Origin: Providencia sp. PROV188
GTDB lineage: Bacteria > Pseudomonadota > Gammaproteobacteria > Enterobacterales > Enterobacteriaceae
Direction of reading: 5' to 3'
NCBI RefSeq assembly: GCF_027595165.1
Contig: NZ_CP097291.1
Span: forward strand, 3,162,001-3,226,000
DNA length: 64,000 nt
Made by a program: the position numbers and the translations under genes. The number at the start of each line of letters is the position of its first letter. Position 1 is the stretch's first letter. Shown piece by piece: positions 1 through 64,000 of this stretch. A model generated the notes under the pieces. That model had not been told where the DNA came from and did no database searches. It worked only from the letters and a program-made list of their open reading frames with translations.

Positions 1-2
1 GC

Positions 3-341
3 CTTGCTGCAAAATATCACGATATGATCCATGTGATTAACAAGCTCAACGCTGCCGATATTGTGGGGATCTTTGATGGATTAGATAGCTGGCGTAAACC
101 TGAGCGTATTTTTCAGCTTAGTTTAGTGAGTGAAGCTGATGCCAGAGGTCGCGGCGGGTTAGAAAACCAAGCCTATCCTCAAGGAATATTTTTACGCCAA
201 TCCTACGAGATAGCCAAAGCGGTTGCCGTAAAATCGATTATCGAGCAGGGCTTCCAAGGCGCACAAATCCGAGAGGAACTAACTAAACAGCGTGTTCAAG
301 CTGTTGAAGAGTGGCTAAAAATACAAAAAGTGATGATTTAA
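3..341 (+). CDS. cca: CCA tRNA nucleotidyltransferase, C-terminal part (5' end outside window)
   Basis: This is the last ~112 codons of the enzyme that adds or repairs the 3'-CCA of tRNAs in the cytoplasm. The reading frame is open from base 3, before the first ATG at 24, and begins LAKYHDMIH, which matches the C-terminal helical tail of bacterial Cca (LAKYHD, then FDGLDSWRKPERI). The nucleotidyltransferase and HD catalytic motifs lie upstream of the window. A hairpin, TTGGCGG/CCGCCAA, follows the stop at 356-377 but has no clear T-run. In E. coli uppP (bacA) lies between cca and folB; here folB follows directly. Confidence 0.9.
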   Translation, partial: LAAKYHDMIHVINKLNAADIVGIFDGLDSWRKPERIFQLSLVSEADARGRGGLENQAYPQGIFLRQSYEIAKAVAVKSIIEQGFQGAQIREELTKQRVQAVEEWLKIQKVMI

Positions 342-397
342 AATAGCTGAAAATATTGGCGGCACATAGACCGCCAACATTCACGAGGCAATCCCCA

Positions 398-757
398 TTA
401 GCTGGTTTTCGTACCACGTTCAATCAACACGCCCATATTAGCAGCACGAGCTACAGCCCCTGGCTTAGACACTCGGATACGTACCCAAGGCGTTAAAAAT
501 TCATTCAGTAGAAGTTGAGCAACCTCTTCCGCAACCCGTTCTACTAATCCAAACTTGTTCTGTTCTAAATAGCTAACAACGCGTTCGCTGACATCGGCAT
601 AATTCAAACATAATTCAACATTATCGCTCATCGCGGCCTGTTTATTGTCCCATCCCATTTCGATATCGAGCAAAAGTTTTTGTTCAATATCTTGTTCCCA
701 GTCATATACACCAATAGTGGTGATGACTGATAATTGTTCAATAAATACGATATCCAT
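398..757 (-). CDS. folB: Dihydroneopterin aldolase FolB
   Basis: FolB converts 7,8-dihydroneopterin to 6-hydroxymethyl-7,8-dihydropterin and glycolaldehyde in tetrahydrofolate synthesis. The ~119-residue protein follows E. coli FolB almost residue for residue: it starts MDIVFIEQLSVITTIGVYDW, has the conserved LVERVAEEVA segment, and ends with VSKPGAVARAANMGVLIERG. I chose the ATG at 757 rather than the GTG one codon upstream because it aligns with the family start. It is divergent from plsY, as in E. coli, with about 115 bp between the starts for both promoters. Confidence 0.95.
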   Translation of the reverse strand: MDIVFIEQLSVITTIGVYDWEQDIEQKLLLDIEMGWDNKQAAMSDNVELCLNYADVSERVVSYLEQNKFGLVERVAEEVAQLLLNEFLTPWVRIRVSKPGAVARAANMGVLIERGTKTS

Positions 758-872
758 CACGTCATTTTCTCGTTTATGTGCTGAATTGATACCACTTCAG
801 GAAAAATGTGCGTATTATCCAAGACTGAAGTGAATTACATATAAATAGCCTAAACCGTTTTTGGAGTTAGTT

Positions 873-1526
873 ATGAGTGCTATCGCGCTTGGCATGATAA
901 TCTTCGCCTATCTTTGCGGATCAATATCGAGTGCTATTTTGATCTGCCGTCTGGCAAGATTACCCGACCCTCGTCAACACGGCTCTGGTAACCCCGGTGC
1001 AACTAACGTCTTACGCGTCGGCGGCAAAGTCGCCGCTGCCTCAGTACTGATCTGTGACGTACTGAAAGGGATGATCCCTGTATGGCTTGCTTATTATTTA
1101 AATGTGCAACCATTCTATCTTGGCTTGGTCGCGATTGCAGCCTGCCTTGGGCATATTTATCCAGTTTTCTTCCACTTTAAAGGTGGAAAAGGCGTTGCTA
1201 CCGCATTTGGATCCATCGCAGCAATCGGCTGGGATCTTTCGGGACTGGTAGCAGGCACTTGGCTGCTCACCGTATTGCTCAGTGGCTACTCATCCCTTGG
1301 AGCGATTGTCAGCGCACTAATGGCACCATTTTATGTGTGGTGGTTTAAGCCTGAATTCACCTTCCCGGTTGCTATGCTGTCGTGCTTAGTGCTTGTTCGC
1401 CATCATGGCAATATTCAGCGTCTATGGCGCGGACAAGAAAGTCGAATTTGGCAGAAATTGAAAAATAAAAAGCAAAAAACCACCAAAGAGATAGCTCAAG
1501 AGCAACGTGAGGATAACGACGATTAG
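873..1526 (+). CDS. plsY: Glycerol-3-phosphate acyltransferase PlsY
   Basis: PlsY is an inner-membrane enzyme that transfers the acyl group of acyl-phosphate to glycerol-3-phosphate, the first step of phospholipid synthesis. The protein starts [17 protein letters not shown] and carries the family motifs [12 protein letters not shown] (G3P/acyl-phosphate loop), a conserved [21 protein letters not shown] loop and multiple hydrophobic segments. The frame extends upstream to a TTG at 861, but the ATG at 873 gives the family N-terminus and has GGAG about 8 nt upstream. The C-terminus is a Lys/Glu-rich tail, slightly longer than in E. coli. A terminator follows at ~1576. Confidence 0.95.
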
Positions 1527-1575
1527 CTTCCTTCACGAATCACTCTTCTAATAAGTCATTACTTTGATAAACAAT

Positions 1576-1600
1576 AAGGGCTGAATTTCAGCCTTTTTTG
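1576..1600 (+). terminator. Rho-independent terminator after plsY
   Basis: AAGGGCTG-AATT-TCAGCCTTTTTT is a short GC-containing hairpin with a following T-run, about 50 bp past the plsY stop. The rest of 1527-1836 is A+T-rich with no gene. A weak sigma-28-like pair (TAAT at 1774, GTCGACTA at 1793, 15-bp spacing) precedes the chemoreceptor gene. Confidence 0.75.
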
Positions 1601-1836
1601 TTTCCATTATCTTCCCTTTCTCTTCAATCGCATCCTTCTATACCATCAAAAACTTTCCCTATTTTTTACTGCATTGACTCACACTCACCTCACTCATTTT
1701 GGTACGTACTTACACTTATTCGCAACGCAGCGCACACTTTTAAAAAATAGTTAAAATATTGCAAATTTATTACTAATGAATAATTAAAAGCTGTCGACTA
1801 TATAAAGGAAAACTTAACTATAAAAGTGAATATAAA

Positions 1837-3369
1837 ATGAGCAGAACTCCATATGTAACTCAAAATGAACATATCTTAGATGAAGATATCACCTTGATGA
1901 CCACAAGCGACCTTCAAGGGAATATTATTCACGCTAATGATTTCTTTGTGCAGGTCAGTGGGTATGATCTCGATGAATTAATGGGACAGCCTCACAGTAT
2001 TATTCGCCATCCTGATATGCCAAAAGCCGCCTTTGCGGATATGTGGCGTACCTTAAAAATGGGAGAGCCGTGGACTGGGATCGTCAAGAACCGTCGTAAA
2101 AATGGTGACCATTACTGGGTTCGTGCCAATATCATCCCTATGCAGCGAAAAGGTGTCATCACCGGTTATATGTCCATTCGCCTACGCGCCACCCGAGAAG
2201 AAATCGCCGCCGTTGAGCCGCTGTATAAAGCCCTAGTCGAAAATCGCAGTAATCGCCGAATTTATAAGGGGATCGTACTACCCAAACGCCGTCGATTCTC
2301 ACTTTCAACACTGTCTGTTCGCTGGCGTTGCCGTTTAATTTCCAGCAGCTTATTTGTTTTGTGGATGGCGATGGCAGGTTTATCGGGTCTCTCCGGTAAT
2401 GCACTACTACTAACCAGCTTATTCACTTTAATAACCCTGCTACTCGGCAATGTAATGCTAGAGCGCAGTTTTGCGAAGCCGCTCGAAAATATTATGTCTC
2501 AGGCATTAAGCGTAGCGCGAGGTAACCGTAATAGCATTGACCACATGAGCCGCGTTGATGAAATTGGGCAGATCCTGCGCTCCATTGGTCAGCTGGGCTT
2601 AGTGTGTCGTTGGCTAATTAACGATGTCTCTGAGCAAGTGGATAACGTTCGTAAAGGCAGCCAATCGTTAGTGAGCGATTGTGGTGAACTCGATAGCCAT
2701 ACACAGCGTACCGTAGGCTATATGCAGCAAACCGCCGCCACCATGAACCAAATGGCAGTCTCCGTTAAGATGAATGCAGACAATACCCATAAAGCCGATG
2801 TGCTATCGAATGAAACCAGTGAAACAGCGGTGAATGGCGGTGCAATGATGGATGCGGTGGTCATCACTATGGACGAAATCGTACACAGCACCAGTAAAAT
2901 CAATTCGATCACCGATGTGATTAAAGATATTGCATTCCAAACCAATATTTTGGCGCTAAATGCCGCCGTAGAAGCCGCTAGAGCGGGTGAACAAGGCAAA
3001 GGTTTTGCCGTCGTCGCCAATGAAGTTCGTAGCTTAGCAAGCCGCAGCGCCAGTGCAGTGAACGATATTCGCGAGCTTATCAATAACTGTGAGAAGAAAG
3101 TGAGTTCCGGTAAAGACCAAGTCTACGCGGCGGGGAACACGATGAAAGAAATCGTGGATCAAGTGCAAAACGTAACGCAGCTGATTACCCATATTAGCCA
3201 TGCTACAACGGAGCAAGCTTCTGGGATTTCGGATATCACACAAGCCGTCAGTGAATTGGAGTCCATCACTCAACAAAGTAGCTTACTCGTTGAGCAGAGC
3301 ACCGAGACCGCGAATCACGTTAAAGATCGTTCCATTCGCTTAGAGGATGCAGTGACTATCTTGCACTAA
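1837..3369 (+). CDS. aer: Aer-like PAS-domain methyl-accepting chemotaxis receptor
   Basis: This is probably the aerotaxis/redox receptor that signals to CheA/CheW. Residues ~15-115 form an Aer-type PAS domain that would bind FAD (DLQGNIIHANDFFVQVSGY; IIRHPDMPKAAFADMW; KNRRKNGDHYWVRANI). Residues ~165-208 hold a membrane hairpin without a periplasmic ligand domain, ~210-260 a HAMP-like linker, and ~365-400 the MCP signalling tip (AFQTNILALNAAVEAARAG). At 510 residues it is close to E. coli Aer (506). There is no NWETF-type CheR tether at the C-terminus, as in E. coli Aer. It sits alone between plsY and tsaD and ends at a strong bidirectional terminator. Another PAS ligand cannot be excluded. 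Confidence 0.88.
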   Translation: MSRTPYVTQNEHILDEDITLMTTSDLQGNIIHANDFFVQVSGYDLDELMGQPHSIIRHPDMPKAAFADMWRTLKMGEPWTGIVKNRRKNGDHYWVRANIIPMQRKGVITGYMSIRLRATREEIAAVEPLYKALVENRSNRRIYKGIVLPKRRRFSLSTLSVRWRCRLISSSLFVLWMAMAGLSGLSGNALLLTSLFTLITLLLGNVMLERSFAKPLENIMSQALSVARGNRNSIDHMSRVDEIGQILRSIGQLGLVCRWLINDVSEQVDNVRKGSQSLVSDCGELDSHTQRTVGYMQQTAATMNQMAVSVKMNADNTHKADVLSNETSETAVNGGAMMDAVVITMDEIVHSTSKINSITDVIKDIAFQTNILALNAAVEAARAGEQGKGFAVVANEVRSLASRSASAVNDIRELINNCEKKVSSGKDQVYAAGNTMKEIVDQVQNVTQLITHISHATTEQASGISDITQAVSELESITQQSSLLVEQSTETANHVKDRSIRLEDAVTILH

Positions 3370-3399
3370 AAACGTCTTGCACTAAGCACGTTTTACCAT

Positions 3400-3438
3400 A
3401 AAACAGGGGGCTAACGTAATACGCTAGCCCCCTGTTTT
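3400..3438. terminator. Strong bidirectional terminator between aer-like gene and tsaD
   Basis: A long perfect stem, AAAACAGGGGGCTA pairing with TAGCCCCCTGTTTT, lies between the convergent receptor gene and tsaD. A and T runs flank both sides, so it can end transcription in either direction. Confidence 0.9.
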
Positions 3439-3461
3439 CATTATGTTTAAAACATAATAAT

Positions 3462-4493
3462 TTATTTAACAGCACCTTCATCTAACGGTGGCAGCTCTGC
3501 AAGCGGCCAGCGAGGACGAACGGTCACGCCTAAATCTGCATTTGCTCCGCCTTTTAAGCGAATTAAGCCCGCGAGAGCAATCATTGCGCCATTGTCTGTG
3601 CAAAACTCAGGGCGCGCATAAAATGCTTCGCCGCCACGCTGCTTCAAAACTTCTTCCATTTTGGCGCGTAAAGTACGGTTAGCACTCACGCCACCGGCCA
3701 TCACTAAACGTTTAAAGCCCGTTTGCTCAAGCGCGCGCTTACATTTAATGGCGAGTGTATCCACAACTGCATCTTCGAAAGCACGGGCGATATCAGCGCG
3801 AGTTTGAGGATCATCTGGGTTATCACGAATCGTATTTGCCGCAAAAGTTTTCAAGCCAGAAAAACTAAAATCTAACCCCGGACGGTCAGTCATCGGGCGA
3901 GGGAAAACAAAACGCCCTGCTACACCTTGCTGCGCCATACGAGACAACACGGGGCCCCCCGGATAATCTAAACCAAGTAACTTCGCCGTTTTATCAAATG
4001 CTTCGCCTGCCGCATCATCGATGGATTCGCCAAGAAGTTCGTATTCACCAATGCCCGTCACGCTAATTAGCTGGGTATGACCACCAGACACTAACAGCGC
4101 CACAAATGGGAATTCAGGGCTTTTTTCTTCCAGCATTGGGGCGAGCAAATGCCCTTCCATATGATGCACAGCAACCGCAGGTACATCCCACGCAAATGCC
4201 AGTGCACGACCCACTGTCGCTCCCACCATCAATGCACCCACTAAACCGGGGCCTGCGGTGTACGCAACAGCATCGATGTCTTCACGGGTTAAATTGGCTT
4301 CTTTGAGCGCCGCTTGAATTAGCGGTACTGTTTTGCGGATATGATCACGAGAGGCTAATTCGGGTACAACACCGCCGTAATCAGCATGAACTTTAATTTG
4401 GCTATATAACTGGTTCGCGAGTAAACCCAGTTTATCATCATAGATTGCGATTCCGGTTTCATCGCAAGATGTTTCGATACCTAAAACACGCAT
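3462..4493 (-). CDS. tsaD: tRNA N6-adenosine threonylcarbamoyltransferase TsaD
   Basis: TsaD, with TsaB and TsaE, transfers the threonylcarbamoyl group from TC-AMP to A37 of ANN-decoding tRNAs (t6A). The start [20 protein letters not shown] and the metal-binding HHMEGH motif near residue 111 are diagnostic of the Kae1/TsaD family, as are [27 protein letters not shown] and [12 protein letters not shown]. Length 343 is typical (E. coli 337). It is divergent from rpsU across a 373-bp region, the conserved enterobacterial arrangement. Confidence 0.97.
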
Positions 4494-4614
4494 TGCACTA
4501 CCCTTGTTTGTTGCATGGGGGCAAGTCTACCACTAAATTTGCGTCATCGCGCCTAAATTTGCGTCATTGCGCAATAAAATGTCATGAAACCCCACAATTA
4601 ATCCCAGCAAAAGG

Positions 4615-4643
4615 CTGACTTTCCAAGTTGTATAGTCTATAAT
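4615..4643 (+). promoter_or_regulatory. Likely sigma-70 promoter of the rpsU-dnaG-rpoD operon
   Basis: A CTGACT -35-like hexamer (4615-4620) is separated by 17 bp from a consensus TATAAT -10 (4638-4643). This gives a ~215-nt leader before rpsU. I looked for a LexA box (CTGT-N8-ACAG) as in the E. coli operon and saw no convincing one. Confidence 0.6.
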
Positions 4644-4854
4644 CAGACCCCTGTAATAAAAATTTCGTGTGGCAAATTCTCATTATTATCTGGTTTTTCT
4701 CACTTTATTGAATAAAGTTGAGGTGAAACAGGTGATCTTGCGTGATTCAATTTTATACGGCACTTTACAAACCCGTACTCATTGAAGTAAAATTCCGCAC
4801 CATTTTAAATGACGGCTGGTGAACAAAAACCAGCAACAAACCGATTTCTATTGA

Positions 4855-5082
<228 letters not shown>

Positions 5083-5138
5083 TTGATTGCGATTTTAATC
5101 GCAGCCAATACAGACAAGTAAGTAGTTAGCAGTTAAAG

Positions 5139-5170
5139 GCCGTGCTTTCCTAACGGAAGCGCGGCTTATT
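5139..5170 (+). terminator. Partial terminator between rpsU and dnaG
   Basis: GCCGTGCTTTCC pairs with GGAAGCGCGGC (one wobble and one bulge), followed by TTATTAT. The position matches the known E. coli internal terminator that lowers dnaG expression relative to rpsU. The weak T-run agrees with partial read-through. Confidence 0.75.
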
Positions 5171-5200
5171 ATCGTTCATCAACAGGCGAAAAAGAGGCTT

Positions 5201-6946
5201 ATGGCTGGACGAATTCCGCGTTCATTTATCAATGACTTACTCGCTCGTACCGATATCATTGATTTAGTCGATGCAAAAGTCCCGTTAAAAAAACAGGGTA
5301 AGAACCATCACGCTTGCTGTCCTTTTCATAACGAAAAAACACCATCATTTACTGTCAATGGTGAGAGACAGTTTTACTATTGTTTTGGTTGTGGTGCCCA
5401 TGGTAACGCCATCGATTTTCTGATGAATTACGACAAATTAGATTTTGTCGAAGCGATAGAAGAGTTATCCGCATTACATGGTCTGGATGTTCCTTACGAA
5501 AAAGGAACCGGAACCAGCCAAATTGAACTCCATCAGCGTCAAAATTTGTACCAATTGATGGAAAAAATAAATCAGTTTTACTGCGCTGCCTTAAATCATC
5601 CATCGGCCAATAAAGCCAAAGATTATTTAAGCCAACGTGGTTTAAGTGCAGATATTATCTCGCATTTTTCGATTGGTTTTGCGCCCTCAGGCTGGGACAA
5701 CCTTCTCAAGAAATTTGCCGTGAACCCAGAAAGCCGTCAGCAACTTGATGAAGCGGGCATGCTGGTCACTAATGATAATGGTCGCGTTTATGATCGCTTT
5801 AGAGAGCGAGTCATGTTCCCGATTCGGGATCGTCGCGGTCGCGTAATTGCATTTGGTGGACGGGTGTTAGGCGATGCGTTGCCGAAATATTTAAACTCTC
5901 CAGAAACCGATATATTCCATAAAGGTCGCCAACTTTTCGGTCTTTATGAAGCCACACAAAATAGTAGTGAGCTTGCAAAATTACTTGTTGTTGAAGGCTA
6001 TATGGACGTTGTAGCACTCGCACAGTATGACATCCGCTATGCGGTTGCATCACTTGGCACCTCTACAACCTCTGAGCATATTCAATTGCTCTATCGCTCA
6101 ACAGATACGGTAATTTGCTGTTATGACGGAGATAGAGCAGGAAGAGAAGCCGCTTGGCGCGCGCTTGAAAACGCCCTTCCCTATCTGACCGATGGTCGAC
6201 AACTCCGTTTTATGTTTTTGCCTGATGGCGAAGACCCAGACTCATTGGTACGCAAAGAAGGAAAAGACGCCTTTGAGCAACGTATGGAAAATGCGCAAAG
6301 TCTTTCCACCTTTTTGTTTGACTCTTTAGTTCCCCAAGTGGATTTAAAAACCCAAGAGGGTCGAGCAAAAATTAGTAAACTTGCTATCCCATTGATAAAA
6401 CAGATTCCGGGTGAAACTCTACGTCTTTATATGGCACAAGAGCTAGGAAATTTCATTGGTATACCGGATATTTCCCAAGTTCTTGCTATGATTGATAGAG
6501 AGAGTACTGAGCCAGTTAACTATCAGGCACCCAAACTGAAACCAACAACAATGCGCATACTTATCGCGTTGTTGGTGCAAAATCCGAACTTTTCGGAGCT
6601 TGTTCCCTCGCTAGAGGGAATTGCCCATATCCAAATGCCGGGGCTTTCTCTATTTCAGGAATTGGTTGAAGTTTGCCGTTCCACCCCCGGAATGACCACT
6701 GGGCAGTTGCTAGAACGTTATCGTGATAATAATTTCGCGAAACAACTTGAAAAACTCGCAACATGGAACGATATAGAAATAGAGGAAATAGCGGAAAATA
6801 CCTTTATAGATGCTCTAAATCATCTATTTAATAGCGCCCTCGATGAGCGTTTCGACTATCTGATAGCGAAAGAACGAACACAAAGGCTGACACCTGAAGA
6901 GCGCGAAGAAGTCCGTCTAATCACTCTTTCACGAGTGAAAACTTAA
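5201..6946 (+). CDS. dnaG: DNA primase DnaG
   Basis: DnaG makes RNA primers for replication and is recruited by DnaB helicase. The 581-residue protein has the N-terminal CHC2 zinc-binding domain (C40, H43, C61, C64 in CCPFHNEKTPSF and YYCFGCGAHG). The TOPRIM catalytic core follows, with VVEGYMDVVALAQ near residue 262 and CCYDGDRAGREAAW near 306. A C-terminal helicase-binding domain (~435-581) ends it. MAGRIPRSFINDLL is the family start, preceded by AAAGAGG. The gene is second in the operon; low expression is expected from the terminator upstream and the processing region downstream. Confidence 0.97.
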   Translation: MAGRIPRSFINDLLARTDIIDLVDAKVPLKKQGKNHHACCPFHNEKTPSFTVNGERQFYYCFGCGAHGNAIDFLMNYDKLDFVEAIEELSALHGLDVPYEKGTGTSQIELHQRQNLYQLMEKINQFYCAALNHPSANKAKDYLSQRGLSADIISHFSIGFAPSGWDNLLKKFAVNPESRQQLDEAGMLVTNDNGRVYDRFRERVMFPIRDRRGRVIAFGGRVLGDALPKYLNSPETDIFHKGRQLFGLYEATQNSSELAKLLVVEGYMDVVALAQYDIRYAVASLGTSTTSEHIQLLYRSTDTVICCYDGDRAGREAAWRALENALPYLTDGRQLRFMFLPDGEDPDSLVRKEGKDAFEQRMENAQSLSTFLFDSLVPQVDLKTQEGRAKISKLAIPLIKQIPGETLRLYMAQELGNFIGIPDISQVLAMIDRESTEPVNYQAPKLKPTTMRILIALLVQNPNFSELVPSLEGIAHIQMPGLSLFQELVEVCRSTPGMTTGQLLERYRDNNFAKQLEKLATWNDIEIEEIAENTFIDALNHLFNSALDERFDYLIAKERTQRLTPEEREEVRLITLSRVKT

Positions 6947-7021
6947 AGCATCCAAAAAATAGTATACAAAACGGCTTAAGTGCCGCAAATAACAAGGCAA
7001 ATGCCTGTAAATGCTACGAAA

Positions 7022-7059
7022 TATAAAGGGCGTAGCGCGTAGTCAAATGTCCCTTTAAA
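7022..7059 (+). other. Stem-loop in the dnaG-rpoD intergenic region
   Basis: ATATAAAGGG and CCCTTTAAAT form a stem closing a ~20-nt loop that holds a CGTAG repeat. In E. coli the dnaG-rpoD intergenic RNA is cut, destabilising dnaG relative to rpoD mRNA. A similar processing role here is an inference. Two smaller hairpins (CGGC/GCCG at 6972-6985 and AGGC/GCCT just after) lie beside it. Confidence 0.5.
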
Positions 7060-7128
7060 TGTTCTTGTTGGCCGTTAGTTTCGCCGACCGACACCAATTT
7101 AAATACTCAGAAGTGTGGATACCGTCTT

Positions 7129-8979
7129 ATGGAGCAAAACCCGCAGTCACAGCTTAAGCTACTCGTCACCAAGGGTAAAGAGCAAGGTTATTTAACCTAT
7201 GCTGAGGTAAACGACCATCTGCCGGAAGATATCGTCGATTCGGATCAGATTGAAGATATCATCCAGATGATTAATGACATGGGCATCCAAGTCATGGAAG
7301 AAGCACCTGATGCCGATGATTTAATTTTGGCTGAAAATACTTCCGACACGGATGAAGATGCGGCTGAAGCTGCAGCTCAAGTATTGTCCAGTGTTGAAAG
7401 TGAAATCGGCCGTACCACTGACCCAGTGCGCATGTATATGCGTGAAATGGGAACTGTCGAACTTCTTACCCGTGAAGGTGAGATCGACATCGCAAAACGT
7501 ATCGAAGATGGTATCAATCAGGTCCAGTGCTCTGTTGCTGAATACCCTGAGGCTATCACCTACTTACTTGAACAGTATGACCGCGTCGAAGCTGGCGAAA
7601 GCCGCTTATCTGACCTCATCACTGGGTTCGTTGACCCAAATGCGGAAGAAGATTTAGCCCCTACAGCAACCCACGTAGGTTCTGAACTTCCACAAGAAGA
7701 GTTAGATAAAGACGACGAAGACGAAGAAGATGAAGACGGCGATGACAGCGATAGCGATGACGATAACAGCATCGATCCTGAGTTAGCGCGTCAGAAATTC
7801 TCTGATCTTCGCGAACAATATGAAAAAACTCGCACCCATATTAAACAATATGGTCGTAGCGATGCGAAAACTGCGGCTGCTATCGAGCAATTGTCCGAAG
7901 TTTTCAAAGAGTTCCGTTTAGTACCTAAGCAGTTTGACTATTTGGTCAACAACATGCGTGAAATGATGGACCGCGTTCGTATGCAAGAACGTACCATCAT
8001 GAAACTGTGTGTTGAACAGTGCAAAATGCCTAAGAAGAACTTCATCACCTTATTCAGTGGCAATGAAACCAGCGAAACTTGGTTAACCGCAGCAAAAGCG
8101 ATGAACAAGCCGTGGTCTGAAAAACTACTGGAAGTGGAAGAAGAAGTTCTGCGTTGTCTGCAAAGACTGCGTCAAATCGAAGAAGAAACTGGTCTGACTA
8201 TCGAACAGGTTAAAGACATCAACCGTCGCATGTCTATCGGTGAAGCTAAGGCTCGTCGTGCGAAGAAAGAGATGGTTGAAGCAAACTTACGTCTGGTTAT
8301 TTCTATCGCGAAGAAATACACCAACCGTGGTCTGCAGTTCCTTGATTTGATTCAAGAAGGTAACATCGGTCTGATGAAAGCGGTTGATAAGTTTGAATAC
8401 CGCCGTGGTTATAAGTTCTCAACTTATGCAACATGGTGGATCCGTCAGGCTATTACCCGTTCTATCGCTGACCAAGCACGTACAATCCGTATTCCGGTTC
8501 ACATGATTGAGACCATCAACAAACTGAACCGTATCTCTCGTCAAATGCTGCAAGAGATGGGCCGTGAGCCATCGCCAGAAGAACTGGCAGAACGCATGCT
8601 AATGCCGGAAGATAAAATCCGTAAAGTACTGAAGATTGCGAAAGAGCCAATCTCCATGGAAACGCCAATCGGTGATGATGAAGATTCACATTTAGGCGAT
8701 TTCATTGAAGATACCACATTAGAGTTACCGTTAGATTCTGCAACGTCAGAAAGCTTACGTTCGGCAACTCATGAGGTTCTGGCTGGCTTAACCGCGCGTG
8801 AAGCGAAAGTCCTGCGTATGCGTTTTGGTATCGACATGAACACTGACCACACCTTAGAGGAAGTGGGCAAACAGTTCGATGTAACCCGTGAGCGTATCCG
8901 TCAGATTGAAGCGAAAGCGCTGCGTAAATTACGTCACCCTAGCCGCTCAGAAGTTCTGCGCAGCTTCTTAGACGAATAA
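7129..8979 (+). CDS. rpoD: RNA polymerase primary sigma factor RpoD (sigma-70)
   Basis: This is the housekeeping sigma factor, which directs core RNA polymerase to -10/-35 promoters. Regions seen in order: 1.1 ([20 protein letters not shown]), 1.2 ([11 protein letters not shown]), and an acidic non-conserved region with a long Asp/Glu run near residues 188-215. Regions 2.1-2.4 follow ([40 protein letters not shown]), then 3, and 4.2 ([20 protein letters not shown]). Length 616 matches E. coli (613). A classical TTCG-loop terminator follows. Heat-shock promoters inside dnaG are known in E. coli but I did not resolve one here. Confidence 0.98.
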
Positions 8980-9008
8980 GCCGTAAACATCTTCAAGCCT
9001 ACAAAACC

Positions 9009-9038
9009 AAACACCTGCTTCGGCAGGTGTTTTTTTTA
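9009..9038 (+). terminator. Rho-independent terminator of the rpsU-dnaG-rpoD operon
   Basis: ACACCTGC-TTCG-GCAGGTGT is a perfect 8-bp stem with an extra-stable TTCG tetraloop, followed by eight T. Confidence 0.95.
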
Positions 9039-9042
9039 TCTG

Positions 9043-10512
9043 TCACTCACACTTAATTTTTTGCTGACGTTTAAACATTAACGCTAATGAAAGCAAAATG
9101 GCCAACGCTCCACCAAACATCGCTAAATTAAATCCCGAAACAAAGGCTGAGCGCGTTGCTTGCTCAATCATCGTCGATGAAATATTTCCATGTTGGTTAA
9201 CGAGCTCGATAATCTGCTCAGTGGAAAGCTGAGTATTAATCTGTTGATTACTCAATAGTAAATCAACCGCTCGGTGAGTCATTAGTGTTCCCAATAAGGC
9301 GATGCCCAGAGTCATGCCCGTTTGTCTCAAGGCATTCATCACCGCAGATGCTATCCCTGAATAAGCCTTTTCAACACTCGACATCACCAATGCACCTATT
9401 GCCGGCGTCGCCATTCCCATGCCCGCCCCCAAAATAAATAACGTAACGGCAATAAGGAAATAGTCGGTATCCGCATTCACTCGCGTCAATAATATGGATG
9501 ACAGAGCTATCAGCAAGAAGCCAATAATCATAATGTTACGGACACTGTATCGCCCGGAAAGCCGACCAAAATGGAATGAAAACAGTGCCATCGCGATAAA
9601 TTCTGGCGCCATCCGTAAACCCGCTTCAAATGCTCCCCAACCTTGCCCTTTCTGTAAGAACAGCGCGATAAAAAATACATTACTGTAGGTGGCAAACCCG
9701 AGAGCAAATGACGCCATATTATATTGAAAAAAATCAGAATTTTTCTTGAATAGATACAACGGCAATAAAGGGCGTGGCACTTTCATTTCCACAGCAACAA
9801 AACCTAATAATGCCACTGTGCCAAGCGCTAAGCTTCCCAAAGTCGATGGGTTATTCCAACCGAGGTCCCCTGCTTCAATTAACCCATAGGTGATCCCCCC
9901 AAGAGCAACAATACTCAGCAACTGACCAACCGGATCCAACGCCGCTTTATCAGGATCAGCACTTTCCGTAATCCCTAATACCCCCAACACCAAAGTCAGC
10001 AAACCAATCGGAATATTGATGATAAAGATGGTTGTCCAATCAAAGGTATCTACCAGAAAACCACCTAAGATAGGGCCAATGATCAGTGATAACGCGCTAA
10101 CTGCCGACCAGATACCAATGACTTTAATTCGCTCAATATCATTACTAAATGCCTGCGTAATAATAGATAGCGCCCCTGGGATCAGCGCCGCGGCGGCAAT
10201 GCCTTGGACAGCACGTCCAAATAGCAGCCATTGGATATTTGACGCCAAAGCACAAATTAACGATCCCAATGTGAATATTGCGATCCCCATCAACCACACT
10301 CTCTTACGTCCATAACGATCACTTAGAGGCCCGACGGAGAGGATCAATGCCGATAAACACAATGCATAAGCATCTATAACCCATTGTAACATTGAAAGAT
10401 TAGTGGACAGTTCTTGCCCTATTGCAGGGAGCGCGACATTCACAATACTAATATCGAGCGTCGCCATAAACGTTCCCAAGCACACCGCGATAATCAAAAA
10501 AATTCGTTTCAT
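9043..10512 (-). CDS. DHA2-family MFS multidrug exporter (14 TM)
   Basis: A proton-driven inner-membrane exporter of the EmrB/QacA type. The N-terminus contains the DHA2 signature LDISIVNVALPAIG, followed by motif A (GPLSDRYGRKRVWL) and motif C-like glycines in TM5 (SLIIGPILGGFLVD). About 14 hydrophobic segments and a length of 489 agree with this family. The C-terminus ends in a basic tail (MFKRQQKIKCE). The natural substrate cannot be told. It stands alone on the minus strand, and a TetR-type dyad ~50 bp upstream of the start suggests repression by a ligand-sensing regulator, although no tetR gene is adjacent. Confidence 0.88.
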   Translation of the reverse strand: MKRIFLIIAVCLGTFMATLDISIVNVALPAIGQELSTNLSMLQWVIDAYALCLSALILSVGPLSDRYGRKRVWLMGIAIFTLGSLICALASNIQWLLFGRAVQGIAAAALIPGALSIITQAFSNDIERIKVIGIWSAVSALSLIIGPILGGFLVDTFDWTTIFIINIPIGLLTLVLGVLGITESADPDKAALDPVGQLLSIVALGGITYGLIEAGDLGWNNPSTLGSLALGTVALLGFVAVEMKVPRPLLPLYLFKKNSDFFQYNMASFALGFATYSNVFFIALFLQKGQGWGAFEAGLRMAPEFIAMALFSFHFGRLSGRYSVRNIMIIGFLLIALSSILLTRVNADTDYFLIAVTLFILGAGMGMATPAIGALVMSSVEKAYSGIASAVMNALRQTGMTLGIALLGTLMTHRAVDLLLSNQQINTQLSTEQIIELVNQHGNISSTMIEQATRSAFVSGFNLAMFGGALAILLSLALMFKRQQKIKCE

Positions 10513-10558
10513 TCTCTTATTCCCACTTTCGATCTTTTCCGCATGTTAGATTGCAACC

Positions 10559-10569
10559 GACCGACGGTC
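10559..10569. promoter_or_regulatory. Candidate TetR-type operator upstream of the MFS exporter
   Basis: GACCG-A-CGGTC is an 11-bp odd-length dyad, extended by a further ACCG repeat, 47 bp upstream of the exporter start codon. GACCG/CGGTC half-sites are typical of operators of TetR/AcrR-type repressors of drug exporters. The binding protein is unknown. Confidence 0.45.
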
Positions 10570-10631
10570 AATCAATATTGAGAATAAAAATTATTTGCAA
10601 TTAAAATGAGAAATTCTTTGTTAGCTAAGTA

Positions 10632-10656
10632 TAAAAAAACGGTCTATTGACCGTTT
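10632..10656 (-). terminator. Terminator downstream of the NTF2-like gene
   Basis: On the minus strand AAACGGTC-AATA-GACCGTTT is followed by a T-run, ending the MFS/NTF2-like transcription unit. Confidence 0.85.
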
Positions 10657-10693
10657 CATATTCCACTAAGTAACTATTCTTTCAAAACTTGGG

Positions 10694-11086
10694 TTATTTC
10701 ACCGGTGTTTCATGCAGGTATTTCCAAGTGCACTTTTCATTTTCAACATGAATACACGCAGTTGAGATTCGTAACGATGAAACGCCTTCATTGGTCTGTA
10801 ATTCTTGGTACTGTATCCAGCAATCACTCTCTACCTGCTGTATTGGCACTATATTCTGAATTGCGATGGTCAAATGAGGCTTTTTGCCAGCAAGTTGACT
10901 AAACAACGCAATGACATCTTTGTGGGCGATCCCCTGCCCTTGGATCGTGACCATTTTAAAATCAGGAGCAAAGCTATTCAGTAAAAGCGTTAAACTCTCC
11001 CCCTGATTGCGCCCTGTAAATACATCCTCAATGACCACATGTAAATCAATCACACTTTGTACTGCCAGCGACATTTTAGCGTCCAT
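10694..11086 (-). CDS. NTF2-like (SnoaL/ketosteroid-isomerase fold) protein
   Basis: A 130-residue protein with the pattern of NTF2-like alpha+beta barrels: an N-terminal helix with VIEDVFTGRNQGESLTLLLN, then DFKMVTIQGQGIAHKDVIALF, then strand-rich segments. No catalytic residues can be assigned. Its ATG directly follows the TAG of the upstream MFS gene, so the two are translationally coupled and probably act on related compounds, the exporter removing a molecule that this protein binds or alters. A start at the second Met (codon 5) is possible. Function unknown. Confidence 0.65.
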   Translation of the reverse strand: MDAKMSLAVQSVIDLHVVIEDVFTGRNQGESLTLLLNSFAPDFKMVTIQGQGIAHKDVIALFSQLAGKKPHLTIAIQNIVPIQQVESDCWIQYQELQTNEGVSSLRISTACIHVENEKCTWKYLHETPVK

Positions 11087-12418
11087 CTATTTTCCCTTAA
11101 TGACTGAAATTAACGATAGCAGCCCCAGAATAGCTGCAATGAAAAACGTATATTGGTAACGAACTAACTCTGAAGAAAATGAAACAAGGTTAAAGAGGGA
11201 AATTAATACCACCGTTCCCACACTAAAAGCCACCTGACGGTTAATATTCCACAACACACTACCTTGCAATAAATCCTTATCTTTAAAGTCTATTAATGCA
11301 CTAATTTGCGCCGTATTCGCACTGATCCCACCGCCTGTTCCCATTAATAAATAAGCCATAATGAGCAACATTAATTGGCTTTGGTTATCGACCCAAAACA
11401 GAGTCAAGATCCCAATGCTATGCACAACGATACCCGCAATAAATAGGCTTCGCTTACCTAGACGATGATAAAAATAACCGCCAGTTACCATGGAAATCAA
11501 AGCACCCGCCGCATATACCAGCATAAACATGCCCGTTTGTTGTGCATTAAATCCGATATTATTTTGTAGATTAAAAATATTCAGTAAATTAACGCCCGTA
11601 AAAATTCCCGGCACCGCGTAATAAACAATAAAACCATTACGTAAATTATAATTCTTGAGTAATTGCAGGTTTAAAATCGGTGCTCGGCATTTCTTTGCGT
11701 ACTGTAAATATACAATCAGCAAAGCGGCAGAAAGCGCAAAACTCAATAATGCAAGGGCTAAACTTTGGTAATCATTATAAAAGGAAAATGACATCAATAA
11801 GCTCAGTAAACTGAAACTGACTAACAGCAAGCCAATAATATCGGGCTTTTCTCGCACCTGCTTTTCACTGGATTTTACCCAGCACCAAGCCAACAATGCC
11901 GCCAGCAATGAGAACGGAAGATTAGCAAAGAATACCCACCGCCAAGAAAGAGAATCGATAATCATGCCACCAATTGCCGGAGAAAATGCTGGGGCAATTA
12001 AAGCAACCGTCATGATCATCGTGGATATCTTTTGGCGTTCTTGATTAGGAAATAGAGCAAACACTAAAGCCTGCCCAACTGGAATTAATAACCCCCCAGC
12101 AATTCCCTGAATAAAGCGCCAGAAAATCAAACTATAAATAGAATCACTAAATCCACATAGCCCAACGGAAAGGGAAAATAACAGCATTGAGTAAGCAAGT
12201 AGCTTACGCACCCCCAAACGACCCGCTAACCACAGGCTAACAGGCATAATCAGCACGAGCCCTAAAATATAGGCATTCGCCACCCAAGAGACCATCGACT
12301 GGCTCGCCGAAAATGCCGAAGCGATATCTGGCAATGCAATGGCAGACATAAAAATATTAATACAATCAATGAAAAAGCCGAGAAGAAATACTGTAGCGAT
12401 TTGATAACGGTATGACAT
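11087..12418 (-). CDS. MFS transporter (DHA2/EmrB-like)
   Basis: A 443-residue inner-membrane major facilitator with many hydrophobic segments. The N-terminus has a degenerate DHA2 signature (DCINIFMSAIALPDIASAF in place of LDxxIVNVALP), a motif A-like loop (WLAGRLGVRKLL), and the TM4-5 pattern RFIQGIAGGLLIPVGQAL and APAFSPAIGGMI. It is shorter than classical 14-TM DHA2 pumps. It is divergent from a LysR gene 98 bp away, so that regulator very likely controls it together with the coupled NTF2-like gene. Substrate unknown. Confidence 0.83.
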   Translation of the reverse strand: MSYRYQIATVFLLGFFIDCINIFMSAIALPDIASAFSASQSMVSWVANAYILGLVLIMPVSLWLAGRLGVRKLLAYSMLLFSLSVGLCGFSDSIYSLIFWRFIQGIAGGLLIPVGQALVFALFPNQERQKISTMIMTVALIAPAFSPAIGGMIIDSLSWRWVFFANLPFSLLAALLAWCWVKSSEKQVREKPDIIGLLLVSFSLLSLLMSFSFYNDYQSLALALLSFALSAALLIVYLQYAKKCRAPILNLQLLKNYNLRNGFIVYYAVPGIFTGVNLLNIFNLQNNIGFNAQQTGMFMLVYAAGALISMVTGGYFYHRLGKRSLFIAGIVVHSIGILTLFWVDNQSQLMLLIMAYLLMGTGGGISANTAQISALIDFKDKDLLQGSVLWNINRQVAFSVGTVVLISLFNLVSFSSELVRYQYTFFIAAILGLLSLISVIKGK

Positions 12419-12516
12419 AGCTACCTCCAGTCGCCAAGAGTAGAGTGCCGCCCTTCTCCTGTCGATGCAAAGGAAGTAAAATCATTGTTTAACACAATCA
12501 AACAATCGAATGGATT

Positions 12517-13410
12517 ATGCAAAAAAATCTCAAGCAAATTACCAGCTTTCTTCAAGTTGTAGACTCGGGTTCATTTACCAAAGCCGCAGAGATCTTAGAG
12601 CTAAGCCGTTCGATGGTCAGTATTGATGTTAAACAGCTTGAAAAGAGCTTAAATGTCAGCTTATTGGTGCGAAATACCCGCAATATTGCACTCACTGAAG
12701 TGGGGAAATATTTTTATGATGATTTTAAACGGATTCAATTACAGATAGAGGAAGCCTTTGAGAGAAGCCAAAATTTAGCAACCAACATAACTGGCACATT
12801 ACGTTTCTCTTCAACCAATGAATTTGGGCAACGCTATATTTTGCCTTTACTCCCAGCATTTTGCCGGCAATACCCTCAACTACGCCTACAATACAGTTTT
12901 AACTCTTCTTTTGATGACCTATTAGCTGAAAAGCTCGATATTGCGATTCGATTAGGAAATTTAAAAAACTCCTCATTAAAATCCCGTAAGCTCGGAGAAT
13001 ATGCAATTTATTTGGTCGCCACACCCCAGTTTGCCAATCAATGCTCCATTAAAAATATCGAGGACTTAGCGCATATTCCGTGGGTCACACATTCGTTACT
13101 GAATTTGCAAGATAGCCAATATATTCTGCAGAATTGTCACGGCGAAAAGTTTGGGTTGCCCTTATTAAACAGCCAATATGAATCCAATTCAGCAGAAACC
13201 ATCCGCCAGTTGGCATTAGCCTCATTAGGTGCGGCTATTTGCCCCGCGTGGCTGATTGAAGAAGATTTAAAAGCACAGCGATTAGTGCGGTTGTTGCCTG
13301 AATTCGAGCTACCGAAACAAAACATTCAATTGCTTTATCCCAATACCCAAACTCTACCCGCCAAGACACGGGCATTTATTGAGTTTTTGGTGGGAAAGTT
13401 AAAAGAATAA
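12517..13410 (+). CDS. LysR-family transcriptional regulator
   Basis: A 297-residue LTTR. Residues 1-60 are a winged HTH (ITSFLQVVDSGSFTKAAEIL, then LSRSMVSIDVKQLEKSLNVSLL). Residues ~90-295 are the two-lobed effector-binding domain, with the LAxxGxGIxxxP-like segment LALASLGAAICPAWLIEEDL. It is divergently placed from the MFS/NTF2-like pair, the usual geometry for an LTTR controlling its neighbour and itself. Its stop abuts the stop of the converging HEPN gene with no spacer. Confidence 0.88.
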   Translation: MQKNLKQITSFLQVVDSGSFTKAAEILELSRSMVSIDVKQLEKSLNVSLLVRNTRNIALTEVGKYFYDDFKRIQLQIEEAFERSQNLATNITGTLRFSSTNEFGQRYILPLLPAFCRQYPQLRLQYSFNSSFDDLLAEKLDIAIRLGNLKNSSLKSRKLGEYAIYLVATPQFANQCSIKNIEDLAHIPWVTHSLLNLQDSQYILQNCHGEKFGLPLLNSQYESNSAETIRQLALASLGAAICPAWLIEEDLKAQRLVRLLPEFELPKQNIQLLYPNTQTLPAKTRAFIEFLVGKLKE

Positions 13411-14460
13411 TTAATATCTACGATGAGATTTAGAAATGACACCTATAATTTCATCTGTTCTTTTCACTAAAATGAACTGAGATTTTGATTTTTTAAAAAT
13501 CATAGCTGTTTTACTGAAACTCTCTTCATGCCCACATTCATGATAATTATTATTTAAACTTAATTCTTTACAGATATTTTTAAATTTATAGTCAGTTAAA
13601 TCTATAGCGATACTTTTTCCATCAACATCGATTAAATTTATTATAAAATTAAAAATATCTTTATGTTCTAGAACTGATAAAACTTTGCCATCTTTATTCT
13701 TCACTAAAATAAATCTTGCTTTAGGTATTTCTGATAAAAAGATATTCTCATTTATTTCAATAAAGTCATTATCACATCGTTCACTAAAATGTGGTCTAGG
13801 CTCACCAGTCGGACTAGGTGATGTACGCAGCATTTCATTCACAGTGGAATAGTGCTTAACCCATCTACTTGTTTCTAAAGAAATCCAATTAATAACGTCA
13901 ATTACTTGAGAGTGCAATGTTGAAATATCTAAATCATGAATAGGCTCGTAGTGAGCAATTCTATTTCTAAGTTTATTAATATTTTTAATTATCTTTTGAA
14001 ATTCTTTTCTTGTGGTTATGTGATGGGGCGTCAATACTTTCATATTTTTCTGCCAAAACACTCTGTCATATTCTGCTCTAAATAAATTAGACCAAAAATC
14101 GAAAGATAACTCAGCAATGACATTTTCAGTATGCTTCATATCACACCGTCTAAATGCGGTATCAAGACTATTTAAACTTTCCGATGTTAGATTAGAACGA
14201 AATGCCTGTTGATTAGCCCAATCATCGCCATATAATATTTTAAATATTCTATTGATTCGATTTCTTAATGACACCTCTAACATATGTAATGGAAATAAAA
14301 AGGCTTTGGAAATTCGGGCATTATATAAATATAAATTAAATGCATATATTTCATTAAAGCCCGCTTTCTTTAAATAAGCCGAAAATCGATTATCCGAAAT
14401 ATTTTCTTTTATTGTATTTATATTACTATCATAAATATAAGTGACTTGACTTTCTGCCAT
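13411..14460 (-). CDS. Abi_2-like HEPN protein with C-terminal CBS-like pair (candidate defence gene)
   Basis: The N-terminal ~210 residues resemble the Abi_2/AbiD-AbiF group of abortive-infection proteins: LYLYNARISKAFLFPLHMLE, then EVSLRNRINRIF, then the HEPN ribonuclease motif R-X4-H at residues 165-170 (RNRIAHYEPIHD). Residues ~248-275 (FILVKNKDGKVLSVLEHKDI) and ~316-347 (SQFILVKRTDEIIGVIS) look like two CBS half-motifs, which usually bind adenine nucleotides. This part is my reading by eye. The gene is more A+T-rich than its neighbours and stands between a LysR gene and the nickel importer, suggesting horizontal gain. A nucleotide-gated RNase that halts growth on infection is a reasonable guess, not a demonstrated role. 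No partner or antitoxin gene is adjacent. Confidence 0.65.
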   Translation of the reverse strand: MAESQVTYIYDSNINTIKENISDNRFSAYLKKAGFNEIYAFNLYLYNARISKAFLFPLHMLEVSLRNRINRIFKILYGDDWANQQAFRSNLTSESLNSLDTAFRRCDMKHTENVIAELSFDFWSNLFRAEYDRVFWQKNMKVLTPHHITTRKEFQKIIKNINKLRNRIAHYEPIHDLDISTLHSQVIDVINWISLETSRWVKHYSTVNEMLRTSPSPTGEPRPHFSERCDNDFIEINENIFLSEIPKARFILVKNKDGKVLSVLEHKDIFNFIINLIDVDGKSIAIDLTDYKFKNICKELSLNNNYHECGHEESFSKTAMIFKKSKSQFILVKRTDEIIGVISKSHRRY

Positions 14461-14536
14461 ATCCCTCTAGAATCCCTATCAGAGCAGTTGATGTGGTCCC
14501 TCTGTAAAACATGCACCCTCAACAATCTATTTAGAG

Positions 14537-14567
14537 CCCCGAGATAGGCATATTGTCCCTCTCGGGG
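14537..14567. other. Stem-loop in the spacer between the HEPN gene and nikE
   Basis: CCCCGAGA and TCTCGGGG form an 8-bp stem around a 15-nt loop, followed on the plus strand by TTTCGC. It is not next to the end of a plus-strand gene, so its role is unclear. It could be a remnant of a lost gene's terminator. Confidence 0.4.
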
Positions 14568-14634
14568 TTTCGCATTTCTAGGGCATCATAACCTTTTTAA
14601 AATAAACCAATCAATATCGAAACCTCTAATACCG

Positions 14635-15231
14635 CTATTGTGGAGCCACTGTCCACACCTTGGTACACACTTTCTCTAGCAGCGCTTTATTGTGGCTAAA
14701 AACAATCATCGCAAGAGGGCGTTGCTGTGAAATACGGATCAAATGCTGCCACACTTCCTTTTGAAGATGGGCATCTAATTGGGCTGTGATTTCATCGGCG
14801 ATCAACACTTTGGTACGAGGATCGAGGGCGCGAAGTAAAGCTACCCGCGCCAGTTCTCCGCCCGATAACTCGCTGGGGCGTCGCTCTAACCATTGCGGTT
14901 TGATGGAAAGATAATCTAACCATTGGGCATCCGGTTCCCACGCATCACGAACACTGGAACCCACGGTACGATAGGGATTAAAGCTTTTTTCTGGGTGCTG
15001 GGGGACTAGCTGGATTGGGCAATAACCGCGATGGGGAACTGGCGCACCATTCAATAAAATTTGTCCATGTGTTGGTTGTTGCCACTGACCCAGCACACGT
15101 CCTAGCGTCGTTTTCCCAAATCCACTGGGAGCGGAAATACCCAGCCGTTCATTGTCTGCTAATGACAAATTCAGGTTATCCCACAATGTCCTACCCGCTT
15201 GCTCAATACGCAGATTTTGAATCTCTAGCAT
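14635..15231 (-). CDS. nikE: Nickel ABC transporter ATP-binding protein NikE-like
   Basis: This is the second ATPase of a peptide/nickel-type ABC importer. It contains Walker A (SGFGKTTLG), a Q-loop (LVPQHPEKSFNPYR), the LSGGE signature (SELSGGELARVALLRAL), Walker B (KVLIADEITAQLD) and an H-loop (IVFSHN). The ATG at 15231 is chosen because GGAGG lies 7 nt upstream; the frame extends six codons further without its own ribosome site. It is short (198 residues) for the family and lacks the usual C-terminal oligopeptide extension. It is last of five genes, nikABCDE. Nickel as substrate is inferred from the adjoining hydrogenase genes. Confidence 0.82.
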   Translation of the reverse strand: MLEIQNLRIEQAGRTLWDNLNLSLADNERLGISAPSGFGKTTLGRVLGQWQQPTHGQILLNGAPVPHRGYCPIQLVPQHPEKSFNPYRTVGSSVRDAWEPDAQWLDYLSIKPQWLERRPSELSGGELARVALLRALDPRTKVLIADEITAQLDAHLQKEVWQHLIRISQQRPLAMIVFSHNKALLEKVCTKVWTVAPQ

Positions 15232-15235
15232 CTGG

Positions 15236-16021
15236 CTACCTCCACTCATCCAACATCATAAATTGATGTTCAGGCAGGGCATTCCATAAAGATTGGATCC
15301 ATTGTCCGCCACCACCTTGTTTGAGTTTTTGGCTACTCAGTACTTCTTCAAGCGCACCATTACGCAGTAGTGCCACGCGATCGGCGAAACGCACCGCCAT
15401 AGAAAGGTCATGAGTTACCCATAACACACCGCGGCCATCGCGGCATAAGGATTTGATATTATCGAGCAACTGCGCAGCATGCTCATCATCCAGCCATGAA
15501 GAGATCTCATCGGCGAGAATATATTCCGCACGCGAAAGTGTGGCGCTGCTCGCCAATACCCTTTTTGCCATTCCTCCTGAGAGCTGGCTTGGGTAGTGAT
15601 TCACTAGGCTCGATTGCAAACTGTATTCTTGTAGGTGTCGTGCCACATCGTGCATTTTTATATGCTGCCCACTGAGTACCGCGGCGCGTTCGAGCTGAGG
15701 ACCAATCTGAATTAATGGATTTAACGCACTCACCCCTTGGGGCACATAGCACAACGAATTCCCGCGATACTGAGATTTGGTTTTCTCCGTCAGGGCTTGA
15801 CCATTCAGTTCGATATTCCCTTTGCAGCGCATATTCTCTGGCAATAATCCTAATGCGCTTTGTAGTAATAAACTTTTGCCTTCACCACTGCCGCCAATCA
15901 GCGCCACCATTTCACCAGGTTGAATATCCAATGAAATATCTTGCAGTAATGGAGACCATTGCTTTTTGCCCAACCAACGATATTGCGCCACATCAATGGT
16001 CAGATTTTCAAATTTCAGCAT
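15236..16021 (-). CDS. nikD: Nickel ABC transporter ATP-binding protein NikD-like
   Basis: First ATPase of the importer. Walker A is GGSGEGKSLLLQ, the Q-loop YVPQGVSALNPLIQ, the signature SQLSGGMAKRVLASSA, Walker B YILADEISSWLD, and the H-loop VLWVTHDLSMAVRFADR. The ATG at 16021 has GGGGAGCAAC before it and gives a family-like start (MLKFENLTID). It overlaps the end of nikC by 7 nt and is followed by nikE after 4 nt, so the genes are translationally coupled. It would energise import with NikE at the cytoplasmic face. Confidence 0.83.
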   Translation of the reverse strand: MLKFENLTIDVAQYRWLGKKQWSPLLQDISLDIQPGEMVALIGGSGEGKSLLLQSALGLLPENMRCKGNIELNGQALTEKTKSQYRGNSLCYVPQGVSALNPLIQIGPQLERAAVLSGQHIKMHDVARHLQEYSLQSSLVNHYPSQLSGGMAKRVLASSATLSRAEYILADEISSWLDDEHAAQLLDNIKSLCRDGRGVLWVTHDLSMAVRFADRVALLRNGALEEVLSSQKLKQGGGGQWIQSLWNALPEHQFMMLDEWR

Positions 16022-16827
16022 GTTGCTCCCCTTAACCACAATTGTTGAGCCGATTTCGCAAATTGGTCAAATAGTAGAACTAACCCCATCAATGCCGCAC
16101 CGGGGAAAACGACCATCCACCATGCACCAGTACTCAAATAACGTAACGCTTCAGAAAGCAGGATACCCAGTGATGGCTCATGGGGTGCGAGCCCGAACCC
16201 GAGGAAACTTAGTGCGGCGCTGTGTAACACAGAATGCGGAAACATTAATAATGTCCCAACCATCCATTGAGGAAGTAACATCGGTAAATAATGGTAGCGT
16301 AAACGCTCAAACGCGCTGTTACCTATACGATGGGATAGCATGATGTAATCAGTTTGCTGAACCCGTAGCAGTTCTGAACGCAAGATTAATGTCAATTTAG
16401 GCCAGTGGGTTAATGCCACCGCCCAAATCACCCCCATCTTTCCGCCACCCAGCGTAAAGCAGATCAGCACCAATAGCAGTAAATGTGGTAGAGCAAGGAG
16501 CGCATCAATAATACCGCGTACTACATAATCCATGCTTTTATTGAGTGAAGATAACCCCGCCATCACCAAGGCGATAATGCCGCTGGTTATCGACGCGGTT
16601 AAACCAATTTGTAAACTGGTAGCAAGCCCTTGAAATGTACGCTCAAATAAATCGCGCCCTAAATTATCTGTCCCAAATAAGTGCAGTAATGACGGCGCCT
16701 GTCGCCTATCGAGCAAGCTCATTTCAATATCAGACGAAAGCAACCAAAAAGCGTAGCCACCTAATAAAATCAGGCAACTTAATGAAAGGATTAATTTAAT
16801 CAGTGCGCGATTAGGATTATAGGTCAT
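16015..16827 (-). CDS. nikC: Nickel ABC transporter permease NikC-like
   Basis: A 270-residue inner-membrane permease of the DppC/NikC class with about six hydrophobic segments. The N-terminal family motif GTDNLGRDLFERTFQGLATS and the EAA-loop region (ILRSELLRVQQTDYIMLSHR; GLAPHEPSLGILLSEAL) are visible. It overlaps nikB by 4 nt (ATGA) and nikD by 7 nt. It would form the heterodimeric channel with NikB. Confidence 0.85.
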   Translation of the reverse strand: MTYNPNRALIKLILSLSCLILLGGYAFWLLSSDIEMSLLDRRQAPSLLHLFGTDNLGRDLFERTFQGLATSLQIGLTASITSGIIALVMAGLSSLNKSMDYVVRGIIDALLALPHLLLLVLICFTLGGGKMGVIWAVALTHWPKLTLILRSELLRVQQTDYIMLSHRIGNSAFERLRYHYLPMLLPQWMVGTLLMFPHSVLHSAALSFLGFGLAPHEPSLGILLSEALRYLSTGAWWMVVFPGAALMGLVLLFDQFAKSAQQLWLRGATC

Positions 16828-17792
16828 GATTCTCTTATCACTCCCTTATTCACCCGTTTCAATAGCAAATCCGCCATCGTATTACTGAAGAAAATCAGCA
16901 CGGCGCACAGCATCACAATCCCCATTAACAATGGCACATCTCCGCGTAATCCAGCATCAATGGTGGCTTGTCCTAACCCTGGGTACGCAAACACTTTCTC
17001 CGCCAACAATGCGCCACTAAAAAGCTCGCCGACAGAGGCAAACTGCAAGCAAATCGCAGGGGTGATAGCGTGTTTAAGCACATGGAAGCCCATCATTGAC
17101 CAGCCTTTATCCCCTTGCGCTTGTGCGTAATGAATAAATTCGCTATTCATCACTTCAGCCACTTTGGCGCGGGTGTGTAAGGCAATGGTACCCACGCCCA
17201 ACATGCCAAGGGCAATGACGGGTAAAATTAAATGCTGAACTTTTTGTGAGAATGTGGCGGTCTGTTCATCTAAGCCTATTGGCCATGCGCAGCAAATTGG
17301 CGCCCATTTTAAAGAAACCGCGAACAGAGACAGCAGCAATAAGCCTATCCAAAAGACCGGGATTGAGGCGAGTAAATAACAAAATGCCGAAATGATTTTG
17401 TCAGGCCAGCGGTTTAAGTAGCGCCCTGCAACTAACCCAAGCCCGAACCCGACCACGCCGGAAAATACCCACGCACTGCCGAGCAAAGCCAGTGACGGAA
17501 CAATACGGTCAGAAATCACTTGTAAAACAGGGGTATTGTACAACATCGAATACCCCAAATCCCCTTGAAGCATTTGTGAAAACCAGCGCCAGAACTGCAT
17601 CCAGAGCGGTTGGTCAAGCCCCCAACGCGCTGCAATCAGCGGGTATTGCTCCGGGGGCACATGCATCAAGTCGTTACCAATATAGGCTTTGATCGGATCA
17701 ATCGGCGAGTAACTTAGTAGGATAAAAATCCCCAGCGCGGTTACCGTTAATAAGCAGATAAATCGCAATAAAAGCCCAAAGGTTGTTCGCAT
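16824..17792 (-). CDS. nikB: Nickel ABC transporter permease NikB-like
   Basis: A 322-residue inner-membrane permease of the DppB/NikB class. It shows the typical N-terminus ending PIDPIKAYIGNDL, the GLDQPLWMQFWRWFSQMLQGDLGYSM region, LLASIPVFWIGLLLL, and the C-terminal AEKVFAYPGLGQATIDAGLRGD motif. Its start overlaps the nikA stop by 1 nt. It pairs with NikC to form the translocation pore. Confidence 0.86.
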   Translation of the reverse strand: MRTTFGLLLRFICLLTVTALGIFILLSYSPIDPIKAYIGNDLMHVPPEQYPLIAARWGLDQPLWMQFWRWFSQMLQGDLGYSMLYNTPVLQVISDRIVPSLALLGSAWVFSGVVGFGLGLVAGRYLNRWPDKIISAFCYLLASIPVFWIGLLLLSLFAVSLKWAPICCAWPIGLDEQTATFSQKVQHLILPVIALGMLGVGTIALHTRAKVAEVMNSEFIHYAQAQGDKGWSMMGFHVLKHAITPAICLQFASVGELFSGALLAEKVFAYPGLGQATIDAGLRGDVPLLMGIVMLCAVLIFFSNTMADLLLKRVNKGVIRES

Positions 17793-19372
17793 TACTTACA
17801 AGTCCACTTCCATTCATCGACGTTATTCAACACAGACCAAGAGCCGTGAATTTCAGGAGCACTTTTACCTAAATCAACACATTGATTTGATAAGTAAATA
17901 TGCTGAACATTCATCAACCATGCCCATGCTGCATCCCCTTGAATGCCAACGCCCACTTTGCCATTCCAGTCCACTTGCTGCCATAACGGGATGGCGGCAT
18001 CCTGGTCTGGCTGACGCAATGCTTCTTCGATAATTTCATCCACTGCGGGATTTTTATAGTAACCGGCGTTATAGAAACCGACACCCGCAGCTTTGCTGCT
18101 GTAGTTATGGACTAACTCCATTGGGTCGAGGCTGCCCCAGCCAAACAGTGTCGGGTTAGCATGCATATGCAATTCAACCGTTTCCCAGCTACCTGATTTT
18201 AAATCCATTTCAATACCGAGCGGTTTTAAGCTTGAGCGAATGGCTTGGGCTAAATCGCGGCGAGTCGTGTCACCACTGGCATACCACAGGGTTAATTTCG
18301 CTACTTTGCCATTTTTCTCTCTTAAACCGTCTTTATTTAGCTTCCAGCCAGCCTCTTCCAAAATGACCTTCGCTTTGTCTAAATCCCCATCTTTGAATGA
18401 CGATTTAGGGTTATTCCAAGGTAACCCAGCAACACCGGTATAAGCCGGAACAGCAAAGCCTTCAAGAACAGATTCCGCGAGCAACTTGCGGTCTAATGCA
18501 TAGTTAATGGCTTTACGAATAGCCACATCGGAGGTGATATCATTACCGATTGGGTTGCCCTGCGCATCTTTTTCGCCAGCAGGCGGGATTGGGAATGAGA
18601 TCCCTCGGTTTTCGACGCTGTAACGCTCAATTAGCTTCATGTTAGGGACATTATTAGCATTGCTTGCCACGGCAGGTGGAATGCGCACAACTTCAAGCTG
18701 AGCGCTCTGGGCAGCAGCAAATGCGGCATCTTCATCAAGGAATACAAACACCATTTTGCCGTAATCATTTTTAGGACCGGCATAGTATGGGTTTTGCTCA
18801 ACAATCAGTTGTTGACCCGGTTGGAAAGCCACTAAACGGTATGGGCCTGCCCCAATCGGCTTATGCGCGTAAGTTTTTGCATCGTACTTATCCGCAGAGA
18901 CGATCCCTAACGATCCCAACACATTAATAAAGGTACTTTGTGGGGAGGATAAAGTGATTTTCACGGTCAGCGGATTAACTTCTTCGGCTTTCGCGAAATT
19001 ACCCATATCCACTTTACCGCCGCTCGCCGCCGCATTGTTGTAGCTGAAGACCACATCTTTTGCCGTTAGCGGTGAACCATCCGAGAATTTCAGATCCTTT
19101 TTCAAGGTCAGTATCCACTCTTTACCATCCGCATTATGCGTGTAGCTTTCGAGCATATAACTGTGCCAAGAAAGATCCGCTTTTTGCTTTAAGAGTGGAC
19201 TATGCAGGAGCAAGTAACTACCGTGGCTCCAACCCAACATTGGGTCAAAACCTTCAGTGGGTTCTGCGCCAATGGCAAGTCGTAAAGTGTGTGTAGATGA
19301 TGCTGGCTCAGCCGCTTGTGCTTGCAGGGTAAATCCCATTAAACACATGGCAACCGCTAATTTTTTAATCAT
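17792..19372 (-). CDS. nikA: Periplasmic substrate-binding protein NikA/YntA-like
   Basis: The 526-residue protein begins with a Sec signal peptide (MIKKLAVAMCLMGFTLQAQA, cleaved before AEP) and belongs to the SBP_bac_5 family: DGSPLTAKDVVFSYNNA, KPIGAGPYRLVAFQPGQQL and AIRKAINYALDRKLLAESVL are its landmarks. This family carries peptides or nickel (NikA, Yersinia YntA). Its place just after hypE and before matching permease and ATPase genes makes a nickel-chelate ligand likely. A 69-bp spacer with GGTACC dyads separates it from hypE, so it could have its own control point. Confidence 0.82.
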   Translation of the reverse strand: MIKKLAVAMCLMGFTLQAQAAEPASSTHTLRLAIGAEPTEGFDPMLGWSHGSYLLLHSPLLKQKADLSWHSYMLESYTHNADGKEWILTLKKDLKFSDGSPLTAKDVVFSYNNAAASGGKVDMGNFAKAEEVNPLTVKITLSSPQSTFINVLGSLGIVSADKYDAKTYAHKPIGAGPYRLVAFQPGQQLIVEQNPYYAGPKNDYGKMVFVFLDEDAAFAAAQSAQLEVVRIPPAVASNANNVPNMKLIERYSVENRGISFPIPPAGEKDAQGNPIGNDITSDVAIRKAINYALDRKLLAESVLEGFAVPAYTGVAGLPWNNPKSSFKDGDLDKAKVILEEAGWKLNKDGLREKNGKVAKLTLWYASGDTTRRDLAQAIRSSLKPLGIEMDLKSGSWETVELHMHANPTLFGWGSLDPMELVHNYSSKAAGVGFYNAGYYKNPAVDEIIEEALRQPDQDAAIPLWQQVDWNGKVGVGIQGDAAWAWLMNVQHIYLSNQCVDLGKSAPEIHGSWSVLNNVDEWKWTCK

Positions 19373-19403
19373 ATATCCCTCTAACCGGTGATTTTTTCAT
19401 TTC

Positions 19404-19435
19404 GGTACCCTTTTCAGGTACCGTTTTTAGGGTAC
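19404..19435. promoter_or_regulatory. GGTACC dyads between hypE and nikA
   Basis: Two copies of GGTACC (19404-19409 and 19417-19422), 7 nt apart, and a GGGTAC at 19430 lie in the 69-bp hypE-nikA spacer. Each GGTACC is itself a palindrome and the pair can form a hairpin. It does not match the NikR consensus GTATGA-N16-TCATAC. A metal-responsive operator or an mRNA processing hairpin are both possible. Confidence 0.35.
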
Positions 19436-19441
19436 AAATAA

Positions 19442-20467
19442 CTAACAAATTCGAGGTAATGGCTCGCTATGCGGCAGATCTAACAGTCGGGAAGCGCCAA
19501 AAATGCCCACCAGCTTCACCTGTTTATTCTCTGTCACACAACCAATGGTTTTGGCATTAACGCCTAATGGATGTTGACGCAATACGGCTAAAACTTGCTG
19601 TTCCGCATCGGGTTTCACCACAATCACTAATTTGCCTTCGTTGGCAAAATTAAGGGGTTCTAAACCTAATAACTCGCACACGCCACGAACGGCGGAAGAA
19701 ACGGGTAAATCCCCTTCATTGATGGAAATACCGCAACCACTGGCTTGCGCAAATTCATGCAAAATAGCATTTACACCACCACGAGTGGCATCACGCAGAG
19801 CACGCACACCATCAATATCACGCAAAGGCTCAATAATCGGGGTTAAAACCGCGCAATCACTACTAAGCTGACCTTCCAGGCCTAACTGTTCACGCAAGTT
19901 TAAAATGGTCGCACCATGATCGCCCAGTGTTCCACTGACAATCACTTTATCCCCCGCTTGAATTTGCTGCGCACCCCAATGAATTTCGGTTGGGATCACG
20001 CCAATGCCCGCAGTATTGATAAACACTTTATCCGCCGCGCCACGCTGTACAACCTTGGTATCTCCCGTCACGATCTGCACTCCCGCCGCTTTAGCGGTTG
20101 CCGCCATGGATTCCACAATGGTTTGCAAATCTGACAGTGGCAGACCTTCTTCAAGGATAAAACCACAAGAGAGGTATTTGGGAACAGCGCCGCTAACCGC
20201 CACGTCATTCACCGTGCCGCAAACTGCCAGTTTCCCTATATTGCCGCCCGGGAAAAAAATAGGGTCAATCACATAGCTATCGGTACTGAATGCTAAACGG
20301 TTACCTAATGCGGTCATTTCCGCGAGAGAAAGGCGTGCTTGGTCTTCGCGTTCATCGAGAGCTTGGTTAGCAAAAGCCTGTAAAAACAGCTGTTCAATCA
20401 GCTGCTGCATGGCTAAGCCCCCACTACCATGAGCCATAGTGACCACGTTTTTAGAATCCGAGCTCAT
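19442..20467 (-). CDS. hypE: Hydrogenase maturation protein HypE
   Basis: HypE dehydrates the carbamoyl group placed on its C-terminal cysteine by HypF to thiocyanate, the source of the cyanide ligands of the NiFe active site. The 341-residue protein starts near MAHGSGGLAMQQLIEQLF, has the ATP-binding AIR-synthase-like segments (FSTDSYVIDPIFFPGGNIGK; TRGGVNAILHEFA), and ends exactly in PRIC, with the acceptor cysteine last. It begins 1 nt from the hypD stop, as the last hyp gene of hypBCDE. Confidence 0.95.
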   Translation of the reverse strand: MSSDSKNVVTMAHGSGGLAMQQLIEQLFLQAFANQALDEREDQARLSLAEMTALGNRLAFSTDSYVIDPIFFPGGNIGKLAVCGTVNDVAVSGAVPKYLSCGFILEEGLPLSDLQTIVESMAATAKAAGVQIVTGDTKVVQRGAADKVFINTAGIGVIPTEIHWGAQQIQAGDKVIVSGTLGDHGATILNLREQLGLEGQLSSDCAVLTPIIEPLRDIDGVRALRDATRGGVNAILHEFAQASGCGISINEGDLPVSSAVRGVCELLGLEPLNFANEGKLVIVVKPDAEQQVLAVLRQHPLGVNAKTIGCVTENKQVKLVGIFGASRLLDLPHSEPLPRIC

Positions 20468-20468
20468 T

Positions 20469-21581
20469 TTACGCCTCCCGACGATATTGGTAATACGCGG
20501 CGCAGGCTCCTTCAGAAGAGACCATCAACGCGCCAAATGCCGTTTGTGGTGTACAGCGTTGCCCAAACAGCGGGCATTCATTTGGTTTACAGCGCCCCGT
20601 GAGCACATCACCACAACGTGCTTGAGGGTCATCCGACACTTGATGAGGCTGGATATTAAAACGCAGCTCTGCATCAAAGGTTTGGTAATCAAGAGTTAAC
20701 TGCACACCTGAACCTGCAATTTCCCCCAATCCACGCCACTCACTGGTGGCTTTCAATTCAAACACATCGTTCAAGGCTTTTAGCGCTAACAGATTGCCTT
20801 CATCCGCCACAATGCGCTTATATTGGTTTTCCACCTCACAGCGACCATCCGCAATTTGATCCACCAACATAGCAAGAGATTGCAAAATATCGAGAGGCTC
20901 AAACCCAGTGACCACCAGCGGTTTATGGAATTCTTGGGTAATAAATTGATAAGGATGAGCGCCAATCACCATACTGACGTGCCCCGGCGCAAGGAAGCCA
21001 TCAATTCGCACATCAGGCTGTTCAAGCAGGCTACGAAGGGTTGGGATAATGGTGATATGTTGGCAAAATACCGAAAAGTTTTTCACTTGGCGCAGACGCG
21101 CTTGTTGTAGTGTCAGCGCGGTACTCGGCATGGTGGTTTCAAATCCCAGTCCGAAAAATACGATTTCACGCTCAGGGTTTTGCTGAGCAAGATTTAATGC
21201 ATCTAAGGGTGAATAAACAATACGCACATCTGCGCCACGGCGTTTCGCATCCAGCAAAGAGCCATTTTTACCCGGCACACGCATCGCATCGCCATAGGTG
21301 CAGAAAATCACTTCAGGACGTTCAGCAATTTCAATGCAGCCATCAATTCGTCCCATCGGCAGTACACAGACTGGGCAACCCGGTCCGTGCACAAATTCAA
21401 TTTCAGGAGGAAGAAGCTGGTCAATACCAAATTTGAAGATGGCGTGGGTGTGACCACCACACACTTCCATTAACTGTAATGGGCGCTGCTTGGCTCTTGG
21501 GATATCCGCAATACGCTTGCGGATATGCGCCAATAAGGCTTTTGCCAAGGCAGGGTCGCGAAACTCATCGACGTACTGCAT
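20469..21581 (-). CDS. hypD: Hydrogenase maturation protein HypD
   Basis: HypD is an iron-sulfur scaffold that, with HypC, assembles Fe(CN)2CO. The 370-residue protein shows the family signatures [34 protein letters not shown] and [14 protein letters not shown]. Its C-terminal cysteine cluster ([20 protein letters not shown], then RCTPQTAFG) would bind the 4Fe-4S centre. Its start overlaps the end of hypC by 17 nt. Confidence 0.95.
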
Positions 21582-21861
21582 CTGTTGCTCCCGAATTTAG
21601 CCCTGTAAAGTCTCCCACTTCATGGTCTAACTGGCTCATTGCCGTTAGCGCATCAAGGGTGGCTTGAGCCTCTTCTTCGTTAATCACACTCATCGCAAAG
21701 CCAACGTGTACCAAGACCCATTGACCTAGCAGGTCCGCGGTGTCCCCTTCACAAATCAGCCCAATGTTCACATCGCGTTTTACTCCACAGACGTCAACTT
21801 GCGCTAATTGGTGGACATCTTCGCCCACCGCGACGATTTTGCCCGGAATTCCTAAGCACAT
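21565..21861 (-). CDS. hypC: Hydrogenase assembly chaperone HypC
   Basis: HypC/HybG chaperones carry the Fe(CN)2CO unit from HypD to the large-subunit precursor. The invariant N-terminus [10 protein letters not shown] fixes the start at 21861, although the frame extends nine codons further upstream. The protein is 98 residues, a little longer than usual, with a polar tail ending DAVRR. It overlaps hypB by 10 nt and hypD by 17 nt. Since no hybG is present in the hyb operon, this single HypC probably serves hydrogenase-2. Confidence 0.93.
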
Positions 21862-22964
21862 AGTTGAGTCTCCAACCATGCTAACCAAGCATCCATCCCT
21901 TCACCGCTAGTGGCAGAGACTTTGATCACTTGGATATTCGGATTCACCCGTTTTGCATTGGCAATACAAGCGTCTACATCAAAATGCAGGTACGGCAGTA
22001 AGTCGATTTTATTAAGGATCATAATGTCTGACGCCGCAAACATATGCGGGTATTTCAAAGGCTTGTCTTCACCTTCCGTGACAGACAGCACCGCAACTTT
22101 ATGACGTTCACCCAAATCAAAACTCGCTGGGCAGACTAAGTTCCCAACGTTTTCAATAAATAGCAGGCTGTTCTCATCCAAACCTAAACGGTCAACCGCA
22201 TCATGCACCATTTGTGCATCTAAATGGCAACCTTTGCCTGTGTTCACTTGAATCGCCGGCACGCCCGTTTCACGAATACGCTGAGCATCATTGGTAGTCT
22301 GTTGATCCCCTTCAATCACCGCGCAGTTCAATTTGTCACGCAGACGCAACAGGGTTTCAGTCAGTAAGGTGGTTTTACCGGAGCCAGGGCTTGAAACGAG
22401 GTTCAATGCCAAAATATTTTTTGCCGCAAAATCTTCGCGATTGTGCTCGGCTAGATGGTTGTTTTTATCCAGAACATCCATCTCAATTTGTAGCATGCGT
22501 TTTTGGCTAATGCCCGGCGCATGAGTTCCCGCTTCACCTTGTCCATAATCGAGGTCATGGTGATCACCTGCGGGGGCAAAAGTGGATTCCGCTTCATGAC
22601 GATGATCATGATCATGGGAATGCGGATGCTCGTGCTTATGTTTATGCTTATGTTTTTCAATCTTCACGCCACAGGTTTCGGGCTCAGATTGATAGTAGTG
22701 GTTCACATCACCTTGATGATAATAATGATGATGAATAATCACCGTTTTACCACTATGTTCTGCTGCATGAGAGTGGTCATGGTGATGATGGTCGTGGTCA
22801 TGATGATCATGGTCATGTCCATGAGAATGGTGATCATGGTGATGATCATGGTCATGAGGGTGATGGTGATCATGTCCATGGTGGTGGTCATGATCATGGT
22901 GATGTTGGTGCTCATCACCTTCAATTCTGCGCTCTCCCGAAGCACAGCCACAAGTACTACACAT
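21852..22964 (-). CDS. hypB: Nickel-storing GTPase HypB with very long His-rich domain
   Basis: HypB inserts nickel into the hydrogenase large subunit with HypA, using GTP. The N-terminus has the high-affinity Ni motif CxxCGC (MCSTCGC). About 50 histidines follow between residues 19 and 150, in HDHHH and HKHKH runs, comparable with nickel-storing HypB (nickelin) proteins and longer than in E. coli. The GTPase domain follows: P-loop [11 protein letters not shown] near 191-201, [28 protein letters not shown] and [12 protein letters not shown] 126-bp gap separates it from hypA, which may hold a separate promoter as in E. coli hypBCDE. The DNA of the His region is a low-complexity CATGAT-like repeat. 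Confidence 0.95.
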
Positions 22965-23090
22965 AATGATTACTCCATAAGTGAGTGATGAAGTTAGCTT
23001 AGTGCAACATCAGAAAAATAGGTTGATTCACCGCAAGGTCAATTCACAATTTTCGCTCTAAATCACACAAAAGGTTCTTAGATCAAAAAT

Positions 23091-23432
23091 CTATTCGATT
23101 TCTAATTCTTTGATTCGCAGGCTGTCACCGTTCTCAACTTTGAGGTTAAAACCGTGACATTTAGGGCAAGCGGCGTCGTGAGTGTGGACATCAACACTTT
23201 CACTACAATCCCAACACCATGCTTGAGCAGGACGATACAGGATGTGCAATTGACTACCGTATGCCACGGTTCCGCGGCACGCGATATCAAAACAAAAACG
23301 AAGGGCGCTCTCTTCAATACAAGAGAGCGCACCAATTTCCAACCAAACGCCGGTCACCTTTTTCACCTGATGCTGTCTAGCTTGCTGTTCAATGATCTCA
23401 ACAGCACTTTGGCATAAAGAGACTTCATGCAT
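23091..23432 (-). CDS. hypA: Hydrogenase nickel incorporation protein HypA/HybF
   Basis: A 113-residue zinc protein that delivers nickel to the large subunit. It begins MHEVSLCQSAVEII, with the Ni-binding His2, and has the zinc site CWDC...CPKC near residues 73-95. It is coupled to hybE (ATG of hypA overlapping the hybE stop). By position it corresponds to E. coli hybF, the last-but-one gene of the hyb operon. Confidence 0.93.
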   Translation of the reverse strand: MHEVSLCQSAVEIIEQQARQHQVKKVTGVWLEIGALSCIEESALRFCFDIACRGTVAYGSQLHILYRPAQAWCWDCSESVDVHTHDAACPKCHGFNLKVENGDSLRIKELEIE

Positions 23433-23932
23433 TATTGGTCTCCCAGATAACGAGCGAACACAGCGCGACGTTCCGGCGATTTAGGGACATTAGGATCCGT
23501 CACAGGTAAAGAGAGCAACATCCGCGCGCAGTCATCAGCCAGATGTTCACCCTGCGTTGCAGTTAGCTTTCTGTCTAATGGCGACATTAATGAACACGCC
23601 AAATATTGAGTTAGCCCTTCCAGTTCCCCAACGGTGTATGTCATTTCGCCGTAAGGGAGAATCAAACCAAGTTTCTCCCCAACAACACGATGCTCCCAAT
23701 ATTGGTCAGGACCCGGCAGGATGATCGCACTCAACATCCAAGGGGTGATAACCGCCCCTACCCATTGATTTTCAAATAACGAAAATGCACTGGCATAGAT
23801 GTCCATTGTCGGATGCAAGAAGGACAAATCATGCATCGATTGCTGAGCGACTCGTTCAAAAGCAGCCTGAACCAGAGGCTGTGGGTTTTGAGAGTAACCT
23901 TGGATTTCTTTTGGCATGGATTCACTAGGCAT
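23432..23932 (-). CDS. hybE: Hydrogenase-2 assembly chaperone HybE
   Basis: HybE is a HupJ/HyaE-HybE group chaperone specific to the hydrogenase-2 Tat-borne subunits and is thought to hold back export until cofactor insertion. The 166-residue protein carries the family pattern GAVITPWMLSAIILPGPDQY and LPYGEMTYTVGELEGL. It overlaps hybD by 8 nt and abuts hypA. AAGAGAG upstream supports the first ATG; an ATG five codons later is an alternative. Confidence 0.9.
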   Translation of the reverse strand: MPSESMPKEIQGYSQNPQPLVQAAFERVAQQSMHDLSFLHPTMDIYASAFSLFENQWVGAVITPWMLSAIILPGPDQYWEHRVVGEKLGLILPYGEMTYTVGELEGLTQYLACSLMSPLDRKLTATQGEHLADDCARMLLSLPVTDPNVPKSPERRAVFARYLGDQ

Positions 23933-24419
23933 GGAGACTCTCTTCTTTTGCGATAATCTCTAACCCTTCACTGCGTAGCACTTCAATCACTTTTTGCAGT
24001 GCAGGCTCTAATGCGGCTTGCCCCGTTTCTGTTAAACCAATTGCTGGTTCTAACGACTCAGGCACAATCCCCACCAGTGTCAGACGCTTCGGAAATTCAT
24101 CGGTTAGGTGCAGCGCCGATAACACATCGGAAAGCCCTAACTGATGGGGTGAGATTTTACGGGTAAACAGCGCGGGTACTTCAGCATCGCGCAGTACCAA
24201 AATGCTACCGGGCTGCTGACTCGACAGCACCACATCCGCAATAATCAAATGGTCACGATCCGCCATAGCGCCAATCAGCTCCATGCCTGCCGTTCCACCA
24301 TCCAATACCTCAACACATTCTGGTAAGTGATAACGCTCTTCGAGTGCTTCAACAATGCGCACACCGATGCCTTCATCACTCAGCAAAATATTGCCAACAC
24401 CTAAGACTAATATACGCAT
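23925..24419 (-). CDS. hybD: Hydrogenase-2 maturation endopeptidase HybD
   Basis: HybD removes the C-terminal peptide of HybC once nickel is inserted. The start MRILVLGVGNILLSDEGIG, with metal-sensing Glu16, fits family M52. Asp62 and His92 supply the other nickel-recognition residues. I chose the ATG at 24419, which overlaps the hybC stop by one base (TAATG), rather than the longer frame starting at 24488, because of this family N-terminus. The protein is 164 residues, as in E. coli. Confidence 0.93.
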   Translation of the reverse strand: MRILVLGVGNILLSDEGIGVRIVEALEERYHLPECVEVLDGGTAGMELIGAMADRDHLIIADVVLSSQQPGSILVLRDAEVPALFTRKISPHQLGLSDVLSALHLTDEFPKRLTLVGIVPESLEPAIGLTETGQAALEPALQKVIEVLRSEGLEIIAKEESLHA

Positions 24420-26122
24420 TACAGCACCTTCACCTTGGTCACTTCGGAGCCTTCTGTATCGACGATATGCACCGCACAAGACATGCATGGGTCGAAGGAG
24501 TGGATCGTTCTGACGACTTCCAATGGTTTAGATGGGTCAGCCACCGTAGTTCCGACTAGCGCTTGCTCATAAGGACCTGGTTCATCATTGAAATTACGTG
24601 GACCCGAGTTCCATGTAGATGGAACAACCGCTTGATAGTTTTCAATTTTACCGTCTTTTACCACCACCCAGTGGGATAACAGACCACGAGGCACTTCACC
24701 AAAACCAACCCCTTTGATCACCGTATCTTGTGGGAAGTTTGGTTTGATAAAGGTGGTGTGATCGCCTTTACCGATATTATCCACCAGAGCTTGCCATTGA
24801 ATAGACAAGGTTTCGTTTAATACGCAGCAACGAACTGTACGACCAATAATGCGACCTAATGTTGATTCGAGCTGGTCTTTAGTGATCGTGTTGCCTGTTA
24901 AGGTTTGGTATAAACCGACGACATCGTTAAAGTGTTTTTCAGTTGGCTCATGTTTCGCTGCCAGTTTGCACAGCAAGTCAGCCAATGGACCCACTTCCAC
25001 GGTTTTGTCGTAGAAGGTTGGTGCTTTAACCCAAGAGTATTTACCGTCATCTTCCCAGCCAGTGTAGTCAGGAATAGTGGTGCCTTCCCAAGGGGCTTGC
25101 GGCTCGTTATCTTTGTACCATGCGTGCTTGCTGCTCTCTTTAATACCGTTAATCAGGTATTCATCAGTGTGGCTAGTGATTGGGCGATAAGTACTGAAAT
25201 CCCCATTTTCCAGATAACCACCCGGTAACAAGAAGCTGCCATTTTTGTTGTCCATTGGCATTTCAGGTACACACATATAATGTTTGGCACCTTTACCCAT
25301 TTCTAACCATTCTGGATAACCCGATGCGATCACTGCCGCGTCGATTTTGTACACTTGCTCGATAAAATCCCCTAAACGGTCAATAAAGGATTTCACGTAC
25401 ATTAAGCGCTCAAGGTTAAGTACACCAAGACCATCAAGGTTGATTGGGTTAGCAACACCGCCCACCGCTAAGTTTTGAATATGCGGTGTTTTACCGCCCA
25501 GCAGTGCCACGATACGGTTGGCATCACGCTGACATTCCAGCGCTTGCAGGTAGTGAGCCACCGCAATTAAGTTCACTTCTGGCGACAATTTCATCGCAGG
25601 GTGACCCCAATAGCCGTTAGCGAAAATACCTAACTGACCGCTGGCGACTAAATCTTTGATTTTGTTTTGAACACGGGTGAACTCTTCAGGGCTGTTTAAC
25701 GACCATGTAGAGACCCCTTTAAGCATATTCGCCGCTTTGGTTGGGTCAGCTTTTAATGCAGAAGTAATGTCTACCCAGTCCAGCGCAGATAACTGATAAA
25801 AATGCACAATATGGTCTTGGATAGTATGCGCAGCCAAAATCATATTACGGATATATTGCGCGTTAACAGGCACTTCAAGATTCAGTGCGCTTTCAATCGT
25901 ACGCACAGAAATAATTCCGTGAACTGTGGTACAAACCCCACAAATACGCTGCATGATCATCCATGCATCGCGGGCATCTTTCCCTTTTACAATCTCTTCC
26001 ATACCACGCCACATGGTGCCGGATGCCCACGCTTTAGTGACTTTTCCATCTTCGATTTCGCAATCAATGCGTAAGTGACCTTCGATACGAGTTACCGGGT
26101 CGATAGTTATACGTTGGCTCAT
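24419..26122 (-). CDS. hybC: Hydrogenase-2 large subunit HybC
   Basis: This is the catalytic NiFe subunit, which oxidises H2 at the periplasmic side. The two cysteine pairs binding Ni-Fe are clear: RICGVCTTVH (C61, C64) and DPCMSCAVH (C546, C549). The protein ends 15 residues after the final His, the peptide HybD would remove. It has no signal peptide and would travel with HybO by the Tat route. The start [20 protein letters not shown] is the family N-terminus. It overlaps hybB by 4 nt and hybD by 1 nt. At 567 residues it equals E. coli HybC. Confidence 0.97.
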   Translation of the reverse strand: MSQRITIDPVTRIEGHLRIDCEIEDGKVTKAWASGTMWRGMEEIVKGKDARDAWMIMQRICGVCTTVHGIISVRTIESALNLEVPVNAQYIRNMILAAHTIQDHIVHFYQLSALDWVDITSALKADPTKAANMLKGVSTWSLNSPEEFTRVQNKIKDLVASGQLGIFANGYWGHPAMKLSPEVNLIAVAHYLQALECQRDANRIVALLGGKTPHIQNLAVGGVANPINLDGLGVLNLERLMYVKSFIDRLGDFIEQVYKIDAAVIASGYPEWLEMGKGAKHYMCVPEMPMDNKNGSFLLPGGYLENGDFSTYRPITSHTDEYLINGIKESSKHAWYKDNEPQAPWEGTTIPDYTGWEDDGKYSWVKAPTFYDKTVEVGPLADLLCKLAAKHEPTEKHFNDVVGLYQTLTGNTITKDQLESTLGRIIGRTVRCCVLNETLSIQWQALVDNIGKGDHTTFIKPNFPQDTVIKGVGFGEVPRGLLSHWVVVKDGKIENYQAVVPSTWNSGPRNFNDEPGPYEQALVGTTVADPSKPLEVVRTIHSFDPCMSCAVHIVDTEGSEVTKVKVL

Positions 26123-27306
26123 GCTTTACCTCGGGCCTGAGAAGGACTTGAATTAGATTTTTTTATTGCTGGAATAATCGGTAATAGGCGAACTAACAAG
26201 ATGTATGCGCACACCTCGATGGCCACAAAACCGATGGAAATTAATATCTCTTCTGCGGTTGGGAAATAGTCATATCCACCGCCAGGATTGAAGGCGATCA
26301 GTGAGTAGCTCATACGCCATAGCGCAGAACCCAGTAACATGCTTAATCCACTGATATATAACCATCTTGAGTCAGTACGCAGGGATGGCATACGGAAGAT
26401 AATCAGCGGGATCACCATTAATGCAGTCTCAATCCAGAACATCATGGCGTAGAAATCCATCGCCATCACATAGTGCATCTTGCCGCGGTAAATCAGTTCA
26501 CCGAAACGGCAAACCAAAAACAGCACTAAGAACACTTGAAGGATATTGGTTAACTTAACAAACAGAGGTCGTTCATCAGCCCCTTGCCCTTTTAACGCTG
26601 ACTGCAATAAAGAGCCTTCAAAAATCACAATGGAGAAACCCATAATAAAGGCGGTCAGTAGCGATAATAACGGCAACATTTCATAGCTTTGCCAAATCGG
26701 ATGAACCTTGTGCCCTGCGGCAATCATCAGTGAACCCATAGAAGATTGGTGCATCATTGGCAGTAACGCGCCCAATGCGATGATGAAAAACATCACTTTA
26801 TTCAGGCGTTTTAATGACACTTTCCAATTAAAGCGTTCACAAATTGCAGGGGCAAACTCCAGCGCCATGACACCGATGTAGATAGTCATACACACTGCGG
26901 TTTCAAACAGCACAGAGTTGGTATTAAAGTACCCTGGAATATAGAAATAAGGCAGGTTCCAGTAGCGACCCACGTCGATAGTGATAGATAAACCACCGAG
27001 AGAGTAACCAAATAGACTCGCCAACAGTGCAGGACGTACTAACGGGTGATATTCACCGCGGTTAAAGACATACACTGCCCACGCTAACGCCCATCCACCA
27101 CAGGCAAAACCGGTACCAATCAGTAAGTCGAAGGCAATCCAGATCCCCCATGGGTATCCGCCGTTCAGGTCAGAGACTGAACCCAGACCAAACACCAAAC
27201 GTTTTACAATCAAAATCAGGCACAGGATGACAAACGGTCCGAAGACAATCACTGGCCAACTGACTAAACGCCCACCTAGCGGCTGTTCTTTATCATGCGT
27301 TGCCAT
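26119..27306 (-). CDS. hybB: Hydrogenase-2 membrane subunit HybB (NrfD family)
   Basis: HybB is the polytopic quinone-reactive subunit that passes electrons from HybA to menaquinone and can couple to proton movement. I count about ten hydrophobic segments in 395 residues, with the NrfD-family pattern [20 protein letters not shown]. The frame extends 31 codons further upstream, but that part is the hybA tail read in another frame; [14 protein letters not shown] at 27306 is the family start. The 14-nt overlap with hybA suggests translational coupling. Confidence 0.93.
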
Positions 27307-28348
27307 TAGAGTCGTCCCCCTTGTCCTTAGGATTTTGGTCGTCATGATTTTGGTCGTCATGCGTTTTATTGCCATGAGACTTGTCGTCATGAGAATCATG
27401 ATTCTTGGTATTGCGATACACTAAGAAACTCAGTCCCGCTAATGCCGCGAGAGGCAGAACCATGCCTTTATACAAGGTGTGCTGAACATTTTCAGAGCGT
27501 GCACCGGTTGCCAGTTCATCTAGCTCTGGCAGTCCCAGATTTTGATATGGCACACCAGAAAGCACCATGACCTGAGTACCACCGCCTTCCAATTCACCGT
27601 AAATATGCTGTTGGTATTTCGGTGCTGGCATCACGTTCGGGTCATTGTGATGGACAGTTTGGCGAGGGAAGCCATACTCTTCACCCGCTTTCAGCGATAA
27701 ACGTTTTTTCGCTTCGGCGAGAAGCTCTTCACGGGTACCAAAAATCACCGCACCTGTTGGGCACACTTCAACACAACCAGGTAAACCGCCTTTATCTAAG
27801 CGTTCTACGCCTTTTTGGTTACACAGTTCACATTTATGGATGGCACCAAATTTGTCGTCATAAGCATATTTAGGGATGTTGAATGGACAACCCACCATGC
27901 AATAACGGCAACCCGTACAGATATCAGGGTCGTAATGCACGATGCCTGTTTTCGGATCTTTGGTGAGCGCAGAAACAGGGCAAACAGAGACGCAGTTAGG
28001 ATCAACGCAGTGCATACACTGTTTTTTAATGTAGGCGTAGCCATCTTTTTCCTGATCTTTATGCAAGCCTGAGCCATCGCTCCACACTTGAATCACGTTG
28101 TTGGTGTATGGCGTCAGTTTGTCATTGTTTGACCATGTTTGAGGACCAACAGGGTTGCGCTCAGGATGGTTAATATCCTGACACTTGGTGACGCACGCCT
28201 GGCACCCAACACAGAGTGTCGAGTCATACAACATGCCCAACGCATTTGGAATTGGCGGCCTATTTTCCGCTCCCGCCAAGCTCGGCGAAGTGGTGCTTGC
28301 AAGCAGCGCTCCCCCAGCTGAGAGCTTAAGGAAATTTCGTCTATCCAC
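27293..28348 (-). CDS. hybA: Hydrogenase-2 iron-sulfur subunit HybA with His/Asp-rich tail
   Basis: HybA is a periplasmic 4Fe-4S ferredoxin-like protein linking HybO to HybB. It has a Tat signal ([15 protein letters not shown]), four cysteine clusters ([56 protein letters not shown]) and a C-terminal membrane anchor (~293-311). After the anchor comes an unusual 38-residue hydrophilic tail rich in His, Asp, Asn and Lys ([11 protein letters not shown]), partly a tandem duplication. Most of the tail is coded upstream of the hybB start; only its last codons overlap hybB. Confidence 0.94.
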
Positions 28349-28350
28349 GG

Positions 28351-29469
28351 TTATTCTCCCCGTGAGTTGGTATCATTTTGACGTTTTTGACGCCCTAACT
28401 CACGTACAGCCATCACACTGACACCTGCCACCAGACCGACTACACCACCGATTAAGCCCACGGCAGTTGCAGAAACTTGTCCACCTTCTTTGTTATTCAA
28501 ATCCGGTTTTTCGGAACGTGGTGTTTGGTTTTCCACATTCGCTAATTGGTGGATACCTTTGTGGAAGCCCACATTTTCTTCGTTACAGCCGTAGCATGGA
28601 TGCCCGATTGCCACTGGCCACACGCCGCCAACGTCGCAAAATTGTAGGGTTGAACAGTTGCCGTAAGTTTCTGGCCCTTTACAGCCTAAATGGTATAAAC
28701 ACCAACCTTCACGGTGACCAGCATCGCCGAACTCTTTTGCGAAGCGCCCCGCATCAAAGTGTGGACGGCGTTCACAGTGTTCATGAATTAATCGACCGTA
28801 CGCGAACATTGGACGATTTTTGCTATCCAACGCTGGTGGACGGTTATAGGTGATCAGGTGGGCAACTGTTGCTAAGAAGTTATGTGGGTTTGGCGGGCAA
28901 CCCGGAATGTTGATAACGGTTTTATCTTTGATAACTTCATTTAAGCCAACCGCGCCTGTTGGGTTATCCCCAGCTGCCGCAACCCCGCCCCAAGAAGCGC
29001 AAGAACCGATAGCAATAATCGCAGCCGCGCCTTCAGCTGCCATGCGGATATGCTCAACGATAGGTTTTCCTGCCACCATGCAGTAAATGCCATCATCTTT
29101 CAGTGGAATCGAACCATCGACCACTAAAACATACTTACCTTTATATTTTTCAATAGCATTGTGCTTGTTCTCTTCAACCTGCTCACCAAAAGCCGCAGAG
29201 AGAACTTCGTGATATTCGAGAGAAATGGTATCGAGAATTAAATTTTCGAGGGTTGGGTGAGTCGCACACAGCAACGATTCTGTGCATCCTGTACACTCTT
29301 GAGCACCAATCCAAATGACGGGTGGACGTTCTGGATCACTCACCGCATCAGCCATTTGAGCGGCGGCTTTTCCACTTAACCCCATTGTCGCAGCAAGCGC
29401 TGTACACAACTTCATAAAGTCACGGCGATTAATGCCATGGGGAGAAAGAATAGAGTTATCTCCTGCCAT
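28351..29469 (-). CDS. hybO: Hydrogenase-2 small subunit HybO
   Basis: The electron-transfer small subunit carrying three Fe-S clusters. It begins with a Tat signal ([17 protein letters not shown]), has proximal-cluster motifs ([26 protein letters not shown]), medial/distal motifs ([36 protein letters not shown]), and a C-terminal hydrophobic anchor ([19 protein letters not shown]). At 372 residues it equals E. coli HybO. It is the first gene of hybOABCDE-hypA, preceded by a 619-bp control region. Confidence 0.96.
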
Positions 29470-29702
29470 TTCTATTTCCTATTATGAGTGGCTTAGAGCC
29501 TATTTATTAGGCTATTTTTCTTTACGATTTTGCATTCAAAAAATAAATAAAATCCGCCACATATTAGAAATATGCATAGGAATTTAGGTATTATTTGTAT
29601 TCAAAATCGCTTCACCAATTACACCTAATAAGCTGAGGCCTTATTAGAATTACCTGATGTGTAAATATAAATGAGATCCTAGTCCTACCGCTTTTTAATC
29701 AC

Positions 29703-29716
29703 TTGATCTTCATCAA
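29703..29716. promoter_or_regulatory. FNR-type binding site in the hyb control region
   Basis: TTGATCTTCATCAA matches the FNR consensus TTGAT-N4-ATCAA at every position. It lies 234 bp upstream of the hybO start. Anaerobic activation of hyb is known in E. coli. The rest of 29470-30088 is very A+T-rich and, apart from a possible 28-codon ORF, shows no gene. Confidence 0.7.
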
Positions 29717-29837
29717 GAGCCAATAAGAAATTTGGTCTTTTTTAAATTTATGATAGAAAAATCGATTCAGCGACGAGTTAAAAGATTATTTAACTTTTCA
29801 TACTGATTTCAATTTGTTTAAAAAAATAGGAGATAAA

Positions 29838-29924
29838 ATGTTAAAAAAAGATAACAAAAGGTTGTTATATCATGATGTTAAAATAAAAATCCATCCATTA
29901 GGTCTTATAGATAAGTATAATTAA
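29838..29924 (+). CDS. Possible 28-residue small protein between hypF and hybO
   Basis: An ATG at 29838 is preceded by ATAGGAGATAAA, the best ribosome binding site in this spacer, and opens a 28-codon frame ending in TAA. The peptide is Lys/Leu/Ile-rich and basic (starts MLKKDNKRLLYHD) with no evident membrane segment or cysteine. It runs against the direction of hypF and hybO. I do not recognise it. It may be a leader or small protein under the FNR site 122 bp upstream, a gene remnant, or chance in A+T-rich DNA. Confidence 0.25.
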   Translation: MLKKDNKRLLYHDVKIKIHPLGLIDKYN

Positions 29925-30088
29925 CCGAATTTCGAGTAACGTCTTATTTCAATAATGACTATTGTGGTAAAAACAAATAAGAATTAATATCAATTAAATT
30001 AAATACGAATGAATATCAAAAATAAATAAAGCTAAATTTATTTATTAATATATGTCTAATAAAAACAAATAAAGCCTGACTATTATTC

Positions 30089-32371
30089 TCAGTTATTTTT
30101 TTTCAATATTGCGGCAGCGATCGCAACTTGCCCCAATGCAAGTCCACCATCTCCCATCGGTAATTGACGAGCATGTAATACCTCAAGAGGCTGTAGATTC
30201 TCTATTAGCAAATGACGTAATAATTGGTTATGCAGAACGCCACCAGACAGCACCACTTGTTGAATGCTATACCGTTTCGCTTGTTGCAGCGCTAAATCCG
30301 CAAATCCTTGCGCCAAGGCTTGATGAAAAGCATGGGCTCGTTCCGCTCTCGGCGCATCATAAGCCAACCATTCATGCCAAAAGGTGGTTAAATCCAATTG
30401 ATTATCCACCACCGGCATTGTGACAGGATGCTGCTGAACTGAGCTTTGCAATGCTAGCGCTTCTAACTGACAAGCCCCCTCGCCTTCCCAACTAGTTTGC
30501 TGAGGACAAATCCCTAATGCCGCTGCGATAGCATCAAATAATCGTCCTGCCGATGAAGCGGTTGGGCAGTTAAGCTTTCTAGCAATCGCTTTTTGTAATA
30601 GTGGATAAGCAAAAGGAGCGAGCGCCGAAGCAATGGGCTTTGTTTGCCAATCAGGCACAAATTTTTCTAGATGGGCCAATAAGTTACGCCATGGTTGGCG
30701 AGATGCTAGATCCCCCCCAGGCATGGCAACTGGCGGTAATCCACCAAGGTGCTGGCTAGAGGCATAATCGACAAGTAAGCACTCACCACCCCACAGCCGG
30801 TTATCATCACCAAAACCGAGACCATCCAGCGCCAAACCAATTACTTTTTCATTACCTAACGGAATTCCATATTCCGCCATCACCGCCGCAATATGAGCAT
30901 GATGATGCTGAACGTGCATCATCGGGATATTCAACTGGTCACTTAAGGTATTACCGTAACGATGACTAACATAATTGGGGTGCATATCCCCTACTAGGTA
31001 TTCAGGTTTAAATCGATAAATCGACTCAAATAGTGCAATAGATTGCTGATATTGTTGATAAATATCGATATCGTCCAAATCACCTAAATGCTGGCTCATC
31101 ACCGCACTTTTATCTCTAAGCAAACAAAAGGTATTTTTTAAATCCGCACCTAGCGCCAAAATAGATGGTGAGTTTTCAAAGCCCGCTGGAAGGTCAATAG
31201 CATCCGGTACATAACCTCGGGCTCGGCGTAACATTTCCGCTTTTCCGGCATGGTAACGCACTAAAGAGTCATCCGCCCGTTGCACAATATCACGATTATG
31301 CATCAGCCAAATGTCTGCAATATTTGCTAAATCCGTGAAAGCCGTTTGCTCCGTCAGTACCGGAGGTTTGCCCGATGCATTTCCTGAGGTCATCACTAAT
31401 GGTCTATTCACCTGCGCCATCAGCAAATGTTGCAGCGGGTTGGAAGGTAGCATTACCCCCACTTCCCGCAAATGTGGTGCGATATTTTCGCTTAATACGC
31501 TATTCTCCCATGCGTGAATAAGGACAATCGGTGCCGCCGCACTTTCAAGTAATGCACGTAAACCTTCAGTGACATCAACTCCTTGGTCTTTTAGCCAGTT
31601 GAGAGATGGGATCATTACCGCCAGAGGTTTGCTGGGACGGTGTTTACGTTGACGCAATTGTTCAACCACATGGAAATTAGTGGCATCACACGCAAGGTGA
31701 AAACCGCCAAGCCCTTTAATTGCTGCAATTTTGCCATTCAATAAGTCCGTCGCCGTTTGTTCTAAGGCTTGATGGTGAACCGCTAGAACCTTGCCATTTT
31801 TGTCACACAGCTGGATTTCAGGACCACAGGTTGCACAAGCATTTGGCTGAGCATGAAAACGTCTGTCTGCTGGGTTTTCATATTCTTGCTGACATTCAGG
31901 GCATAAAGGAAATGCCGCCATTGAGGTATTTGGTCGGTCATAGGGCATTTGACGAATAATAGTAAAACGAGGACCGCAATGGGTGCAGTTTGCAAACGGG
32001 TAATGATAGCGACGATTCGCAGGGTCAAACAGCTCGTCACGGCAGGCTTTGCAGGTTGCTGCATCGGGGATAACCTGAGTATCCATTCGTCCTGCACCAC
32101 TATGACGAATCGTGAATTTTTCTGGCAACTCATCCCATTGAAAAGGTTGGGATTGAATAGATTCAATATGTGCAAGCGGCGGGCAGTGTTGATATAAAAG
32201 CTGAGTAAATAAAGGGATATCCGCAGTCTCTAGCAGGCGTACCAGCACACCTTCGCCATCATTACAGACGTCACCATTCAAGGCACATTGATGGGCAAGT
32301 TGCCAGACATAAGGTCGGAATCCAACCCCTTGAACCTTTCCTTTGATACGTAACTGTATGCCGTTTTTCAC
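30089..32371 (-). CDS. hypF: Carbamoyltransferase HypF
   Basis: HypF makes carbamoyl-adenylate from carbamoyl phosphate and ATP and moves the carbamoyl to the HypE cysteine. Domains in order: acylphosphatase-like (~1-90; KGKVQGVGFRPYVWQL); two zinc fingers (CKACRDELFD, CTHCGPRFTI, CPECQQEY, CATCGPEI; ~105-185); YrdC-like (~200-380; KPLAVMIPSL); and a Kae1-like C-terminal domain (HVQHHHAHIAAVMAEYG; VVLSGGVLHNQLLRHLL). The 760-residue length is typical. It starts at a GTG with GAGGG nearby. It is co-directional with the hyb operon but set apart from it by 0.6 kb, so it has its own promoter or reads through. Confidence 0.95.
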   Translation of the reverse strand: MKNGIQLRIKGKVQGVGFRPYVWQLAHQCALNGDVCNDGEGVLVRLLETADIPLFTQLLYQHCPPLAHIESIQSQPFQWDELPEKFTIRHSGAGRMDTQVIPDAATCKACRDELFDPANRRYHYPFANCTHCGPRFTIIRQMPYDRPNTSMAAFPLCPECQQEYENPADRRFHAQPNACATCGPEIQLCDKNGKVLAVHHQALEQTATDLLNGKIAAIKGLGGFHLACDATNFHVVEQLRQRKHRPSKPLAVMIPSLNWLKDQGVDVTEGLRALLESAAAPIVLIHAWENSVLSENIAPHLREVGVMLPSNPLQHLLMAQVNRPLVMTSGNASGKPPVLTEQTAFTDLANIADIWLMHNRDIVQRADDSLVRYHAGKAEMLRRARGYVPDAIDLPAGFENSPSILALGADLKNTFCLLRDKSAVMSQHLGDLDDIDIYQQYQQSIALFESIYRFKPEYLVGDMHPNYVSHRYGNTLSDQLNIPMMHVQHHHAHIAAVMAEYGIPLGNEKVIGLALDGLGFGDDNRLWGGECLLVDYASSQHLGGLPPVAMPGGDLASRQPWRNLLAHLEKFVPDWQTKPIASALAPFAYPLLQKAIARKLNCPTASSAGRLFDAIAAALGICPQQTSWEGEGACQLEALALQSSVQQHPVTMPVVDNQLDLTTFWHEWLAYDAPRAERAHAFHQALAQGFADLALQQAKRYSIQQVVLSGGVLHNQLLRHLLIENLQPLEVLHARQLPMGDGGLALGQVAIAAAILKKNN

Positions 32372-32681
32372 TCTAATGCCCTCTGGTGACTGAGATGCTA
32401 TTCTCGCGCTTCTACGTATAAATAACCTGAGTTCAGATCAAAAAATAAAGCGTTTTTAAGTTTTCTTATGGCATATGAGTTCGAAACTTTATTTTAAAAA
32501 TAACGTTTCATTCATTTTCAAATAATCAATTAAAAGACGAAAATAAATTAATCATTATTCCACCAATAAAAATAAATGTACCCTATAATTAAAAATCAAA
32601 AATAAATTTTAAAAAAAACGAAATCAACCCAGACAGATAAATAATATCAATATTTGATTGTCATTAATGTAAGCATAGACA
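32372..32681. other. Divergent intergenic region between hypF and the adhesin gene
   Basis: About 310 bp, strongly A+T-rich with long A and T runs, containing the promoters of both divergent genes. I see no ORF, clear -35/-10 pair or full FNR dyad, only an ATCAA half-site near 32437. Such A/T-tract DNA suits silencing by H-NS. Confidence 0.5.
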
Positions 32682-35600
32682 ATGAAAATGAATACAATGA
32701 ATAAAAAATTCACATCATTAATTTTACTTCAAATATCTTTTTTTATTTTTTGGAGTTTTTTTCCTATTGGTAATGCTAATGAAAATAAACAAGAACACTG
32801 GCTTATCTTAGAAAACACATCAGAGCAATCTATTAATGACCTTCCTGAACTGCCAACAGAGCCAATAAATAAACAAGATAACAATCAGAAATTTATTGCT
32901 GAAAAAGGAAGCAAGTTAGGTACAATCCTGAGTAGTGAAAATAGCACCAATACTGCTAGAAATATGTTAGAAAATACATTAATGCAGAAGATTAACCGTG
33001 ATATTAATAATTGGTTTAATCAGGTTGCTTATGCCCGCATTCAATTTAACACGGATAAAAGCGGTAATGCCGCTATCCTCTATCCCTTATATGATAAAGA
33101 TAGCCATATTGTCTTCACCCAATTGGGATTACAAATTAATGAAGATCGTACAACAACGAATATGGGATTCGGTTATCGTCAGCTTAATAATGATTGGATG
33201 TGGGGAGTTAACTCATTTTATGATTCAACATCTTCAAATAGACGCTTAGGTTTAGGCGCTGAAGCATCCGCTGATTTTATTAAACTATCAAGCAATGGTT
33301 ATTTTCGCTTGAGTGATTGGCATGGTTCTAAATTAGATAATTGGCGTGATTTTGATGAGCGTCCAGCTAATGGTTTTGATGTTCGATTCGAAGGGTTTCT
33401 TCCAGACTATCCTCAATTTGGGGCAAATTTAAAATACGAGCATTATTATGGAAAGAATGTAAATATTAACAATGGTTCATATTTAAGAGACTTAAAAAAT
33501 AACCCAAGCCTTTATAGTGTTGGCGTTTCTTATACACCAATACCGCTTGTAACGATGAAATTAAACCAGTCCGTAGGCAGCTCCAGCGATACATCTGCGA
33601 TGCTCCAGATTAATTATCGGTTTGATCTTCCACTGAATCGCCAATTATCTGCTGACTCAGTCAAAAGTATGCGTTCTCTTACAGGATTACGTTACGACTT
33701 TGTCGACCGAAACTACGACATCGTCATGCAATATAAGAAACAAGAATTGCTCACCATTTCATTACCTAATGAATTAGAGGTGCAATCAAAGCAACAGATC
33801 AATCTAACCGCAACAATTATAAAGTCTAAATATGGCGTCAAAGACATTCAATGGTCAGCCCCTGAACTGATTGCTGATGGAGGAAGCTTTATTAAAACCT
33901 CCGTAAACAGTATCAAAATTGTTTTACCTCCCATTCAAAACAACCCTAAAACCTATACGGTAACGGCTATTGCAATCGATAATAATGGGAATAAATCGAA
34001 TACGGCGACAACCCGTTTAAATGTAAAACCGATGTCAGGAATGATTTCTATTTTTACCGTCGTTCCTCAAGGCTCTGTGACAGCCAATGATTCAGATAAC
34101 TATGAAGCAACCGTGACAGTCACCGATGCTGCCGGAAAAGCGCTCTCAAATACCAATGTCGAATTTACGTTATCAGGTTTCTCGCCATTATCCGCATTTA
34201 CTTTATCTGGCAATAATATTTCCAGTGCTTCTCCGCTCACATTACCAACGGACAGTAACGGACAGATTATTATCAATATTTGGGGGCAAAAAGCCCAACA
34301 AGGATTATTGATTGCTAAATTAGAAGATGGTTATCAATCCAGCAAGCCTCTCCAATTTATCGCTGACAGTTCCACCGCCCAAATCATATCATCTGATATT
34401 GTCGTTATTGAAGATAATGCCGTCGCCAATAACAAAGCCACTAACCGAATTTCTGTACACATCACGGATAAATTTGGAAATTCACTAGAAAATCAATTGA
34501 TTAGTGTATCAGCAAATAATGGCGCAACAGTGGGTAACATTACCCCTACCGATGCAAATGGTGATACGATTTTCTCTTTAACCAGTTTTAATGCGGGTAA
34601 TAGTGAAATCACAATAACATTTAATGGCAGTCACCATACCGTCAACGTGATGTTTATGCCCGATAAGAGCACGGCTCAAATTGATAGTGCCAATATGATT
34701 TTGGTGAAGGATAACGCGACGGCTAATGGTGTTGATACGAATAAAATTAAAGTTATCGTTACGGATGCCCATAACAACCCGCTTCCAAATCAAGTAATTA
34801 CAGTGACAGCAGAAAATGGTGCAATTATCAGCGCAATCTCGCCAACCAATAGTCAGGGAGAAACAGAATTTACGCTCACGAGCCTCAAAGCGGCTCAATA
34901 TCGAGTAACCGCTGAAATTAATGGCAGTACCCAATCCCTAAACGTGACATTTGTTGGGGATAACAACTCTGCGAAAATTGATAAAAATGACATGGTAATC
35001 ACCAAAAATAATGCTAAAGCCAATGGTGTTGATACCGATCGCGTCAAGGTTATCGTGACGGATAAAAATGGTAATCCACTTGCAGACCAAATCATTACAG
35101 TGAGTACCGATACTGGCGTGATTGTAGGTACTGTTTCACCAACGAATACTGCGGGGGAAACTGAATTCTCCATCACAAGCACTGAGGCTAAGCAATACAA
35201 AATAACGGCAGAGCTAAACGGAAGCTCACAATCTGTTTCAGTTGATTTTATTGCAGATACCAGTACAGCCCAATTAGATAAAAGTGCGATTACTGTCGTC
35301 AAAAATGATGCTAAAGCCGATAAAATCGAAATTAATCAAATAAAAGTCAAAATCATCGATGCCAATAATAACCCTATAAAAGGTCAAAGAGTCACTGTGA
35401 CTGCGGATCCCCATATTGGCATTGGTCCAATTCCAGAAACCGATATTAATGGTGAAACCATTATTTCCTTGACCAGTAGTCTGCCGGGACCCAGCGTCAT
35501 TGCCCTGTCGATTAATAATAGTACCCAAGATGTCACCGTCACATTTACCAGTGCTATTGACCCGAGCAAATCAACTCTCACACTAGATAAAACACGTATC

Positions 35601-36572
35601 GTCAATTCATCGGGTGCAACAGAGGATGGAAGAGCCACAATCACGCTCACTATGCTCGATAAGAATAATCAACCGATTACAGGGGTTAAAAATGATGTGA
35701 AATTTACCGCCAATAATAACGAACTTAAGATAAGCAATGTGACAGAAACCCTTCCTGGTCAATATACGGCGGTTGTCACCTCTTCCACTGTTGGTGATTA
35801 CCAGATCACCGCAACAGTGCTGTATTCAACTTATACTGCCCAGTCACCAACAATTAGCGTGTATACCTATATATTCAGGTTAAGCAATTTAGATCATAAA
35901 ATAGGAGTGACCGCCCTATATGATTATCAATTATTCGTTAAATCCAGCGATGGTGTAGAAAGTGAAATTCAATTAAATGCTAACCAAGTCAATTGGATAT
36001 CCAGTAATACCAGTGTGGCGAGACCAATATCTCCGGGAGAAATTCAAGGTCTACAGAAAGGGATCGTCGATATTAGCGTTAGCAGTACTGGTACAGGTTA
36101 TAAAGGTGTCCCTGTCACCGTCATACCCGCAAAATTGACCGTCAGTGAATTGAACATGTCACCAATATATGGTGATTCCACCAGCAAACCCAATTCAGCC
36201 TCTGAATACTTGATAGAGCCTCCTGGATATACGTTAACGGGTCAAGGGGATTGGGTCGTGGATTCTATCGGAAATTCCGGTGGAACGGGAGGAACGGCCA
36301 CGACCATAACTAACACAGATTCGGTGACAAAAATTGATGTTATTGTGTGCCGCTTCCAAGGCGTACTGGTCATCGGTCAATTAACCTTCTACAAGCCCAC
36401 AAGTAACCAGGTGATTGGAGAAGCACATAATACCTGCACTAATCCACAAACTTATGTCTACCAAATCCCATCGGGAGAACAATTTATCGGGTTTACAGGA
36501 TGGAATAGTCAAACTTCATCAATCAATCGTGTTTTCTTGGGTGCAATTCGTTTTATTACCATTGATAGATAA
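32682..36572 (+). CDS. Inverse autotransporter adhesin (intimin/invasin family) with Ig-like repeats
   Basis: A 1296-residue surface protein. A Sec signal (~1-32) is followed by a short linker without a recognisable LysM domain. The inverse-autotransporter beta-barrel comes next (~95-345: YARIQFNTDKSG, GFGYRQLNNDWMWGVNSFYD, ANLKYEHYYGKNV), then bacterial Ig-like domains. Four or five repeats of ~98 residues begin STAQI/STAQL near residues 563, 660, 759, 857 and 960, and each contains VTDxxxNPLxxQ and a GETEFxLTS strand. The last ~120 residues (from ~1176) differ and resemble a jacalin-like beta-prism lectin (IPSGEQFIGFTGWN...LGAIRFITI). It probably binds host or cell surfaces. Three ATGs lie in the first six codons, none with a strong ribosome site. 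Confidence 0.88.
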   Translation: MKMNTMNKKFTSLILLQISFFIFWSFFPIGNANENKQEHWLILENTSEQSINDLPELPTEPINKQDNNQKFIAEKGSKLGTILSSENSTNTARNMLENTLMQKINRDINNWFNQVAYARIQFNTDKSGNAAILYPLYDKDSHIVFTQLGLQINEDRTTTNMGFGYRQLNNDWMWGVNSFYDSTSSNRRLGLGAEASADFIKLSSNGYFRLSDWHGSKLDNWRDFDERPANGFDVRFEGFLPDYPQFGANLKYEHYYGKNVNINNGSYLRDLKNNPSLYSVGVSYTPIPLVTMKLNQSVGSSSDTSAMLQINYRFDLPLNRQLSADSVKSMRSLTGLRYDFVDRNYDIVMQYKKQELLTISLPNELEVQSKQQINLTATIIKSKYGVKDIQWSAPELIADGGSFIKTSVNSIKIVLPPIQNNPKTYTVTAIAIDNNGNKSNTATTRLNVKPMSGMISIFTVVPQGSVTANDSDNYEATVTVTDAAGKALSNTNVEFTLSGFSPLSAFTLSGNNISSASPLTLPTDSNGQIIINIWGQKAQQGLLIAKLEDGYQSSKPLQFIADSSTAQIISSDIVVIEDNAVANNKATNRISVHITDKFGNSLENQLISVSANNGATVGNITPTDANGDTIFSLTSFNAGNSEITITFNGSHHTVNVMFMPDKSTAQIDSANMILVKDNATANGVDTNKIKVIVTDAHNNPLPNQVITVTAENGAIISAISPTNSQGETEFTLTSLKAAQYRVTAEINGSTQSLNVTFVGDNNSAKIDKNDMVITKNNAKANGVDTDRVKVIVTDKNGNPLADQIITVSTDTGVIVGTVSPTNTAGETEFSITSTEAKQYKITAELNGSSQSVSVDFIADTSTAQLDKSAITVVKNDAKADKIEINQIKVKIIDANNNPIKGQRVTVTADPHIGIGPIPETDINGETIISLTSSLPGPSVIALSINNSTQDVTVTFTSAIDPSKSTLTLDKTRIVNSSGATEDGRATITLTMLDKNNQPITGVKNDVKFTANNNELKISNVTETLPGQYTAVVTSSTVGDYQITATVLYSTYTAQSPTISVYTYIFRLSNLDHKIGVTALYDYQLFVKSSDGVESEIQLNANQVNWISSNTSVARPISPGEIQGLQKGIVDISVSSTGTGYKGVPVTVIPAKLTVSELNMSPIYGDSTSKPNSASEYLIEPPGYTLTGQGDWVVDSIGNSGGTGGTATTITNTDSVTKIDVIVCRFQGVLVIGQLTFYKPTSNQVIGEAHNTCTNPQTYVYQIPSGEQFIGFTGWNSQTSSINRVFLGAIRFITIDR

Positions 36573-36573
36573 A

Positions 36574-36617
36574 ATGGCAGGGTTTCAGTCTCGATGTATT
36601 GACCAAAACCCTGCCAT
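36574..36617. terminator. Bidirectional terminator between adhesin and fimbrial operon
   Basis: ATGGCAGGGTTT pairs perfectly with AAACCCTGCCAT across a 20-nt loop, placed between the convergent adhesin gene and the last fimbrial gene. Confidence 0.8.
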
Positions 36618-36636
36618 TGTCTTTTATGCTTGAATA

Positions 36637-37491
36637 CTAAGGGAGCTCAACTGATAACAGGAAAATACCTGAATATTCATCCGGAGCAAGATCTTTGGTT
36701 TTTCTTAATGTGCTGGAAACATCAAAAGTTTGTTTCACAAATGAATCTACCGAAAGTATGGTTGATGGCGCACCATTGACTTTAATTTCAGACTCTAGCC
36801 CATCCGCCATAAAAATAAAGTTATCGTTATCTAACCCGGCGACAGCAGAAATTTTAACATCCATTGGATTTGTGCAGCTGATCGTAAAGTTTTCTCTCAC
36901 AGTATGACCATTCATCGAGCTATTGGATAATGTGCCATGGTCGATATAATCTGGTCCTTCAATATCACAGTTAGTAATAGCAGGGTCTAACGGTGAACAG
37001 AGAATTATTGGGTTATCTGCGGTTTGCTCACGCTGCATTTTTTGTCGATACAAAATACCTAAATTGAAGCAGTATCCAACTCCAGGCCTTCTCGGATAAA
37101 ACTGCCAACGTCCCGGAATTTGCCTATTTAAAACGTTATCTTTTTCTAATGCTCTAGCCACTTCACTGAACGTAACGGGGCTTTCGTCCCATGAACTTCG
37201 CTCTCTTAATCTCACTGAGTGAGTATCAAAGTTAACAATGTGTGAGGTACCCGCACCATACCCACCATCTGCATAGGTTCCCCAAGATCCTAACTCTATA
37301 TCACAAGGACAACTGCCTGTCGTTTGCACAGCCATCGGGCGATTATCGTGTTGTAAGTCCCCGCGTAAAATATATCGTGTGTCCATCCATGCGCCATGGT
37401 CAGTAACAAGCTCACCTTGCGCTGCAAATTCAGCCCGAGCAAATTGAAAAGACGATATCGCTAACAAACAGATAAGAATAAGTTTTTTCAT
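36637..37491 (-). CDS. Fimbrial tip adhesin, MrpH-like
   Basis: This is the last gene of the chaperone-usher operon. The 284-residue protein has a Sec signal (LICLLAISSFQFARA). It is about twice the size of the minor pilins and two-domain: an N-terminal receptor domain (~20-165) with a CPC pair at 61-63 and histidines (H48, H84, H91) of the kind that could coordinate zinc as in Proteus MrpH, and a C-terminal pilin domain (~170-284; NCDIEGPDYIDHGTL; ending SGIFLLSVELP). Position and size match mrpH. Homology is judged by layout and weak sequence pattern, so the receptor is unknown. Confidence 0.72.
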   Translation of the reverse strand: MKKLILICLLAISSFQFARAEFAAQGELVTDHGAWMDTRYILRGDLQHDNRPMAVQTTGSCPCDIELGSWGTYADGGYGAGTSHIVNFDTHSVRLRERSSWDESPVTFSEVARALEKDNVLNRQIPGRWQFYPRRPGVGYCFNLGILYRQKMQREQTADNPIILCSPLDPAITNCDIEGPDYIDHGTLSNSSMNGHTVRENFTISCTNPMDVKISAVAGLDNDNFIFMADGLESEIKVNGAPSTILSVDSFVKQTFDVSSTLRKTKDLAPDEYSGIFLLSVELP

Positions 37492-37510
37492 AATATCCTT
37501 AACAACCGAG

Positions 37511-38023
37511 TTATTCGTAATAGATATTAAAAGTGGTGGTGGCGCTAAAATCCCCGAGTTTAATACTTTTATTTTTGATTGCGTCTTCTTCCCCCAAAAT
37601 GGAAGCTTTCAGCGGGATCACGCTAGGGAATTTACTGCCGTTCATTCCAACAATAGGGTATTGGCTATTAATATCCACATTACCATTATCGCTACTCAAC
37701 ACGATGGCATAGCCCAGATCACCGGGGTCACCATCAATTCGCAGCGAACCTTTAATTTTCGGGTTACTGATTCCCGTAAATGACATCGAAAATGAAAAAT
37801 CAGGTAAAAACTCGCACTCAGAGAGTGTAATTTCAAAGACTTCAGAGATATCTCTTTGACGATAAAGGTCTTTATCATTGACCTCATGAAATGGCACCAC
37901 AAGCTCCTCGCCGCCATTGACGATACAAGGAATGGCGTGCCTCAATACTCCAGAAAAATTCACCTCATCCGCGAACGCATTCCCGGAGAAATAAAGTAAT
38001 AGAGTAAAGAAGATTATCTTCAT
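37511..38023 (-). CDS. Minor fimbrial subunit (MrpG-like position)
   Basis: A 170-residue exported pilin: Sec signal ending GNAFADE, strand GVLRHAIPCIVNGGEELVVPF with the first conserved cysteine, second cysteine in ITLSECEFLPDF, and a C-terminal beta-zipper ending FNIYYE with the penultimate Tyr typical of chaperone-bound subunits. Its start overlaps the stop of the preceding pilin gene by 4 nt. It is probably an adaptor near the tip adhesin. Confidence 0.8.
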   Translation of the reverse strand: MKIIFFTLLLYFSGNAFADEVNFSGVLRHAIPCIVNGGEELVVPFHEVNDKDLYRQRDISEVFEITLSECEFLPDFSFSMSFTGISNPKIKGSLRIDGDPGDLGYAIVLSSDNGNVDINSQYPIVGMNGSKFPSVIPLKASILGEEDAIKNKSIKLGDFSATTTFNIYYE

Positions 38024-38523
38024 GGATAAGCAACCGTTAATGTCGCGCTAGCGGTAAACTCGCCCGGCTCGACACGAGCAGAACTTGAGCTACTTTTTAC
38101 TAATGCCGCCTTCAGATCAGGTTTTTTATAGTCAGATTCATAGGTGTATACAAACGTATCGTTCACTCTCAATGTGTCTGAATCATAATAAATTTGCAGT
38201 GCAATATCTCTTTGTTCATTAATTGCTAATAAATCATTATCAAAGTAAGAACGTTTGCCTTCAAAACTGAAAATCACATCCATTCCAGATGAGATATTGT
38301 CGCATTCCCATTCAAAATCGATATCTTCTATATATTTTGTACCATCTTTGGTCGGCACTAACGAAACCACCAAGTCATCACCAAAATCTACCTCAATCGG
38401 GCGATTATTATTGATGACACATGGCGTTCCCTCTATCAAATTTCCTCTAAAGCTCACTTTGACAGCCTGTGCCACACTTGTGTATGCCAGAAATAAAACG
38501 AATGATAACAAGAGCTTTTTCAT
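38020..38523 (-). CDS. Minor fimbrial subunit (MrpF-like position)
   Basis: A 167-residue exported pilin: signal LLLSFVLFLAYTSVAQA, first cysteine strand NLIEGTPCVINNNRPIEVDF, second cysteine in DFEWECDNIS, and C-terminal ATLTVAYP, a donor-strand pattern. The paralogous neighbours share the PCVIN...IxVxFGDD pattern, which shows that the three minor pilins arose by duplication. Confidence 0.8.
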   Translation of the reverse strand: MKKLLLSFVLFLAYTSVAQAVKVSFRGNLIEGTPCVINNNRPIEVDFGDDLVVSLVPTKDGTKYIEDIDFEWECDNISSGMDVIFSFEGKRSYFDNDLLAINEQRDIALQIYYDSDTLRVNDTFVYTYESDYKKPDLKAALVKSSSSSARVEPGEFTASATLTVAYP

Positions 38524-38534
38524 AAGATAATACC

Positions 38535-39017
38535 TTAATGATATCCTACAGTTAGTGTTGCAGCAGTAGAAAACTCACCTCCAACAGGTCTTATCCCATT
38601 AGCCAGTGCCAGTTCTGCGGTTAAAGAAGGTAAAGATTGGATATTATCAATCTCATATTGAGAACCGATATCCATAGGCTTGTTATCAATATACAGTTTG
38701 ATATTCAAACCCGGTGTATCCGCGACTTTCAGGCTGTTTGAGGTTTCCCCTTTAACGCCTTCAAAAGCAATATACAGCTCATCAAATCGCGAATCACAAC
38801 TTAAACTATAAGGAATTTCCTCTGTGTATTTACCTGACTCAATTTGCCCAATAACGATGTCATCGCCAAAATCCACATAGATATCTTCGTTATCATTCAA
38901 TACACATCCGCCAGATAAAACATTCACTCTGACTGTCACAAACTTCCCATCCGCAAATGCAGTCACAGATAAAAAAAACAGTAAACTAAGACAAAACAGG
39001 TTCTTAAATTTAAACAT
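38535..39017 (-). CDS. Minor fimbrial subunit (MrpE-like position)
   Basis: A 160-residue exported pilin: signal NLFCLSLLFFLSVTAFA, first cysteine in VLSGGCVLNDNEDIYVDFGD, second in IPYSLSCDSRFDEL, and C-terminal ATLTVGYH. It lies 34 bp after the chaperone gene. It is the first of three consecutive, related minor subunits. Confidence 0.8.
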   Translation of the reverse strand: MFKFKNLFCLSLLFFLSVTAFADGKFVTVRVNVLSGGCVLNDNEDIYVDFGDDIVIGQIESGKYTEEIPYSLSCDSRFDELYIAFEGVKGETSNSLKVADTPGLNIKLYIDNKPMDIGSQYEIDNIQSLPSLTAELALANGIRPVGGEFSTAATLTVGYH

Positions 39018-39051
39018 TCGATTTATCCATTTCTCTCATTTGCTTATGGGA

Positions 39052-39786
39052 TTAGTTAGCCGCTTGAGCGTGACACTCTGTTGCAGAACAGACAAACGGA
39101 ACATCAACCTGACCGCCGTAGTCATTGATGTAATTAATCACTGGCGATGAACCTAATTGATCTGCGGTAATTGACAGTTTTTGCTCAGCAAATGGCGCAA
39201 CGTCTACAGCAACAAAACTTTTTGCTTTCTCTGCGTTGGCACTTTTTCTAATGTTGTTTAATACCACGTAGTAAGCCGTTGGGTTTTTGGCATAAATAGC
39301 ACCGCCTTTTTTGACTAGCACTAATTTATTCTGCCACGGCGCATTTTTCATTTGCGTGGAATCAACCGCTAAAGAAGCTGGACGATAGAACAACTTCACA
39401 CGTGTTTGTAATGCAATTTGCAGTACGTTAGATTTTTTACTTGTAGGTGGAATTTCTCTTAAATTAAAGAAAAACAGGCTTTCTCTATCTTGAGGCAATT
39501 TCACTATGTCTGGTAAAGCTTCAATACGCAATTGGCTTGTTTGCCCCGCATTAATTCTTTGGATTGGTGGTAAAATCGTAAAATAAGAGGTTAGCTTTTC
39601 GCCTTTTTCATCTTGAAACCAGCCTTGCGCCAAATAAGGCAGTTGGTTATTTTTATTACTTACCGTTAATGAGACTGAATTGCTATCGCCATTATAAATA
39701 ATACGCGTTCTGTCCATTGAAATTGCAGAATAAGCATTCGCAGTCACGAAGCAGCTAAGTAATAATACGGATAATTTTTTCATCAT
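39052..39786 (-). CDS. Periplasmic fimbrial chaperone (PapD/MrpD-like)
   Basis: An Ig-fold chaperone that caps pilins in the periplasm. After the signal (LSVLLLSCFVTANAYS) it shows the G1/F1 landmarks: SMDRTRIIYNGDSNSVSLTV, LPYLAQGWFQDE, ESLFFFNLREIPP and LQIALQTRVKLFYRPASL, the last containing the conserved Lys and RPxxL. I prefer the ATG at 39786, 9 nt after GAAGG, over the first in-frame ATG at 39792, which is only 3 nt after it. It has an additional C-terminal Cys pair (FVCSATECHAQAAN), as in PapD. Confidence 0.92.
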   Translation of the reverse strand: MMKKLSVLLLSCFVTANAYSAISMDRTRIIYNGDSNSVSLTVSNKNNQLPYLAQGWFQDEKGEKLTSYFTILPPIQRINAGQTSQLRIEALPDIVKLPQDRESLFFFNLREIPPTSKKSNVLQIALQTRVKLFYRPASLAVDSTQMKNAPWQNKLVLVKKGGAIYAKNPTAYYVVLNNIRKSANAEKAKSFVAVDVAPFAEQKLSITADQLGSSPVINYINDYGGQVDVPFVCSATECHAQAAN

Positions 39787-39814
39787 AAACATTAGCCTTC
39801 TTTTAAGATTATTA

Positions 39815-42286
39815 TTAATTACATGGTAAGAGCAGTTTGTCGTAAATATTATGCTCTTCGATATTTTGTGGGAATGTAATCGTACATTCAGAACCTTGCC
39901 ATAATACTTTCATTGCCTCACCCGGTCTTATTCCACCGATGTAAGCTTCACCTTGGTCACCCACAATACCGGTTGTCTTGCCAGCATTATTTTTAATATC
40001 CGCAGCAAATGGTGGGTAACTTCCATCTTGTAATCTCAACGTCACCATCATTTTGATCCCAGAAATAACATCAAAACTACGATAACCTATTGCCCCTTCA
40101 GTGAGTGTGGTTCGTGTTACGGAATCCGCAACCTCAACATTCTTAGGTAATTTATTAATATCAACAACGACGTCTGTCTTATAGTAGCTATTAATATCTG
40201 GTACAACGACTTTTCCAGAACCACTAGAGCGTAAATGTGTGCCGTTATATTTTACAGGGACATCTTTAACGCCATTTGTATCAACAAAAACTCGTGTTCC
40301 ACCTGTTGATGTGACTGGATGCATTCCTATTCCGTACCCCGTCAATGTTATGCCGCCTTGGACATTCGCAGATAATGACATTGAGTTATTACTTATATAG
40401 TTATAGCTGGTATTAAAATCATTCATATTGCCTTTATGGCTATAATAGCTACTAAATATTCCGCTATGTCGATTATTACCGATAGAAAGTGAAAGGTTAT
40501 CTTTATTTTCAAGACGCTCATTCACTGTCACTTTATTCGTATTATCGTTCTTACCATTATACGTTGAATAATTGACATAAGTTCCTGATGCTAATGGAAC
40601 TGAAAGGCTGACATAAACTCCGTTATCTTGATAACCCTGCATTTTGCTATTAAACATGTTGATAGACAGACCGATATTATGAAACTTGCTGGTATCAAAA
40701 TATTTCGAAAAGGTCATGTTATAGCGATAACTATTTGGGCGATTCCAATAGGTTTGGTGCGTGTAGTTTAAATTTATGGATGAACGCCAATCAGTAAAGT
40801 TTTTACTTAGTGATGCAGAATAAGAGCCTTTATTGTGTCCTGCATACATAATATCTTTTTGGTCATTATAAGTAAGGAAGTCACTCATCGTCATAAATTC
40901 ACGATCCATAAAACGGTATGCGGACAATTGAATTTGACTATTACTTCCTTCGAAGCTTTTATAATAATCGACTTTAAATGCTTTGCCTTTTAAGGTCGGT
41001 CCATCTGTCAATGCTGCTATTGAATGATTAAATGAAAATGAGATTGCACCAAATTGAAACAAATCACGTCCAACACCAGCAGCAAAAGAGTTAAATCGAC
41101 TACTATTTAGTGCGCCACCAAAAACTGACCAACCATTGCTAACGCCCCATGAAACCTCGCTTTGTGCGAATGCATCCCCCATAACATGGCGATCCATATC
41201 CGTTGGTCTACCTGCGCTCACTTTATAACGCACAGAACCTGGACGAGATAAAAAAGGAATGTTTCCAGCTTCTACTTCAAATTCTGAAACACGCCCATCA
41301 CTTTCTTCAACTCTGACTTGTAACGTCCCTGAAATACCGCTATTTAAATTTTGGATTCTAAATGGACCCGCAGGAACTAAGCTTTCATAAATAACGCGTC
41401 CATCTTGGCTAATTTTGACTACCGCGTTCGTTTCTGCAAAACCCGTCACCTCTGGTGCATATGAACGTAAGCTCGGCGGTAACATATTGTCGTCAGAACG
41501 TAATGAAATCCCAATAAACTTGAAGCTATCAAACAAATCTGTTTGCAGAAAATCTTCACCTAGAGTTAATTTCGATTTTAAGCTGCGAATAGCTCGATAA
41601 GCATAAATATTCGTCCATTTAATATCATGAGTATCATCAACTCGACTATTTTGTGCATGGTTATATGAACCTTGCCAAAAACCCCGTAAACGCCAGCTAT
41701 CAAAATTAGCGCCAACCGCCCCTAATCCTGAAAGGAAAAAAGTATTGTTCGATTTGTTATCACCTAAACTATGGTTATATTGTGAGGTCAGATTATAGTC
41801 AAAAATAATACCTTTAATGCCATCTTCCCAACGAGATGCTGATTCCCAGTCGTTGGCTGAATATTCCTGGTAACTTTTAGGAATATTAATAATTAATGTT
41901 CCGGTCGATAAATTAGGTGTTACTGACATTCCTTCTAAGCTAGCAATATCTAAACACTCTAAGCCATCAATAGTATTCCACTGTAATACACTTTCAGCTT
42001 CCGAATTTAAGTCAAATTTCTCGACAATTTCATCCGTTAAACACGCTTGTGATTTTTCTTCATAACTCACAACGGTTATTTTCTGCTCAGGTATATACGC
42101 GTTATTTATACTTAGTTTAAAGGGGTAAATGCCAGGAACAATATAAAGATCTTGTGAAAAAACTGCCAAATTAATATTTTCTCTATCTTCTGCGTTCAAT
42201 ATATTAATATTGAAGTCCACAGCCTCTTCAGAGAGAGCAATTAATGGATTCAGCAGCAATAAAGATACCGTGATGAGTTTTTTCAT
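39815..42286 (-). CDS. Fimbrial outer-membrane usher (MrpC/PapC-like)
   Basis: An ~823-residue usher forming the assembly pore. After the signal (LITVSLLLLNPLIALS) come the N-terminal periplasmic domain with a CLTDEIVEKF cysteine, the 24-strand barrel (WTNIYAYRAIRSLKSKLTLG; LRSYAPEVTGFAETNAVV marks the plug and its start), and C-terminal domains (GYRSFDVISGIKMMVTLRLQ; GEAYIGGIRPGEAMKVLW) with the final Cys pair ending LLLPCN. The ATG at 42286 places the signal peptide at the start; the frame opens seven codons earlier at 42307 and neither has a strong ribosome site, so usher synthesis is probably low. Confidence 0.93.
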   Translation of the reverse strand: MKKLITVSLLLLNPLIALSEEAVDFNINILNAEDRENINLAVFSQDLYIVPGIYPFKLSINNAYIPEQKITVVSYEEKSQACLTDEIVEKFDLNSEAESVLQWNTIDGLECLDIASLEGMSVTPNLSTGTLIINIPKSYQEYSANDWESASRWEDGIKGIIFDYNLTSQYNHSLGDNKSNNTFFLSGLGAVGANFDSWRLRGFWQGSYNHAQNSRVDDTHDIKWTNIYAYRAIRSLKSKLTLGEDFLQTDLFDSFKFIGISLRSDDNMLPPSLRSYAPEVTGFAETNAVVKISQDGRVIYESLVPAGPFRIQNLNSGISGTLQVRVEESDGRVSEFEVEAGNIPFLSRPGSVRYKVSAGRPTDMDRHVMGDAFAQSEVSWGVSNGWSVFGGALNSSRFNSFAAGVGRDLFQFGAISFSFNHSIAALTDGPTLKGKAFKVDYYKSFEGSNSQIQLSAYRFMDREFMTMSDFLTYNDQKDIMYAGHNKGSYSASLSKNFTDWRSSINLNYTHQTYWNRPNSYRYNMTFSKYFDTSKFHNIGLSINMFNSKMQGYQDNGVYVSLSVPLASGTYVNYSTYNGKNDNTNKVTVNERLENKDNLSLSIGNNRHSGIFSSYYSHKGNMNDFNTSYNYISNNSMSLSANVQGGITLTGYGIGMHPVTSTGGTRVFVDTNGVKDVPVKYNGTHLRSSGSGKVVVPDINSYYKTDVVVDINKLPKNVEVADSVTRTTLTEGAIGYRSFDVISGIKMMVTLRLQDGSYPPFAADIKNNAGKTTGIVGDQGEAYIGGIRPGEAMKVLWQGSECTITFPQNIEEHNIYDKLLLPCN

Positions 42287-42381
42287 GACTTTATTTTTTA
42301 TTAACATTTAAAAACACAGAACACATAATTTTATTATTAACTTTTTTCATTACGATGTCCTTAAATTTTAATAAATTTTCT

Positions 42382-42416
42382 AAGCTGAAGTAATGATTGG
42401 TCTCATTACTTCAGCT
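42382..42416 (-). other. Stem-loop between major pilin and usher genes
   Basis: A perfect 15-bp inverted repeat (AAGCTGAAGTAATGA / TCATTACTTCAGCTT) around a 5-nt loop lies in the spacer after the pilin gene, with another dyad (TAACTAAT/ATTAGTTA) overlapping the pilin stop. Such hairpins in other fimbrial operons protect pilin mRNA and reduce read-through into the usher gene. Confidence 0.75.
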
Positions 42417-42441
42417 TACCGTTAATAACTAATGCATTAAA

Positions 42442-43008
42442 TTAGTTATACGACAATACGAAATCAGTTACCGCTTGGAATTCACCTGCAACAATATCAA
42501 CCGGAGCTTCTGGTTTACCTTGGCTACCTAAACCTTTCACATATGCAGCAAATTGCAGGGTATTAGTTGTTCCTTGCAGTTTGTGCTCAGATTTAGTGAC
42601 TTCATTTAATACGATTGGGTCATTGTTGCTATCTACGATCTGGATACCTGCACCTGCAGCAGTACCTGTAATAGCTAATAGTGATTTAGGATCATTTGTA
42701 GCGGCCGCGCCTGAAAATGTAATATTCACGGAATCACCTGTTTCTACAGTACAGTCAATTAATTTAATATCGAACATAACTGGTGAAGATTGACCGTCTG
42801 AAGTACCACCATTTTTTAACACCACATCAGCGATTTGACCTAAATCTACAGTTTGGTCAATAGAAGATGGGTCAATAGAACAAGGTGCAGTGATGATGCT
42901 ACCAGTGAAAGTAACTTTACCATTACCGTGGTTAACTGGTGCTGCGTTTGCACCAAAACCAATTAATGTCGTTGCTGCGATAGCCATAAGAGTTTTATTT
43001 AATTTCAT
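42442..43008 (-). CDS. Major fimbrial subunit (MrpA/type 1-like pilin)
   Basis: A 188-residue pilin forming the fimbrial shaft. Sec signal KTLMAIAATTLIGFGANA, then HGNGKVTFTGSIITAPCSID with the first cysteine, FDIKLIDCTVETGDSVNITF with the second, and a C-terminal donor-strand segment ending FVLSYN. The ATG at 43008 has GAGGA 8 nt upstream; the frame continues five codons more without a ribosome site. Composition is Ala/Thr/Val-rich and codon use is smoother than in the minor pilins, as expected for a highly expressed gene. It is first in the operon. Confidence 0.93.
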   Translation of the reverse strand: MKLNKTLMAIAATTLIGFGANAAPVNHGNGKVTFTGSIITAPCSIDPSSIDQTVDLGQIADVVLKNGGTSDGQSSPVMFDIKLIDCTVETGDSVNITFSGAAATNDPKSLLAITGTAAGAGIQIVDSNNDPIVLNEVTKSEHKLQGTTNTLQFAAYVKGLGSQGKPEAPVDIVAGEFQAVTDFVLSYN

Positions 43009-44176
43009 TTGGTAAATCCTCAATTAAGTCGTAATTTAAAGAAAAAAGATAATAAGAATTCCTGTAATTAATTATTAATTACAATAGAAGCTTAAATTTC
43101 AGATACGAGACATAGTTAAATATACTTAGGTAAAACCACGATATATTTATGAATACGTTAATTAAATCTTTTTGCCTTTTGAGCTTTGGTTCACACAAAT
43201 ACTATAATTACACTTAAAAGCTGTAAAGTCGCCATCACCTATCGAAAACAAGAAGTTCAATAGGCAGTTATTTTTTGATACATTTACTCATATTAAGATT
43301 ATTTTGATACTATATAAATCAATCAGTTACAGATAATGTGTCATTGATTCATACTTAACAACATTTCTTTCACATACATCGGACATTACTTTTTTGCAAT
43401 TGGTTACATCTTTGACGCGTATTATTATCTTCAATTATCCAATTACCACAATTTAGCGTAATAGTTTTTTTCGGTTTTAATCAAAATTTATATGTATCAA
43501 AAAGAAAATGGTTAATTCTAATTTACTCCCATCCGCTATTTTTTCTAATAAATAAGAACTCAGTCTCATTTATTATACCTAATGAGAATTATTCAATGTG
43601 AATAAAATATATTCTGGTCTAATCAGTATTTCATTAAGGTACTATTTCACACTCAAATATGATGACCATAGTGATTATTTCAGGAATGTATTGACTGGTA
43701 TATAAGAATAGCTAGGTAGGAAATTAGAATGGCAAATGCTCTTTAGGTAAAAAGAAACACGAAGGCTCAAATGCATTCATTGAGCCTTTATCAAATCAGA
43801 TGAAATGCATTGAAACCTGAAAATTCATTACCTAGTGAAGTATTATCCTTCATATGAGTAACCTTTACATAAGTCAAATTAAAACTCATCCCACCTTAAA
43901 TAATTTGACTTTAGTAGTCATTACAATGGTGACAATCATAATGTGTGATGAAAATAGGATTAACTGCAATACATTGATTTTATTTTTAATTATTTATTAC
44001 AAACTCATAAGTAACGCATTAAATGCGTTAAAAGCAAAATCATCAGAAGCTATTTCGTATTATTCCGAATGGCTCATTTAAATAACATTTTGATTTAACG
44101 CTAACAGATAAATTGCTAGCTAACTTTAGTTCGCACCGATTAAGATTACATTCACCAAGACAACCTGAGAAGCAAG
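43009..44176. other. 1.2-kb gene-poor region upstream of the fimbrial operon
   Basis: A very A+T-rich stretch. A perfect 19-bp palindrome, GTAATTAAT-T-ATTAATTAC (43064-43082), lies in the pilin leader. A hairpin AAGGCTCAA/TTGAGCCTT at 43762-43788 looks like the terminator of a lost gene. ATTCTAATTT (~43515) and AAATTAGAAT (~43721) form a weak inverted pair. No fim/mrp-type recombinase or MrpJ-like regulator gene is visible. A 75-codon frame at 43854-44081 has no ribosome site and I do not trust it. Confidence 0.55.
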
Positions 44177-44725
44177 ATGACCACCACTTTTATTATTGTT
44201 CCCGGCTATACCAATTCCGGCTCTCAACATTGGCAATCCTATATAGAAAGAAAATACCATAATGTTGTGCGCGTCATTCAGGATGACTGGAATGCCCCTA
44301 ACCATAAATGGATAGAGCGCCTAAACGACATGGTTCAAAATACAGAGGGTGAATTGGTACTGATTGGACACAGTTGCGGAGCCGTTTGTGTGGCGCAATG
44401 GGCAAGCCAATTTCCCAACCATCGAGTAAAGGCAATGATCCTAGCCACCCCAGCAGATGTTGATTCCCCTTCTGCCTTACTCGATATTCAACAGCAGAGA
44501 CCGCTACCCAATAAAAAGCTTCCAAGCCCTTCTTTGCTTATTTATACCGATAATGATCCGCATCTTGGCACTGAAAAAGCCCATCAGCTTGCCGAAACAT
44601 GGGGCAGCCAGCTTATGTTGGTTAAAGGCGGTGAGCATTTAAATACTGATGCAGGATATGGCGAATGGCATGAAGGCGAGCGGTTGATTGAAGAGTTTAC
44701 GGGGAGAGGATTTGTTCGCAGGTAG
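44177..44725 (+). CDS. RBBP9/YdeN-family alpha/beta serine hydrolase
   Basis: A 182-residue cytoplasmic hydrolase of the RBBP9/YdeN group. It starts FIIVPGYTNSGSQHWQSYIE (G-x-T-N-S-G-x-x-H-W), has the nucleophile elbow GHSCGA, the acid in YTDNDPH, and the catalytic His in KGGEHLNTDAGYGEW. These form a Ser-Asp-His triad. Physiological substrates of this family are not settled. It stands alone and ends at a strong terminator shared with the converging tRNA gene. Confidence 0.85.
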   Translation: MTTTFIIVPGYTNSGSQHWQSYIERKYHNVVRVIQDDWNAPNHKWIERLNDMVQNTEGELVLIGHSCGAVCVAQWASQFPNHRVKAMILATPADVDSPSALLDIQQQRPLPNKKLPSPSLLIYTDNDPHLGTEKAHQLAETWGSQLMLVKGGEHLNTDAGYGEWHEGERLIEEFTGRGFVRR

Positions 44726-44748
44726 TTTATTTCCTGTGCTCCAGACAC

Positions 44749-44780
44749 AAAAAAGCCACTTCTTTCGAAGTGGCTTTTTT
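44749..44780. terminator. Bidirectional terminator between hydrolase gene and tRNA-Ile2
   Basis: AAAAAAGCCACTTC-TTTC-GAAGTGGCTTTTTT is a perfect stem flanked by A and T runs, serving the plus-strand hydrolase and, 23 nt from its 3' end, the minus-strand tRNA. Confidence 0.93.
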
Positions 44781-44802
44781 CGCTGATTTAACAGCTAAAA
44801 TT

Positions 44803-44879
44803 TGGTGGCCCCTACTGGACTTGAACCAGTGACCAAGCGATTATGAGTCGCCTGCTCTAACCAACTGAGCTAAGGGGCC
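44803..44879 (-). tRNA. ileX: tRNA-Ile2 (anticodon CAU, lysidine-modified)
   Basis: The minus strand reads as a 77-nt cloverleaf starting GGCCCCTTAGCTCAG, with anticodon stem-loop GCGACTCATAATCGC, T-loop GGTTCAAGTCC and encoded CCA. The sequence is nearly identical to E. coli ileX/ileY, so the CAU anticodon is the one changed to lysidine (k2CAU) by TilS to read AUA, not tRNA-Met. A TATAAT -10 lies at 44892-44897, just upstream. Confidence 0.93.
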
Positions 44880-45234
44880 AAAGTGGTGCCGATTATACGT
44901 GCTGTTTTGGTGAAGGTCTAGTATTTCAATACTGTATGGTGAATTTGTATCCAAGCCATAGCCATGCCATATAATTCAATGGCATGGCATCATCGAAAAT
45001 CATCATTCCTATCTTAATTATCGAATTTTATTCTAGGATTCCATTCTTTATTAGAACGCCATTTATGAACAAACCTGCGTTAACGACTACCCTATAGTAA
45101 ATAATCGGGCGTAAAGATTGAGTTTTCCTGTTCTAATTTATTAAGCATTCTTTATTCAATTGATTGATATAAAACAATAATTTTATACTTCATATAGAAC
45201 ATGATGATATTAGACAAACAGCTATAGGACGATA
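44880..45234. other. Intergenic region upstream of the amine-dehydrogenase-like gene
   Basis: About 355 bp. The first 20 bp hold the tRNA promoter (-10 TATAAT on the minus strand). An inverted pair around CCATGCCAT/ATGGCATGG (44963-44987) is seen. The remainder is A+T-rich promoter DNA for the gene at 45235, with no ORF. Confidence 0.45.
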
Positions 45235-46308
45235 ATGATGAAAAAAGTACGTGCAGTTCAATATGGTTGTGGAAAGATGGGCAAATTTCTCATCCGTTAC
45301 CTACAAGAACACGGTGCTGAAGTTGTGGCGGCTTTTGATATCAACCCTGCCGTGATTGGCAAAGACATTGGTGAAATTGCAGGCACGGCGCCAACTGGCG
45401 TAAAAATCCAGCCACTGAATGAAGCGGATAAAGCCCTAGAAACCTTAAAACCTGACGTGGGGATTATTGCGACCCTCAGTACCATGACCGATTTAGAAGA
45501 TGCATTCTCCCTCTTCGCTCGCCATGGCGTTAATGCAATATCAACAGGTGAAGAAGCTCTCTATCCGTGGAACTCTTCCCCTGAGATCACTGAAAAACTC
45601 GATGCTTTAGCTAAAGCGAATAACTGCACTTTAGCGGGCAGCGGCTACCCAGATATGTTCTGGGGCGTGCTTATCGATACCTTGGCGGGTTCTATGCACA
45701 AACTGGTCAAAATCAAAGGCTCTAGCTGCTATAACGTGGAAGATTACGGCATCGCGCTGGCAAAAGGTCACGGTGCAGGTTTAACTGTCGACGAATTCAA
45801 TCAGCAAATTGGTAACTATAACGACCTGCCATACGCGGTTATCGCTGAGAAAATTGAGAGCGGTGAATATGCACCACCGTACATGTGGACACAAAATGGT
45901 TGGCTGTGCAGCCGTTTAGGTCTGACCATTACCAATCAAACTCAGCGCTGCGTGCCGCAAATTGCCAAAGAAGATATCTATTCAGATACTTTAAAAATGA
46001 CGGTGAAAAAAGGCGATGTTTTAGGGTTGTCTGCCGTGGTGATCACTGAAACAGCAGAAGGTGTCACCTTAGAAACGGAATGTATCGGTAAAATTTTAAC
46101 GGCGGATGAGTGCGACAAAAACAGTTGGCAGCTCATTGGCGAGCCAGATACGGCGATTGAAGTGAATAACCCAGCAACCGTGGAACTCACCTGCGCAAAC
46201 CTGGTTAACCGTATCCCAGCGCTGATCAACAGCCCTGCGGGCTACACCACCACAGAAAAAATGCCAAATAACGTGTATATGACCAAACCGATGCACGAAT
46301 ATTTATAA
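45235..46308 (+). CDS. NAD(P)-dependent amine dehydrogenase-like protein (dihydrodipicolinate reductase fold)
   Basis: A 357-residue oxidoreductase. The N-terminal Rossmann segment VQYGCGKMGKFLIRYLQEHG binds NAD(P), followed by IIATLSTMTDLED. The middle contains AGSGYPDMFWG and SCYNVEDYG. The fold and length resemble 2,4-diaminopentanoate dehydrogenase and related enzymes with a DapB-like N-terminus, which oxidise or form amines on small amino acids. The exact substrate cannot be told. No pathway genes are adjacent, and a terminator follows. ATG-ATG at the start leaves a one-codon ambiguity. Confidence 0.7.
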   Translation: MMKKVRAVQYGCGKMGKFLIRYLQEHGAEVVAAFDINPAVIGKDIGEIAGTAPTGVKIQPLNEADKALETLKPDVGIIATLSTMTDLEDAFSLFARHGVNAISTGEEALYPWNSSPEITEKLDALAKANNCTLAGSGYPDMFWGVLIDTLAGSMHKLVKIKGSSCYNVEDYGIALAKGHGAGLTVDEFNQQIGNYNDLPYAVIAEKIESGEYAPPYMWTQNGWLCSRLGLTITNQTQRCVPQIAKEDIYSDTLKMTVKKGDVLGLSAVVITETAEGVTLETECIGKILTADECDKNSWQLIGEPDTAIEVNNPATVELTCANLVNRIPALINSPAGYTTTEKMPNNVYMTKPMHEYL

Positions 46309-46336
46309 TCAACTGACTTGATTGAATATTAATCAC

Positions 46337-46366
46337 ATAGCCCACATCCCGTGGGCTATTTTTTTG
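46337..46366. terminator. Terminator between the oxidoreductase gene and the acetyltransferase gene
   Basis: ATAGCCCAC-ATCCC-GTGGGCTAT is a perfect 9-bp stem followed by TTTTTTT on the plus strand; the genes on either side converge. Confidence 0.92.
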
Positions 46367-46368
46367 AC

Positions 46369-46965
46369 TTAGCGAGGCTTTGTCATCTGCCATTCTAAGT
46401 GGCGACGCACTGCCGGCCACTCATTACTTAAGATGCTATAAACGCAGGTATCTCGTAGCTCACCCGTACGAGTTAGCATATGGTTACGTAAAATCCCATC
46501 GAGTTTTGCCCCTAAACGCTCAATCGCTTTACGGCTTTGATGATTTAAAAAATGTGTTCTTAGCTCTACGGCAACACACTCTAATTCTTCAAATGCATTT
46601 TTTAATAACAAGTACTTAGCTTCCGTATTGATTGGTGTGCGCTGAGCTTCGGCTCCATACCATGTTGCCCCAATTTCAACACGGCGAACCCCTTGGTCGA
46701 TCCGCATATACGAGGTCATGCCAACGGCTTTGCCTGTACGTTTATCAATAATCGCGAATGGCACCATCTCTTTATGGGCAAAACGCGCAAGGCGCATATC
46801 GACATCTTTCGCGACATTTTCCGGTTCAGGTACCGAGGTATACCACAGGTGATGTAGCTTATCTCGTTCAATAATCTCAGCATAAACAGCATCATGGTGA
46901 TGAGTCAGTAGCTCTAATCGAACATGGTTGCCTTCTAAGGTGACAGCTTGGCAAATCTCTTTCAT
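46369..46965 (-). CDS. GNAT acetyltransferase (RimJ/RimL-like)
   Basis: A 198-residue N-acetyltransferase of the Acetyltransf_3 type. It has GNHVRLELLTHHHDAVYAEI at the start, VGMTSYMRIDQGVRRVEIGA, WYGAEAQRTPINTEAKYLLL, and RTHFLNHQSRKAIERLGAKL, landmarks of the RimJ/RimL group. The acceptor is unknown. The ATG at 46965 is chosen since AGGAAA lies 8 nt upstream; the frame runs 29 codons further without support. It is a single-gene unit. Confidence 0.85.
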   Translation of the reverse strand: MKEICQAVTLEGNHVRLELLTHHHDAVYAEIIERDKLHHLWYTSVPEPENVAKDVDMRLARFAHKEMVPFAIIDKRTGKAVGMTSYMRIDQGVRRVEIGATWYGAEAQRTPINTEAKYLLLKNAFEELECVAVELRTHFLNHQSRKAIERLGAKLDGILRNHMLTRTGELRDTCVYSILSNEWPAVRRHLEWQMTKPR

Positions 46966-47204
46966 CGGCGTATTTCCTGAATAACTCGGTTGTGTGAAGT
47001 GAAACCCCATCAAATTATGATGTGAATAACCATTCTTCTTTGTTGTAACCATTTTTTATGACAGAAAAATAAAACAAAAGAAATAGTCCTGTAAGTTTAA
47101 TTATTCCTCGTAAAACATATGATAAAAATCACAATTTTTTAACATTATTCTTAATTCAATTGTCCATTAGGCTACAGTTAACTCATCTGACCTGTTATTA
47201 ATAG

Positions 47205-49244
<2,040 letters not shown>

Positions 49245-49257
49245 GTTTTCTTGACCT

Positions 49258-49294
49258 ATAAAAAAACCCGCTAACTCAGCGGGTTTTCTTTTTT
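49258..49294. terminator. Bidirectional terminator between fadH and sstT
   Basis: AAAACCCGCT-AACTC-AGCGGGTTTT is a near-perfect stem with A/T runs on both sides, between convergent genes. Confidence 0.93.
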
Positions 49295-49309
49295 GAACAA
49301 CGTGAAAGC

Positions 49310-50566
49310 TTAGTCTTGAGTTTGAGATAACTCAGAATCCGCTTGCGCCAGTTTATCGTCTTCCGATAAACATACCGCCGCAGTGAAAAGCACGTCCGTT
49401 GAAGAGTTCAGTGCAGTTTCAGCTGAATCTTGAAGTACGCCAATCATCACGCCCACTGCAACCACTTGCATTGCCACTTCATTCGAAATACCGAACATAT
49501 TACACGCCAGTGGGATCAATAATAACGAACCACCAGCAACCCCAGATGCACCACATGCACAAACCGCTGCAACCACGCTTAATAACAGCGCTGTCGGGAT
49601 ATCAACAGGAATACCCAGAGTATGCACCGCAGCCAATGTTAACACTGTAATGGTGACAGCCGCGCCGCCCATGTTAATGGTTGCGCCTAGCGGGATAGAA
49701 ACGGAATACGTATCTTCATGCAGGTTCATACGGCGACACATCCCCATGTTCACAGGAATGTTAGCTGCGGAGCTACGGGTAAAGAAGGCGGTTACACCAC
49801 TTTCACGTAAGCAAGCGAAGACTAATGGGTATGGGTTACGCTTGATTTTCCAGTAAACAATCAGCGGGTTAACGACTAGTGCCACGATAATCATACAGCC
49901 CAGCAATACCGCCAATACGTGGAAGTAACCTTTTAAGGTTTCAAAACCGGTTGTCGCAATTGTTGAAGAAACTAACCCGAAAATACCTAATGGCGCTAAG
50001 CGAATAACCACACGAACCAACTGAGTCACGCTTAAAGAGAAATCGTGGATCATCGTTTTGGTGGATTCATTGGCATGACGCAATGCAATACCTAAACCAA
50101 TCGCCCATGCCAAGATACCAATATAGTTCCCTTTAATCAGAGCATCGACTGGGTTAGCGAAAATATTAATCAACAAACCTTTGAGCACTTCAGCAATGTT
50201 ACCCGGAGGCGTCAGTTGAGTATCGCCTACAGCTAAGATCAAGCTTGATGGGAACATAAATGAGCCAATCACCGCCACAACAGCCGCGAAGAATGTCCCT
50301 AGAATATACAGCACTAAAATTGGACGAATGCTGGTTTTTTGCCCTTGGCGATGGTTAGCTATGGACGCCATAACCAACACCCAAACAAGAATTGGAGCAA
50401 CCGCTTTTAACGCACTGACGAACAGGTCACCCAGTAAGCCAACGTTTTTTGCTGCCGATGGCCATAACCATGCCAATAAGATACCTGCAATCAAGCCTGC
50501 TAGGATTTGTTTGACCAAACTACCTTGACTAATTACTCGCCATAACCCTGCTTTATTTGTATCCAT
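49310..50566 (-). CDS. sstT: Serine/threonine:Na+ symporter SstT
   Basis: A 418-residue inner-membrane symporter of the dicarboxylate/amino acid:cation family. Features include the hydrophobic N-terminal segments, [17 protein letters not shown] (re-entrant loop HP1), [20 protein letters not shown] (the Na+-binding NMGG region) and [20 protein letters not shown] (HP2), all close to E. coli SstT. It imports serine and threonine. It is a single gene; ~280 bp of A+T-rich leader separate it from the next gene. In E. coli sstT lies next to alx, and here it is two genes away. Confidence 0.93.
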
Positions 50567-50783
50567 AATAGACCTTTATAATTTATCTTTTTTAGGAATT
50601 AAATGTGTTTGCCGAGTCAGTATAAGGAATATTAATCTCCTGAAAAGGCTATTATTCAAAATATACACAATGATTGATTGTAGTTAACATTAATTTTACA
50701 TATCTGTGATCGCAATAGAGTTTTGTTTCTTATAGGAAACAGAGGACATAGAAAATGAGTGAGGATTTTCAGATAGTTAAAAT

Positions 50784-50818
50784 AAAAAAACACCTCAGAT
50801 GACTCCAAGGTGTTTTTT
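50784..50818 (-). terminator. Terminator after the unrecognised gene at 50848
   Basis: AACACCT/AGGTGTT with flanking A and T runs forms a hairpin 30 bp beyond the stop on the minus strand. It can also function on the plus strand. Confidence 0.85.
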
Positions 50819-50847
50819 AAAATTGTATTGATTACTGCGAGTAAGAT

Positions 50848-51717
50848 TTAACGATTGATTAAATAGCCACCAAAGTAATCTGCTATTTTTGCCTCATCTA
50901 CTTTTAAATTTCCTTTCCAACCAGCCCAAGGCATTTCCATATCAGAACGCCCTTTCGTATTGTTAAGTTGGTTTTCTGCACTAGTTATATCACCAAAATC
51001 GCGCCAACTATCAAGAGACAAAGCGATAAAAGTATTCGGAATAACACCAATCAATGCGAGTGAATGCAATATTCCGCGTAATGTATATCTGTCTCCTTTA
51101 ACCAATTTTGCCTGCGATAACCGCTTTTCAAACTGCCCTGGCGTCTCATTTTCAGGGGCATGACGTAATAAATCTAATAGTTGATTAAAGACTTTTTTGT
51201 CTTCATCGGTAGGTTCTACAGCAGCAACCGTCAGTAAATGTCGGAGATTCAAATAAGTGTAACTTACATTCCCAGTATAGGAATTTCCGTAATATAAGCA
51301 GTATTGGAAGTAACTATCATTAATATAAATATGCTTATTATGATCGCTACAAACCCAACAACATGCATATTGCGGTTTTTCAAGATATTGATGAGCCGGC
51401 AGAGAAAGTAGCTTGTGATAAGCTCCCAAGACTGATCGACCTCGCAAATAACTTCCTCCAACTCCCGCCACGAAAGCATCCAAACAACGCTGGCGAGTAA
51501 GCGCTGTTTCCTGTTTTAAACTGTGTAGTTTATTAATGATATCTTCATGATCAGTAAAAAATGCAATCTCATTCGGCAACCAATGAGAATCACTCAATAT
51601 TTTCCGTTCTTTATCAGATAAAGAGTCCAATGGATAAGTCGATACCGCACGACCTCCATCATATTGGCTATTTTCATACTTATAGAGTTTTCGTAAGACC
51701 CGCATGACTTGTTGCAC
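50848..51717 (-). CDS. Unrecognised 289-residue protein with a CCWVC motif
   Basis: I do not recognise this family. The protein is soluble by composition, rich in Tyr, His and Leu, with a CCWVCSDHNKHIYIND segment near residue 118 that could bind metal. A C-terminal Trp-rich part follows (LDSWRDFGDI; MEMPWAGWKGNLKVDEAKIA). There is no signal peptide or membrane segment. GAGGCGG lies upstream of a GTG at 51717, and an ATG at 51705 has no ribosome site, so GTG is preferred. It lies between sstT and alx, which are neighbours in E. coli, so it is probably an acquired gene. Function unknown. Confidence 0.7.
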   Translation of the reverse strand: MQQVMRVLRKLYKYENSQYDGGRAVSTYPLDSLSDKERKILSDSHWLPNEIAFFTDHEDIINKLHSLKQETALTRQRCLDAFVAGVGGSYLRGRSVLGAYHKLLSLPAHQYLEKPQYACCWVCSDHNKHIYINDSYFQYCLYYGNSYTGNVSYTYLNLRHLLTVAAVEPTDEDKKVFNQLLDLLRHAPENETPGQFEKRLSQAKLVKGDRYTLRGILHSLALIGVIPNTFIALSLDSWRDFGDITSAENQLNNTKGRSDMEMPWAGWKGNLKVDEAKIADYFGGYLINR

Positions 51718-51756
51718 AGAACCGCCTCATCTTTACGCCTATAAATCATTAGATAT

Positions 51757-51797
51757 AAAAAAACTCCCAAAGTCATGATGAAATTATGGGAGTTTTT
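51757..51797. terminator. Terminator between alx and the unrecognised gene
   Basis: AAAAACTCCCA and TGGGAGTTTTT form a stem around a 17-nt loop with A/T runs on both sides, just past the alx stop. Confidence 0.88.
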
Positions 51798-51813
51798 CTA
51801 ATTAGGAAAAAGA

Positions 51814-52785
51814 TTATCCGTTAATCAATTTTTTCGCTTCGTTGCGCTTATTCACGATCGTGTTAACCACCAATGTCAGAACTAAGATTGCAGCCACAGT
51901 CCCTAACGAAACCGCAGTAGGAATATGGAAAATATCCATCAGCAACATCTTCACGCCGATAAAGCTTAAAATGATAGCTAAACCGTACTTAAGCATTGAG
52001 AATTTCTCAGCAACACCCGCTAATAAGAAGTACATTGCACGTAAGCCTAAAATCGCAAACAGGTTAGACGTTAATACAATAAACGGGTCGGTGGTCACAG
52101 CAAAGATAGCGGGAATACTGTCTACCGCAAAGATAACATCACTGATTTCCACTAAGATCAGAACCAAAATTAATGGGGTAGCAAACAGCAATCCATTCTT
52201 TTTAATAAAGAATTTTTCACCGTGTAACTCATCCGTCATCCGTAAGTGTGAACGAACCCATTTGACCAATGGCTTTTCATTTATCGGTGAATCATCCTCT
52301 TTAGCGAACGCCATTTTGATCCCCGTAAACAGTAAAAACGCACCGAAAACATAGAGGATCCAGCTAAATTGTGTAACTAACCAGCTACCTGCGAAAATCA
52401 TAATCGTACGCAGGACGATAGCTCCAAGCACCCCGTAAACAAGTACGCGACGCTGTAAATTTGCCGGAATAGCAAAGTAACCAAATAGCATTAACCAAAC
52501 AAACACGTTATCCACAGCAAGGGCTTTTTCTAACAGATAACCGGTTAAGAACGCCATAGTTTGCGTGTTCGCAACTTCAGGTCCAACGGTATCATTGAAG
52601 TACCACCACAGGCCGCCCGCAAAAATCAGCGACAGAGTCACCCACAAGATGCTCCAACCCGCTGCTTGCTTCATCGACATCGCCTGGCCTTTATGTTTTC
52701 CTTGCCAAAACATATCGATGAGTAGCATCACAAGGATCATGACAGCAAAGCTGCCCCATAAAACAGGATTTCCAACAGAGTTCAT
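51814..52785 (-). CDS. alx: TerC-family membrane protein Alx (manganese exporter)
   Basis: A 323-residue polytopic protein of the TerC family. It contains [20 protein letters not shown] and [20 protein letters not shown], the two halves of an inverted repeat with acidic membrane residues conserved in Mn2+ exporters. E. coli Alx is induced by alkaline pH and Mn2+ and lowers cytoplasmic Mn. The long leader holds a yybP-ykoY-type riboswitch and a terminator-like hairpin next to the start codon, so the same control is expected. Confidence 0.92.
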
Positions 52786-52807
52786 TTTGATTCCTTAAAA
52801 AACAAAA

Positions 52808-52935
52808 AACGGCTGATATCCAGAAGACATCAGCCGCTTAAACTGTTTTCACCCTAAGTTATCACTATACGGTTGTAAACGATGAGCAAACCTCGCCTTC
52901 TGGCAAGGTCTCACTTACAACACAGATAACCTAAG
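52808..52935 (-). promoter_or_regulatory. yybP-ykoY (Mn2+/pH-responsive) riboswitch with expression hairpin before alx
   Basis: On the minus strand, P1 is CTTAGGTTATC (52935-52925) pairing with GATAACTTAGG (52863-52853), closed by G-C, A-U and two wobble pairs. Inside lies GAGACCTTGCC-AGAA-GGCGAGGTTTGCT, the conserved core of the yybP-ykoY class. Downstream, CGGCTGAT/ATCAGCCG (52836-52810) followed by TTTTTTG is a terminator-like expression platform ending ~20 nt before the alx ATG. The rest of 52936-53395 holds the promoters of alx and yqjA, and a GAAGAAA-CAGCTG-TTTTCTTC hairpin at ~53308 in the yqjA leader. Confidence 0.88.
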
Positions 52936-53395
52936 ACAAGGAAATTGTGGTGCTCGGTTACCGGGTACAATTGTGTGCACCGTAATGACGATAATCCGAC
53001 AGAAGAAGTTACTCCCCTTTGCTATGCGTACACAATAAGGTAATTAGTCTTAAAAAGCAATGATTAGCTACCAATATGTTCATGCTATTTTTCGTTATCT
53101 AAACACAAATATATTGATAAATAGTCAGATTAAATCCTCTTATTCAGCGCCATTCCCGTTTTTTGCCATTTTAGAAAGCCAGTAGTTAAGAACCTAAAAT
53201 GTAAAAATCAGCCGCAATTTAAATGAATTCTCAAAATAAGCTTAAAATTTACTGTTTAGTTATTTTCTGTTTTGTTAAAGTGATCGGGTTTTACACTAAC
53301 AGCCCGAAGAAACAGCTGTTTTCTTCCGGCATTTACTTAATCCATTTCTGCCCAACAACATGTTTGTTGCTGTGATTGCCGTTTAGGAAACATTA

Positions 53396-54055
53396 ATGGA
53401 ATTAGTTAGAGAACTTTTTTTCGCCCTTTGGCACCAAGATTACGAAACCTTATCTAACCCATCGTTGATATGGTCGATTTATTTCATGCTGTTTATGATC
53501 CTATTATTGGAGAACGGCGTGCTCCCAGCTGCATTCTTACCCGGTGATAGTTTACTGATCCTTGTTGGCGTACTCATCGCAAAAGGTGCTCTTAGCTACC
53601 CATTAACTTTAGTGATTTTAACTGCGGGCGCCAGTATTGGTTGCTGGGTGGGTTATATCCAAGGTCGCTGGCTAGGTAATACAAAAATTGTCAAAGGCTG
53701 GTTATCACACCTCCCCGAACACTATCATCAGCGTGCTCATGGGCTATTCCATCGTCACGGCTTAGCCGCATTACTGATTGGTCGATTCCTTGCTTTTGTC
53801 AGAACATTACTACCAACTATCGCAGGGCTTGCGGGCTTGCAAAATGGGCGTTTCCAAGTGTTTAACTGGTTAAGCGGGCTCCTTTGGGTGCTAATTTTGA
53901 CCGCTATAGGCTACGGATTCGGTAAAAGCCCTATTTTCCAACAATATGAGCATCAAATTATGAATGTCTTGATGCTTATTCCAGTTGGATTATTAATTTT
54001 GGGTCTGATCGGCAGCATTGGTGTTGTCATCAAGAAAAAATTCGCCCGCAAATAA
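53396..54055 (+). CDS. yqjA: DedA-family membrane protein YqjA
   Basis: A 219-residue inner-membrane protein of the DedA/SNARE-associated family, which takes part in lipid carrier recycling, membrane homeostasis and alkaline or osmotic tolerance (E. coli YqjA). The DedA signature is present: FLPGDSLLILVGVLIAKG, GYIQGRWLGNTKIVKGW, HRHGLAALLIGRFLAFVRTL (the F/Y-x-x-G-R-(F/H)-x-P/R region) and PTIAGLAGLQNGRFQVFNWL. Upstream of it lies a long leader shared with divergent alx. E. coli yqjB and yqjC are not present after it. Confidence 0.9.
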   Translation: MELVRELFFALWHQDYETLSNPSLIWSIYFMLFMILLLENGVLPAAFLPGDSLLILVGVLIAKGALSYPLTLVILTAGASIGCWVGYIQGRWLGNTKIVKGWLSHLPEHYHQRAHGLFHRHGLAALLIGRFLAFVRTLLPTIAGLAGLQNGRFQVFNWLSGLLWVLILTAIGYGFGKSPIFQQYEHQIMNVLMLIPVGLLILGLIGSIGVVIKKKFARK

Positions 54056-54238
54056 ATAGCCGTCACTGAATCAAATCGAACAGCGGGAATATTTAGCGAT
54101 TCCCGCTTTCCTCTATCTCAATTCGAAATCTATACCAATTAGTGATTGCACTTAAGCTAAAAAAAGCTATTGTAATGTTATTAAGGTCATACTTTATTAA
54201 GGCATTGCGTTATTTTTCTATTGATAGGAGGTTCTACT

Positions 54239-54544
54239 ATGTCATCCAATCATTCTTCTGAAGATCTACGTGCTGAACTTAAATCACTCGCAGACTCTCT
54301 CGAATCCATTCTGAATAGTACTCAAGACAAATCAAAAGAAGAGATCGAAAACTTAAAGGCGAAAGCCCGTGAAGCCCTCTCCTCTTCAAAAGCTAAACTC
54401 GGTCAAGCCAGTGATAAAATCACCGAGCAAACTAAAGAAATTGCAGGCCAAGCAGATTGCTATGTACGTGAAAATCCATGGAAAAGTGTGGGTATCGGTG
54501 CAGCGGTCGGTGTGGTCTTAGGCATGCTGCTCACCAAGCGCTAA
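54239..54544 (+). CDS. yqjD: DUF883 membrane-anchored ribosome-associated protein YqjD/ElaB-like
   Basis: A 101-residue protein. It has a long amphipathic, probably coiled N-terminal part rich in Glu, Lys, Ala and Ser (DLRAELKSLADSLESILNST), then the DUF883 C-terminus YVRENPWKSVGIGAAVGVVL, one membrane helix and a basic end (LTKR). E. coli YqjD tethers stationary-phase ribosomes to the inner membrane. ATG at 54239 follows a perfect AGGAGG; the longer frame from 54221 would pass through that site. It is first of yqjD-yqjE-yqjK. Confidence 0.9.
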   Translation: MSSNHSSEDLRAELKSLADSLESILNSTQDKSKEEIENLKAKAREALSSSKAKLGQASDKITEQTKEIAGQADCYVRENPWKSVGIGAAVGVVLGMLLTKR

Positions 54545-54553
54545 TCACCGCTT

Positions 54554-54958
54554 ATGGAACAGTCGCCACGTCAAGGACCCGCTAAGCGGGTTCTAGATTC
54601 TCTGCAAAGAATTGCGGGTATCGCCGTTAATATGGTTGAAACCCGCATTCAACTTATTGCAGTAGAATTAGAAGAAGAGAAACTCAACCTTGTTCAGTTA
54701 TTATTACTCGCAGGGCTGACCCTTCTATTTTCTGCATTTGGTCTGATGTGCCTTATTGGACTAATTTTTTGGTCTGTGGATCCCGTCTATCGTTATCAGG
54801 CTTTCGCTATCACGACCGGAACACTGATTTTACTCGCGATTATCTTTGCTATTTGGACGTTAAAAAAAGCGAAACAGTCCACGCTGCTAAGCGCAACCCG
54901 TGAACAGCTTCGCAATGACGCTAAAGCACTGGCAGGAACCGATGATGAGCAAAAGTAA
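54554..54958 (+). CDS. yqjE: Phage-holin-like membrane protein YqjE
   Basis: A 134-residue protein of the holin-superfamily-III/DUF1469 type. It begins with a basic amphipathic segment (GPAKRVLDSLQRIAGIAVNM), then VETRIQLIAVELEEEKLNLV, then two membrane helices (~50-70 and ~80-100) and a Lys/Gln-rich cytoplasmic end. It begins 9 nt after yqjD and overlaps yqjK. The role is undefined, and the set is stress- or stationary-phase-linked in E. coli. Confidence 0.88.
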   Translation: MEQSPRQGPAKRVLDSLQRIAGIAVNMVETRIQLIAVELEEEKLNLVQLLLLAGLTLLFSAFGLMCLIGLIFWSVDPVYRYQAFAITTGTLILLAIIFAIWTLKKAKQSTLLSATREQLRNDAKALAGTDDEQK

Positions 54959-55247
54959 ACGTCAGTTACTTGCAGAAAGAAAATCACGCTTAGTCTCCGA
55001 TATTGAGCAGCAGCGCATCCAATTATCGGCCAGTAAGAAAGAGTGGCTACAAGCCACTGCCCCTTATGACCGAGCATGGCAAACCCTGATGACCTTTCGC
55101 CCAATTGTTATCGCTGCGACGGGTCTTATCTCTATTTTTACCTTAAAGCACCCCAATCGATTTATTTCACTGAGCAAGAAAGCCATTGCGACTTGGGGGC
55201 TTATTCGTACCCTAAGAAGCAGCTTAAACAGTTCAAATCAGAAATAA
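54945..55247 (+). CDS. yqjK: YqjK-family protein
   Basis: A 100-residue basic protein matching E. coli YqjK by pattern: SKRQLLAERKSRLVSDIEQQ, RIQLSASKKEWLQATAPYDR, and HPNRFISLSKKAIATWGLIR near the end, with one hydrophobic stretch. The start is an ATG at 54945, or its twin at 54942, inside the end of yqjE behind CAGGAAC; the GTG at 54900 has no support. It is last of yqjDEK and ends before a terminator at 55296. Confidence 0.85.
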   Translation: MSKSKRQLLAERKSRLVSDIEQQRIQLSASKKEWLQATAPYDRAWQTLMTFRPIVIAATGLISIFTLKHPNRFISLSKKAIATWGLIRTLRSSLNSSNQK

Positions 55248-55295
55248 CCCATCCCCTAAAGATAAAAATAATCATTATTTGTCAATATGATAGAT

Positions 55296-55320
55296 AAAAG
55301 TGCCCTTTAGCACTTTTTTT
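55296..55320 (+). terminator. Terminator of the yqjDEK operon
   Basis: AAAAGTGC-CCTTTA-GCACTTTTTTT is an 8-bp stem followed by a T-run. Confidence 0.93.
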
Positions 55321-55510
55321 CGCACTCAATTATACACATTCAATTTTTTTGTCTATCTTTGTTAATAAGCTTAGCTTTTTATTGAATGAGCTAAGTAATA
55401 AGATACGCACATCCAAGATTTCTAGCCTTTTCGTGCTGAAACTTAGCTTATAACGCGATATATATCGCACTTTATTTATATTTAATGACCGTATTATCTG
55501 GAGAGACTCA

Positions 55511-55906
55511 ATGAAAAATTTAGAAAGTGGAGCTATTTTATTAGCACGTATTATGATGCCAATTCTGTTCATCGTTGCAGGTTACGGCAAATTAGGTGGG
55601 GCATATGAAGGCACTCAGCAATATATGCAAGCAATGGGCGTCCCAGGCTTTTTACTGCCACTGACAATTTTACTTGAGTTAGGTGGTGGGCTGGCAGTGT
55701 TATTCGGTCTGTTAACACGTACAACCGCAATTTTCACTGCTGTGTTCACATTCTTAACTGCGATGCTGTTCCATACGAATTTCAGCGTTGAGCCAAACAG
55801 CTTGATGTTTATGAAAAATATGACTATTGCAGGCGGCTATATTCTGTTAGCAGTGACTGGCCCAGGCAAATTCAGTATCGACCATTTATTAAATAAGAAA
55901 TGGTAA
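55511..55906 (+). CDS. yqjF: DoxX-family membrane protein YqjF
   Basis: A 131-residue protein with four hydrophobic segments and the DoxX pattern: LLARIMMPILFIVAGYGKLG near the start, then GVPGFLLPLTILLELGGGLA, and a final FSIDHLL. E. coli YqjF responds to aromatic compounds such as dinitrotoluene through YhaJ, which is encoded next door here too. Membrane-bound quinone or redox roles are suggested for the family but unproven. A strong GGAGAG ribosome site precedes it and a terminator follows. Confidence 0.9.
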   Translation: MKNLESGAILLARIMMPILFIVAGYGKLGGAYEGTQQYMQAMGVPGFLLPLTILLELGGGLAVLFGLLTRTTAIFTAVFTFLTAMLFHTNFSVEPNSLMFMKNMTIAGGYILLAVTGPGKFSIDHLLNKKW

Positions 55907-55998
55907 TGAGCTCCAATCTCCTCGCCTATAGTGACCTATAGGCAGGGAGTTAACAGTACCCTCAAGTCAACATCCTTTTCCATAAGTTAAATGCCTTT

Positions 55999-56026
55999 GC
56001 ACCTCCCATCCGAGGTGCTTTTTTTT
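55999..56026 (+). terminator. Terminator of yqjF
   Basis: GCACCTC-CCATCC-GAGGTGC followed by TTTTTTTT. Confidence 0.95.
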
Positions 56027-56108
56027 GCTTTTACCTTTGCTTTCTTTTTATTTTCGCTTTTCGCTTTAAAAAGAATTAAAGAATAGGTGATGAGTGATCT
56101 CTAAATAA

Positions 56109-56217
56109 TTCGAGTTGTAGCAAGGCGGCAAGTGAAGTTATCCCTGGGAGCATACACAAGTATGTGACTAGGGTAACTTTATGAAGCCAACACAGCTACA
56201 GCTTGAAGTATGACGAG
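56109..56217. repeat. Palindromic intergenic repeat (~109 bp)
   Basis: A nested palindrome. The outer arms TTCGAGTTGTAGC and GCTACAGCTTGAA match at 11 of 13 pairs; inner arms GTTATCCCT/AGGGTAAC and CATAC/GTATG close on an ACAA loop. The right flank GAAGTATGACGAG reappears at 63169-63181 with a related left part. It looks like a dispersed, non-coding, MITE- or ERIC-like element of this genus. It ends one base from the yhaJ stop codon, so it may also end or protect that mRNA. Confidence 0.75.
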
Positions 56218-56218
56218 A

Positions 56219-57112
56219 TCACCCCCTAAATAATTTAGGGATTTCGCGGAGACACCACGACTTCGCCTCCCCCATGCTGTCCCGTCGCCACGCCATAATC
56301 ATATTCGACTCATGGCTAAACTCCGCCCCCACCACTTGCAGGCGCCCTTCCTTAATATCTTGCTCCACCAGCGGGTATGGCATTGTCGCCACCCCGAGCC
56401 CTGCAATTAGTGCTTTGCGCTTATCTTCGATGCTCGATACCGTCAATCTTTGTTGTTTATCCAGCAGTTGCACGGTGATCACTGGGCGCTCACGGGCGGT
56501 ATCTGCCACCGCAATACCTCGGTATTTCACTCGCGTGGTTTCAGAAAGCGGTTCTGGTTCTTGGTGAATAGGATGGTTCGGGCTTGCCACATAAATATGG
56601 TTCAAGGTATACAGCACTTTGGAGTTAATTTCAGAGGATGAACGGAAATGCATATCTGGTGCGATAACAATATCCGCACGTCCTGATTCAAGTCGCTCCC
56701 ATGCCCCTGCTAGCACCTCAGTAATTAAAGAGAGCTGGGTGTCGGATTTCTCAGCCAGTTTGTCCACCAGCGGGAATAAAGACTCAGCCGGAACCAGCGC
56801 TTCACACACAATAGTCAGATGAGTTTCCCAACCTTTAGCTAGCGCCTCCGCATCCGATGTGAGTTTATCTGCGGCTTCAAGCAATACGCGCCCACGCTCT
56901 AACAGCATGCGCCCTACATTGGTAAACTTGGTTCGATGTCCTGAACGGTCAAACAAAATAACATCAAGTTCTTCTTCTAACTTCTGCATGGTATAGCTCA
57001 ATGCCGAAGGAACGCGACCTAGCTCTTCCGCCGCTGCCGCAAAGCTGCCACGCCTATCGATTGCATCCATCACCCTTAACGACTCAAGTGTTAATGCTCT
57101 CTCTTTGCTCAT
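56219..57112 (-). CDS. yhaJ: LysR-family regulator YhaJ
   Basis: A 297-residue LTTR close to E. coli YhaJ: the N-terminal HTH has LTLESLRVMDAIDRRGSFAA, ELGRVPSALSYTMQKLEEEL and DVILFDRSGHRTKFTNVGRM; the effector domain has LAGAWERLESGRADIVIAPD and ends WCLREIPKLF. In E. coli it activates yqjF and yhaK and responds to aromatic quinone-like products. Its divergence from yhaK and closeness to yqjF here fit that regulon. Confidence 0.93.
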   Translation of the reverse strand: MSKERALTLESLRVMDAIDRRGSFAAAAEELGRVPSALSYTMQKLEEELDVILFDRSGHRTKFTNVGRMLLERGRVLLEAADKLTSDAEALAKGWETHLTIVCEALVPAESLFPLVDKLAEKSDTQLSLITEVLAGAWERLESGRADIVIAPDMHFRSSSEINSKVLYTLNHIYVASPNHPIHQEPEPLSETTRVKYRGIAVADTARERPVITVQLLDKQQRLTVSSIEDKRKALIAGLGVATMPYPLVEQDIKEGRLQVVGAEFSHESNMIMAWRRDSMGEAKSWCLREIPKLFRG

Positions 57113-57234
57113 GATGTATCTCTTTCAGGAAATTTGAATGATGGAAACAGATTAACTGGCTAACAATTCAACGTCCAGATATTTATTATAACAATATATT
57201 ACTAGCTATATATTTTGAGTGAGGGTTAACCATT

Positions 57235-57942
57235 ATGATGAAATTAAGATCAGTTAACCATTGTGGGAAAGCAGACTACGGTTGGTTACAAGCACGCTAT
57301 ACTTTTTCGTTTGGTCACTATTTTGATCCAGACCTAATGGGTTTTAAAACCCTAAAAGTGCTCAATCAGGAAGTGCTTGCGCCAGATAATGCTTTTCAAC
57401 CAAGAGTTTATCCTCATGTTGATATTGTGAACATCATCCTGCAAGGTCAAGCTGAATACCGCGATAATTTAGGTAATACCGTCAGTGCAAAAGCAGGGGA
57501 ATGCGTCAGCTTTTCGCCTCGCCCTGACCTGAGTTACAGTGAACACAATACCAGTGAGACAACGCCATTAACACGGCTCCAGCTGTGGCTAAATGCGTGC
57601 CCACAACAGGAATCTATGCCGCCCCAAAAGTTGGCATTAGCGGAGAAAGATAACAAGCTTATCGCCTCACCCGATGGGGACGATAATAGCCTACAACTTC
57701 GCCAAAAAATTTGGATAAGCCAGATTTACCTTGAGCCTAATGAATCAAAAACCCTCGCATTACGAGGTAAAAATGCCTATCTACAATCCATTCATGGTGG
57801 TTTACAGGTTAGCGGGAAAGAATCGCAATCTTTATCAATGAGCTGTAACGACGGCTTATTTATCCAAGATGAAAATTCCCTAACGCTCACCAGCTACCGA
57901 GCATTTAGAGGTTTATTAATTGATTTAGGCGAATCGTTGTAA
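57235..57942 (+). CDS. yhaK: Pirin-like bicupin YhaK
   Basis: A 235-residue two-cupin protein. The N-terminus HCGKADYGWLQARYTFSFGH and the metal-site-like YPHVDIVNIILQGQAEYRDN are pirin/YhaK landmarks. E. coli YhaK is a cytoplasmic bicupin without the full pirin metal set, proposed as a redox sensor. A probable YhaJ-controlled promoter lies in the 122-bp divergent gap. ATG-ATG start; the second codon is equally possible. Confidence 0.9.
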   Translation: MMKLRSVNHCGKADYGWLQARYTFSFGHYFDPDLMGFKTLKVLNQEVLAPDNAFQPRVYPHVDIVNIILQGQAEYRDNLGNTVSAKAGECVSFSPRPDLSYSEHNTSETTPLTRLQLWLNACPQQESMPPQKLALAEKDNKLIASPDGDDNSLQLRQKIWISQIYLEPNESKTLALRGKNAYLQSIHGGLQVSGKESQSLSMSCNDGLFIQDENSLTLTSYRAFRGLLIDLGESL

Positions 57943-58132
57943 TCCTATTCAGGAGGCGGAAAAAGTGAATTTACTCCATAAATTGCGCAAAATTTGCGAA
58001 TAGATTCGCAAATTTCATCATTTATATTTCCGCTATCCCGATATCACTGTGATAGAGTCCAGCCATAAGACAGTTAAAAAACCATCAGTTTTTAACTCCG
58101 AACTTTATTTTTTTGATTTTAAAGGGGTTCTT

Positions 58133-60070
58133 GTGGCTTTATTCATTTTGCAGCGACACAATCAAATTTTCTCTCGGATCCTCAATGAGGTTGTCCCTCA
58201 AGATGAATTAGCGAAACAGTTTTCCGTTTCCACCCGTACTATTCGTTCAGACATCAATGAAATCAATGAATTAATTAAAGATCATAGTGCTCATATTGTG
58301 TATGAGCGCGGGCGTGGATATCGATTAAAAATCGAAAATGATGAAATTTTTTCTGCATTTACTAAGCTTAATGACAAAAATAACCAGATTCCACGCACCA
58401 GCAAAGAGCGTATTGATGCCCTATTGCTCAAACTCTTGATGTTATCCCTGCCCGTCAAGCTCGATGATATTGCCGAAGAGTGGTTTGTTAGCCGCAGTAC
58501 CATTCAGCAAGATATGGGAGCCGTTCGGGAGCATCTTCATCGCTATCAAGTTCAACTGGAGAGCATTCCTCATCAAGGGATCCGCTTAAATGGCAGTGAG
58601 TGGGCTATTCGTGCTTGTATGACCGAAGCACTCTGGCGGCAATTTAGTGAGCAAATCACCCCCGATCTCGCCACATTTACCCCGGAAAGTCTGGATAATC
58701 TCGATTTAACCTACATCGATAAAGTAGTTCATAACAGCTTGAATCGCTTTGATATTCGTATCAGCAATGAAGGTCATCTTTATCTTGTATTTAACTGCGC
58801 CGTCACCATTTTGCGTATTACCCGCGGTCATGAACTCACTGCCTGCGTCAATAACGAAGAGTTAGAAGAAGTCATTACTCAAGCTTGTGATGAAATTTCT
58901 AAAGGGTTAATTTACTTCCTGGGTAATGATTTATCCTCAGCTGAATTGAGCTTTTTGCACGATCAAATCATCGCGCAGCGTATCAGCAATCAGCACGCAT
59001 CAACACAAAAGCATAATCATCACAATGAGTTATCTGAATATATCTTAAATTATATCAACGAGTTGTATAACTATGATTTGCGGAGTGATGAAAAGCTAAA
59101 GAAAGATCTGAATACCCATCTTTCTGCTTTAATGACTCGCCTTCAATACCATATTTCTACCCCAAACCCGCTGCTTTCAGACATCAAACAGTATTATCCA
59201 TTTGCCTATGATGTCACATTAAGCGCCTTAACCAGCGCCAGTAAGCAGCTACTTCCACATCCCATTAATGAAGATGAACTGGGTTACTTAGCAGTGCACA
59301 TTGGGGTTAGCCTTGAACGAAATTATGGGGCAGGCTCCGCACGCCAAACGGAAGTGTTAGTGGTCACGGATGCGGGTAACTCCACCTTTCGTGTGGTGGA
59401 ATCCAAAATTATGCGTGAATTTCCACAGCTCAAATTTAGCCGCGGGTTAACACTGCAAGAGTATGAATCGTTAGATGAAGTCGCAGAAGACTTTGTGATC
59501 ACCACCGTACGGATCTCTGAGAAAAATAAACCAGTTATTAAAATTGCACCCTTCCCAACCCCCTACCAGCTCGAACAAGTGGGTCGCTTAGCGATGGTGG
59601 ATCAGACTCGTCCCTATATTATTGAGCGCTTCTTCGATGAGCGTTTTTTTATGGTTATCAATGAAAAAATTAGCCAAGAGACGCTGTTTAAAACCGTCTG
59701 CCAGAAACTGCAATTAGAAGGCTATGTCACCGCAGATTTTTACCCGTCCCTACAAGAGCGGGAATCGATTGTCTCGACATTGCTGGGTGAAGGGATCGCC
59801 CTTCCTCACTCCTTGGGGTTACTTGCCAATAAAACTATTGTGACAACTATCCTTGCCCCGCAAGGCATCGAGTGGAACAAAGAAACCAAAGAGAACGCCT
59901 ATGTGATTTTTTTATTGGCAATCAGCAAAACTGACTATGAAGAAGCCATGGCGATTTATGATTTGTTTGTCACCTTCGTCAAAGAGAAAACCACCCGCCG
60001 CCTAGTGAATGTCAAAAATTTCAATGAATTCCAAGCAATTGCTAAAGATAGTCTCGCGCGAATTTTATAG
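58133..60070 (+). CDS. PRD- and PTS-domain transcriptional regulator (MtlR/LicR type)
   Basis: A regulator of ~645 residues. Two HTH regions come first (~1-60: LAKQFSVSTRTIRSDINEIN; ~80-150: LDDIAEEWFVSRSTIQQDMG), then two PRDs (~165-400; the second has HIGVSLERN), an EIIB-like domain (~404-490) and an EIIA-like domain (~500-645; GEGIALPHSLG with phospho-acceptor His near 559). The EIIB segment LVVTDAGNST lacks the usual active-site cysteine. I place the start at GTG 58133 behind AAGGGG; the frame opens at a GTG at 58049. It is placed to activate the downstream operon in response to PTS phosphorylation. Confidence 0.82.
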   Translation: MALFILQRHNQIFSRILNEVVPQDELAKQFSVSTRTIRSDINEINELIKDHSAHIVYERGRGYRLKIENDEIFSAFTKLNDKNNQIPRTSKERIDALLLKLLMLSLPVKLDDIAEEWFVSRSTIQQDMGAVREHLHRYQVQLESIPHQGIRLNGSEWAIRACMTEALWRQFSEQITPDLATFTPESLDNLDLTYIDKVVHNSLNRFDIRISNEGHLYLVFNCAVTILRITRGHELTACVNNEELEEVITQACDEISKGLIYFLGNDLSSAELSFLHDQIIAQRISNQHASTQKHNHHNELSEYILNYINELYNYDLRSDEKLKKDLNTHLSALMTRLQYHISTPNPLLSDIKQYYPFAYDVTLSALTSASKQLLPHPINEDELGYLAVHIGVSLERNYGAGSARQTEVLVVTDAGNSTFRVVESKIMREFPQLKFSRGLTLQEYESLDEVAEDFVITTVRISEKNKPVIKIAPFPTPYQLEQVGRLAMVDQTRPYIIERFFDERFFMVINEKISQETLFKTVCQKLQLEGYVTADFYPSLQERESIVSTLLGEGIALPHSLGLLANKTIVTTILAPQGIEWNKETKENAYVIFLLAISKTDYEEAMAIYDLFVTFVKEKTTRRLVNVKNFNEFQAIAKDSLARIL

Positions 60071-60111
60071 TTATCAATAATTCCCACCACCATCCCCCCC
60101 ACTTCCCATCA

Positions 60112-60486
60112 TTTCCACTTCTCAGTGGAAAAAGGGAGGTGGCCACTATTTACGTGATCCTAACCACAACTCCACCAAATGATTTTTAATCCAAATTGTC
60201 CATTTCATGCGTAAACCAACGTAAGTGGAAGTGAAGATTTCCACTCTATATAGATTTCCACAAATTCATTTCCACTTTTATTTATTAACCTGAGAGCTAT
60301 TTTCACTTATAAAAAATCGATCTTAATGATTTGAATTTAAATGATTTTAATTACTCACTCGTTATTTGATACACCAAAACCCCCCTCGTAATGTGTTAGT
60401 TTTTCCAGTTAGCTTCCTGTTAGATCGAAAATTAACCACCATCCTTCCGGTTACACTTCCAAAATATTTCCACTTTGAACTGGAAA
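60112..60486. promoter_or_regulatory. Array of TTTCCACT motifs upstream of the PRD-SFCGS operon
   Basis: The 513-bp region 60071-60583 contains repeated TTTCCACT in both orientations: 60112, 60124 (reverse), 60224 (reverse), 60238, 60255 (TTTCCACA), 60269, 60467 and 60479 (reverse, one mismatch). Two pairs form the dyad TTTCCA-N8-TGGAAA (60112-60131 and 60467-60486). One forms AGTGGAA-N8-TTCCACT (60224-60245). Copies 60255 and 60269 are direct repeats 14 bp apart. These are probably operators for the PRD regulator encoded just upstream. Confidence 0.7.
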
Positions 60487-60583
60487 TTCCCTGTCTGCAA
60501 AATTATCCAAGAAGCGATTAAGGTATTAGCCATGAAGAAAAAAGTGATTTGATTTGAAATATTACCTTGGATTTTAAACAGTT

Positions 60584-60922
60584 ATGAATGAATCAGTTGT
60601 GGTTTTCAAAATGTTAGAAGACGACCTTGATATCCATCAGGTCACACAAGAACTGCTAGCAGTGATTACTGACTGGCTCAAACTGGAGGGTTGCTACACC
60701 ACGGATGTACAGCAACAAATGCTGGAATCTCATCTACGTGCCATGGTCGCTCGAGCCAAAACCGGTGAAGCCTTACCGGAAGTGGATATCAGTTTGTTCG
60801 ATGAAATTTCGAGCCATTCCATTGCATTAGCGCAACGCGTCGTCGATACCTTGCCGGGGCTTGCACCAGAAGAGACTTATTTGCTCTCAGTTCACTTTGA
60901 AGTTGCCCGTTCTAATGATTAA
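60584..60922 (+). CDS. Small stand-alone PRD-domain protein (EF_0829/AHA_3910 family)
   Basis: A 112-residue protein that appears to be a single PTS-regulation domain without DNA- or RNA-binding part: MLEDDLDIHQVTQELLAVIT, SLFDEISSHSIALAQRVVDT and ETYLLSVHFEVA at the end resemble PRD helices, with His residues that could be phosphorylated. It matches the family seen at the head of this conserved neighbourhood in Enterococcus and Aeromonas. No strong ribosome site precedes the ATG; an internal ATG at 60611 is an alternative. It may modulate the upstream regulator. Confidence 0.72.
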   Translation: MNESVVVFKMLEDDLDIHQVTQELLAVITDWLKLEGCYTTDVQQQMLESHLRAMVARAKTGEALPEVDISLFDEISSHSIALAQRVVDTLPGLAPEETYLLSVHFEVARSND

Positions 60923-60980
60923 TTTTTAGCATCTTATTTTTAGTACTCAATTTTTAGCATTCAGTTTTGGAGAATATTTT

Positions 60981-61346
60981 ATGAAACAGATAGTTATTGT
61001 TATCGGCGATCGTTTAGGTAAAGGGCAAAAAGTGGCTGCGGGCGTTGAAGCTGCTGGCGGAAAAGCCATTGTTGTTCCTGGTGTCGCTGCTGACATGAAA
61101 CTGGGGGATGTGATGAACCAAGAACAAGCTGATCTTGGTATTTCATTCTGTGGTAGCGGTGGTGCAGGCGCCATTACAGCTCAAACCAAATATGGCTACA
61201 AAGCGCGTTATGGGATGCGTTCGATTGAAGAGGGAGAAACCGCCATTGCTGAAGGTTGCAATGTTTTAGGTTTCGGATTTATGGACAAGGAAGAGTTAGG
61301 CGAGCGCTTAGTTAAAGCTTTTAATAAAAAATACGGCAACGCTTAA
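60981..61346 (+). CDS. SFCGS-family glycine-rich protein
   Basis: A 121-residue soluble protein. It carries the family-naming motif GISFCGSGGAGAI with Cys57 and a nucleotide- or phosphate-loop-like glycine run, plus VIGDRLGKGQKVAAGVEAAG at the start. The Cys followed by GSGGAG resembles the phosphorylated loop of PTS EIIB proteins (C-x-S/T-G-x-x-T/G), an inference of mine. GGAG lies 9 nt upstream. Its stop overlaps the next start (TAATG), so synthesis with the DUF4312 protein is coupled. Function undefined. Confidence 0.75.
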   Translation: MKQIVIVIGDRLGKGQKVAAGVEAAGGKAIVVPGVAADMKLGDVMNQEQADLGISFCGSGGAGAITAQTKYGYKARYGMRSIEEGETAIAEGCNVLGFGFMDKEELGERLVKAFNKKYGNA

Positions 61347-61642
61347 TGAAAAAATCTATCGAAACGACCGTACGGGTGACAGGGCAAAGCGACACAAAGC
61401 AAAAAGCGATTGCTGACGCCTTAAATTCGATTCAAAAAACCGTACTTAAGAACAGCACCGACATCATTCTGCGGATAGAACCCAAGGATGTTGAGGTTGT
61501 TAGTGCTCACTCTCATTCGCGGACAGAAAAGTTTCTCTTTCTCTTTTTGCCACGCAAACGTGAACATTTCCGAGTTGTTCTCGACGTTTCGCTGGATGTT
61601 ACCTTACTTTCTGTCAACGAAATTCCATTTACAGAACAATAA
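61346..61642 (+). CDS. DUF4312-family protein
   Basis: A 98-residue protein that begins KKSIETTVRVTGQSDTKQKA and contains RTEKFLFLFLPRKREHFRVV, a hydrophobic-basic stretch, then a beta-rich end. It is consistent with a small cytoplasmic or membrane-peripheral subunit. It is the second gene of the SFCGS-DUF4312-DUF4311-DUF4310 set, which is always found together in the genomes I recall. No enzyme motif is visible. Confidence 0.72.
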   Translation: MKKSIETTVRVTGQSDTKQKAIADALNSIQKTVLKNSTDIILRIEPKDVEVVSAHSHSRTEKFLFLFLPRKREHFRVVLDVSLDVTLLSVNEIPFTEQ

Positions 61643-61668
61643 AAGCAATCAGGTCTGGAGTAAATTCC

Positions 61669-62460
61669 ATGAGTGAAACTGCATCTTTCTTAGAAATATT
61701 GGGCATGTCCCTCATTATCGGCGGTCTCTGCGGCTTTGGTTTAGGCGCAGGGGCAGCACGTATGTTCCACGCGCCAACCGTTCAAGGTATGGGAGCATTC
61801 CGTACCCTTGGTGAGTTAAACGCCTGTGAGGGCGACCCCGCATCACACTTCTCATTCGGCTTAGGATTCTTCTTCAACGCATGGGCATCATCAGTCGCTG
61901 CGGGTGCCTTTACCCAAGACGTTGACCACCGCATCATCCCTAACTGGGGTGCTGCTGCTCTATTAACTAAAAACCGCAGTGTGGCAGATACCCTGCATAA
62001 CCCGAAAAAAATGGCGATTGCCTGTGCCATTATCGGGGCATTGGTGGTCGCCTTCTTAAATACCACGGCGTCCGCAGTACCAGCCGCGCTGCAAACCACC
62101 GCTATTAACGTGCTGGTTCCGGCAGCTAACTTACTGGTTAACACCGTGATGCCCGTCATTTTCTGGCTAGCCGCGATGGATGCTGGTCGTCGTTCCGGTT
62201 TCTGGGCAACCTTATTTGGTGGTTGCGCACAATTAATCATGGGTAACGCTATCCCAGGTTTAGTGTTAGGGATCTTGATTGGTAAAGGCGTGGATGACAA
62301 TGGCTGGAACCGCATCACTCGTACCATGATGATCACCGTTATTCTGCTGTTCGTTCTCAGTGGCTTCTTCCGCGAATTTGACCTGAAGATGATCACCTCT
62401 TTCAACTTAGACAAACCACTGTGGCTTGAATATGTCCACGGACTGCTGAGCGGGAAATAA
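61669..62460 (+). CDS. DUF4311-family membrane protein
   Basis: A 263-residue polytopic protein: ILGMSLIIGGLCGFGLGAGA at the start, AIACAIIGALVVAFLNTTAS and NTVMPVIFWLAAMDAGRRSG in the middle, and ITRTMMITVILLFVLSGFFR near the end give about six membrane segments. Conserved acidic and polar residues (LNACEGDPASHFSFGLGFFF) could line a substrate site. It lies 2 nt before the DUF4310 gene. Together these look like the two halves of a permease; transport is inferred from topology and operon context only. Confidence 0.75.
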   Translation: MSETASFLEILGMSLIIGGLCGFGLGAGAARMFHAPTVQGMGAFRTLGELNACEGDPASHFSFGLGFFFNAWASSVAAGAFTQDVDHRIIPNWGAAALLTKNRSVADTLHNPKKMAIACAIIGALVVAFLNTTASAVPAALQTTAINVLVPAANLLVNTVMPVIFWLAAMDAGRRSGFWATLFGGCAQLIMGNAIPGLVLGILIGKGVDDNGWNRITRTMMITVILLFVLSGFFREFDLKMITSFNLDKPLWLEYVHGLLSGK

Positions 62461-62462
62461 TC

Positions 62463-63113
62463 ATGACAACTGAAATCAATAAACAAGACTTTTGGTACGC
62501 AGAATGGTCTTTCCCTATCTTTGTTGGGCTGCTATCAGCGGGGATCTTCGCGGGTACCCATATGTATGTCGTGTACGGGTTTGGCGCATTTAACGAAGTG
62601 GCTTTCGTCGCCATGTTACGTGCAGGGCTAGATACGGGGGTTTACGGTGCGGTCGCCGCCTTCGGTGCAAGCTTCCTGTTTGCGCGGATTATCGAAGGGT
62701 CATTAGTGGGGATTTTAGATATCGGTGGCGCACTACAAACCGGTATTGGCTTAGGGGTTCCCGCCCTATTTTTAGCCGCTGGCTGGGATATTTTAGTCAC
62801 TAACTTCTGGATCTCCCTGATCACAGGTTTATTCCTTGGTGTGCTTATCGGCTTAATTATCGTGTTCGCCCGTAAGTTTACCATTGCACAAGCGAACTCC
62901 ACATTCGGCGCAGACGTGATGATGGGGGCTGGTAACACATCCGGCCGTTTCTTGGGTCCATTGATTATCCTTGCCGCAATGGCCGCGTCTATTCCGATTG
63001 GTATCGGCGCACTGATTGGTTCACTGATTTTCTATGTATGGCAAAAACCCGTCGCTGGGGGCGCTATCTTAGGTGCAATGTTGTTTGGGTATTTCTTCCC
63101 ACTCGCCGCTTAA
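62463..63113 (+). CDS. DUF4310-family membrane protein
   Basis: A 216-residue polytopic protein: FPIFVGLLSAGIFAGTHMYV, AAFGASFLFARIIEGSLVGI, SLITGLFLGVLIGLIIVFAR and GGAILGAMLFGYFFPLAA mark about six membrane segments, with GADVMMGAGNTSGRFLGPLI as the most conserved-looking loop. It is the probable partner of DUF4311. A GCCCCC/GGGGGC hairpin follows at 63125-63142, between it and the amidohydrolase gene. Confidence 0.75.
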   Translation: MTTEINKQDFWYAEWSFPIFVGLLSAGIFAGTHMYVVYGFGAFNEVAFVAMLRAGLDTGVYGAVAAFGASFLFARIIEGSLVGILDIGGALQTGIGLGVPALFLAAGWDILVTNFWISLITGLFLGVLIGLIIVFARKFTIAQANSTFGADVMMGAGNTSGRFLGPLIILAAMAASIPIGIGALIGSLIFYVWQKPVAGGAILGAMLFGYFFPLAA

Positions 63114-63124
63114 TAAATATCTAA

Positions 63125-63142
63125 GCCCCCTACTTTGGGGGC
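63125..63142 (+). other. Stem-loop between DUF4310 and amidohydrolase genes
   Basis: GCCCCC-TACTTT-GGGGGC is a 6-bp GC stem without a T-run, so it is more likely a processing or stability element or a weak attenuator than a full terminator. Confidence 0.55.
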
Positions 63143-63150
63143 GAAGAGCA

Positions 63151-63181
63151 GCCAACAACGCTGCGGTTTGAAGTATGACGA
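63151..63181. repeat. Half copy of the palindromic intergenic repeat
   Basis: GCCAACAACGCTGCGGTTTG plus AAGTATGACGAG resembles the right arm of the 56109-56217 element (GCCAACACAGCTACAGCTTG plus AAGTATGACGAG). The left half is missing. It sits 24 bp upstream of the amidohydrolase start. Confidence 0.6.
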
Positions 63182-63204
63182 GTATGACTATAAAGAAGGT
63201 AATC

Positions 63205-64000
63205 ATGTATTCTCTAATCATCAAACAAGGAAAGCGTATCGATGGCTCAATTATCGATATCCTAATCAAAGACGGAAAAATTCAAGCTGCGGGACCTGAG
63301 CTTTCCCACAATCAGCAAGCTGAAAAAATCATTGATCTTGAAGGAAAGCTGTATGTCAGCGCTGGATGGATTGATTCTCACGCCCACTGTTTTACCGAAT
63401 CGCCAATTTACTTCGATGAGCCTGATCTCGCTGGTGCTGCTGGTGGTGTCACTTCACTGGTTGATGCGGGCAGTGTAGGTGCTGATGATATTGACAGGTT
63501 TTATCGGCTCACCACTCAGTCCAAAACCAATGTCTTCTCTCTGCTGAATATTTCACGCATTGGCATTATTGCTCAGAATGAGCTGTCCAACATGGATAAT
63601 ATCGACGATGCGAGTTTCCAAGCTGCACTTGAGCGCCACCCCGGCTTTGTGGTGGGCATGAAAGCGCGCATGAGCAAAAGTGTGGTGGGCGAGAATGGTA
63701 TTGCGCCTTTGGTTAAAGCCAAAGAAATGCAGAAAAAACACCATCTTCCATTAATGGTGCACATTGGAAATAATCCGCCCAATATTGATGAAGTCGCCGA
63801 CTTACTCACCCGTGGGGACATCATTACCCACTGTTTTAATGGCAAACCAAATAAAATTTTAGGGGATGATGGATACCTAAAACCATCTATTGCCCGCGCC
63901 CTCGCCCGTGGCGTGATCCTCGATGTGGGTCACGGCGGTGAAAGCTTTAGCTTCAAAGTCGCAGAGCAAGCCATGCGAATTGGCACCTATCCAGACATTA
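63205..64000 (+). CDS. Amidohydrolase/deacetylase-family metallohydrolase (3' end outside window)
   Basis: The first 265 codons of an amidohydrolase-superfamily enzyme with no stop before the window end. GAAGG precedes the ATG. Metal-site motifs are in order: DSHAHC (HxH) near residue 58, a lysine in VGMKARMS that could be carbamylated, MVHIG, ITHCFNG and DVGHGG. The family at this locus is annotated as an amidohydrolase/deacetylase near D-glucosaminate-type (Dga) genes, which suggests deacylation or ring opening of an N-substituted sugar acid. It is part of the SFCGS operon. Confidence 0.85.
   Translation, partial: MYSLIIKQGKRIDGSIIDILIKDGKIQAAGPELSHNQQAEKIIDLEGKLYVSAGWIDSHAHCFTESPIYFDEPDLAGAAGGVTSLVDAGSVGADDIDRFYRLTTQSKTNVFSLLNISRIGIIAQNELSNMDNIDDASFQAALERHPGFVVGMKARMSKSVVGENGIAPLVKAKEMQKKHHLPLMVHIGNNPPNIDEVADLLTRGDIITHCFNGKPNKILGDDGYLKPSIARALARGVILDVGHGGESFSFKVAEQAMRIGTYPDI

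Follow-up and report, generated by a model that had tools for sequence, protein, structure and literature searches.

Here we describe an operon of Providencia sp. PROV188 which, with a probability that we put at about 0.55, serves the uptake and degradation of an N-acylated amino-sugar acid in a PTS-like manner, its DUF block both importing and phosphorylating the substrate. In the mechanism that we propose, DUF4311 and DUF4310 would form the membrane permease and, together with SFCGS, DUF4312 and a stand-alone PRD protein, would act like a PTS enzyme II (EII), the substrate entering as its 6-phosphate. The phosphate would be supplied by PEP, EI and HPr and would probably reach Cys57 of SFCGS by way of the small PRD protein's histidines or the regulator's EIIA domain. 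The amidohydrolase would strip the acyl group, after which ammonia would be eliminated by the DgaE-like PLP enzyme, yielding 2-keto-3-deoxy-6-phosphogluconate for cleavage to pyruvate and glyceraldehyde 3-phosphate by the DgaF-like aldolase.

The window, that is, the whole stretch of 64,000 nucleotides that was analysed, ends within the operon (Table 1). Its open reading frames and their families (regulator, PRD, SFCGS, DUF4312, DUF4311, DUF4310 and amidohydrolase) were confirmed as given in a preliminary description of the sequence, and the TAATG overlap (61344-61348) and 2-nt gap (62461-62462) mentioned there both derive from the gene coordinates. DgaE/DgaF-like genes, which had been proposed as worth seeking past position 64000, are both present in the same operon and link it to DgaE/DgaF-type catabolism. 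The regulator gene, with an alternative start at 58049, lies 513 nt upstream of the stand-alone PRD gene and therefore outside the tight gene run.

Table 1. Features of the operon and its upstream region.
Feature	Position	Strand	Basis or remark
Regulator (HTH_11, Mga, PRD and EIIA-2; EIIB-like segment by eye)	58133..60070	+	ORFs, Pfam
Candidate operator copy 1 (palindrome TTTCCA-N8-TGGAAA)	60112..60131	.	
Candidate operator copy 2 (palindrome TTTCCA-N8-TGGAAA)	60467..60486	.	117 bp before PRD gene
Stand-alone PRD protein, candidate EIIA-like phosphoacceptor	60584..60922	+	TIGR03582, E 5e-33
SFCGS protein, candidate EIIB-like carrier	60981..61346	+	PF14272 (E 3e-60)/TIGR03577
DUF4312 soluble protein	61346..61642	+	PF14189/TIGR03578
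DUF4311 membrane protein, candidate permease subunit	61669..62460	+	PF14188/TIGR03580; hydropathy, conservation
DUF4310 membrane protein, candidate permease subunit	62463..63113	+	PF14187/TIGR03579; hydropathy, conservation
Amidohydrolase/deacetylase TIGR03583	63205..64000 (cut by window end, continues to L002:7345)	+	
DgaE-like gene, ammonia-lyase type, past window edge	L002:7326-8441		
DgaF-like gene, aldolase type, past window edge	L002:8443-9183		

Of 80 genome loci, 69 showed exactly the eight-gene order PRD-SFCGS-DUF4312-DUF4311-DUF4310-amidohydrolase-DgaE-DgaF, so the arrangement is not a product of chance. SFCGS accompanied the membrane pair in 79 of the 80, the remaining locus (L088) beginning just before DUF4312. 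The SFCGS and DUF families of the operon occur among enteric bacteria as well as in Aeromonas, Enterococcus and Bartonella; A. dhakensis (L078) carries the operon, and A. caviae has DUF4311. Viral contigs held no relatives of DUF4311 or SFCGS, none of five operon proteins matched the PHROGs, and the DUF4311 gene had no match at the DNA level in E. coli genomes. One E. coli match fell below the cut-off, and one of two similar weak matches (L015) proved to be another gene, whose tail is J-domain-like.

The DgaE-like enzyme provides the evidence for a phosphorylated substrate. In D-glucosaminate-6-P ammonia lyase, the phosphate was docked near Arg301, Arg332 and Arg346, as given in an excerpt of PMC9529869. 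All three arginines were kept in 83/83 DgaE rows (82 distinct, the window counting twice), which supports a phosphorylated substrate; Lys214, which binds PLP, and His164 were also present in 83/83, and His163 in 82/83, with Ala in Bartonella L017. Judged by its Arg triad, His pair and PLP Lys, the protein is thus predicted to act as a DgaE-family enzyme on a phosphorylated compound. The third arginine is Cys in three distant DgaE homologues from ABC- or GntP-linked loci. However, the triad is no exclusive mark of PTS uptake, because it is also kept in a Priestia enzyme encoded with a symporter and in the distant 8t7j chain of unknown context. The window DgaE scored 585.7 bits in the wider DgaE family TIGR01437 (cut-off 385.3) and 375.9 bits against the D-glucosaminate-6-P lyase equivalog (cut-off 600), so that its substrate may differ from D-glucosaminate-6-P. 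DgaF reached 391 bits against the DgaF/KDGP aldolase model NF047796 (threshold 300), and the amidohydrolase 516.7 bits against TIGR03583 (threshold 432). Amidohydrolases of the cog3964 type may also have acetyl-mandelate esterase activity.

BLAST searches of the 80 named-genome loci with three PfkB queries returned no PfkB-type kinase, and none would fit inside the gene run, since the largest gap within it, 553 nt across the 80 loci, is too short. Likewise, none of 11 EII proteins used as BLAST queries (Man/Aga, lactose and GFL-type sets) had a match within the operon at any of the 80 loci, types beyond these queries being judged by Pfam alone; L076 gave a single EII match, at the locus edge and about 2.9 kb beyond the operon. 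For the candidate permease and EIIB-like protein, Pfam returned DUF and SFCGS families only, and no homology to a known PTS enzyme II. It is because the DgaE triad is kept, yet PfkB kinase, tested EII and large gap are all lacking, that we propose the DUF block as the part that imports and phosphorylates.

Of the PTS-linked uptake system suggested in the preliminary description, the PTS link has gained support from Bartonella, and sister operons add support through the position of the DUF block. On two Bartonella plasmids, probably near-copies, an HPr-EI fusion gene follows the operon's regulator, and that of Bartonella HY406 contains the active-site His motifs of both HPr and EI. A gene beside the operon in L062, L065, L077 and L088 with a partial match to the Bartonella protein was set aside; judging from synteny, it is probably the chromosomal npr gene. 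Among same-family genomes with a second, Man-type-linked DgaE/DgaF pair, G166 carries EIIA-EIIB-EIIC-EIID-DgaE-DgaF as well as the DUF block, and G845 carries EIID-DgaE-DgaF, its DUF block being judged from the DgaE score only. The DgaE proteins beside the Man-type PTS in these two genomes are true members of the equivalog (711 and 715 bits, cut-off 600). On gene order, the DUF block occupies the place of the Man-type PTS in these sister operons. A Lacticaseibacillus plasmid has the arrangement Man-PTS-DgaE-DgaF, with no kinase among the annotated genes or the frames of an unannotated stretch (L236), and the Priestia DgaE/DgaF operon contains a gluconate:H+ symporter and a PfkB kinase. EI was found in 11 of 12 operon-bearing genomes examined (of the 80), and also on the Bartonella HY406 plasmid. 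Two observations count against the proposal. Neither EI nor HPr was found in the operon-bearing L046 (AwWohl); this may reflect incompleteness, its longest contig being 31 kb, but in its family of 18 genomes 8, with L046 among them, showed no EI domain. In E. faecalis, the DUF block keeps company with MupG, a PfkB kinase and an EIIC of ordinary type.

Candidate phosphoacceptors for PTS-type group translocation are conserved throughout: His50 and His104 of the stand-alone PRD in 86/86 rows, and Cys57 of SFCGS in 95/95 (83 distinct). This invariance accords with the earlier proposal of Cys57 as an EIIB-like phospho-site, but sequence kinship does not support SFCGS as an EIIB, the EIIB (PF02302-type) profile giving nothing better than E 12 against it. 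Alignment with hhalign gave probabilities of at most 28% for SFCGS with RpiB or EIIB, the alignments being shallow (Neff about 2); because it could not separate the two, a ranking over 12,114 frames was used instead. There, the RpiB profile placed SFCGS first after its own 30 members (best E 0.016), and the SFCGS profile placed RpiB first after its own (E 0.034), followed by an unlabelled frame (E 0.32); these E-values are weak, and the 97 SFCGS frames represent one family and no independent evidence. Furthermore, an NCBIfam ribose-5-P isomerase model matched SFCGS (E 3e-4), which scored 16 bits against the Pfam RpiB/LacAB cut-off of 24.7 and so falls outside that family. SFCGS shares with the RpiB/LacAB isomerases a Cys-containing CG[ST]G loop and a profile similarity that, although weak, ranks above all other frames; unlike them it is shorter, and the HN[DNG] motif found in 29/30 RpiBs has no counterpart in the window SFCGS, nor is there an invariant histidine among aligned SFCGS positions. 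The nearest relatives of SFCGS thus appear, weakly, to be RpiB isomerases and YhfU rather than EIIB.

For the membrane pair, AlphaFold2 with 46 sequences each gave weak models (DUF4311, pLDDT 53; DUF4310, pLDDT 65, pTM 0.58), for which Foldseek found nothing in the PDB with E < 0.001, and PDB sequences searched with both family profiles gave chance-level matches only. That profile search also lent no support to kinship with Mtr methyltransferase subunits. DUF4311 has many invariant polar residues in 46 sequences (Arg31, His34, Glu49, Asp56, His60, Asp84, His87, Arg88).

Three other explanations have to be weighed against import and phosphorylation by the DUF block. DUF4310/4311 might be an ordinary secondary transporter, with a substrate already phosphorylated or served by an unlinked kinase, PTS parts that are only regulatory, and SFCGS as a small enzyme. 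The RpiB-like character of SFCGS, weak as it is, the Priestia operon running on symporter and kinase, and the fragmentary genome L046 would all suit such an arrangement. We nevertheless consider it rather unlikely, since none of the 80 loci has a PfkB-type kinase or room for one in the gene run, the two invariant histidines of the stand-alone PRD speak against it, and a Bartonella HPr-EI gene beside the operon would be odd if needed for regulation only.

The profile rankings and the NCBIfam match would also fit SFCGS as an RpiB/LacAB-type sugar-phosphate isomerase or epimerase that prepares the substrate, with Cys57 as catalytic base. This appears unlikely given the shorter protein, the missing His-Asn motif and invariant histidine, and its constant company with the membrane pair; moreover, the established pathway from glucosaminate-6-P to KDPG requires no isomerisation. 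Finally, the DUF block might be a signalling or membrane-enzyme complex and no permease, uptake being left to a transporter elsewhere. So many invariant polar residues in DUF4311 are unusual for a simple carrier, and neither membrane model found a fold match; but the gene run has no room for another transporter gene and the block occupies the position that a Man-type EII has in sister operons, which makes this account distinctly improbable.

The regulator had been described as a PRD/EIIB/EIIA protein; its PRD and EIIA parts are borne out, with PRD His329 and His389 kept in 74/74 rows and EIIA His559 in 73/74, whereas Pfam found no EIIB domain and the EIIB-like loop, seen by eye only, has Thr in the window (Cys in 52/74 rows, Thr in 22/74). 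The palindrome TTYCCA-N8-TGGRAA occurs near the PRD gene start in 47 of 79 loci, with 2 matches elsewhere in 1.54 Mb, and is a candidate operator; the PRD/EIIA regulator would control the operon through its TTTCCA-N8-TGGAAA sites.

A domain search found the PRD, DUF2620 and YhfT domains of the yhf operon, whose genes encode YhfY (small PRD), YhfU (DUF2620), YhfT (membrane protein), Php and YhfS. Like the present operon, it combines (in L102) a small PRD, a small Cys/Gly-loop protein and a polytopic membrane protein with phosphotriesterase-like and PLP-type genes. Unlike it, it has one membrane protein, YhfT, which showed no sequence link to the DUF4310/4311 profiles, and no DUF4312 was seen.

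The Dga operon of Salmonella encodes a Man-family PTS (dgaABCD) with DgaE and DgaF (Miller et al. 2013, as cited in excerpts of PMC9529869 and PMC7396535). The two operons share DgaE/DgaF-type enzymes, PTS-linked regulation and an uptake module ahead of the enzymes, whereas here PRD-SFCGS-DUF4312-DUF4311-DUF4310 replace the EII genes and an amidohydrolase is added. The regulator here is a PRD/Mga/EIIA protein, in contrast to the sigma-54 activator with PRD of the Man-type operon in G166. In the ong oxidative chitin pathway of Pseudoalteromonas, as outlined in an excerpt of PMC9537276, deacetylation is likewise followed by a PLP deaminase step and the route ends at KDPG; there, however, GlcNAc1A is imported by an SSS symporter and phosphorylated by KdgK as the last step. 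OngB belongs to subtype V of the amidohydrolases and resembles D-aminoacylases (PMC12017989, excerpt).

N-acetyl-D-glucosaminate is our preferred guess for the substrate, and a tentative one. LPMOs were present in 21/93 genomes with a DUF-type DgaE, a set picked manually according to DgaE score (best E below about 1e-164), versus 16/105 others, which include reduced genomes (Fisher p 0.20); LPMO is thus not associated with the operon and lends no support to this guess. In all 30 DUF-type loci fetched, DUF4310 and the amidohydrolase lie beside DgaE. For EF0839, excerpted sources give a Tn-seq hint of fitness (PMC7701990) and a urine-induced promoter (PMC2912369). We found no paper on EF0830-EF0833 or EF0837, none naming DUF4310, DUF4311 or DUF4312, and apparently none on the SFCGS protein itself (PF14272/TIGR03577).

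PTS permeases belong to a few unrelated superfamilies. It is possible, though we hold it tentatively, that the operon encodes a PEP-dependent group translocator of unrecognised kind, with the RpiB-like SFCGS as EIIB, the PRD as EIIA and a DUF4311/DUF4310 pair without detected EIIC/EIID homology, and with the yhf operon of E. coli (YhfY, YhfU, YhfT) as a second branch. If true, the PTS permease superfamilies would be joined by one that combines an isomerase-like protein with a domain of regulator type, and the catalogue of phosphorylating importers would change. According to an excerpt of PMC11653859, LPMOs were found in A. bestiarum and A. rivuli, but matches to OngB and OngC were distant or none; the operon, found here in A. 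dhakensis (with DUF4311 also in A. caviae), might account for the missing GlcNAc1A route of Aeromonas. Four Pfam families, SFCGS, DUF4310, DUF4311 and DUF4312, would also acquire a function through the proposed system.

On the + strand of the window, which is part of a 3.88-Mb contig, the gene for a PRD/Mga/EIIA regulator is separated by 513 nt from a run of six tightly packed genes that ends in an amidohydrolase gene. The preliminary description had proposed a search past position 64000 for DgaE/DgaF-like genes, and both are present in L002, the stretch covering that DNA, where a DgaE-family PLP ammonia lyase and then a DgaF-family KDGP aldolase close the operon. No known RNA family was found in window 57000-64000. 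The operon is real and widespread, and is without an assigned function in the literature and databases searched.

Locations of the operon features and of the comparison loci discussed
Feature	Location	Strand	Remark
PRD/Mga/EIIA regulator	window 58133-60070	+	
TTTCCA-N8-TGGAAA	window 60112-60131		candidate operator, exact, within 513-nt gap
TTTCCA-N8-TGGAAA	window 60467-60486		candidate operator, exact, within 513-nt gap
Stand-alone PRD, SFCGS, DUF4312, DUF4311, DUF4310, amidohydrolase	3' of 513-nt gap	+	
SFCGS + DUF4312, one frame	L028:9311-9970		P. stuartii NCTC11800, 220 aa
Lactonase-family gene (PF10282)	L019:12504-13658		Klebsiella, 3' of DgaF
yhf operon	L102:3009-10548		other genome, same genus

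Even with one mismatch allowed, the window had no palindrome match besides the two candidate operators, where 0.36 matches would be expected by chance; 5 of 100 shuffles reached two. Of 79 loci, 47 have the looser form TTYCCA-N8-TGGRAA between -600 and +60 relative to the first possible PRD start, which are not 47 independent events because the loci are related; the other 32 had no match in this interval, and elsewhere there were just two matches in 1.54 Mb. We infer that the regulator binds this palindrome. The EIIB-like loop of the regulator carries Thr, as in 22 of 74 aligned rows, with Cys in the remaining 52.

The closest named matches of the window DUF4311 are from Providencia, with P. 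rettgeri at 100%. Scanning genome contigs with a DUF4311 alignment gave at least 499 confirmed loci, of which the best 80 formed our sample; all 80 are Proteobacteria by title, so the sample is skewed to close relatives, and E. faecalis was the single locus viewed outside that group. The exact eight-gene order was found in 69 of the 80 loci. DUF4311, DUF4310, the amidohydrolase and DgaE were each present in all 80, the PRD protein and SFCGS in 79 each, DUF4312 in 78, the regulator in 76 (no match in the other four), DgaF in 73 and a lactonase in 23. One miss concerns L088, a locus that begins just 5' of DUF4312; DUF4312 was also not found in L044, from the Arsenophonus symbiont of Aleurodicus, where two or three frames match each of four genes (regulator, amidohydrolase, DgaE, DgaF), which look broken or duplicated. 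DgaF was absent from the operon in L032-L035, L038, L039 and L042, six of which are from Xenorhabdus and the seventh from an Enterobacteriaceae MAG. The single SFCGS-DUF4312 frame of P. stuartii (L028), which accounts for another of the misses, is either a natural fusion or a sequence error. Among 398 genomes drawn from the phylum, DUF4311 was found in 12, all in the host's family.

The uptake modules found beside other DgaE/DgaF pairs bear on the source of phosphate. In C. difficile the pair accompanies a lactose-type PTS, MupG, an amidohydrolase and a PfkB kinase, and in P. megaterium a gluconate:H+ symporter and a PfkB kinase. In L. paracasei it stands with a Man-PTS and no kinase is listed; by eye, the unlisted stretch that follows held transposase-like frames only. 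Two genomes of the host's family have a copy of the pair next to Man-type PTS genes, arranged EIIA-EIIB-EIIC-EIID-DgaE-DgaF in G166, which also carries the DUF block (stand-alone PRD to DUF4310), and EIID-DgaE-DgaF in G845; the DgaE proteins of both copies score above the 600-bit equivalog cut-off for D-glucosaminate-6-P lyase. In the 80 DUF loci, some of them short at one end, BLAST with three PfkB queries gave no match, and none of 11 EII queries matched the operon; one AgaB-like match lies at the end of L076, ~2.9 kb past it. The widest gap within the gene run was 553 nt. With no PfkB match in these loci and none of the tested EII types in the operon, elimination leaves the DUF block as the candidate phosphorylating importer; by the sequence comparisons run here, it is outside the known EII families.

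Cys57 of SFCGS had been proposed as an EIIB-like phosphorylation site. This residue is invariant in 95 of 95 SFCGS rows (83 distinct), as are Asp10, Arg11, Lys14, Asp38, Asp43, Lys70, Arg80 and Asp102. The EIIB assignment found no support in profile searches against 12,114 frames (from retrieved loci and the window): the EIIB profile reached SFCGS at E 12 or worse and an RpiB at 0.24, and the RpiB profile ranked SFCGS directly after its own 30 members (best E 0.016), the next 14 among the matches listed being all SFCGS. Beyond its own family, the SFCGS profile found an RpiB (E 0.034), a DUF2620/YhfU (0.067) and then an unlabelled frame (0.32). In Pfam, the window protein scored E 0.012 for LacAB_rpiB and 0.24 for DUF2620. 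The scores are weak, and it is their rank order that speaks for SFCGS-RpiB kinship. A His-Asn motif present in 29 of 30 RpiBs has no counterpart in the window SFCGS, which we read as an RpiB-like protein that has kept the CG-S-G loop and lost this motif; as such, it could possibly act as a carrier.

All 86 rows of the small PRD protein (84 distinct; those of <90 aligned aa excluded) keep His50 and His104, which we take to correspond to the two PRD phosphorylation sites. The window protein falls below the Pfam PRD cut-off and the Bartonella one above it; the TIGR03582 match is clear. By hydropathy, DUF4311 and DUF4310 are both polytopic; conservation is high in each, their E. faecalis counterparts being 68% and 69% identical to those of the window; structure models of the two were weak, with no fold assignable. 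The yhf operon mirrors the DUF operon in gene types, with a small PRD, a Cys/Gly-loop protein (YhfU), a membrane protein (YhfT), and a phosphotriesterase-like and a PLP-type gene.

On both operon-bearing Bartonella plasmids, which are probably near-copies of one plasmid, the regulator comes next after the operon and is itself followed by ptsP, which encodes an HPr-EI fusion in each case; HPr GLHARP and EI GGATSHVAILAR motifs were found in the HY406 protein. These plasmids (L017, L234) come from bat isolates, and type VI secretion genes lie near their operon and HPr-EI gene. EI was found in 11 of the 12 genomes tested, from the 80. The strongest argument against a PTS-like model is the remaining case, L046, where neither EI nor HPr was matched in contigs of <=31 kb. 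Among 18 genomes examined in its family, 8 (L046 being one) showed no EI domain, so it could be a genuinely PTS-less host.

The phosphate site of DgaE suggests a phosphorylated substrate. Docking of DGL (7LCE) put the phosphate near Arg301/332/346, and His163 was assigned the role of proton donor (PMC9529869). Over almost its entire length, the window DgaE aligned with 7lc0, which is the same protein. Among 83 DgaE rows (82 distinct, window twice; fragments <300 aa excluded), the three arginines, Lys214 and His164 were present in all and His163 in 82. Three distant homologues, whose loci are ABC- or GntP-linked and list no DgaF neighbour, serve as a control: their third arginine is Cys. The triad is not specific to PTS uptake, as all three arginines are kept in the enzyme of Priestia, where the operon combines a symporter with a kinase, and likewise, by alignment, in the distant 8t7j chain.

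The presence of an amidohydrolase suggests that the substrate is acylated, either an amino acid or an amino-sugar acid, and the lactonase-family gene that follows DgaF in Klebsiella hints at a lactone precursor. N-acetyl-D-glucosaminate, a product of chitin-cutting LPMOs (PMC9537276), fits the pathway, and one LPMO is encoded in the host genome; but no enrichment of LPMOs was seen in genomes carrying the operon (21 of 93 with it, 16 of 105 without). This identity is the preferred guess, though less likely right than not. Most likely, the operon works in the phosphorylating uptake of an acylated amino-sugar acid and in its degradation.
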